Shown here: one piece after another, positions 1 to 28,628 of the stretch | Layout: each line of letters opens with the position of its first letter | Position numbering within the stretch: position 1 is the first letter of the stretch | From: a virus | DNA: 28,628 nt | Reading direction: 5' to 3' (one strand) | Virus record (IMG/VR): IMGVR_UViG_3300033571_003546 | Coordinates: 1-28,628 of that record | Made by a program: the position numbers and the translations under genes | The notes under the pieces: generated by a model | Databases searched by the model: none | Told to the model about the DNA's origin: nothing | The model's input: the letters and a program-made list of their open reading frames with translations, nothing else

Positions 1-1490
1 TATCACGTGGTGTTATTAAAGAAACTGCTATTGAGTTTAAGGACTCAACTAGAACAAAACAGATTCCTATTGCCAATGATAGCGAAACATGGGAACAACC
101 TATTGCTCCATTCGGTGGCAAGTATCCATACTCAAAAGTTTATGAAACTGAGTCTGGTCATTTACTTGTTATGGATGATACACCGACTCATGAGAACATT
201 AGTTTATATCATCGTAAAGGAACATTTTTAGACGTTGATGCTAATGGTACTCAAGTTAATAAAATTGTTGGTGATGGATATACAATTGTTGATAAAAACG
301 GATCGATTTATATCGGTGGTCGTTGTTTATTAACTGTTGGTAATGGAGTTAGTATTTTAGTTCAAGGTAACGCTGACATTGAAGTTGAAGGTTCTTCAGT
401 AGTGAATCTAAAAGGACAGGCAGACATCGGTGTTGCTCTTGATTGCAATCTAGCAGTCGGTGGTGATTTAAAAACAAAAGTAGTTGGTGACTTTACCGTT
501 GAAGCTAAAAACATTAATATGATTGCAGAAGAATCTCATAATACATCTGCAGGAACTAGCGTAAATGTTAAAGCTGGTGAGGATATGAATATGCTTGCCA
601 CTGCAAATACTAAAATTACTGCCAATGGTTCAATGAATATTAAATCTGATGGTGCCATGAAAGTTGATTACTCTCGTGGAGATTTCGGTAATGGTGCAGG
701 TGCAGCTGAAGTACAAGATATTCCTGCCACTGGTTTAACTCCTCCAGCAGAAGGTAATCCAAGATCAAATCAATTTGGTTACTTACCGACACCAGTTCGT
801 CCATCACCACCAGTAGAATTAAAATATGCGATCGCAGAAGAAAACGAAGCACTGGTTGACGCATATATTGCAAATCCAGGTGCGTATAGAAATCCAGAAG
901 CTGCGAATAATGGTGTTAAAGAAAACTATGCAGGTACACCTAAGGATGATGGACAAGGTAAGAGTCTTAAGTCAGAATCTGCACCTGGAGATATTCAAGC
1001 ATTCTTACAAAAACAACTTGAACTTACATCTCAAAGTCAATATTGGCGAGAAACAGGTATGGGTGGTAACAAGTCAAATCCTAACATCACTCGAATTTGG
1101 GCAGACTTAGGATACCCAACTTCTGGAATTTGGTCAACGGATCAAACTGCATGGTGTATGGGTTTCATTAACTATACATTAAAACAATGCGGTTATCGTT
1201 ATGTTCAAACTGCATCTGCCAAAGAAATAGGAAATAACCCTCAACGCTGGAATGCCACAAAGGTATCAATCGAAGACGCACAGCCTGGAGATATCGTCCT
1301 TTGGAATTTCAGTCACGTAAACTTTGTTTATACTGCAAGAGACGGAAAGCTAACATTCGTTGGTGGTAATCAAGGTGGTAAATCTAAAGACAACAACCCA
1401 AGTTCTGGTGATGTTACCATTAGTTGGGCTGGTGGATGGAGTGCTAATCGTGGTGGTATTGTTGGTATCTTTAGACCAAGTAAGAGTTAA
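1..1490 (+). CDS. gp5: Baseplate hub/tail spike (gp5/VgrG-like) with C-terminal NlpC/P60-CHAP-like peptidase domain, 5' partial
   Basis: The reading frame is open from base 3, so the start lies upstream. The first ~100 visible residues resemble the region after the OB fold of gp5/VgrG spikes (PYSKVYETESGHLLVMDDTP, then GTFLDVDANG). About 130 residues rich in short alternating V/G repeats follow, as expected for the trimeric beta-helix needle that pierces the outer membrane. After a Pro-rich linker (about 720-1000) comes a C-terminal domain with a catalytic-type Cys in QTAWCMGF (codon 1155-1157), GDIVLWN, and a His in SHVNFVYT (codon 1314-1316). This Cys/His order fits papain-like amidases/endopeptidases (NlpC/P60, CHAP, TIGR02594-like). 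T4 gp5 instead carries a lysozyme domain between the OB fold and needle, so the enzyme here differs in type and position. Spike identity is firm; the exact peptidase family is inferred. Confidence 0.85.
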   Translation, partial: SRGVIKETAIEFKDSTRTKQIPIANDSETWEQPIAPFGGKYPYSKVYETESGHLLVMDDTPTHENISLYHRKGTFLDVDANGTQVNKIVGDGYTIVDKNGSIYIGGRCLLTVGNGVSILVQGNADIEVEGSSVVNLKGQADIGVALDCNLAVGGDLKTKVVGDFTVEAKNINMIAEESHNTSAGTSVNVKAGEDMNMLATANTKITANGSMNIKSDGAMKVDYSRGDFGNGAGAAEVQDIPATGLTPPAEGNPRSNQFGYLPTPVRPSPPVELKYAIAEENEALVDAYIANPGAYRNPEAANNGVKENYAGTPKDDGQGKSLKSESAPGDIQAFLQKQLELTSQSQYWRETGMGGNKSNPNITRIWADLGYPTSGIWSTDQTAWCMGFINYTLKQCGYRYVQTASAKEIGNNPQRWNATKVSIEDAQPGDIVLWNFSHVNFVYTARDGKLTFVGGNQGGKSKDNNPSSGDVTISWAGGWSANRGGIVGIFRPSKS

Positions 1491-1492
1491 TT

Positions 1493-2032
1493 ATGCCGTG
1501 GACTCCAGAAGAGACGTTACTTGGGACTCACGCTGAATTACAATCTTTTACTCATAATATTCAGTATTATGAAGAAGGTGCTGCAGGAGACCCAGAAGCA
1601 ATTCCTCCTGTTGAAGCAGGAGAAGATATTTACTACAATGTTAGGATTACACCTCAACAGGTTAATCCAAACACGGTAATATTTACAGAGGGAAATCCAG
1701 GAGTTATTTCTGGATTTTACAAAGGAATTTTTAATGATTCTTTAACTACTAGAAATGAATCTGGTAGTATAACAACGATAACAACTCTCGGTGAACCTGA
1801 GGGTAGCGTCTTTGAAAAGGTCAATAGAGCAGGATTATCTGAAGTTATTTCATTTAAAGCTGATCCTACTCGAAGTCGAACATTTACATATTTGGCAGAA
1901 GCATTAGGTGAGGGTGACGAAGTTATTGGTTCTACCGTATACACAATATTAGCCCAAGATCGAAACTGGACTCCAGGACAATTAAACCTTAAGGAATTAA
2001 TATCAAATGCCAGCGGTAATTCGACTGAATGA
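1493..2032 (+). CDS. Uncharacterised 179-residue protein between spike and PAAR genes
   Basis: I do not recognise this family. The protein is acidic, has no signal peptide or membrane segment, and is rich in short hydrophobic/Thr/Ser stretches that suggest a beta-sandwich fold. It begins MPWTPEETLLGTHAELQSF and has an acidic Pro-rich stretch near residues 30-45. Its ATG lies two bases after the spike stop, with only a weak AAGAG-type ribosome site, so it is probably translated by coupling. Its last 26 bases overlap the PAAR gene. The spike-PAAR position suggests a role in the central tip or its assembly, for example as an adaptor or chaperone, but that rests on context alone. Confidence 0.7.
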   Translation: MPWTPEETLLGTHAELQSFTHNIQYYEEGAAGDPEAIPPVEAGEDIYYNVRITPQQVNPNTVIFTEGNPGVISGFYKGIFNDSLTTRNESGSITTITTLGEPEGSVFEKVNRAGLSEVISFKADPTRSRTFTYLAEALGEGDEVIGSTVYTILAQDRNWTPGQLNLKELISNASGNSTE

Positions 2033-2309
2033 CATGTCAACTGGGCATGGATGTTTTGCACCCACTGCTCTGATTGCTACTCCAGTGACTAAGACATTTT
2101 TTAATGGTATTAAGGCTGGTGTTGTGAATAACTCATGTCTGCATCAACCTCATACCTGTGGATTAGTCACTCATGGTGGTAACACGAGATCTCCCTCTTC
2201 TGGAGCTTCTAAAACCTTTATCGAAGGAAATCCCGCTGCAAGAATCGGTGATAATATTGCCTGCGGAGATACTTGTGCTGAAGGATCTTCCAACTCTTTT
2301 ATAGAATAA
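2007..2309 (+). CDS. PAAR-domain spike-tip protein (T4 gp5.4-like)
   Basis: This 100-residue protein fits the length of single PAAR-domain proteins, which fold into a small cone on the blunt end of a gp5/VgrG needle and sharpen it, usually around a metal ion. It starts MPAVIRLNDMSTGHGCFAPT. It carries the usual spaced His/Cys candidates for metal binding (His14, His46, His49, Cys86) and PAAR-type segments such as FIEGNPAARIGD around residues 71-82. It starts inside the preceding gene, overlapping it by 26 bases in another frame, which suggests translational coupling. The position next to the spike and gp25 matches T4-like tails and type VI secretion loci. Which residues bind metal is inferred from family pattern. 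Confidence 0.88.
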   Translation: MPAVIRLNDMSTGHGCFAPTALIATPVTKTFFNGIKAGVVNNSCLHQPHTCGLVTHGGNTRSPSSGASKTFIEGNPAARIGDNIACGDTCAEGSSNSFIE

Positions 2310-2322
2310 CCTAAATAAGAAT

Positions 2323-2715
2323 ATGGCACGCAACGTAAGAATTTTTTCAGATATTGACCTTAACTTTACTGCTCATCCAGTAACTAAGGACATAACTCGT
2401 AGGTATGATGAAAACGCTGTTAAACAGTCGTTAAAAAGTCTTATCTTAACATCGAACTATGAACGACCATTCCATAGTGAAATCGGTTCTCAAGTTCGTT
2501 CTTTATTATTTGAGCCAGCATCTCCTATTCTTGCTGTTTCTATAAAAAAGTCTATTTTTGACTTAGTAAATAACTTTGAACCAAGAGTAGATCTAATAGA
2601 TGTTTTGGTAGATTTTAACCCAGACGAAAACTATGTATACATTACCATAGAGTTTAAGATTGTTAATACAGAAAGACCTTTAACTCTGGACTTAGTATTA
2701 GAGAGAACACGATAA
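2323..2715 (+). CDS. gp25: Baseplate wedge subunit gp25
   Basis: The 130-residue product matches T4 gp25 (132 residues) and the TssE proteins of type VI systems. It contains the family features EIGSQVRSLLFEP in the middle and the conserved Glu-Pro-Arg at residues 86-88 (NFEPRVDLIDV). This EPR segment packs against gp6 at the inner rim of the wedge, where gp25 links the baseplate to the first sheath ring. Early claims that gp25 is a lysozyme are not supported by its fold. The start is 13 bases after the PAAR stop with little Shine-Dalgarno sequence. The stop TAA is immediately followed by the gp6 ATG, so gp25 and gp6 are translated as a tight pair. Confidence 0.93.
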   Translation: MARNVRIFSDIDLNFTAHPVTKDITRRYDENAVKQSLKSLILTSNYERPFHSEIGSQVRSLLFEPASPILAVSIKKSIFDLVNNFEPRVDLIDVLVDFNPDENYVYITIEFKIVNTERPLTLDLVLERTR

Positions 2716-4554
2716 ATGGCATCCAGCAAAAAAATTAATATAACAGAGCTAGACTTTGATTCAATTAAACAGAATCTTAAAGAGTATTTAAAAGGGCAGA
2801 GCGAGTTTCAAGATTATGACTTTGAGGGATCGGGTCTTGCTGTTCTTTTAGACGTACTAGCCTATAATACTCACTACAATGCTCTTTACGATAACTTAGC
2901 AGTTAATGAGTTATTTTTAGACTCTGCCATTAAAAGAAGCAGTGTTGTTTCTTTGGCTAAAATGCTGGGTTATACTCCTAGATCTGCTAGCTGTGCTGAG
3001 GCGACAGTTAATGTTACTGTGACGTCTGCTGGTGCTGGACCACAAGTTATTACTATCCCAGCGTTTAGTGAATTTACTGCTACTATTGATGGACAAAACT
3101 TTTCGTTTTATAACTTAGAACCGATCACTTCTGCAGCTGGTCCTGCAACTTCATACACAATACCAAATGTAAAAATTACACAAGGTGAACCTCTTTCATT
3201 TAGATTTACTGTTTCTCAAGGTTCACGATATATTATTCCAAACCCAAACGTAGACCTTGACACATTAGCAGTTCGTGTTCAGGAAAATTCTCAAAGTTCT
3301 GAATTTAATACATTCACTCGTTCAACCTCAATAGTAGATGCTGGTGCAACTACTAGAGTTTATTGGGTTAAAGAGATTGATGATGGTTTGTATGAACTAA
3401 CTTTTGGCGATGGTGTTCTTGGTCAAGCATTGGAGAATGGTAATATTGTTAATGTTGACTACATGGTTTCTTCTTTAGACACAGCCAATGGAGCAAGAGT
3501 TTTTAGTTACAATGGATCTCCTCCATATAGTTCTGCCAATGTTTCTGTGTCAACAGTTTCCCCTGCTTTTGGTGGAGCAGAGCCAGAAGAAATTGATAGT
3601 ATTAAATTTAATGCTCCAAGAAATTATGCTGCTCAAAACAGAGCAGTTACTACCGAAGATTACAAAACACTGATTTATAATCAATTTCCAGAAGCATCTT
3701 CTGTTAGTGTGTGGGGTGGTGAAGATAACAATCCACCTGTTTATGGCAAAACATTTATTTGCGTAAAACCTAGATCTGCTACTAAATTAACAAACAGTCA
3801 AAAATCTGAGATAACAAATACTATTTTAACAAGTAGAAACGTAGTCTCAGTTATTCCAGAAATTGTAGATCCAGAGTTTATTAACATTGCTGTTGATTGC
3901 GCAGTATATTACGATCCAAGGGCTACAACTAGAACTCCTCGTGAAATTGAAAACCTAGTTCGTGATACTATTATTAATTATGACAATAATGAACTTCAAA
4001 GATTTGAAGGTATGTTCCGACATTCTAAGTTAAGTCGCTTAATTGATGCCACTGAAAAGGGTATCATAAGCAATAATACAACAGTGTTAATTCGTAGACA
4101 GATTGATCCACGATATAACATTAGTGCACAATATTTACTAAACATTGTAAACCCAATTTATACAAGTGGTATTCCTCAAGATTCAATTAGATCTACTGGA
4201 TTTTTTATCTCAAACACCAACGATACAGTTCATTATCTAGACGATGATGGTGTTGGTAATATTCGTTTATTCTACATTGGTTCTTCTGCTGAAAAGATTA
4301 TCGTAAATCCTACTATTGGAACTGTTGATTATGCAGCAGGTATTATCAATATTAAGAACTTAATAATTGCTGCATTGGCTGGTGTTGATTTTGAACTTAC
4401 TATCAAACCATCATCATATGATGTAGTTTCAGCGTATACACAAATTGCACAAATTGCTAGAGACTATCTAACAATCACAGCAATTCCAGATCAAACTATC
4501 AGTGGCGATACTCGTGCTGGTAAAAATTATGTGTTCTCTTCAAGTCGTTCATAA
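2716..4554 (+). CDS. gp6: Baseplate wedge subunit gp6 (gpJ-like)
   Basis: The product is 612 residues; T4 gp6 is 660. Its N-terminus aligns by eye with T4 gp6: IKQNLKEYLKGQSEFQDYDF, then a conserved LLDVLAYNTHYNALY and RSSVVSLAKMLGYTPRSA. The middle (about residues 290-470) carries the gpJ-like core (NYAAQNRAVTTEDYKTLI). Two gp6 copies plus gp7 form the heterotrimer at the core of each of the six wedges; the gp6 ring changes shape when the sheath contracts. The start abuts the gp25 stop, and the stop overlaps the gp7 start (TAATG). No insertions like those in gp7 and gp8 are evident, in keeping with its inner position. Confidence 0.94.
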   Translation: MASSKKINITELDFDSIKQNLKEYLKGQSEFQDYDFEGSGLAVLLDVLAYNTHYNALYDNLAVNELFLDSAIKRSSVVSLAKMLGYTPRSASCAEATVNVTVTSAGAGPQVITIPAFSEFTATIDGQNFSFYNLEPITSAAGPATSYTIPNVKITQGEPLSFRFTVSQGSRYIIPNPNVDLDTLAVRVQENSQSSEFNTFTRSTSIVDAGATTRVYWVKEIDDGLYELTFGDGVLGQALENGNIVNVDYMVSSLDTANGARVFSYNGSPPYSSANVSVSTVSPAFGGAEPEEIDSIKFNAPRNYAAQNRAVTTEDYKTLIYNQFPEASSVSVWGGEDNNPPVYGKTFICVKPRSATKLTNSQKSEITNTILTSRNVVSVIPEIVDPEFINIAVDCAVYYDPRATTRTPREIENLVRDTIINYDNNELQRFEGMFRHSKLSRLIDATEKGIISNNTTVLIRRQIDPRYNISAQYLLNIVNPIYTSGIPQDSIRSTGFFISNTNDTVHYLDDDGVGNIRLFYIGSSAEKIIVNPTIGTVDYAAGIINIKNLIIAALAGVDFELTIKPSSYDVVSAYTQIAQIARDYLTITAIPDQTISGDTRAGKNYVFSSSRS

Positions 4555-6941
4555 TGATTAACAAACCAAAGTTATCATCGTTAGTTTCTAAGCAACTCCC
4601 TGAGTTTATCAGGGAGGATTACCCAACATTCGTTTCTTTTTTAGAAGCATATTATGAGTGGCTCGGTACTCAAGACGCAGATCTTTATAAACTTAGAGAT
4701 ATTGATAATACACTAGATTCTTTTATTGAACACTTTAGATCTGAACTTGCATTTAATCTACCAAATATTGATGTTAATGAAAAGTTTTTATTATCTCAAG
4801 TAAAAGATAGTTACCTTGCCAAAGGATCTGAGGCATCGTTTAAATTATTATTCAGACTTCTTTTTAATAAAGACATCACTGTTGACTATCCAGGTAAAAA
4901 ACTTTTAAGAGCATCTGATGGTCGATGGAATCAAGACGTTTCTATTTTTATTAAAGTGAATGCTGGTGATCCAAATTCAATTATCGGTAAACTTGTTGAG
5001 GTTATAACACCAGCTAAAATTGTTCGTGTTCTTATTGATCGTCGCCAAGATGTTGAAGTAGAGATCGATCGTTTTGTTCAAATTTCTCCAGATACTTACG
5101 AGTTTTATATTGATCGTCGTTTCTTTGGTGAGATAAACATAGGTGATCGTATTCGTTACGAAGGTATCTTTGATGGTACTATTGTTTCTACAACTTCCAA
5201 CTTACAAATTCTACAGCGTGGTAGAAACTTTAAAATTGGTGAACTCTATCAGATTAGAAACGGTGATGGAACTGGATCTACTTTAAAAGTTAAAACAGTT
5301 AATAGCGAAGGTGGTATTCTAGCTGCAGAATTTATTAAGTATGGTATTGGATACGAGACTGACTTTACTGCAACTTTACTATCAAGAGCAGGACAAACAA
5401 CAACAGGAACTGGTACTACTGCGATTAATATCACGACAGTTTCTGATGCAGTAACTTCTATTCAAATCACTGATGGTGGTTCTGGATATTCAGCAACACC
5501 TACTGTTGCATTAAGTGGTGGTGGATTTACTACTGCAGCAACTGTTGGTGCTGTCACAGTTGTTGATGGTGTTATCACTGAAATTAAAGTGGCAACCAAT
5601 GGATCTGGTTACGATACAGTTCCAGATGTAATTATTGTTGATTCTACTGGAGTTGGTGCTGATGCGATTGCCACTGTCGGACAACTTAGTAACTATGAGA
5701 TATTTGAAACCACTGCTGGTTTTAGAGAACAAGGTTTTGTTAACAAAGCAGACTATACTCAAGATATTCCAACTATTTGGGAACCAAGTAAAGCATTTAC
5801 ATTAAACACTTTATTATACTTCCAAAATAGATTATACCAAGTCACCGCAGCTGGAACTACATCAAATATTCCACCGACTCATCAAATGACCACAATCGTA
5901 AATGCTGGTTCATTTACTATTGGTGAAGAATATGTTATTACTAGTATCGGTAATACTGACTTTACGCTAATTGGTTCTACTTCTAATACAATCGGCACTA
6001 AATTTACAGCGACTGGAATTGGTGCTGGGACAGGCACTGCTGGCGAACCAGTTTCTGCAGCAAACGGCACTGCCCAATTAGAATATGTTCGCTTACACGG
6101 ACCAGCATGGGATGGTACTTACTCTGGCGAAACTGTTAGAGAATTCTACTACGAATCAACAGATGCTATCGTCAACCCACTTGATCCTGCCATTATTAAA
6201 ATTGCTCTTGGAGCTTTAACTAAATATCCAGGATACTACTCAACTAACGATGGTTTCTTAGATGATGATATCTACATTCAAGACAGTCGTTACTATCAAG
6301 TATACTCATACTTAATTAAGATTGACGAGCGTTTAGAGTCATATAAGTCTGCTGTCAAAACATTGGTTCACCCATCTGGCTTGGCTTTATTTGGTGAATA
6401 CGATATTAGAAACGAGTTCCATTTAGACTTAAATCTACAATCACTCGTTCAAATTCTTGTATTGGCATTCCAAGATGAAGTTTTTGTTCGTGATGATACA
6501 TTAATTGAATTTATTATCGGTAAGTTAATTGAAATTTCTTTTGCCACAACAGACCAAACTACTTTAGCTCTAAACAAACCTTTAGCAACCGATTTTGAAC
6601 TAACTGATGAAGATGTAAAAGATTTTGGTAAAAATCTAACATCAGATACTGAAGGATTTAGTGAAACTACTGTTTATGACTTTGGAAAGTTCCTTTCAAG
6701 CAGTCAAACTGTACTTGAAAATGAAATAAAATTTGTAAGCAAAGCATTAGAAAATGATTTTGAACCAACAGAAGAAGCTGTATTAGACATTGATAAATAT
6801 ATCAGTATATCTACTCCAGCAGATGATAGCGGTGGAGAGATCTGGTTAAACCCATATGATAACCCATATCCAGAGTCTAATGCATATTTTGCAAATGACG
6901 CTGGCAACTATACAACAGGCGAGTCCGCCTTTACAGGATAA
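4554..6941 (+). CDS. gp7: Baseplate wedge subunit gp7, shortened, with inserted repeat modules
   Basis: The 795-residue product matches only the C-terminal part of T4 gp7 (1032 residues). Residues ~20-120 (DYPTFVSFLEAYYEWL, then LAKGSEASFKLLFRLLFN) correspond to T4 FEAFCEAYIQYL and KGIEASYKFLFKVLYN. Residues ~585-625 (YYQVYSYLIKIDERLESYKS, then LVHPSGLALFGEY) match T4 SYYVMKIKSN and FVHPVGFGF. The large N-terminal region of T4 gp7 is absent. Between the conserved blocks lie GGSGY-type repeats (about residues 240-380) and a W...PTH...NGT module (residues ~409-512) that is itself split by another module. The last ~130 residues repeat D-F-x-K/L motifs (DFELTDEDVKDFGKNL, TVYDFGKFLSS) and may anchor a partner. 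gp7 joins gp6 in the wedge core and reaches the baseplate rim. The start overlaps the gp6 stop. Confidence 0.88.
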   Translation: MINKPKLSSLVSKQLPEFIREDYPTFVSFLEAYYEWLGTQDADLYKLRDIDNTLDSFIEHFRSELAFNLPNIDVNEKFLLSQVKDSYLAKGSEASFKLLFRLLFNKDITVDYPGKKLLRASDGRWNQDVSIFIKVNAGDPNSIIGKLVEVITPAKIVRVLIDRRQDVEVEIDRFVQISPDTYEFYIDRRFFGEINIGDRIRYEGIFDGTIVSTTSNLQILQRGRNFKIGELYQIRNGDGTGSTLKVKTVNSEGGILAAEFIKYGIGYETDFTATLLSRAGQTTTGTGTTAINITTVSDAVTSIQITDGGSGYSATPTVALSGGGFTTAATVGAVTVVDGVITEIKVATNGSGYDTVPDVIIVDSTGVGADAIATVGQLSNYEIFETTAGFREQGFVNKADYTQDIPTIWEPSKAFTLNTLLYFQNRLYQVTAAGTTSNIPPTHQMTTIVNAGSFTIGEEYVITSIGNTDFTLIGSTSNTIGTKFTATGIGAGTGTAGEPVSAANGTAQLEYVRLHGPAWDGTYSGETVREFYYESTDAIVNPLDPAIIKIALGALTKYPGYYSTNDGFLDDDIYIQDSRYYQVYSYLIKIDERLESYKSAVKTLVHPSGLALFGEYDIRNEFHLDLNLQSLVQILVLAFQDEVFVRDDTLIEFIIGKLIEISFATTDQTTLALNKPLATDFELTDEDVKDFGKNLTSDTEGFSETTVYDFGKFLSSSQTVLENEIKFVSKALENDFEPTEEAVLDIDKYISISTPADDSGGEIWLNPYDNPYPESNAYFANDAGNYTTGESAFTG
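4596..4616 (+). other. Perfect 8-bp hairpin near the 5' end of gp7
   Basis: CTCCCTGA (4596-4603) and TCAGGGAG (4609-4616) are exact inverted copies around the loop GTTTA. The stem has five GC pairs in an AT-rich region, and it begins 42 bases after the first base of the gp7 start codon. No T-tract follows, so it is not an intrinsic terminator. It could slow early elongation or be an RNA processing site. One such hairpin in 28 kb is also not far from chance expectation. Confidence 0.35.
5770..6090 (+). repeat. W...PxH...NGT repeat module in gp7, split by a nested insertion
   Basis: Codons ~406-512 of gp7 encode the same ~50-residue module found three times in gp8 and once in the DUF4815 protein: a Trp, then NRLYQVTAAGTT, PPTH, and NGTAQLEYV. 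Here a ~55-residue unit (5889-6052) lies between PTHQM and NGT. It reads as the separate phage module GEEYVITSIGNTDFTLIG...GTKFTATG. The outer unit resembles chitin-type carbohydrate-binding modules (CBM5/12) in its Trp, Gly and Tyr pattern; that match is tentative. Confidence 0.6.
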
Positions 6942-6946
6942 TCAAC

Positions 6947-6951
6947 AGGAG
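6947..6951 (+). promoter_or_regulatory. Strong ribosome binding site AGGAG that fixes the next start
   Basis: AGGAG lies six bases before the ATG at 6958 and is the best Shine-Dalgarno match at any gene start in the window. It selects 6958 over the in-frame ATG at 6856, which would overlap gp7 by 86 bases and has no such site. It suggests the product is needed in more copies than the neighbouring wedge proteins. Confidence 0.7.
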
Positions 6952-6957
6952 AATTCT

Positions 6958-7404
6958 ATGAATCTACAAGAAACAATGAAAATTACAGGTAAACTAAACA
7001 TTACTGTTCGTGATGAAAGTGGTCAAGTTAAGCAGTCATTAGACGTGCCAAACTTAGTCGTTACAGCAGGTAAAGTTTACATCGCATCACGCATGGTCGG
7101 TACATCTGCTACAGTTATGAACGGTATGGCTATTGGTACTGGCACTGCCACCCCAGCAGTGGGTGATACTGCTTTAGGAACTGAAGCTGGACGTGTAGCA
7201 CTATCAACATTTACTTCTTCTTCAAGTGCTGTTACTGCAACTGCCACTTTCCCAGCAGGTACTGGCACTGGTGCTATTACTGAAGCTGCTATTTTTAATA
7301 ACTCTTCTAGTGGTGGTACAATGCTTTATCGTACAACTTTCCCAGTTGTAAACAAAGCTGCAGGCGACTCTATCGCTATCACTTGGGTTATCACAGTAAG
7401 CTAA
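6958..7404 (+). CDS. Small phage structural-type protein inserted between gp7 and gp8
   Basis: The 148-residue product begins MNLQETMKITGKLNITV. It has the layout of a small beta-rich protein family scattered through tailed phages: NLVVTAGKVYIASRM, then MAIGTGTATPAVGDTALGTE, TATFPAGTGTGAITEAAIF, and an end with FPVVNKAAGDSIAITW. I recognise the pattern but not a proven function; members are usually annotated as tail, fibre or hypothetical proteins. Cys is absent, Thr/Ala/Gly are high, and there is no signal peptide or membrane segment, which fits a virion surface protein. In T4, genes 7 and 8 are adjacent, so this is an insertion into the wedge operon. The strong ribosome site suggests high copy number. 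Confidence 0.8.
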   Translation: MNLQETMKITGKLNITVRDESGQVKQSLDVPNLVVTAGKVYIASRMVGTSATVMNGMAIGTGTATPAVGDTALGTEAGRVALSTFTSSSSAVTATATFPAGTGTGAITEAAIFNNSSSGGTMLYRTTFPVVNKAAGDSIAITWVITVS

Positions 7405-7409
7405 TATAA

Positions 7410-10178
7410 ATGACAATCGCACCTTCTTCCCTACTTAAATCCTACATGAATAACTCTATTGCAGAGGGGATTTTCAACGAGATTACAAATAGAACCGCAA
7501 GATATTATTATTTCTTAGGTAAAACTCTCTCATGGGAAGATGAAGCGACTCCACCATTTCCTATTGATAGTTTTAACTATGAGTTACAAACTAGAAATGA
7601 GATGATTACCTTTAAGGAAATCAAACCAACTGATATTGCTTTCGTTATTCCAAGATACAATTGGCAATTAAATACAGTCTATGACATGTATGATGATCAA
7701 TACAGTAAAGAAGTTCAAGGATATGATTTAATTTCTGGTGGTCTTGGATATGCTTCTACACCAAATGTTTGGGTAGGTTCTGCAGGTGCAGTTACATGGA
7801 CTGCAAATACTGTAGTTCTTGAAGGATCCTTTATCAGAGTAACAAATGGTAATGGTGGTTTTAGATACTATATTGCTGCAGTTGGTGGAACTACATCTTC
7901 TACTGCACCGACTCATACAGATGGAACTGTTGCAAATGGAACTGTTCAATTTACACACGTTGTTGTAAGTGATGGTGGTGGTACTGGTGCTTCTGCTCAG
8001 GCAGTTATACTTGATGGTAAAGTTACTGATGTGATTTTAGTAGATCGTGGTATAAACTACACTTCTGCACCATCATTGCATATTGCTGGTGGTCAAGGTT
8101 CTGGTGCTATTGCCAGAGCAGTAGTCAATGTTGCTCCATCTGGTGCTCAAAGATTAGAAGAAGCACGCTTTTATGTTGTTACTGATGAGTTTAACGTATA
8201 CAAATGTTTAGACAATAATAACAACGCATTATCACAATTTAAACCAACAGGAACTACAGTTGACCCTGTAATATTTCCAGATGGTTACATGTGGAAATTT
8301 ATATACAATATTCCTATTGCATTAAGAACAAAGTTTTTAACTAATGACTTTATGCCAGTAGTTACTGCTTTAAAGAATCAATTTTACTCAAACGGAAACT
8401 TACAGAGTATTCGTATTGATCAGGCAGGCAGTGGTTACACTACAGGAACTATCACTGTTCAGGGTGACGGATTCTTAGAGGCAGACCCAATTTATATTAC
8501 TGGTGGGTCTGTTGCTTTTGCTGGAGAAGGATATACTGAAGCTACTTTGGTCGTTCAGCCACCATTTACAAACGTGTCTTCATGGTTATCAAATACTCTT
8601 GTTTTACAAGGACAAAGACTATCATACAATAATAACATTTATGAAGTTGCAGTTTCTGGTATTACAACAACAGTTGGTCCAGTGCATCGTTATAATACGG
8701 TAGCCAATGGAACTGCTGCTTTAACATACATCGGTACAACTATCACTGGTGATTTAGAAATCACAGATGGTGAAATTACAGATGTAACTTTATACGCTAT
8801 GTTGCGTGAGATTCAAATTGTTAATAATGGCTCTGGCTATACTTCTGCACCTACAGTTAACATTACTGGTGGAGCAGGTTCTGGAGCCCACGCAGTTGCT
8901 GTACTCCAAGGTGGTAGTGTTATTCAAGTTATTGTTACTAATGGTGGTGATGATTTTACATCGACACCAACGATTACCTTTGGAGACATCTGGACAGCTT
9001 CAACTGCAGTCAATATCGGAGAACAATATTATTTCTCCAATAGATTATACACTGTAACTGTTGCTGGTACTACTGGTTTAACTGCACCTGTGCATTTAAC
9101 TGGAACTGCAACAAATGGTACTGCTACTTTCCAATATGTTGGTTCACCAGCTACTGGTTTAGGGTTTTTAAAATACGGTGCAGGATATTCTTCTATCCCT
9201 TCTTCATCTATTGTTGGTAATACAGGATCTGAAGGTGCAGAAGTTGTATTTACTTCTGTTAAATCTGAAGCAAAGTTAATTCCAATTTTTGATGGTGGAC
9301 AGTTAGTTGATGTTCAAATTGACGATGGTGGTGTTGGTTATACTAACGTAAATTTAACAGTAGCAGGTAACGGAACAGGTGCTGCTATTAGTGCTAACCT
9401 TTCTCCAGGTGACGTTGACTCACTTCAAGCCAATATTGAATTGTTGACCCTTGATGGACGTATTATGTCTATCCCAGTAATTTCTGGTGGATGGGGTTAT
9501 GCTGCAGCTACAGTTACTATTGAAGGAGATGGTTCTGGAGCAGAAGCAGTTGCTGTTATTGAAAATGGTGCTGTTAAGAAAATTAGAATGGTATCATATG
9601 GTGAAAATTATCGTTATGCTAAAGTTACTATTTCTGGTAACGGATATGGTGCAAAGGGTAGAGCAGTAATTACTCCATATGGTGGACATGGTAAGTTTGC
9701 TATTAATGGTTTATTTGCAAGAACATTAATGTTTTACACTAATATTTCTGGTGACAAAAATCAAGGTTTTGATGTAAATAACGACTATCGTCAATTGGGT
9801 ATTTTAAAGAATCCAAGACGTTATGGTTCAACTAATGCTGCTGTATCAATTTCAGGATCTGCGTGCTTTGTAGTTTCAGGAACTATTAGCACTACATTCT
9901 TCCCAGCGGACTCTATAATTGAAGATTCTGTATCATCAAAACGATTTAGAATTGTTACAAATACAGGAACTGCTGCATTGTTACAATCATTAGACAATTT
10001 TGTCCCTCAAATCGGAACAACCTTTGTTAATGAAGGTAGCTTCACATTCACCGCAAGTGCAGTGACTCTACCGACCATTGATAAATATTCAGGTGACCTG
10101 CTCTTTATAGACAATAGACAAGGGTTCACCCCAACATTAGACCAATCAGTTACTTTAAGAACGATTCTTCGTTTCTAA
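7410..10178 (+). CDS. gp8: Baseplate wedge subunit gp8, enlarged by internal repeats
   Basis: The product is 922 residues; T4 gp8 has 334. Three separated blocks match T4 gp8: residues ~25-95 (YYYFLGKTLSWEDEATPPFP, then DIAFVIPRYNW, compare T4 DAVIPRRDW), ~250-310 (FPDGYMWKFIYNIP, compare GYVWEYLFEIP), and ~760-922 (NQGFDVNNDYRQLGILKNP, and an end SGDLLFIDNRQ...RTILRF, compare SGEMIYMENRP...NILFTF). Between them, residues ~110-245 and ~300-755 hold about eight GxGYxxxP repeats of the form I-x-I-x3-G-x-GY-x3-P-x-V, three W...PxH...NGT modules, and Gly/Ala-rich linkers. gp8 dimers lie on the outer wedge, so the insertions could project from the baseplate. The ATG is five bases after the previous stop. 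Identity is firm; the role of the insertions is unknown. Confidence 0.9.
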   Translation: MTIAPSSLLKSYMNNSIAEGIFNEITNRTARYYYFLGKTLSWEDEATPPFPIDSFNYELQTRNEMITFKEIKPTDIAFVIPRYNWQLNTVYDMYDDQYSKEVQGYDLISGGLGYASTPNVWVGSAGAVTWTANTVVLEGSFIRVTNGNGGFRYYIAAVGGTTSSTAPTHTDGTVANGTVQFTHVVVSDGGGTGASAQAVILDGKVTDVILVDRGINYTSAPSLHIAGGQGSGAIARAVVNVAPSGAQRLEEARFYVVTDEFNVYKCLDNNNNALSQFKPTGTTVDPVIFPDGYMWKFIYNIPIALRTKFLTNDFMPVVTALKNQFYSNGNLQSIRIDQAGSGYTTGTITVQGDGFLEADPIYITGGSVAFAGEGYTEATLVVQPPFTNVSSWLSNTLVLQGQRLSYNNNIYEVAVSGITTTVGPVHRYNTVANGTAALTYIGTTITGDLEITDGEITDVTLYAMLREIQIVNNGSGYTSAPTVNITGGAGSGAHAVAVLQGGSVIQVIVTNGGDDFTSTPTITFGDIWTASTAVNIGEQYYFSNRLYTVTVAGTTGLTAPVHLTGTATNGTATFQYVGSPATGLGFLKYGAGYSSIPSSSIVGNTGSEGAEVVFTSVKSEAKLIPIFDGGQLVDVQIDDGGVGYTNVNLTVAGNGTGAAISANLSPGDVDSLQANIELLTLDGRIMSIPVISGGWGYAAATVTIEGDGSGAEAVAVIENGAVKKIRMVSYGENYRYAKVTISGNGYGAKGRAVITPYGGHGKFAINGLFARTLMFYTNISGDKNQGFDVNNDYRQLGILKNPRRYGSTNAAVSISGSACFVVSGTISTTFFPADSIIEDSVSSKRFRIVTNTGTAALLQSLDNFVPQIGTTFVNEGSFTFTASAVTLPTIDKYSGDLLFIDNRQGFTPTLDQSVTLRTILRF
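7797..7967 (+). repeat. W...PxH...NGT module, gp8 copy 1
   Basis: gp8 residues ~130-186 run from Trp130 through YYIAAVGGTT, APTH and NGTVQFTHV. The order of landmarks (Trp, Gly, aromatic pair, GTT, PTH, NGT, aromatic) is the same as in copies 2 and 3 and in the copies in gp7 and the DUF4815 protein. This copy has an extra GNGG loop before the aromatic pair. Confidence 0.6.
8583..8733 (+). repeat. W...PxH...NGT module, gp8 copy 2
   Basis: gp8 residues ~392-441 run from Trp392 through NNIYEVAVSGITT, GPVH and NGTAALTYIG. This copy has diverged from copies 1 and 3 (GITT for GTT). A GxGY repeat precedes and follows it, so the two repeat types alternate along gp8. Confidence 0.6.
8991..9142 (+). 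repeat. W...PxH...NGT module, gp8 copy 3
   Basis: gp8 residues ~528-578 run from Trp528 through NRLYTVTVAGTT, APVH and NGTATFQYVG. This is the copy closest to the gp7 module (NRLYQVTAAGTT), pointing to transfer of the module between neighbouring genes or to a common donor. Confidence 0.62.
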
Positions 10179-10180
10179 AG

Positions 10181-10188
10181 AATAAATA
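10181..10188 (+). promoter_or_regulatory. Candidate T4-type late promoter box (AATAAATA)
   Basis: AATAAATA lies just after the gp8 stop and 35 bases before the DUF4815 start. It matches the TATAAATA/NATAAATA -10 element of T4-like late promoters, which need no -35 box. Its place in one of the few real gaps supports it. The same motif inside coding sequence at 10080-10087 shows that the match alone is not decisive. Confidence 0.5.
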
Positions 10189-10223
10189 GAACGACGCTAA
10201 CCTTTAGGATAAAGAGTTAAACA

Positions 10224-13200
10224 ATGATAGATTTTAATACAGAACCATATAATGACGACTTTGACGAGAATAATAAATTCTACAGAATTTTGTTCCGTCC
10301 AAGTTTTGCGGTTCAGGCACGTGAACTCACTCAGATGCAGTCAATCCTGCAAAATCAAATCAAACAGCATGGAGACCACATCTTTAAACAAGGTGCTATG
10401 GTTATCCCTGGACAAATCTCTATAGACAGTAATGTTGACTATGTTAAGATTCAACCAGTATTTGCTGGTGCAATCGTTGAAACTTACATCAATGAATTAG
10501 AAGGTTTAGTTGTTGTTGGTCAAAGTGGACTAACTGCTCAGGTTATTAAAGTTGAAAATGCTTCTGGTGCAGATTTTGCGACTTTATATGTTCGTTATAC
10601 AAACTCTGGTGATGATAGCGAAACTAAAACATTTGCTGATGATGAAGTAATTACACCACAAGACCCACTACTTTCTGCATATACAGTTCAAGCGATTTCA
10701 TCTGATGCAACAGGAACTGGTTCTACTGCTACTATTGAACGTGGTGTTTACTATGTGAATGGTCATTTCGTTTTAGTTGACCCACAAGTAATTACATTAG
10801 ACAAATATTCAAATACTCCAACATATAGAATTGGATTGAATGTTGAAGAGAAACTTATTACTCCAGAAGATCCAGGATATGAGATGCTTTTGGACAATGC
10901 TCAAAATAGTTTTAACTTTGCAGCTCCAGGTGCGCATCGTTACTATATTGATTTAATTTTATCTAAAAAGGATATTAATTCTGTAGATGATGTAGGTTTT
11001 GTAGAATTACTACGTGTGGATCAAGGGCAAATTAAACGTCATACTACACGAACAGAATATTCACAGATTGAAAAAACTTTAGCTCGTAGAACTTCTGACG
11101 AATCTGGTGATTATACCGTTCGCAGTTTTCCAATCGATATTCGTGAACACAGAAATAATAATCGTGGGGCATGGGATGAAAATTTAGTTTATTTAATTGG
11201 TGATGTTGTAACCAATGGAACTAATTCTAATGGCACACCAATTACCTATGTTGCCAAAAACTCTGGCACATCAATTAATATTCCACCAACACATACATCT
11301 GGAGCAGCATTTGATGGTCCAGGATCTACTGGTGTTCAGTGGGAATACAATCAACAACCTTTCTACAATCGTGGAATTTATTCTCCAGAAGATGGTGGTG
11401 ATGAAGCTAAATTAGCTGTTGGTTTGGAGCCTGGAAAAGCATATGTTCAAGGATATGAAATCGAAAAGATTTCTACTGAATATGTACCAGTTAATAAATC
11501 AAGAACTTTTGTTCAAGTAGATAATGCTATTATTCCAGCCACTGTTGGAAACTATTTGTTTGTAACCAATGTTAATAATTTACCTCCAGTACATTCATTT
11601 GGCACAGTCACTTTATACGATCGAATAGCTGGTTCTTCTGGTCGTGGTGCAACTGCTGGTACTGCTATTGGTAGAGCACGTGTTCGTTTTATCGAATGGC
11701 ACAACGGAACCATTGGATCTAACTCTGCAGTATATAAACTAGGTTTATTTGATGTTGTTATGTTTACAGGTTCTTTATCACGTAATGTGAAATCTGTTTT
11801 CTTTGACAACGGAGACGCAAATCTTAATTTCTCAGCAGACATTGAACCAGACTATCTACGTTTAGTGGGTAACGCATCTGCGTCTTCTTCTACTACAGTG
11901 ACTGGTGCAGGAACATCATTCCAAACCGATTTAATCGTTGGTGATTATGTTCGTCTCGGTACAAATGTTCGTAGAGTAACTGCAATCGGCAGTCAAACTC
12001 AAATCACTGTTGATGCATCAGTCAACGTAACTGGTGTTACTATTGATAGACTGAGCACCGACATTCGTGAACCAGAAAATAATTCACTATTATATAAATT
12101 TCCGTATTATGCAATTAAATCTGTAAGAACATCGCTTGGAACTAACGATACTGCATATTCTGTATACGAAAGATTTACTGGCACAACTTCTAGTGGTTCT
12201 GGTGGAACATGTACGCTAACAGCAACTACATCAAGTGGTGTATTTGCTTCTGCAGCAGAAACTGATAACTACATTTTAGTTAATAATGATTCTACTTCAG
12301 GTGGTGCTATTGTAGCTCCAAATAGCATTAGTGTTTCTGGTGCTACTGTGCAGTTTGTTTTACCAGACACTTTCGCATCAACTAACTTTATCATTATTGG
12401 TACAGTTAATAAAACTGGTGCGACACTAACTGAAAAATCTAAAACTTTAACTACTAATACAGTAACATTTAGCACCCAAGCTGCAGCGACTAAAACTGAG
12501 TTGTTGTTGGGTAAAGCAGATGCCTATAGAATTATTAGTATCAAAATGGATTCTGGTACTTTTGCATCGCCATCTGGTTCTTATACTCTTGATGTTGGTG
12601 ACAGATATGAATTCGATTCTGGTCAAAGAAGCACACATTATGATCTAGCTCGATTAATTTTAAAGTCATCATTCTCTGCACCTACAAGTGCAATTCAAGT
12701 AGTTTATGAATATTTTGAACACTCTACTGGTGATTACTTTACTGTAAATTCATATCCAGCTAACGTGGCATATTCAGCGATTCCTTTATATCAAGGAGTT
12801 TCATTAAGAGATTTTATCGACTTCCGTCCACGTATTTCTGATGATGGTGCTAATTTCTCTGGTGGTGGTTCTTCACCTTCCTTAGTTCCAAAACGTGGTA
12901 TTGATATTCGTGCTGATTACTCATATCATCTAGCACGCAAAACTAAAATTGCAATAGACTTCAATGGACAATTCTTTTCTATTGATGGTGTACCTTCTTT
13001 AAATCCAGGAGATGCGTTAGATCCTTCTCTTGGCATGATTCTTTATAACTTAACTCTAGAACCGTATACATTTGGTACTGGAAGTAATAGCGTAAGTATT
13101 GAAACTTATGACAATAAACGATACACAATGCGTGATATTGGCAAGTTAGAAAAACGTATTGATAATCTAGAATACTATACTTCACTATCACTACTTGAAC

Positions 13201-16200
13201 AACAAACTGAGTCTTTAGATATCGTTGACTCTAATGGTGATTCAAGATTTAAAAACGGATTTATTGTAGATGGATTCACAGGACACAATACTGGAGATGT
13301 TACATCTGAAGATTATTTGTGTTCGATTGATATGGAGAAAGGTGAACTTCGTCCATTCTACTCTATGCAAAACGTCAATTTAATTGAGAAAAACTCAACT
13401 AATTCTCAACGTGCATCGAGCAATTATCAATTATATGGTGATGTTATCACATTACCAGTTCTTGAACATCTACCATTAATTAAACAAGATTATGCTTCTC
13501 GTTTAGAGAACATCAATCCTTTTGCTATCTTTACATTCTTGGGTAATGTTTCTATAACACCAGCAACTGATGACTGGTTTGAAGTAGATCGTCGTCCAGA
13601 TTTAGTTAATGAAGTTGAAGGTAACTTTAATACTATTAAAAATATTGCTGAACGTGCTGGAGTCTTAGGCACAGTTTGGAATGCTTGGCAGTCTCAGTGG
13701 TCTGGCACTCCAGTCAGCATCGGTAGAACTGTATTTACTACAGGTACTAACTGGGCTGCTGGACAGGGAGATGTACGCATTGGTGTTGCAGAATTTAACA
13801 ATAGATTTGGAGCAGTTGCTGGTGGACACACCAATGCTCGTCAAGTTGCAGTTGAATCTACTGCCACTCTTGTTGGGCAAAGAAGAACTGGTGTTAGAAC
13901 ATCAATTATAACTAAAATTGATCGTCAAGTAGTTGCAGATCGTGTACTTTCAACTGCTGCTATTCCATTCATTCGTTCTAGAAATGTTCTAGTTCAAGTT
14001 AAAGCATTAAAACCAAACACTCGTTTTTATCCGTTCTTCGATGATGTAGATGTATCAGCTTTCTGCACACCAGCTTCTAAAATTGTTTATACACCAGGAA
14101 CTGGAGTTTTTGACGACTCAACGAATGTCGGTGGTTTATCTACTGGTGCAGCACGTCGTATTGATGGTGATACTCAAGTTTGTTTAAATCGTGGAGATAT
14201 TATCACTGGACAAACTTCTAACGCTACAGCTGTGGTTGTTGGTCGTGAATATAATCCAGATACTAATGTGTATTCTTTATTCGTTGCTAATATTAGAGGA
14301 ACCTTTACTGCTTCTGAAGTAATCCTTGGTTCTCTTTCAGGAGCCACTGGAACATTTACATCTTTAACAACAAATGCTATTGGTGGAAATTTAGTTTCTA
14401 ACTTTAGTGGCGACTTAAACTTATTGTTTAATATTCCAAACACAGATTCTCTACGTTTCCGCACTGGTGCTCGTGAGTTTAAACTTATTGATAATACTCA
14501 ATCTAATGGAGCATTTACTTCTCGTGGACGTGGAATTTATCGTGCTCAAGGTATCTTAGAAACTCGTCAACAAACTGTTAATGCAGTTCGTAACGCTGAA
14601 CTTGTTGAAGAACAGATTCGTGACAATCGTGTTATTGTACAAGCGTCTGAAAGAATTGTTGCAGATACTGGTTGGTGGGATCCGTTGGCACAAACCTTCT
14701 TGGTTGAACAAAAGGGTGGTGCTTTCTTAACTAAAGTTGATGTATTCTTTGCATCTAAAGACTCTAGTATTCCAGTCAATCTAGAAATCCGTGAAGTTGT
14801 TAATGGATATCCAGGAAAATTAGTTCTGCCATTCTCTAAAGTTTCTATCAAACCATCTGAAGTTAATCTATCTTCAACAACAGTTACTGTTGATGGTGAA
14901 GCTGTTCCAAAGTACGATACACCAACTACATTTAACTTCCCAAGTCCAGTATATGTTCAAAACAATACTGAGTATGCTATCGTTCTTTCTTCAGATTCAA
15001 ATAATTACAGAGTTTGGATTTCTCAGATTGGTGACCAGATTCCAGGATCTTCACGCACAATTTCTGAACAACCTTACATGGGTGTATTCTTTAAATCACA
15101 GAATGCTTCTACATGGACAGCTGATCAAACTCAAGATTTGAAATTTACAATCTATCGTGCTAAATTTGCGACAGAAACTGTAGGTAATATTGAATTTGTA
15201 AACGATGTGTTACCATTTAGAACACTAGACTTTGATCCAATCGAAACTCGTACTGGTGTGACTAAGGTTCGTGTTTATCAACGTGACCACGGAATGCCTG
15301 TTGGTTCTAGAGTTGTTATCACTGACTCAAACCCTCAGCGTTTAACTGGTGCTGCTGGAACAGGAACTATTAGCGTTTCTACTTCTAGTACTGCTGTTAC
15401 TGGTGTTGGAACTTCATTTACAACTCAATTAAGTGTTGGCTCTATCATTTACAATACTGCTGGTACATTTGTTGGTAAAGTTGCTTCAATAGCAAGCAAT
15501 ACTTCCTTAACTCTAGCTGCCAATGGTGCGGTAGCAGGTACTGGTGCTGCATTTAAACACACAGCACCTATTAATGGAATCCCAACAACAGAATTTTATA
15601 CAACTCATATTATTAGTGACGTTGATTTAGATTCTTATTGTATTACTGTTGCAACTGCAGCTACTATTACTGGTTATGCTGGCGGAACTACAATTCGTGC
15701 CACTCGTAATATTCAGTATGATGAAGTTCAGCCATTAGTTCAGGTTCAGACTTTCTCTGAGACTATGACCACTTTTGGAATTAAAACTGCTTCTGGTAGA
15801 TCTGTTGATAGTACTACACAAACCGCATATGCATTGGATTCTACATTTACTGATGTGTTGGCGAATGAAAACAATGTATTCTTCTCACCAAGAATGGTCG
15901 CTTCTGAAGTTAATGAAAATAATAGTTTAGGTGGTAATAAGTCAGTGACATTTAATGTTACTATGCAAACTACAAATGACTCATTATCTCCAATCTTAGA
16001 CACTCAAAGAACCAGTCTTGTTGCTATTCACAATAAAGTAAATAGTCCATCTGAAACTAATGTGAACGTGGCTAACCTAGATGATAATACGTTATTGTCT
16101 GCTAATACTAGTATTGCATTTAATGGAACTACAGATGCCATAACTACAACAAATTCAACAGCTAGACAGATTTTACAAACAGTGACTGTTGGTAAGTTTT

Positions 16201-16730
16201 TGACTATTTCTGGATCTACTTCTGGAGCTAATGATGGTACATTCTTAGTTCTAGGTGTTTCAGACGATGGAACTACAACTACAGTTAGATTAGATGCCTC
16301 TTTAACCACTCAATCTGCAGGTGCTGGTGTTACTATAAAACTTCGTGAGATTTTCGTGGCTGAGATTGCTCCAGTTGGAAGCACTTCATATAGCAAGTAT
16401 GTGACTAAGAAAGTCAATCTGGCAAATCCTTCTTTGTTTGCTAGAATTCGTCTTGCTGCAAGTATTCCTCCAGACGCTGCATTGGAAGTTTATTATAAGG
16501 TTGGTGCGGTTGGAGCGACCACTGAATTTAACACTGTAAATTGGATCCCATTGAATTCAGATGCTCCGATTATTTACGCACAGCAGGGTAGCGAGCAGTT
16601 CACTGATATGACCTTCTCAACTGGTAACATTCCTGCATTTGAGTCTATTCAGGTTAAACTGGTTATGAAGTCAACAAACAGTTCTGCTGTTCCTAAGGTT
16701 AAAGATCTTCGTGTGATTGCGTGTGCTTAA
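10224..16730 (+). CDS. Giant DUF4815-type baseplate/tail structural protein (VrlC-like of marine T4-like phages)
   Basis: The product is 2168 residues, the largest here. The N-terminus (FNTEPYNDDFDENNKFYRIL, FRPSFAVQARELTQMQSILQ) is the start typical of DUF4815 proteins in T4-like marine phages. A W...PTH module lies at residues ~317-375. Two related beta modules of the form STTVTGxGTSF...L.VGD are at ~547-610 and ~1712-1782. The C-terminal half contains WWDPLAQTFLVEQKGG (near 1480) followed by a jelly-roll-like region with NNTEYAIVLSSDSNNY, and the protein ends with a conserved-looking NSSAVPKVKDLRVIA. No enzymatic motif is seen. In T4 this place downstream of gene 8 holds genes 9-12, so a role in the outer baseplate and fibre attachment is likely but inferred. 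The ribosome site is AGGATAAAGAG, ending about nine bases before the ATG. Confidence 0.85.
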   Translation: MIDFNTEPYNDDFDENNKFYRILFRPSFAVQARELTQMQSILQNQIKQHGDHIFKQGAMVIPGQISIDSNVDYVKIQPVFAGAIVETYINELEGLVVVGQSGLTAQVIKVENASGADFATLYVRYTNSGDDSETKTFADDEVITPQDPLLSAYTVQAISSDATGTGSTATIERGVYYVNGHFVLVDPQVITLDKYSNTPTYRIGLNVEEKLITPEDPGYEMLLDNAQNSFNFAAPGAHRYYIDLILSKKDINSVDDVGFVELLRVDQGQIKRHTTRTEYSQIEKTLARRTSDESGDYTVRSFPIDIREHRNNNRGAWDENLVYLIGDVVTNGTNSNGTPITYVAKNSGTSINIPPTHTSGAAFDGPGSTGVQWEYNQQPFYNRGIYSPEDGGDEAKLAVGLEPGKAYVQGYEIEKISTEYVPVNKSRTFVQVDNAIIPATVGNYLFVTNVNNLPPVHSFGTVTLYDRIAGSSGRGATAGTAIGRARVRFIEWHNGTIGSNSAVYKLGLFDVVMFTGSLSRNVKSVFFDNGDANLNFSADIEPDYLRLVGNASASSSTTVTGAGTSFQTDLIVGDYVRLGTNVRRVTAIGSQTQITVDASVNVTGVTIDRLSTDIREPENNSLLYKFPYYAIKSVRTSLGTNDTAYSVYERFTGTTSSGSGGTCTLTATTSSGVFASAAETDNYILVNNDSTSGGAIVAPNSISVSGATVQFVLPDTFASTNFIIIGTVNKTGATLTEKSKTLTTNTVTFSTQAAATKTELLLGKADAYRIISIKMDSGTFASPSGSYTLDVGDRYEFDSGQRSTHYDLARLILKSSFSAPTSAIQVVYEYFEHSTGDYFTVNSYPANVAYSAIPLYQGVSLRDFIDFRPRISDDGANFSGGGSSPSLVPKRGIDIRADYSYHLARKTKIAIDFNGQFFSIDGVPSLNPGDALDPSLGMILYNLTLEPYTFGTGSNSVSIETYDNKRYTMRDIGKLEKRIDNLEYYTSLSLLEQQTESLDIVDSNGDSRFKNGFIVDGFTGHNTGDVTSEDYLCSIDMEKGELRPFYSMQNVNLIEKNSTNSQRASSNYQLYGDVITLPVLEHLPLIKQDYASRLENINPFAIFTFLGNVSITPATDDWFEVDRRPDLVNEVEGNFNTIKNIAERAGVLGTVWNAWQSQWSGTPVSIGRTVFTTGTNWAAGQGDVRIGVAEFNNRFGAVAGGHTNARQVAVESTATLVGQRRTGVRTSIITKIDRQVVADRVLSTAAIPFIRSRNVLVQVKALKPNTRFYPFFDDVDVSAFCTPASKIVYTPGTGVFDDSTNVGGLSTGAARRIDGDTQVCLNRGDIITGQTSNATAVVVGREYNPDTNVYSLFVANIRGTFTASEVILGSLSGATGTFTSLTTNAIGGNLVSNFSGDLNLLFNIPNTDSLRFRTGAREFKLIDNTQSNGAFTSRGRGIYRAQGILETRQQTVNAVRNAELVEEQIRDNRVIVQASERIVADTGWWDPLAQTFLVEQKGGAFLTKVDVFFASKDSSIPVNLEIREVVNGYPGKLVLPFSKVSIKPSEVNLSSTTVTVDGEAVPKYDTPTTFNFPSPVYVQNNTEYAIVLSSDSNNYRVWISQIGDQIPGSSRTISEQPYMGVFFKSQNASTWTADQTQDLKFTIYRAKFATETVGNIEFVNDVLPFRTLDFDPIETRTGVTKVRVYQRDHGMPVGSRVVITDSNPQRLTGAAGTGTISVSTSSTAVTGVGTSFTTQLSVGSIIYNTAGTFVGKVASIASNTSLTLAANGAVAGTGAAFKHTAPINGIPTTEFYTTHIISDVDLDSYCITVATAATITGYAGGTTIRATRNIQYDEVQPLVQVQTFSETMTTFGIKTASGRSVDSTTQTAYALDSTFTDVLANENNVFFSPRMVASEVNENNSLGGNKSVTFNVTMQTTNDSLSPILDTQRTSLVAIHNKVNSPSETNVNVANLDDNTLLSANTSIAFNGTTDAITTTNSTARQILQTVTVGKFLTISGSTSGANDGTFLVLGVSDDGTTTTVRLDASLTTQSAGAGVTIKLREIFVAEIAPVGSTSYSKYVTKKVNLANPSLFARIRLAASIPPDAALEVYYKVGAVGATTEFNTVNWIPLNSDAPIIYAQQGSEQFTDMTFSTGNIPAFESIQVKLVMKSTNSSAVPKVKDLRVIACA
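11172..11350 (+). repeat. W...PxH module in the DUF4815 protein
   Basis: Residues ~317-375 run from the Trp of GAWDENLVYLIGDVV through TYVAKNSGTSINIPPTHTSG to VQWEY. The AW-x-NxxVY-x-xGDVV opening is the closest in the window to CBM5/12 carbohydrate-binding modules. It puts a fifth copy of the module in a third consecutive large baseplate gene. Confidence 0.58.
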
Positions 16731-16731
16731 T

Positions 16732-16959
16732 ATGCAAGGTTTTGTTAAAGTTAAGGATAAAGATGGTCTTGTGAGAGACCTCTCATCTGGAGCTATTATA
16801 AATAATAATGCCTCTGAGTATCAAAATTACATTAAAAAGCGTGATGCAGCACAGCAGTTACGAAAAGACCTGGACAAACAGTCAGAAGAAATAAATAACA
16901 TTAAGAGTGACATCAGCGAAATTAAAGAACTACTGATAACACTTATAAATAAATCTTAG
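16732..16959 (+). CDS. Small coiled-coil protein of T4-like marine phages, function unknown
   Basis: The ATG at 16732 gives 75 residues and lies one base after the DUF4815 stop; an upstream in-frame TTG is less likely. The N-terminal half (MQGFVKVKDKDGLVRDLSSG, AIINNNASEY) is a pattern I recognise from small proteins next to fibre genes of marine T4-like phages. From about residue 40 to the end the sequence is charged, with leucine/isoleucine heptads (LRKDLDKQSEEINNIKSDIS) that predict a coiled coil. There is no clear Shine-Dalgarno site, so translation probably depends on the upstream gene. A role as a fibre linker or assembly factor is possible but unproven. Confidence 0.8.
   Translation: MQGFVKVKDKDGLVRDLSSGAIINNNASEYQNYIKKRDAAQQLRKDLDKQSEEINNIKSDISEIKELLITLINKS
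16944..16951 (+). promoter_or_regulatory. Late promoter box TATAAATA ahead of the fibre genes
   Basis: TATAAATA is an exact match to the T4 late -10 consensus. It lies at the 3' end of the coiled-coil gene, 27 bases before the ATG at 16979, leaving room for a short leader with the AGGAAAA/AAGGAAA ribosome site. A second exact copy at 16797-16804, deeper in the same small gene, could be a second start or chance. Confidence 0.58.
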
Positions 16960-16978
16960 AGGAAAATAAGGAAAAACA

Positions 16979-17938
16979 ATGGCAACCATTATCCTAAGAT
17001 CGGTCAAAGGAAGTCCACTCACTAATAATGAAGTGGATCAGAACTTTACTAATCTAAACAATGACAAATTAGAAACTTCTGCGTATACCGCATCAGACGT
17101 TTTAACTAAACTTCTGACTGTAGACGGCTCAGGTTCTGGATTAGACGCTGATCTTCTGGACGGTTATAATCAAGATACTGCTAATACGAATAACACTATT
17201 GTTCGTAGAGATGGTTCTGGTAATATTAACGTCTCAACCATTAACGGTAATCTGATAGGTACAGCGTCTGTTGCTACTCAGGTAACTTTGGTTGCGACAA
17301 ATAGCACTAATGCTACGCATTTTATCAACTTTACAGACTCAGCTACTGGTGACGAGAATGTTAGAACTGACACAGATTTAACATATAATCCATCTACTGG
17401 TGTTTTATCTGCTGGTTCATTTACTGGTGCTGGAACTGGTTTAACTGGAACTGCGTCAGGTCTTTCTATTGGTGGTAATGCAGCAACTGCAACTGCAGCG
17501 ACGAATTCAACAAATGCTGCAAATCTAGCATTGACTGATGATACTACTACCAATGCAACACACTATCCGCTACTGGGTGATGTGACTTCTGGAAACGACG
17601 CAATTAAAGTTTCTAGCACTAAGTTATCATTTAATCCATCTACTGGACAGCTATCTGCCACTATTTTTAGCGGATCTGGTGCTTCACTAACTACCCTTAA
17701 CGCTGGTAATATTTCAAGTGGTACATTGGCAGTTGCTCGTGGTGGTACAAACGCAACAGCAACACCTACTGCTGGTGCTGTGGCTTATGGTACTGGTAGT
17801 GCTTATGCATTTACTTTGGCTGGATCATCAGGGCAAGTTTTGACATCAAGTGGTACTGGTGCACCTACTTGGCAGACACCAAGTGCAGGTATTAACACAG
17901 GTAAAGCAATTGCCATGGCGATCGTCTTTGGCGGATAA
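16979..17938 (+). CDS. Tail fibre protein with repeated fibre modules
   Basis: The 319-residue product starts MATIILRSVKGSPLTNNEVD, followed by NFTNLNNDK, a fibre N-terminus found in many marine phages that probably docks on the baseplate. A motif DGSGSGLDADLLDGYNQDTA (about 50-69) and repeated NPSTGxLSAxxF units (about residues 135 and 220) are typical of beta-rich trimeric fibre shafts. The C-terminal part has VARGGTNATA, AGSSGQVLTSSGTGAPTWQT and a compact end GKAIAMAIVFGG. Thr, Ala, Gly and Ser dominate and Cys is absent. A late promoter box lies 27 bases upstream. It is a plausible short fibre in place of T4 gp12, although no gp12 homology is visible. Confidence 0.83.
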   Translation: MATIILRSVKGSPLTNNEVDQNFTNLNNDKLETSAYTASDVLTKLLTVDGSGSGLDADLLDGYNQDTANTNNTIVRRDGSGNINVSTINGNLIGTASVATQVTLVATNSTNATHFINFTDSATGDENVRTDTDLTYNPSTGVLSAGSFTGAGTGLTGTASGLSIGGNAATATAATNSTNAANLALTDDTTTNATHYPLLGDVTSGNDAIKVSSTKLSFNPSTGQLSATIFSGSGASLTTLNAGNISSGTLAVARGGTNATATPTAGAVAYGTGSAYAFTLAGSSGQVLTSSGTGAPTWQTPSAGINTGKAIAMAIVFGG

Positions 17939-17963
17939 TTTTTAACAAAAAGGATAAATTAAA

Positions 17964-18368
17964 ATGGCAGCTCCAAATATTGTAAACGTAGCAGACATTA
18001 AAGGTAATATTGCCTTTCAATCACTGACTAACACTAATGATAATGCTCTTATTAGTAACGCAGCATCATCGAATACTGTTTTAAAAGTAAACAACATTTT
18101 CGTATCAAACGTGAATGGTGTTTCTGCAGCAACTATTACTCTATCATATCGTTCAGCTGCAAATGCTGTAACTAATGGTACACTCACAACAGCTTCTAGT
18201 GGTACTCCATATCGTATCGCTTTCCAGATTTCTGTTCCTGCAAATACAACTTTAATGTTGTTGGATAAAGCTGGTTCTATCTACGTTCCAGAAAATGCAT
18301 CATTATCAGTTCAGGCAAGCACTGCTGGTTTCTTAGAAGTTGTGGCATCATTCGAAACTATTGCTTAA
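17964..18368 (+). CDS. Small virion-type protein in the fibre cluster
   Basis: The 134-residue product starts MAAPNIVNVADIKGNIAFQS. It looks beta-rich, without signal peptide, membrane segment or cysteine, and resembles small structural-type proteins next to fibre genes of marine myoviruses (LISNAASSNTVLKVNNIFVS, YVPENASLSVQAS, and an end VVASFETIA). No biochemical role is known to me. An AAGGA ribosome site precedes the ATG. Lying between the 319-residue fibre and the first adhesin, it could be a fibre cap, collar or decoration protein. Confidence 0.75.
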   Translation: MAAPNIVNVADIKGNIAFQSLTNTNDNALISNAASSNTVLKVNNIFVSNVNGVSAATITLSYRSAANAVTNGTLTTASSGTPYRIAFQISVPANTTLMLLDKAGSIYVPENASLSVQASTAGFLEVVASFETIA

Positions 18369-18402
18369 ATTTTAGTTGTTTTTGAAAACGAGATAGGACA
18401 CC

Positions 18403-21400
18403 ATGTCTAAAAGTTATCCAGGAAATTTTATCACTGGTAATCCAGTACCATTATCACTAACATCAAATAATGGTATATGGGATTTAAAAGATAAGTATCA
18501 TGCAACGACTGCAGGGACGTGGCAAGAAGCCGATGGCATCTATGAAATTGGCAGATCTTTAAGATTCAGATCTTCTGCGCTGGCAGAACTAACTAAAACG
18601 CATGCCGTGGCTGGTAGCAGAACCACATTTACACTTTCTTGTTGGTTGAAGAGAGGTTTGATTGACTCTAGTCAGAAAAATTTCTTTAGTGCAGGGTGGT
18701 TTGGTAGTGGTTGGTTTGATAGTATTAATATACGTGGTGACAATAAAATAGGTGTAGGGTTTACCAATTCTGGTGGTAGCGGACAAGAAGGTGGTGCAGT
18801 TACTGCTGCAGTTTTAAGAGATCCTTCTGCGTGGTATCATATTGTTGTTATTATTGATACTACAAACGCTATCGCTCCAGATAGAATTAGAGTATATGTT
18901 AATGGTGTTCGATCTGCTATTGAATCTTATACAACACCAGCACGAAATTTTCAGATGGTTTTCTTTAACCAAGCTGCTTATCATGCTATTGGCCATGAAG
19001 CGTATAGTTCTTGGTCTGCTAGTGAATCTTTTGATGGTTTGTTATCTGAATACTATGTGATTGACGGACAAGCATTAGAACCAAGTAATTTTGGATACTT
19101 TGATCCAAACACAAATATCTGGCAACCAAAGCGTTATACTGGTACATTTGGTATTAATGGTTTCTACTTACCGTTTACTGAAAATTCTGGTCTTCGTGGT
19201 TTAGGTAAAAATTTTGCTGGCTCTAACTATATTACTAATACAGATTTATCTAATGCTAGCTGGGATGGTACTGTCACTAAAACTAGTAACAATGCTCTAG
19301 CACCGAATGGAACTATGACAGCAGCCACAGTTAGTGCTACTTCAATATATCAATATTTTAATCGATCAGATAATTTTGGATTTACTATAGACGGAACTCA
19401 GGTTACCGCCAGCATTTACTTAAAACGTGGTACTGCTGCAATAACAACTTTGGCATTAGGTGTACCTGCAGGTTTTGATAGAGATATGATAACTCTAGTC
19501 TGGAATGGTGATAATGCTCCTAATATTTTACAGCCAACATCTCCAGGTTCTGGATTAATTAAAGGTACTGTGACCCATGTTGGTAACGGATGGTATAGAG
19601 CATCTATAACTACTAGTCATAATGCTGGCTCAAATTTTAACTTAGTTGTTTGGCCAGCAGGATCATCTGCTCATGCTGGTTTAGCTGGTACTGGAACTTG
19701 TTTAGTTTGGGGTCCACAGGTCAATCTTGGAGTTGGTCCAGATAGATTTATTGCAACTTCAGGATCTGCAGCTGTCAATGATTGGGTTCCAGCCAATATC
19801 TCTGTGACTGCTGGTGCAACATACGACTCAATGGTTGATTCACCAACCAACGCACCTACAATTGCCAATGATACTGGTGGTGTAGTTATTGGTAACTATG
19901 CCACAATAAATCCACTTAGCAATTTTGGTACATGTTCTAATGCTAATTTAACAGTTACGGTAACTGGTACATCGGCTCAACCAGCTACTATATTCCAGAA
20001 TACTGGTAAATGGTATTGGGAAGTTCTTTGGGTTAGTGGAGCAAACTATAGATTTGGTGTAACCAATGAGGCTGGTGTAGGACAAAGTTTTGGAGAAACT
20101 GCAAATGGTTGGCTCAAAATTAATAGCCCACCACGTGTTTATAATAATGGTTCTGCTCCAAGTTATGGTACAGATGGATCTGTTGGCGACACTTTTATGT
20201 TTGCATTAGATCTAGATGCTGGTAGAATTTGGTATGGTATAAATGGAGTTTGGCAAGCCAGTGGTAATCCAGCTGCTAATACAAACCCATCACAAACTTT
20301 TACAGCCAATCAAAATATGTCTCCAGCCTTTGCCTCTGGTACTGGAACTTTAGTTTATACTGCTAATTTCGGACAACGTCCATTCGCATATACCCCACCT
20401 GCTGGATTTAGATCTTTAAATACAACTAATATCCGAGCACTTGGAACATCTACTATTGGTAATGCTGCAGTTCAAGCGTCCAAACATTTTGATGTCAGCT
20501 TATATGGTGGGCTTGGTGTACCAAGAGATATTAAAAATAGTGGTTTTCAACCAGATCTAGTTTGGATTAAATCTAGAGGTGCCAATAGAAACCACACTCT
20601 TGTAGATTCTGTTCGTGGTCCTACTGTTAATCTTATGTCAAATACAGCTTTTGCTGATGGTAGCTGGAGTAGTTTGACAAATTTTAACTCAGATGGATTT
20701 TCTCTTGGTACAGACGCAAATGAAAATGGTAGTGGAGAAGCATTTGTTGCTTGGCAGTGGAAAGCAGGAAATACAACTGTGACTAATACTGCTGGTTCTA
20801 TCACGTCAACAGTAAATGCTAATCCCGCTGCTGGATTTAGTGTTGTTAGTTACACATTAAATAATTCAACATTTACAGTTGGTCATGGTTTAGGTGTTGC
20901 TCCTAGAATGATTATTGTAAAAAATAGAGACACCACAAATAACTGGGATGTATATCACGCTGGTAGTGGTGCTGGAGTTAGATTTCAATTAAATTCTACC
21001 GCTGGACCAACATCGACAACTCAAGTTTGGAATAATACTGCACCAACTTCTACTGTGTTTTCAGGTAATTCTGCTTGGTGGAGTAATCCTAGCACTAGCA
21101 GAATGATAGCTTATTGTTTTGCTGAAGTTCCAGGATTTAGCAAATTTGGAACATACGTAGGAAATAGTTCAACAGGAGCCGATAGTCCTTTTATTAATCT
21201 TGGTTTTGCACCTAAATGGATTATGATTAAAAAAGTTGGTGAAGACTCATGGGGAATATTTGATACTACACGAGACAATAGGGGTAACTTAACTGGTTTT
21301 ACTTTACTGTCAGATAATTCTCAAGCAGAATTTGACAGAAGACCAACAGGATATTTTGATGTAGTATCTAACGGTATAAGAATACGAGATGCGTCAACCT

Positions 21401-21480
21401 TAGTTAATCATTCTGGATTTACTTATATTTACGCAGCATTCGCAGAGTCACCATTCGCCCTAAATAACAGAGCAAGATAA
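18403..21480 (+). CDS. Mosaic tail-fibre adhesin 1 (LamG, CBM-like, SPRY-like, DUF7483-like modules)
   Basis: The product is 1025 residues. Residues ~51-262 form a LamG/concanavalin-like module (SLRFRSSALAEL, SCWLKRG, SAWYHIVVIIDTT, RIRVYVNGV, FDGLLSEYYVIDGQAL). Residues ~268-465 form a jelly-roll module with the phage carbohydrate-binding signature NGWYRASI and WGPQV. Residues ~491-677 form a SPRY-like module (TGKWYWEVLW, LDLDAGRIWYGING) ending FGQRPFAYTPPAGFRSLN. Residues ~692-1025 form a terminal domain (DLVWIKSRG, DSVRGP, FGTYVGN, PKWIMIKKVG) like DUF7483 of phage fibres. Every recognisable domain points to glycan or surface binding. The paralogue at 22086 has the same module order with additions, and each adhesin is followed by an assembly-type gene. 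AGGA at 18395-18398 is the ribosome site. Module names are by eye. Confidence 0.82.
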   Translation: MSKSYPGNFITGNPVPLSLTSNNGIWDLKDKYHATTAGTWQEADGIYEIGRSLRFRSSALAELTKTHAVAGSRTTFTLSCWLKRGLIDSSQKNFFSAGWFGSGWFDSINIRGDNKIGVGFTNSGGSGQEGGAVTAAVLRDPSAWYHIVVIIDTTNAIAPDRIRVYVNGVRSAIESYTTPARNFQMVFFNQAAYHAIGHEAYSSWSASESFDGLLSEYYVIDGQALEPSNFGYFDPNTNIWQPKRYTGTFGINGFYLPFTENSGLRGLGKNFAGSNYITNTDLSNASWDGTVTKTSNNALAPNGTMTAATVSATSIYQYFNRSDNFGFTIDGTQVTASIYLKRGTAAITTLALGVPAGFDRDMITLVWNGDNAPNILQPTSPGSGLIKGTVTHVGNGWYRASITTSHNAGSNFNLVVWPAGSSAHAGLAGTGTCLVWGPQVNLGVGPDRFIATSGSAAVNDWVPANISVTAGATYDSMVDSPTNAPTIANDTGGVVIGNYATINPLSNFGTCSNANLTVTVTGTSAQPATIFQNTGKWYWEVLWVSGANYRFGVTNEAGVGQSFGETANGWLKINSPPRVYNNGSAPSYGTDGSVGDTFMFALDLDAGRIWYGINGVWQASGNPAANTNPSQTFTANQNMSPAFASGTGTLVYTANFGQRPFAYTPPAGFRSLNTTNIRALGTSTIGNAAVQASKHFDVSLYGGLGVPRDIKNSGFQPDLVWIKSRGANRNHTLVDSVRGPTVNLMSNTAFADGSWSSLTNFNSDGFSLGTDANENGSGEAFVAWQWKAGNTTVTNTAGSITSTVNANPAAGFSVVSYTLNNSTFTVGHGLGVAPRMIIVKNRDTTNNWDVYHAGSGAGVRFQLNSTAGPTSTTQVWNNTAPTSTVFSGNSAWWSNPSTSRMIAYCFAEVPGFSKFGTYVGNSSTGADSPFINLGFAPKWIMIKKVGEDSWGIFDTTRDNRGNLTGFTLLSDNSQAEFDRRPTGYFDVVSNGIRIRDASTLVNHSGFTYIYAAFAESPFALNNRAR
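20371..20430 (+). repeat. 60-base repeat shared with adhesin 2, copy A
   Basis: This segment encodes the end of the SPRY-like module (GQRPFAYTPPAGF and the following linker). It matches 24000-24059 at 54 of 60 bases by direct comparison, including an exact 20-base run GGACAACGTCCATTCGCATA. The surrounding modules have diverged much further, which marks this junction as a probable recombination point between the two adhesin genes. Confidence 0.85.
21211..21231 (+). repeat. 21-base exact repeat in the adhesin C-terminal domain, copy A
   Basis: The bases coding for PKWIMIK are identical at 21211-21231 and 26913-26933, inside the shared C-terminal domain of the two adhesins. Identity at silent positions suggests recent common ancestry or gene conversion of this segment. 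Confidence 0.8.
21459..21466 (+). promoter_or_regulatory. Weak late promoter-like box before the first assembly gene
   Basis: CCTAAATA near the 3' end of adhesin 1 lies 25 bases before the ATG at 21492, the same layout as GATAAATA before the second assembly gene. It departs from NATAAATA at its third base, so support is weak. Confidence 0.25.
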
Positions 21481-21491
21481 AGAGAAAACAA

Positions 21492-22052
21492 ATGACAATT
21501 TACTATTTAAACGGAACTCAAATCCCAGAAGATTCAGATATTACTCTGAACGGATTTACATATCCATATTCATGGTTAGAAGGAACTTCTCCTTCTATTC
21601 GTGCATCACTGGGCATTGAAAAACGAGGTGATGTAAACTATGATCCAAAATATTACTGGAGTGTAGGTAATCCAAAAATTTTAGAAGATCGTGAAGAATC
21701 TGACGAAGATGGAAATCCTCTTTATGTTAAAGTTTACGATCCAGAAGCAGTTGTTGAAGGTAGTTCTAGTCTAGGTGCAATGGTAGACACAGATGAACGT
21801 CTAGTTGCCAAAGGTTTAAAGACAACATGCGCTGCAGAAATTAAATACACAACAAATAGTTTATTACATCCAACTGACTACTATGTTATTCGTGGAGAAG
21901 TTGAAGGATTAGAAATTCCAGAAGAAGTTTCTGAATATCGTGCAGATGTAATCGCTGAACAAGAAAGAGTTGTTGCTGCTATTTCTGAAGTAACAACTGT
22001 GGAAGAATTGATTGCCGTTATGGATTCAGTCAACTTTCCTAAAGCAAACTAA
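21492..22052 (+). CDS. Probable tail-fibre assembly/chaperone protein 1, partner of adhesin 1
   Basis: The product is 186 residues. The N-terminal part (LNGFTYPYSWLEG, SIRASLGIEKRG) and the C-terminal module (NSLLHPTDYYVIRGEVEG, EIPEEVSEYRADVIAEQERV, TVEELIAVMDSVNF) resemble the tail-fibre assembly/DUF4376-type proteins found directly after fibre genes in many phages, where they help the fibre trimerise or cap its tip. The 190-residue protein at 27200 carries the same C-terminal module after the second adhesin. The middle is very acidic (EDREESDEDG). The ATG is 11 bases after the adhesin stop, with an AAAGAGAA ribosome site. The family match is by pattern, so chaperone versus tip subunit is open. 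Confidence 0.72.
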   Translation: MTIYYLNGTQIPEDSDITLNGFTYPYSWLEGTSPSIRASLGIEKRGDVNYDPKYYWSVGNPKILEDREESDEDGNPLYVKVYDPEAVVEGSSSLGAMVDTDERLVAKGLKTTCAAEIKYTTNSLLHPTDYYVIRGEVEGLEIPEEVSEYRADVIAEQERVVAAISEVTTVEELIAVMDSVNFPKAN

Positions 22053-22055
22053 ATA
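22048..22055 (+). promoter_or_regulatory. Possible late promoter box before adhesin 2 (ACTAAATA)
   Basis: ACTAAATA overlaps the stop codon of the preceding gene and lies 30 bases before the ATG at 22086. It differs from NATAAATA at its third base only. The spacing to the start is like that of the better boxes at 16944, 27166 and 27837. Confidence 0.35.
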
Positions 22056-22085
22056 AAAGAGTTAGTCTCAATAAAAGGTAATTAA

Positions 22086-25000
22086 ATGGCTCGTCGTTAT
22101 ACTGGTGGTTTTATTTCCGCTACTGAACAAGTTACAGATGCTAACTCAGCAAATGGTGTCTTCACTCTTGCAGAGGCACAGGTTAGAACATCGTTAGGTG
22201 AGTTTCCAACTGGACGTTGGACACCATCTCGTTCACTAAGATTTAGAAGAAGTGCTAGTGGGTTTTTAAATAGAACTCCAGCAACAGCATCAAACCGTAG
22301 AACATGGACTTTTAGTGGATGGTTTAAAAGAGGTCTTCTTGTTGATGAGAATCATATATTCACATCAGGTAGTTTAGCCAGTCAGTGGGCTTCTATCCAG
22401 TTTATGGCTGGTTCGTTTCAAATTATTGAAACACAGAATGGTATTACTTACAGGCTAGTTTCTACAGCAGCCTATCGTGACCCTTCCGCTTGGTATCATG
22501 TGGTTGTTGCTATGGATACCACACAAGCAATTGAACGTAATAGATTAAAGTTGTATGTCAATGGAGTTCAAGTAACTTCCTTTACAACTGAAACATACCC
22601 GACACAAAATTTACAAACTTATTACAACTCTGCTACACAACATGGTTTAGGTAGGCTATTTGATGGAGCAACCTCATATTTCTATGATGGATTAATCGCT
22701 GAAACTAATTTTATTGATGGCCAAGCCTTAACTCCATCTGAATTTGGTTTTACTGATCCAGAAACTGGAACATGGGTTCCAAAACTGTATACTGGTACAT
22801 ATGGTACTAATGGTTTTTACTTACCATTCACAGACCATAATGTTGCCGCAAGCGGACAGGTTGGCTTTGGTACCAACTATGCTGGTGTCTATACAGGCAC
22901 TGCAAATTTATTGTCTTTCTCTGAGCAGTTCGATAATGCTTTTTGGGCTAAAGGTTCTTTTTCATCTTCAGCCACAAATATTACAGATCCTTTTGGTGGA
23001 ACGACTGCTGAATCCTATACGTCAAGCACCACTGATTTTGCATTTGCTGCGCAAATAAATTGTTTAGCTGGTCAAACATATAACGCATCAGTTTGGTTAA
23101 AAGTCCCTTCAGGTTCCTTAAACGTAAATCTTTATGCTTATAAACCTTCACCATTCGTCGCCACTGGTACTAAAACAGTAACTGTTACGACATCTTGGCA
23201 AAGATTTGATTTCGATTTTACTGGTGTTGACAATATTAGCTCAATGGCTATTCAGTTTGGTGGCGGTAACAGTATTGGCAACGGACAAACTATTCATGTA
23301 TGGGGTGGACAGGTAACTTTAGGTAGTGGTGTTAAATCATACATGCAAACTACAGATAGAAATTATTGGACTTCAAATAATATATCTAATACTCGAACAG
23401 CTGTTACTTACGACTCACTGGTCGATGTTCCAGGAATTGCAACAGTATCTTCACTACCAGATGTTGGTGGTGTTCAACGTGGTAACTATCCTATTATGAG
23501 TCCTGCAGATAATTTTGCTTCTGCCACTGTAAGTAATGCTGGATTAACTGTTACAACTACAAACCCAGGAAATGATAGACACATTGGTTGTTCTATGGCA
23601 TTTCCTTCTACTGGTAAGTGGTATTGGGAAAATACTGTAAGTATTTCCGATGCTTCAGATGCTCGTAATGGCATGGTTTTAATGGAAACAGAGTCATTCG
23701 ACCTAATCGGAAGTGAAACAACACCAGCTATTATATTCACTTGTCAAGGCACAGGTATTAACGTTTATAATGGCGCAATTAGTAACGCAAACGTTAATGA
23801 GGCAATTAGAACTGGTGGTGGTGGAACTGTTTGTTTTGCTTACGATGCCGATGAAGGTAGATTGTGGATTCGTAAAAATAGTGCAATTACTACTTCTTTA
23901 ACACCAAACGTGCTTAATTTATATAATCCAAGAGGTGCTTTAAGATTTAGAATTGTTGAATATTCAGGTTCAATTACTGCAACAAATAATTTAAACTTTG
24001 GACAACGTCCATTCGCATACACTCCACCTGCTGGATTTAAATCACTAAACACAACTAATTTACCAAATCCAGTAATTAGACGTCCAGAACAACATTTTGA
24101 TGTTAAGACATATGTGGGAAATGGTTCATCACTCACTATTGGTACAACAGTAAAACAAACATCTGCACATAGAATTAGTAAATCAGTTGAATTTGATTCT
24201 TCTATACAAAGTCATTTTACCAGAACACCTTCTTCTGCAAGCAATCGTAGAACTTGGACTTGGAGTGCTTGGGTTAAAAGAAACGTACTTGGAACAGATC
24301 AAAGATTTTTTGCAGCTGGTAATTCTGATTCAACTAACGGGTCATTTAGTTTCGCATTTGGTACTTCAAACGCAATTCGAATGACAGCACACAATGTTGC
24401 TGGAAACGAAACTAATCAGTTATTCACTAGCACTTCCGATTGGTATAACATAGTTATTTCTTGTGATACTACACAAGTTTCTGCGTTTAACAGAATGAGA
24501 ATTTTTGTTAATGGTGTTTACTATCCATTCTCATCTTATACTGCTGTTCCAACGCAAAATCAAGATTTACAAATTAACAATAATGTCTTACATACTATTG
24601 GAAGACACGCTCTTAACAACGGTAATCACTGCGATCTTTATATTGCAGAAGTTAACTTTGTTGACGGACAATCACTAACAGCATCTCCTTTTGGTGAATT
24701 CGATGCCAATAGCAACTGGATGCCTAAACGCTATATTGGTACATATGGTACTAATGGTTACTATTTACCATTTAGTGATGATAGAAACGTAATCACATTG
24801 GGTTACGATACATCTGGTAATAATAATAATTGGACTGCCGTTAATATTACTCCTCCAATCCCAAACAGTGCACCTAATGTGTTATACTACGGAACTCCAG
24901 GAACATATACTTGGGTCGCTCCAACTGGTGTAACATCAGTAAACTACCTTGTAGTTGCAGGCGGTGGTGGCGGTGGTGGAAATAACCACACAGTAGCCAC

Positions 25001-27170
25001 TGGTGGCGGTGGTGGAGCAGGTGGTATGCTAACTGGAACTCTATCAGTAACACCTGGAACTTCATATACCGTAACAGTCGGTAGTGGTGGTGCAGGTGGT
25101 ACTGGTGGTGCAGGAACAAACGGAACAAACGGAACCAATTCAGTATTTGCTTCATTAACTTCTATTGGTGGTGGCGGTGGTGCTACTAACCAAAAAGCAG
25201 GACTTAGTGGTGGATCTGGTGGCGGAGCCTCTGGACCAACAACCCCAGGATCTTTTGCAGGTGGTGCAGGAACTGCTGGACAAGGTAATAATGGTGGTTC
25301 TGCCAATCAATACCAAGGTGGTGGCGGTGGTGGAGCAGGCGGTGTTGGCGATGGTCCTAGCAATAATCCAAATGGTGGTGCTGGTTTAGCATCATCAATT
25401 ACTGGAGTATCAGCTTTCTATGCTGGTGGTGGTGGTGTAACTGGTGGTATTGGCGGTGGTGGTAATCAAGGTTTCGCAGGTGTAAACAATACTGGCGGTG
25501 GCGGTGGTAATGGTGCTGGCGGAGCAAACAATCCAGGTGCCAGCGGTGGTGCTGGTGTTGTAATTTTATCATACACTAACGCATCTTCTTATATCGGCAC
25601 TGGTGCAGAAACTTCTTTATTTAATAGTGCACCATTTGACACACCAACAGACTATGACGATGGTACTGGTGTTCGTGGTAACTATGCTACTATGACTTCT
25701 AGCACTGCTACAATAACTAATGGTGGCTTGCGTGTTGTTACCTCATCAGGAGAAAGTTGCGCATCCTCTACACTTTCAATGACTACAGGAAAGTGGTATT
25801 TTGAAGCTGCATGTACTGGTAACGTAACCACAGGATCTGCTGTTGGTATAGTTCAGGCTGCAACCTATACCTCTGCTCATAACATGTATGAAGGTTCCAA
25901 TAGAGGTTATGGATACTATGGTGGTGGTAGCGGACAAGGTATCTTTACAAACATGCCTGGATCGTCACCACAATCATATGGTGCTTCTTGGACTACTGGA
26001 GATACTATCGGTTGCGCATTTGATGCCGACAATGGAACTTTACAATTCTTTAAGAATGGAGTTTCTCAAGGAGTATATTCTGGTGTTGTAAGAAACATAG
26101 AATATAGATTCGCAGTAGGCGAAGGTGAAGGATCTGCAACTGCTTCATTTAATATAAACTTCGGACAAAACGGATTTACATATGCTCCACCATCTGGATT
26201 TAGAGCACTTAATACTAAGAACTTAAAAGACGTTGGTTCATTTAATCTACCAGACTCATTCGGTAACTTTGTAACCACTCCAGATTTGGTATGGTTAAAG
26301 GCTCGTAGTACTGCTAGTTATGGTCATCGTTGGACTGATACTGTTCGTGGACCAACTAGACAATTATTGTCTCATGACACTGGTGCTCAGACTACAGATA
26401 CTGGTGGAGTACAAACATTTTTACCAAATGGCTTTCAACTTGCTAATGGTCAAGACTATAATAACACTGGAACATCTTATGTTTCATGGGCATGGAATCG
26501 TGGAAGAATACCAGGATTCGATATTGTCAGCTATGGTGGTAATGGTGCAGCAAATCAAACAATAGCACACAATCTTGGTAATTTACCAAAAATGATGATT
26601 GTTAAATCAACAACAAATGGAACTGCTTCTTGGAACTCTTGGAATGTATGGCACGCTAACTTATCTAATGGTGCGCAATCTTATCTTCGTTTAAATGAAT
26701 CTGCTGTTCAAAATACAAGTGGTGCAGTTTGGGGTAATGCTCCTCCAGGAAATTTTACATTCTCAGTAGGTAATAGTGCTGGTGCTGGATTAAATGGTAC
26801 TGGTGATGCTTTTATTGCATATCTTTGGGCAGAAGTTCCAGGATTTAGTAGTTTCGGTTCTTACACAGGTAATGGTTCTACAGATGGTCCATTTATCTAC
26901 ACAGGATTTAGACCTAAATGGATTATGATTAAACGAACAGATGCAACTGCAAGTTGGATGATCGTTGATGCAGCTAGAGATCCGATTAATCCATCATCAG
27001 TAGCTCTTTTCGCCCAGCTTGCTAATGCAGAAGCTGCAGGAGACGCAAAAGATTTTGTAAGTAATGGCTTTAAAATAAGGTCAACTGGTGCGTCTGAAAA
27101 TGCCAGTGGTGGTAATTATGTTTACGCTGCTTTTGCTGATGCTCCATTTAAGTATGCCAACGCTAGATAA
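22086..27170 (+). CDS. Giant mosaic tail-fibre adhesin 2 with duplicated LamG/SPRY-like modules and polyglycine domain
   Basis: The product is 1694 residues. Modules in order: LamG-like ~49-252 (SLRFRRSASGFLNRTP, SAWYHVVVAMDTT); CBM-like jelly roll ~270-437 (LLSFSEQFDNAFW, WGGQV); SPRY-like ~461-658 (TGKWYWENTV, NFGQRPFAYTPPAGFKSLN); second LamG-like ~699-899 (HFTRTPSSASNRRTWTWSAW, RIFVNGVYYPF); glycine-rich domain ~932-1165; second SPRY-like ~1194-1382 (TGKWYFEAACTG, NFGQNGFTYAPPSGF); and a DUF7483-like end ~1383-1694 (DLVWLKARS, DTVRGPTRQLL, PKWIMIKRTD). Compared with adhesin 1, it looks as if a LamG + polyglycine + SPRY block was added between the first SPRY-like module and the terminal domain. 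Polyglycine domains form the receptor-binding tip in gp38 adhesins of T-even phages, so this one may contact the host receptor. The start is 33 bases after the previous stop. Confidence 0.83.
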   Translation: MARRYTGGFISATEQVTDANSANGVFTLAEAQVRTSLGEFPTGRWTPSRSLRFRRSASGFLNRTPATASNRRTWTFSGWFKRGLLVDENHIFTSGSLASQWASIQFMAGSFQIIETQNGITYRLVSTAAYRDPSAWYHVVVAMDTTQAIERNRLKLYVNGVQVTSFTTETYPTQNLQTYYNSATQHGLGRLFDGATSYFYDGLIAETNFIDGQALTPSEFGFTDPETGTWVPKLYTGTYGTNGFYLPFTDHNVAASGQVGFGTNYAGVYTGTANLLSFSEQFDNAFWAKGSFSSSATNITDPFGGTTAESYTSSTTDFAFAAQINCLAGQTYNASVWLKVPSGSLNVNLYAYKPSPFVATGTKTVTVTTSWQRFDFDFTGVDNISSMAIQFGGGNSIGNGQTIHVWGGQVTLGSGVKSYMQTTDRNYWTSNNISNTRTAVTYDSLVDVPGIATVSSLPDVGGVQRGNYPIMSPADNFASATVSNAGLTVTTTNPGNDRHIGCSMAFPSTGKWYWENTVSISDASDARNGMVLMETESFDLIGSETTPAIIFTCQGTGINVYNGAISNANVNEAIRTGGGGTVCFAYDADEGRLWIRKNSAITTSLTPNVLNLYNPRGALRFRIVEYSGSITATNNLNFGQRPFAYTPPAGFKSLNTTNLPNPVIRRPEQHFDVKTYVGNGSSLTIGTTVKQTSAHRISKSVEFDSSIQSHFTRTPSSASNRRTWTWSAWVKRNVLGTDQRFFAAGNSDSTNGSFSFAFGTSNAIRMTAHNVAGNETNQLFTSTSDWYNIVISCDTTQVSAFNRMRIFVNGVYYPFSSYTAVPTQNQDLQINNNVLHTIGRHALNNGNHCDLYIAEVNFVDGQSLTASPFGEFDANSNWMPKRYIGTYGTNGYYLPFSDDRNVITLGYDTSGNNNNWTAVNITPPIPNSAPNVLYYGTPGTYTWVAPTGVTSVNYLVVAGGGGGGGNNHTVATGGGGGAGGMLTGTLSVTPGTSYTVTVGSGGAGGTGGAGTNGTNGTNSVFASLTSIGGGGGATNQKAGLSGGSGGGASGPTTPGSFAGGAGTAGQGNNGGSANQYQGGGGGGAGGVGDGPSNNPNGGAGLASSITGVSAFYAGGGGVTGGIGGGGNQGFAGVNNTGGGGGNGAGGANNPGASGGAGVVILSYTNASSYIGTGAETSLFNSAPFDTPTDYDDGTGVRGNYATMTSSTATITNGGLRVVTSSGESCASSTLSMTTGKWYFEAACTGNVTTGSAVGIVQAATYTSAHNMYEGSNRGYGYYGGGSGQGIFTNMPGSSPQSYGASWTTGDTIGCAFDADNGTLQFFKNGVSQGVYSGVVRNIEYRFAVGEGEGSATASFNINFGQNGFTYAPPSGFRALNTKNLKDVGSFNLPDSFGNFVTTPDLVWLKARSTASYGHRWTDTVRGPTRQLLSHDTGAQTTDTGGVQTFLPNGFQLANGQDYNNTGTSYVSWAWNRGRIPGFDIVSYGGNGAANQTIAHNLGNLPKMMIVKSTTNGTASWNSWNVWHANLSNGAQSYLRLNESAVQNTSGAVWGNAPPGNFTFSVGNSAGAGLNGTGDAFIAYLWAEVPGFSSFGSYTGNGSTDGPFIYTGFRPKWIMIKRTDATASWMIVDAARDPINPSSVALFAQLANAEAAGDAKDFVSNGFKIRSTGASENASGGNYVYAAFADAPFKYANAR
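22794..22815 (+). repeat. 22-base exact repeat within adhesin 2, LamG module 1
   Basis: The bases coding for GTYGTNG are identical at 22794-22815 and 24738-24759, at the ends of the two LamG-like modules. A third, diverged copy closes the LamG module of adhesin 1 near 19141-19162. This supports internal duplication of the module. Confidence 0.8.
24000..24059 (+). repeat. 60-base repeat shared with adhesin 1, copy B
   Basis: This is the second copy of the SPRY-end junction at 20371-20430 (54 of 60 bases equal). It lies just before the linker to the second LamG-like module, where adhesin 2 departs from the architecture of adhesin 1. Confidence 0.85.
24738..24759 (+). repeat. 22-base exact repeat within adhesin 2, LamG module 2
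   Basis: This is the second copy of the 22-base segment at 22794-22815, at the end of the second LamG-like module and about 120 bases before the polyglycine domain. Confidence 0.8.
24879..25581 (+). repeat. Polyglycine-rich domain of adhesin 2
   Basis: Residues ~932-1165 start with YYGTPGTYTWVAPTGVTSVN and YLVVAGGGGGGG, and end GASGGAGVVILSY, the frame of the phage/bacterial glycine-rich domain family. In between are about ten runs of three to seven glycines separated by short variable segments. Such domains can pack as layered polyglycine II helices whose loops form the receptor-binding surface, as known for T-even gp38 adhesins. The DNA is a GGT/GGC/GGA-rich stretch, markedly more G-rich than its surroundings. 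Confidence 0.78.
26913..26933 (+). repeat. 21-base exact repeat in the adhesin C-terminal domain, copy B
   Basis: This is the second copy of the PKWIMIK-coding segment at 21211-21231. Confidence 0.8.
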
Positions 27171-27173
27171 ATA
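27166..27173 (+). promoter_or_regulatory. Candidate late promoter box before the second assembly gene (GATAAATA)
   Basis: GATAAATA overlaps the stop codon of adhesin 2 and lies 26 bases before the ATG at 27200, with an AAAGGA ribosome site (27187-27192) in between. It fits NATAAATA of T4-like late promoters and would allow this small gene to be transcribed separately from its giant neighbour. Confidence 0.45.
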
Positions 27174-27199
27174 ATAGAAATTCTTTAAAGGAAATAAAA

Positions 27200-27772
27200 A
27201 TGTTCGCTTTAGTAAAAAATGAAATGGTAACAAATCCATTAACCAACGAGTCTTCAGAAGTTGAAGTTATTAAACTGTTTTCTCCATATAACATTTGGGA
27301 AGATAAAAACGGCACTCAATACTCTCCTTCTTCATTAATGTCTTTAACTACAGTCCAGAAACAAGATCTAGGCATTTATGATGTAGCGTTTGCTGCACGT
27401 CCAGATGATCGTTTTTACAGTGTTGTTGAAAACGCTCCAGAATTTGATTCTGTTGAAAAAATTGTAAAGATTACTTTTACATCTACTGCCAAAGACTTAG
27501 AAGATGGTGAGCCAGATGCTCAAGGTAAAAAAGCTCTTGGATTAAAGTCTCAGTATATTAATCAATTTAAACAAACTGCCAACTCAATTTTATCACAAAG
27601 TGATTGGATGTTGGTTCGTAAAATTGAACGTAATATCGATATTCCAGCAGAAACAGCGACTAGTCGTGCTGATGTAGTGGCTGAAGCAAATCGTCTCGAA
27701 ACTGCTATTTCTGCAGTTGATACTGTGGAAGAACTTATTACTGTTATTCAATCTGCCAACTTCGCAGGTTAA
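27200..27772 (+). CDS. Probable tail-fibre assembly/chaperone protein 2, partner of adhesin 2
   Basis: The 190-residue product lies directly after adhesin 2. Its C-terminal ~65 residues (QTANSILSQSDWMLVRKIER, DIPAETATSRADVVAEANRL, TVEELITVIQSANF) clearly correspond to the end of the 186-residue protein after adhesin 1, including the shared RADV, TVEELI and NF landmarks. The N-terminal ~120 residues differ (KLFSPYNIWEDKNG, LGIYDVAFAARPDDRFYSV), though both have an LGI segment at a similar place. A conserved C-terminal module with a diverged N-terminal part would fit chaperones matched to different fibres. The AAAGGA ribosome site is good. It is the last gene before a strong terminator. Function is inferred from position and family pattern. 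Confidence 0.73.
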   Translation: MFALVKNEMVTNPLTNESSEVEVIKLFSPYNIWEDKNGTQYSPSSLMSLTTVQKQDLGIYDVAFAARPDDRFYSVVENAPEFDSVEKIVKITFTSTAKDLEDGEPDAQGKKALGLKSQYINQFKQTANSILSQSDWMLVRKIERNIDIPAETATSRADVVAEANRLETAISAVDTVEELITVIQSANFAG

Positions 27773-27794
27773 TGTAGCACTCCCTCCTAAGTAG

Positions 27795-27821
27795 ACCCCA
27801 CGTTTGTGGGGTTTATTTTTT
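27795..27821 (+). terminator. Strong intrinsic (rho-independent) terminator closing the adhesin unit
   Basis: ACCCCAC (27795-27801) pairs perfectly with GTGGGGT (27806-27812) around the loop GTTT and is followed by a T-rich tract to 27821. It is the only clear stem plus T-tract seen in the window and lies in the largest intergenic gap (27773-27865). It separates the adhesin-assembly cassette from the next late unit. Confidence 0.92.
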
Positions 27822-27836
27822 GCAGATCTTAAAACG

Positions 27837-27844
27837 AATAAATA
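27837..27844 (+). promoter_or_regulatory. Late promoter box restarting transcription after the terminator (AATAAATA)
   Basis: AATAAATA lies 16 bases after the terminator T-tract and 21 bases before the ATG at 27866, with GGGAG as ribosome site in between. A terminator directly followed by a NATAAATA box makes this the best supported late promoter in the window. Confidence 0.65.
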
Positions 27845-27865
27845 AAGAAGTAACGGGAGTGATAG

Positions 27866-28201
27866 ATGGCTACAGTAGCAAATATTTTTATTGATCAAGG
27901 TGCTGATTACAGTAATATTATTACTGTCGGATCGAGTAGCGGTGCACCTCTAAATTTGACAGGTTACTCTGTGGCTTCTCAAATTAGAAAGTCTTTTAGT
28001 TCTTCAATTTCCTATAATTTCACTGCTTCAATTTTTAGTGCCAGTGAAGGTAAGGTTAGATTACAGTTATCTGCCAGTTCTTCTGGAGCGATACCTCCTG
28101 GAAGATACCTATACGACGTAGAAATTACCTCGCCATCTGGAACTAAAACTAGAGTGGTGGAAGGTATTGTAACAGTAAATCCAGAAATTACACAGATTTA
28201 A
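27866..28201 (+). CDS. Small Ig-like phage structural protein
   Basis: The 111-residue product begins MATVANIFIDQGADYSNIIT. It has the pattern of a small beta-sandwich protein common in T4-like marine phages: LNLTGYSVASQIRKS, then GRYLYDVEITSPSGTKTRVV and an end EGIVTVNPEI. The opening and the LNLTGY segment resemble the N-terminal Ig-like domain of baseplate upper proteins (BppU_N) of other phages, suggesting a docking domain that sits on the baseplate or fibre; this is by pattern only. A GGGAG ribosome site lies about seven bases before the ATG. It is the first gene of the unit after the terminator and is followed after one base by the 82-residue gene. Confidence 0.8.
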   Translation: MATVANIFIDQGADYSNIITVGSSSGAPLNLTGYSVASQIRKSFSSSISYNFTASIFSASEGKVRLQLSASSSGAIPPGRYLYDVEITSPSGTKTRVVEGIVTVNPEITQI

Positions 28202-28202
28202 T

Positions 28203-28451
28203 ATGGCAGATATTATAGCTACAATTGACGAGAATGAATTGTTTGTTGTTTCAAATCAACAACAATTAACTATTTCTTCGACTAATGCATCAAACCCTAC
28301 AGTAGTGGAGTCCTTAGATTCCATAGCTGATATTGATACTACGACTAATGGTAAGATTAATGGGTCTATTTTAGTATATAGAACAACAACAAACAGATGG
28401 ACATCGACCACTACGCTAGATGCGCAGAATATGGAAGGTGGAGAATTTTAA
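28203..28451 (+). CDS. Small conserved protein of marine T4-like phage tail clusters
   Basis: The 82-residue product begins MADIIATIDENELFVVSNQQ. Its C-terminal half (NGKINGSILVYRTTTNRWTS, then TTLDAQNMEGGEF) has the form G-S-hydrophobic-L-V-Y-x-T-x-x-x-x-W, followed by a short acidic Gly-Gly end. I recognise this pattern from small genes and fibre N-termini of cyanophage-type myoviruses; it probably forms part of a fibre or its attachment. No function is established. The ATG is one base after the previous stop, so translation is likely coupled. Confidence 0.75.
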   Translation: MADIIATIDENELFVVSNQQQLTISSTNASNPTVVESLDSIADIDTTTNGKINGSILVYRTTTNRWTSTTTLDAQNMEGGEF

Positions 28452-28464
28452 CGGAGATTAAAAA

Positions 28465-28628
28465 ATGGCTTCAATAATTCGTATAAAACGCAGTTCAGTA
28501 AGTGGAAATCCTAGTACACTTGCAGCTGGTGAACTAGCGTATTCTGCCTTAACAGATAACGGATCAAATGGTGGTGATAGATTATACATCGGTATCGGTT
28601 CAGAAACTGCAGGTAATGCAGCAAATCA
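28465..28628 (+). CDS. N-terminus of a further fibre/structural protein, 3' partial
   Basis: Fifty-four codons are visible before the window ends. They read MASIIRIKRSSVSGNPSTLA, then AGELAYSALTDN and GGDRLYIGIGSET. The order I-x-I-K-R-S, A-x-GELAYS, G-DRLYIGIG is the N-terminal domain of many phage fibre and receptor-binding proteins (similar to the N-terminal domain of the major tropism determinant), and in T4-like marine phages it opens large structural proteins. ACGGAG at 28451-28456 is the ribosome site, eight bases before the ATG. The length, C-terminus and binding domain lie outside the window. Confidence 0.82.
   Translation, partial: MASIIRIKRSSVSGNPSTLAAGELAYSALTDNGSNGGDRLYIGIGSETAGNAAN

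Follow-up and report, generated by a model that had tools for sequence, protein, structure and literature searches.

The spike gene and its neighborhood

The window (the whole stretch of viral DNA analyzed here, 28,628 bases, which is also the whole record) begins inside a gene, so that the N-terminal half of the encoded protein is missing. The remaining 495 residues match PHROG 430 (baseplate hub subunit and tail lysozyme; E = 4e-42), and residues 17 to 139 match the T4 gp5 structures 1k28 and 1wth (E of about 2e-18); there were VgrG matches as well. On the basis of the PHROG 430 and T4 structure matches, we assign this open reading frame (ORF) to the C-terminal part of gp5, the central spike protein (Table 1). 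Its VxG-type octad needle is homologous to that of T4 gp5, which places it among the T4-like gp5 proteins, and the gp25 and gp6 genes nearby confirm a T4-like baseplate operon.

A preliminary description of this DNA had read the visible part of the spike as needle repeats, a proline-rich linker and a Cys/His domain, in that order, and this order holds. In the needle (residues 106 to 236), the period-8 autocorrelation is 0.309 compared with a shuffled mean of 0.166, a value reached by none of 20,000 shuffles, and the stretch that follows has 12 prolines in 84 residues. As judged from the pLDDT profile of a structure model, the truly disordered linker comprises only about 34 residues, the rest of the apparent linker, its second half, being predicted as helical and ordered.

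Table 1. Features of the spike locus (positions in the window) and PAAR-peptidase fusions at other loci (positions in the locus named)
Feature	Location	Strand	Basis or remark
gp5 central spike protein, C-terminal 495 aa	3..1490	+	5' end open at contig start; PHROG 430 and T4 gp5 matches
Needle, predicted triple-stranded beta-helix, about 14 octads, residues 106-236	318..710	+	Period 8; T4 gp5 needle and VgrG matches
Needle-end motif VDYSRGDF, presumed PAAR docking end	663..686	+	Variants track adjacent PAAR among lineages; alignment
Predicted disordered linker, residues 230-263	690..791	+	AlphaFold2 pLDDT <50, model residues 1-34
Predicted ordered linker half with helices, residues 264-325	792..977	+	pLDDT mostly 78-91; conserved alongside peptidase in relatives
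Predicted papain-like CHAP/NlpC (TIGR02594-like) peptidase domain, residues 327-495	981..1487	+	Profile matches, AlphaFold2 fold
Predicted catalytic Cys385 (AWC)	1155..1157	+	Invariant in 30 aligned members; begins helix in model
Predicted catalytic His438 (SHV)	1314..1316	+	Invariant in 30 aligned members; strand follows directly in model
Predicted third catalytic residue Asn456 (GGNQ)	1368..1370	+	Invariant in 30 aligned members
179-aa ORF, predicted Ig-like beta-sandwich and C-terminal helix	1493-2032	+	Overlaps start of PAAR gene
PAAR spike-tip protein, 100 aa	2007-2309	+	PF05488, 33.3 bits vs. cut-off of 27; PHROG 281, E = 1.8e-19
gp25 baseplate wedge gene	2323-2715	+	PF04965; PHROG matches (261 and 219 for the gp25/gp6 pair)
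gp6 baseplate wedge gene	2716-4554	+	PHROG match (261 and 219 for the gp25/gp6 pair)
PAAR with C-terminal M15-type peptidase, PA5oct	L091 3482-4504		
PAAR with C-terminal M15-type peptidase, vB_PpuM-Aura	L101 4476-5483		
PAAR with C-terminal M15-type peptidase, Vibrio 1.244.A	L087 4458-5447		

A predicted papain-like peptidase beyond the needle

The two codons singled out in the preliminary description, at positions 1155 (Cys of AWC) and 1314 (His of SHV), encode residues 385 and 438, and the suggested papain-like peptidase domain was borne out by matches in searches with the TIGR02594, NLPC_P60 and CHAP profiles and by a CHAP/NlpC fold in the AlphaFold2 model. The match of the window protein to TIGR02594 (E = 1.9e-11) scores 44 to 46 bits, under the curated cut-off of 70.55 bits; by profile similarity the window peptidase appears to be related to this family but is not filed as a member of it. 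The Pfam NLPC_P60 match (E = 1.7e-4) lies just below its cut-off, with 22 bits compared with 23 bits. In an alignment of 30 members (A1), in which C385, H438 and N456 are numbered 156, 209 and 227, every member matched TIGR02594 at an E value of 0.01 or lower and 27 matched Pfam CHAP. Even at identities as low as 45%, these members show little or no variation in the Cys, His and Asn residues and in the WC, HVNF and GGNQ motifs.

AlphaFold2 prediction of the peptidase region with alignment A1 gave a mean pLDDT of 79.6 and a pTM of 0.81, with pLDDT below 50 only at model residues 1 to 34 and 232 to 237. In the model, Cys156 starts a helix (156 to 166) and His209 directly precedes a strand (210 to 217), which is how the two residues are placed in the papain-like fold of CHAP and NlpC/P60 enzymes. 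The best Foldseek match was a CHAP endolysin (E = 3.3e-3), and the best VIA-align match was the CHAP endolysin LysIME-EF1 (Z of 9.6 over 128 residues, rmsd of 3.3), with CHAP or NlpC/P60 wall hydrolases making up the top rows (Z of 8 to 9.6). The domain past the needle is thus predicted to be a papain-like CHAP/NlpC cell wall peptidase.

Most full-length relatives carry another enzyme above the needle

A scan of IMG/VR yielded 97 confirmed relatives, and we retained 80 of them. Among these, 57 gp5 relatives are complete at both ends (L059 was excluded as not being gp5), and classification of their tips by motif gave 39 of CHAP/NlpC type, 12 of M15 type and 6 left unclassified by the strict patterns; four of the latter (L046 to L049) end in the same GGNQ-type domain as the CHAP/NlpC group when read by eye, and L047 is a Pfam CHAP match. 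Full-length relatives with a tip enzyme are mostly 890 to 1,088 aa long and start with a Gp5_OB domain, which scores E values of 1e-23 to 1e-26 in those with 57 to 70% identity over the window part.

A GH19-type motif, GRG[FY][NI]Q[LI]T, lies between OB fold and needle in 39 of the 57 complete relatives. The motif scan did not find it in L050 and L052 to L058, and in L072 another lysozyme-like sequence was noted by eye. With the Pfam GH19 profile, L016 scored 25.6 bits (cut-off, 25.5) and other relatives were weaker; gp5 of Synechococcus phage BUCT-ZZ01 reached 35 bits and matched solved endolysins at an E value of 4e-13.

Since a hydrolase is retained between OB fold and needle in the majority of full-length relatives, the tip peptidase is in most of them a second, additional enzyme. 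We considered and rejected a relocation of the hydrolase from its T4 position to the tip, given that most full-length relatives have an enzyme at each of the two sites. The contrast with T4, whose hydrolase precedes the needle, was drawn in the preliminary description and turns out to be an artefact of the truncated window. The OB fold and glycosidase of the window phage itself would lie in the 5' half that is cut off, and we infer both from the relatives.

The CHAP/NlpC form past a gp5 needle was seen only in uncultured contigs. A search of five large relatives for psbA, a sign of a cyanobacterial host, gave no match, which is not decisive. Three candidates for the same architecture were set aside: PHROG 1259, with only two short, weak matches in eight named records; CRW-SP2 (Ackermannviridae), where CHAP follows the OB fold; and ICP1, where the matching gene encodes a free protein of 238 aa. 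A tip enzyme is not universal among near relatives: in the Pelagibacter phages Mosig (L104) and HTVC008M (L106), gp5, only 364 to 380 aa long, consists of an OB fold followed by the needle at its end, and we recognised no enzyme domain in it.

M15-type peptidases in the same slot and on PAAR

In L063 to L080, an M15-type domain follows the needle, and its metal-ligand motifs, SxHxxGxAxD and WIHxS, are invariant in all 10 aligned proteins. A PDB sequence search with this domain gave no match. A tblastn search with the L072 tip found the M15-type domain at the gp5 C terminus of the named phages pf16, BUCT-ZZ01, Melnitz and Cr30. The gp5 protein of Caulobacter phage Cr30 (YP_009098974) resembles the architecture described here in its order of OB fold, lysozyme (Phage_lysozyme2, E = 5.5e-29 at residues 130 to 269), needle (match at 331 to 421) and C-terminal peptidase, with a PAAR gene directly downstream, so that one isolate combines PAAR, tip peptidase and lysozyme; it differs in that the peptidase is an M15-type zinc enzyme, and its annotation says no more than baseplate hub subunit and tail lysozyme. 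BUCT-ZZ01 gp5 likewise has OB fold, GH19, needle and C-terminal peptidase, and differs in the M15 type of the last. The tip-enzyme spike is therefore already present in its M15 form, unremarked, in named phage records; in the papers on pf16 and Melnitz, the passages found say nothing of a tip peptidase. We found no description of a phage gp5 with a peptidase beyond the needle in the literature, mostly non-subscription papers, which is weak evidence for novelty. In Methylophilales phage Melnitz-1 (L088 1581-4624), gp5 seems to be split into two adjacent ORFs, one with OB fold and a VanY-like domain (by eye) and the next with needle and M15-type tip.

The M15-type peptidase also occurs at the C terminus of PAAR proteins, in PA5oct, Vibrio 1.244.A and Pseudomonas putida phages (Table 1); the PA5oct record notes mass-spectrometric detection. 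The genomes of PA5oct and the P. putida phages are about 200 to 287 kb in size, and a review of jumbo phages describes PAAR proteins as stand-alone and unfused (PMC7824862), a generalisation that does not fit, because these phage records show PAAR-M15 fusions.

The recurrence of two peptidase types in one slot bears on whether the enzyme stays on the spike. Maturation of T4 gp5 includes a cleavage between lysozyme and needle, and with this precedent a similar cut might free the peptidase to work on its own, as an enzyme of the virion or of lysis, leaving a needle that binds PAAR as in T4. The disordered linker that AlphaFold2 places between needle and peptidase would suit such a cut, as would the occurrence of the same peptidase as a free protein of 275 to 290 aa at about 70 loci of other phages, and the domains of T4 gp5 are joined by long linkers (PMC4576200). 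We nevertheless regard release as unlikely: the fusion persists in spikes that have diverged widely and involves two peptidase folds that are unrelated, the motif TPVRPxP and the second linker half are conserved in the alignment of relatives, and no cleavage site was identified.

PAAR, the needle end and the intervening ORF

The PAAR gene had been described as lying next to the spike gene; it is indeed nearby, and its identity is backed by PF05488, but it is the second gene downstream of gp5, because the 179-aa ORF intervenes. Most loci have the order gp5, 179-aa ORF, PAAR, gp25 and gp6. Where the contig extends that far, the 179-aa ORF never occurs without PAAR, and three lineages have PAAR without the ORF. 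The model of the 179-aa protein (mean pLDDT of 86.7) resembles many unrelated Ig and cadherin domains (Z of 7 to 8.5), matches too unspecific to yield a function, and searches of Pfam, PHROGs and NCBIfam gave no family match. Gene order and co-occurrence lead us to guess that the protein may be an accessory of the PAAR tip. A layout like that of the window is found in Prochlorococcus phage P-HM1 (L094 3971-4772), where PAAR lies near gp25 and overlaps an upstream ORF annotated as a toxin; the P-HM1 ORF was rejected as a relative of the 179-aa ORF, since the two have no sequence similarity.

The needle end varies together with PAAR. All 17 lineages in which a PAAR gene is adjacent have the motif [VIL]D[YG]...G[QD][EFQ], as opposed to none of the 5 lineages in which it is not (Fisher p = 4e-5, only indicative because the motif was chosen after seeing the alignment and the lineages are related). 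In these five peptidase lineages, gp25 comes next and no PAAR gene is adjacent (partial contigs may hide one elsewhere); a Pfam search of the whole L057 contig (172,991 bases) found no PAAR. Compared with their near relatives, L034 and L035 are without the distal motif octads, the 179-aa gene and PAAR and have kept linker and peptidase, and this lineage appears to have lost needle tip, Ig-like ORF and PAAR together. In T4, the PAAR protein gp5.4 is bound by the last beta-strand of gp5 (PMC4576200). Because the needle-end motif tracks PAAR and the peptidase can persist without PAAR, we suggest that PAAR probably caps the needle, with three peptidases hanging beside it. The preliminary description had foreseen a conflict between PAAR and peptidase at the tip; the two coexist in most relatives, and the conflict disappears if the three chains pass PAAR on a flexible linker.

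The C-terminal peptidase might instead have taken over the role of the tip, with PAAR off the needle, at another baseplate position or as the product of a remnant gene. The lineages without adjacent PAAR and the L057 contig would fit such a replacement. It is quite improbable all the same, as 17 lineages keep PAAR together with the peptidase and retain the needle-end motif too.

A proposed spike with two wall-degrading stations

We consider it likely that the protein is a T4-like gp5 with two wall-degrading stations, a glycosidase above the needle and a peptidase below its tip, and with PAAR as a cap. This reading is based on domain order, homology, predicted fold, conserved catalytic residues, the swap to M15-type enzymes and the co-variation of needle end and PAAR; the trimer geometry, the docking of PAAR beside the peptidase, enzymatic activity and the order of action are what we infer. 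Above the needle, a GH19-type glycosidase would take the place of T4 lysozyme in the majority of full-length relatives, and the CHAP/NlpC cysteine peptidase would hang on a short disordered linker below the tip. The trimeric needle would end in the conserved segment and carry the PAAR protein as its cap, and the three chains would go past PAAR, each with one peptidase. Upon sheath contraction, the PAAR-capped needle may pierce the outer membrane, so that the three peptidases enter the periplasm first and cut stem peptides or amide bonds; the glycosidase would arrive after them and cut the glycan strands.

It is barely credible that the tip domain is instead a papain-like fold that lacks catalysis or does not act on the wall and serves in binding or folding: the profile scores do lie under the curated cut-offs and noncatalytic NlpC/P60 proteins exist, such as RipD (among the VIA-align matches), yet the putative catalytic residues and their motifs are conserved throughout the 30 members, and M15-type peptidases have been swapped into the same slot.

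We also lean, with some reserve, toward a wider reading, in which T4-like spikes have an exchangeable tip slot, filled by either of two unrelated peptidases (CHAP/NlpC or M15-type) on gp5 or, alternatively, by M15 on PAAR; entry would be peptidase first and glycosidase second, phages would share the modularity of evolved VgrG and PAAR proteins, and PAAR could disappear along with the needle end without loss of the peptidase. If true, the principle of the enzyme-tipped spike known from type VI secretion would extend to the entry machines of aquatic T4-like phages, and the lineages would offer a natural test of PAAR binding where the spike chain continues beyond the tip.

Comparison with known systems

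T4 gp5 and gp5.4 (PDB 1k28 and 4ku0) share with the present locus the triple beta-helix, the small PAAR protein, gp25 and gp6 nearby and, here in the relatives, an OB fold and a hydrolase that precede the needle. The T4 protein ends at the needle, whereas here a second enzyme follows, and the first enzyme is T4 lysozyme in T4 and of GH19 type in most relatives.

A resemblance to evolved VgrG proteins, noted from the outset, stands: in both, a C-terminal enzyme lies past a beta-helix. In type VI secretion, Vibrio cholerae VgrG3 carries a peptidoglycan hydrolase, and the metallopeptidase of Pseudomonas aeruginosa VgrG2b is found on VgrG, grafted on PAAR or free, depending on the species (PMC6899460); the occurrence of the VgrG2b enzyme on VgrG or PAAR parallels that of the phage M15 domain on gp5 or PAAR. 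Unlike evolved VgrG, the phage spike lies in a T4-like gp25-gp6 baseplate operon, its role is presumably entry and not killing, and its relatives have a further glycosidase before the needle. No gp27-gp5 fusion in a type VI secretion locus was seen, and the full-length relatives begin with the OB fold. By analogy, the phage spike would work like an evolved VgrG without being one.

The hub protein gp15 of Anabaena phage A-1(L) has endoglucanase and peptidase activity in vitro (PMC10966104). It is similar in placing such a dual activity in the baseplate hub and different in that its enzymes sit on the hub ring, not past the spike tip; the A-1(L) spike ends in a C-terminal loop.

The peptidase as a free protein

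The same peptidase with its linker half also occurs as a free protein of 275 to 290 aa, in L059 (5863-6690, on a contig shared with L118) and at about 70 further loci (e.g., L121, L132, L139, L149, L160 and L183) from phages of other kinds, with contigs of up to 326 kb. A PAAR-like N terminus of the L059 type was rejected: a 96.9% profile match was due to the inclusion of L059 in the PAAR alignment, and the probability fell to 8.8% without it, and there was no Pfam PAAR match. These proteins have a conserved short N terminus, DVYHSxNVYxNNVPVALW, and the L059 gene comes after nrdA, nrdB and a glutaredoxin-like gene.
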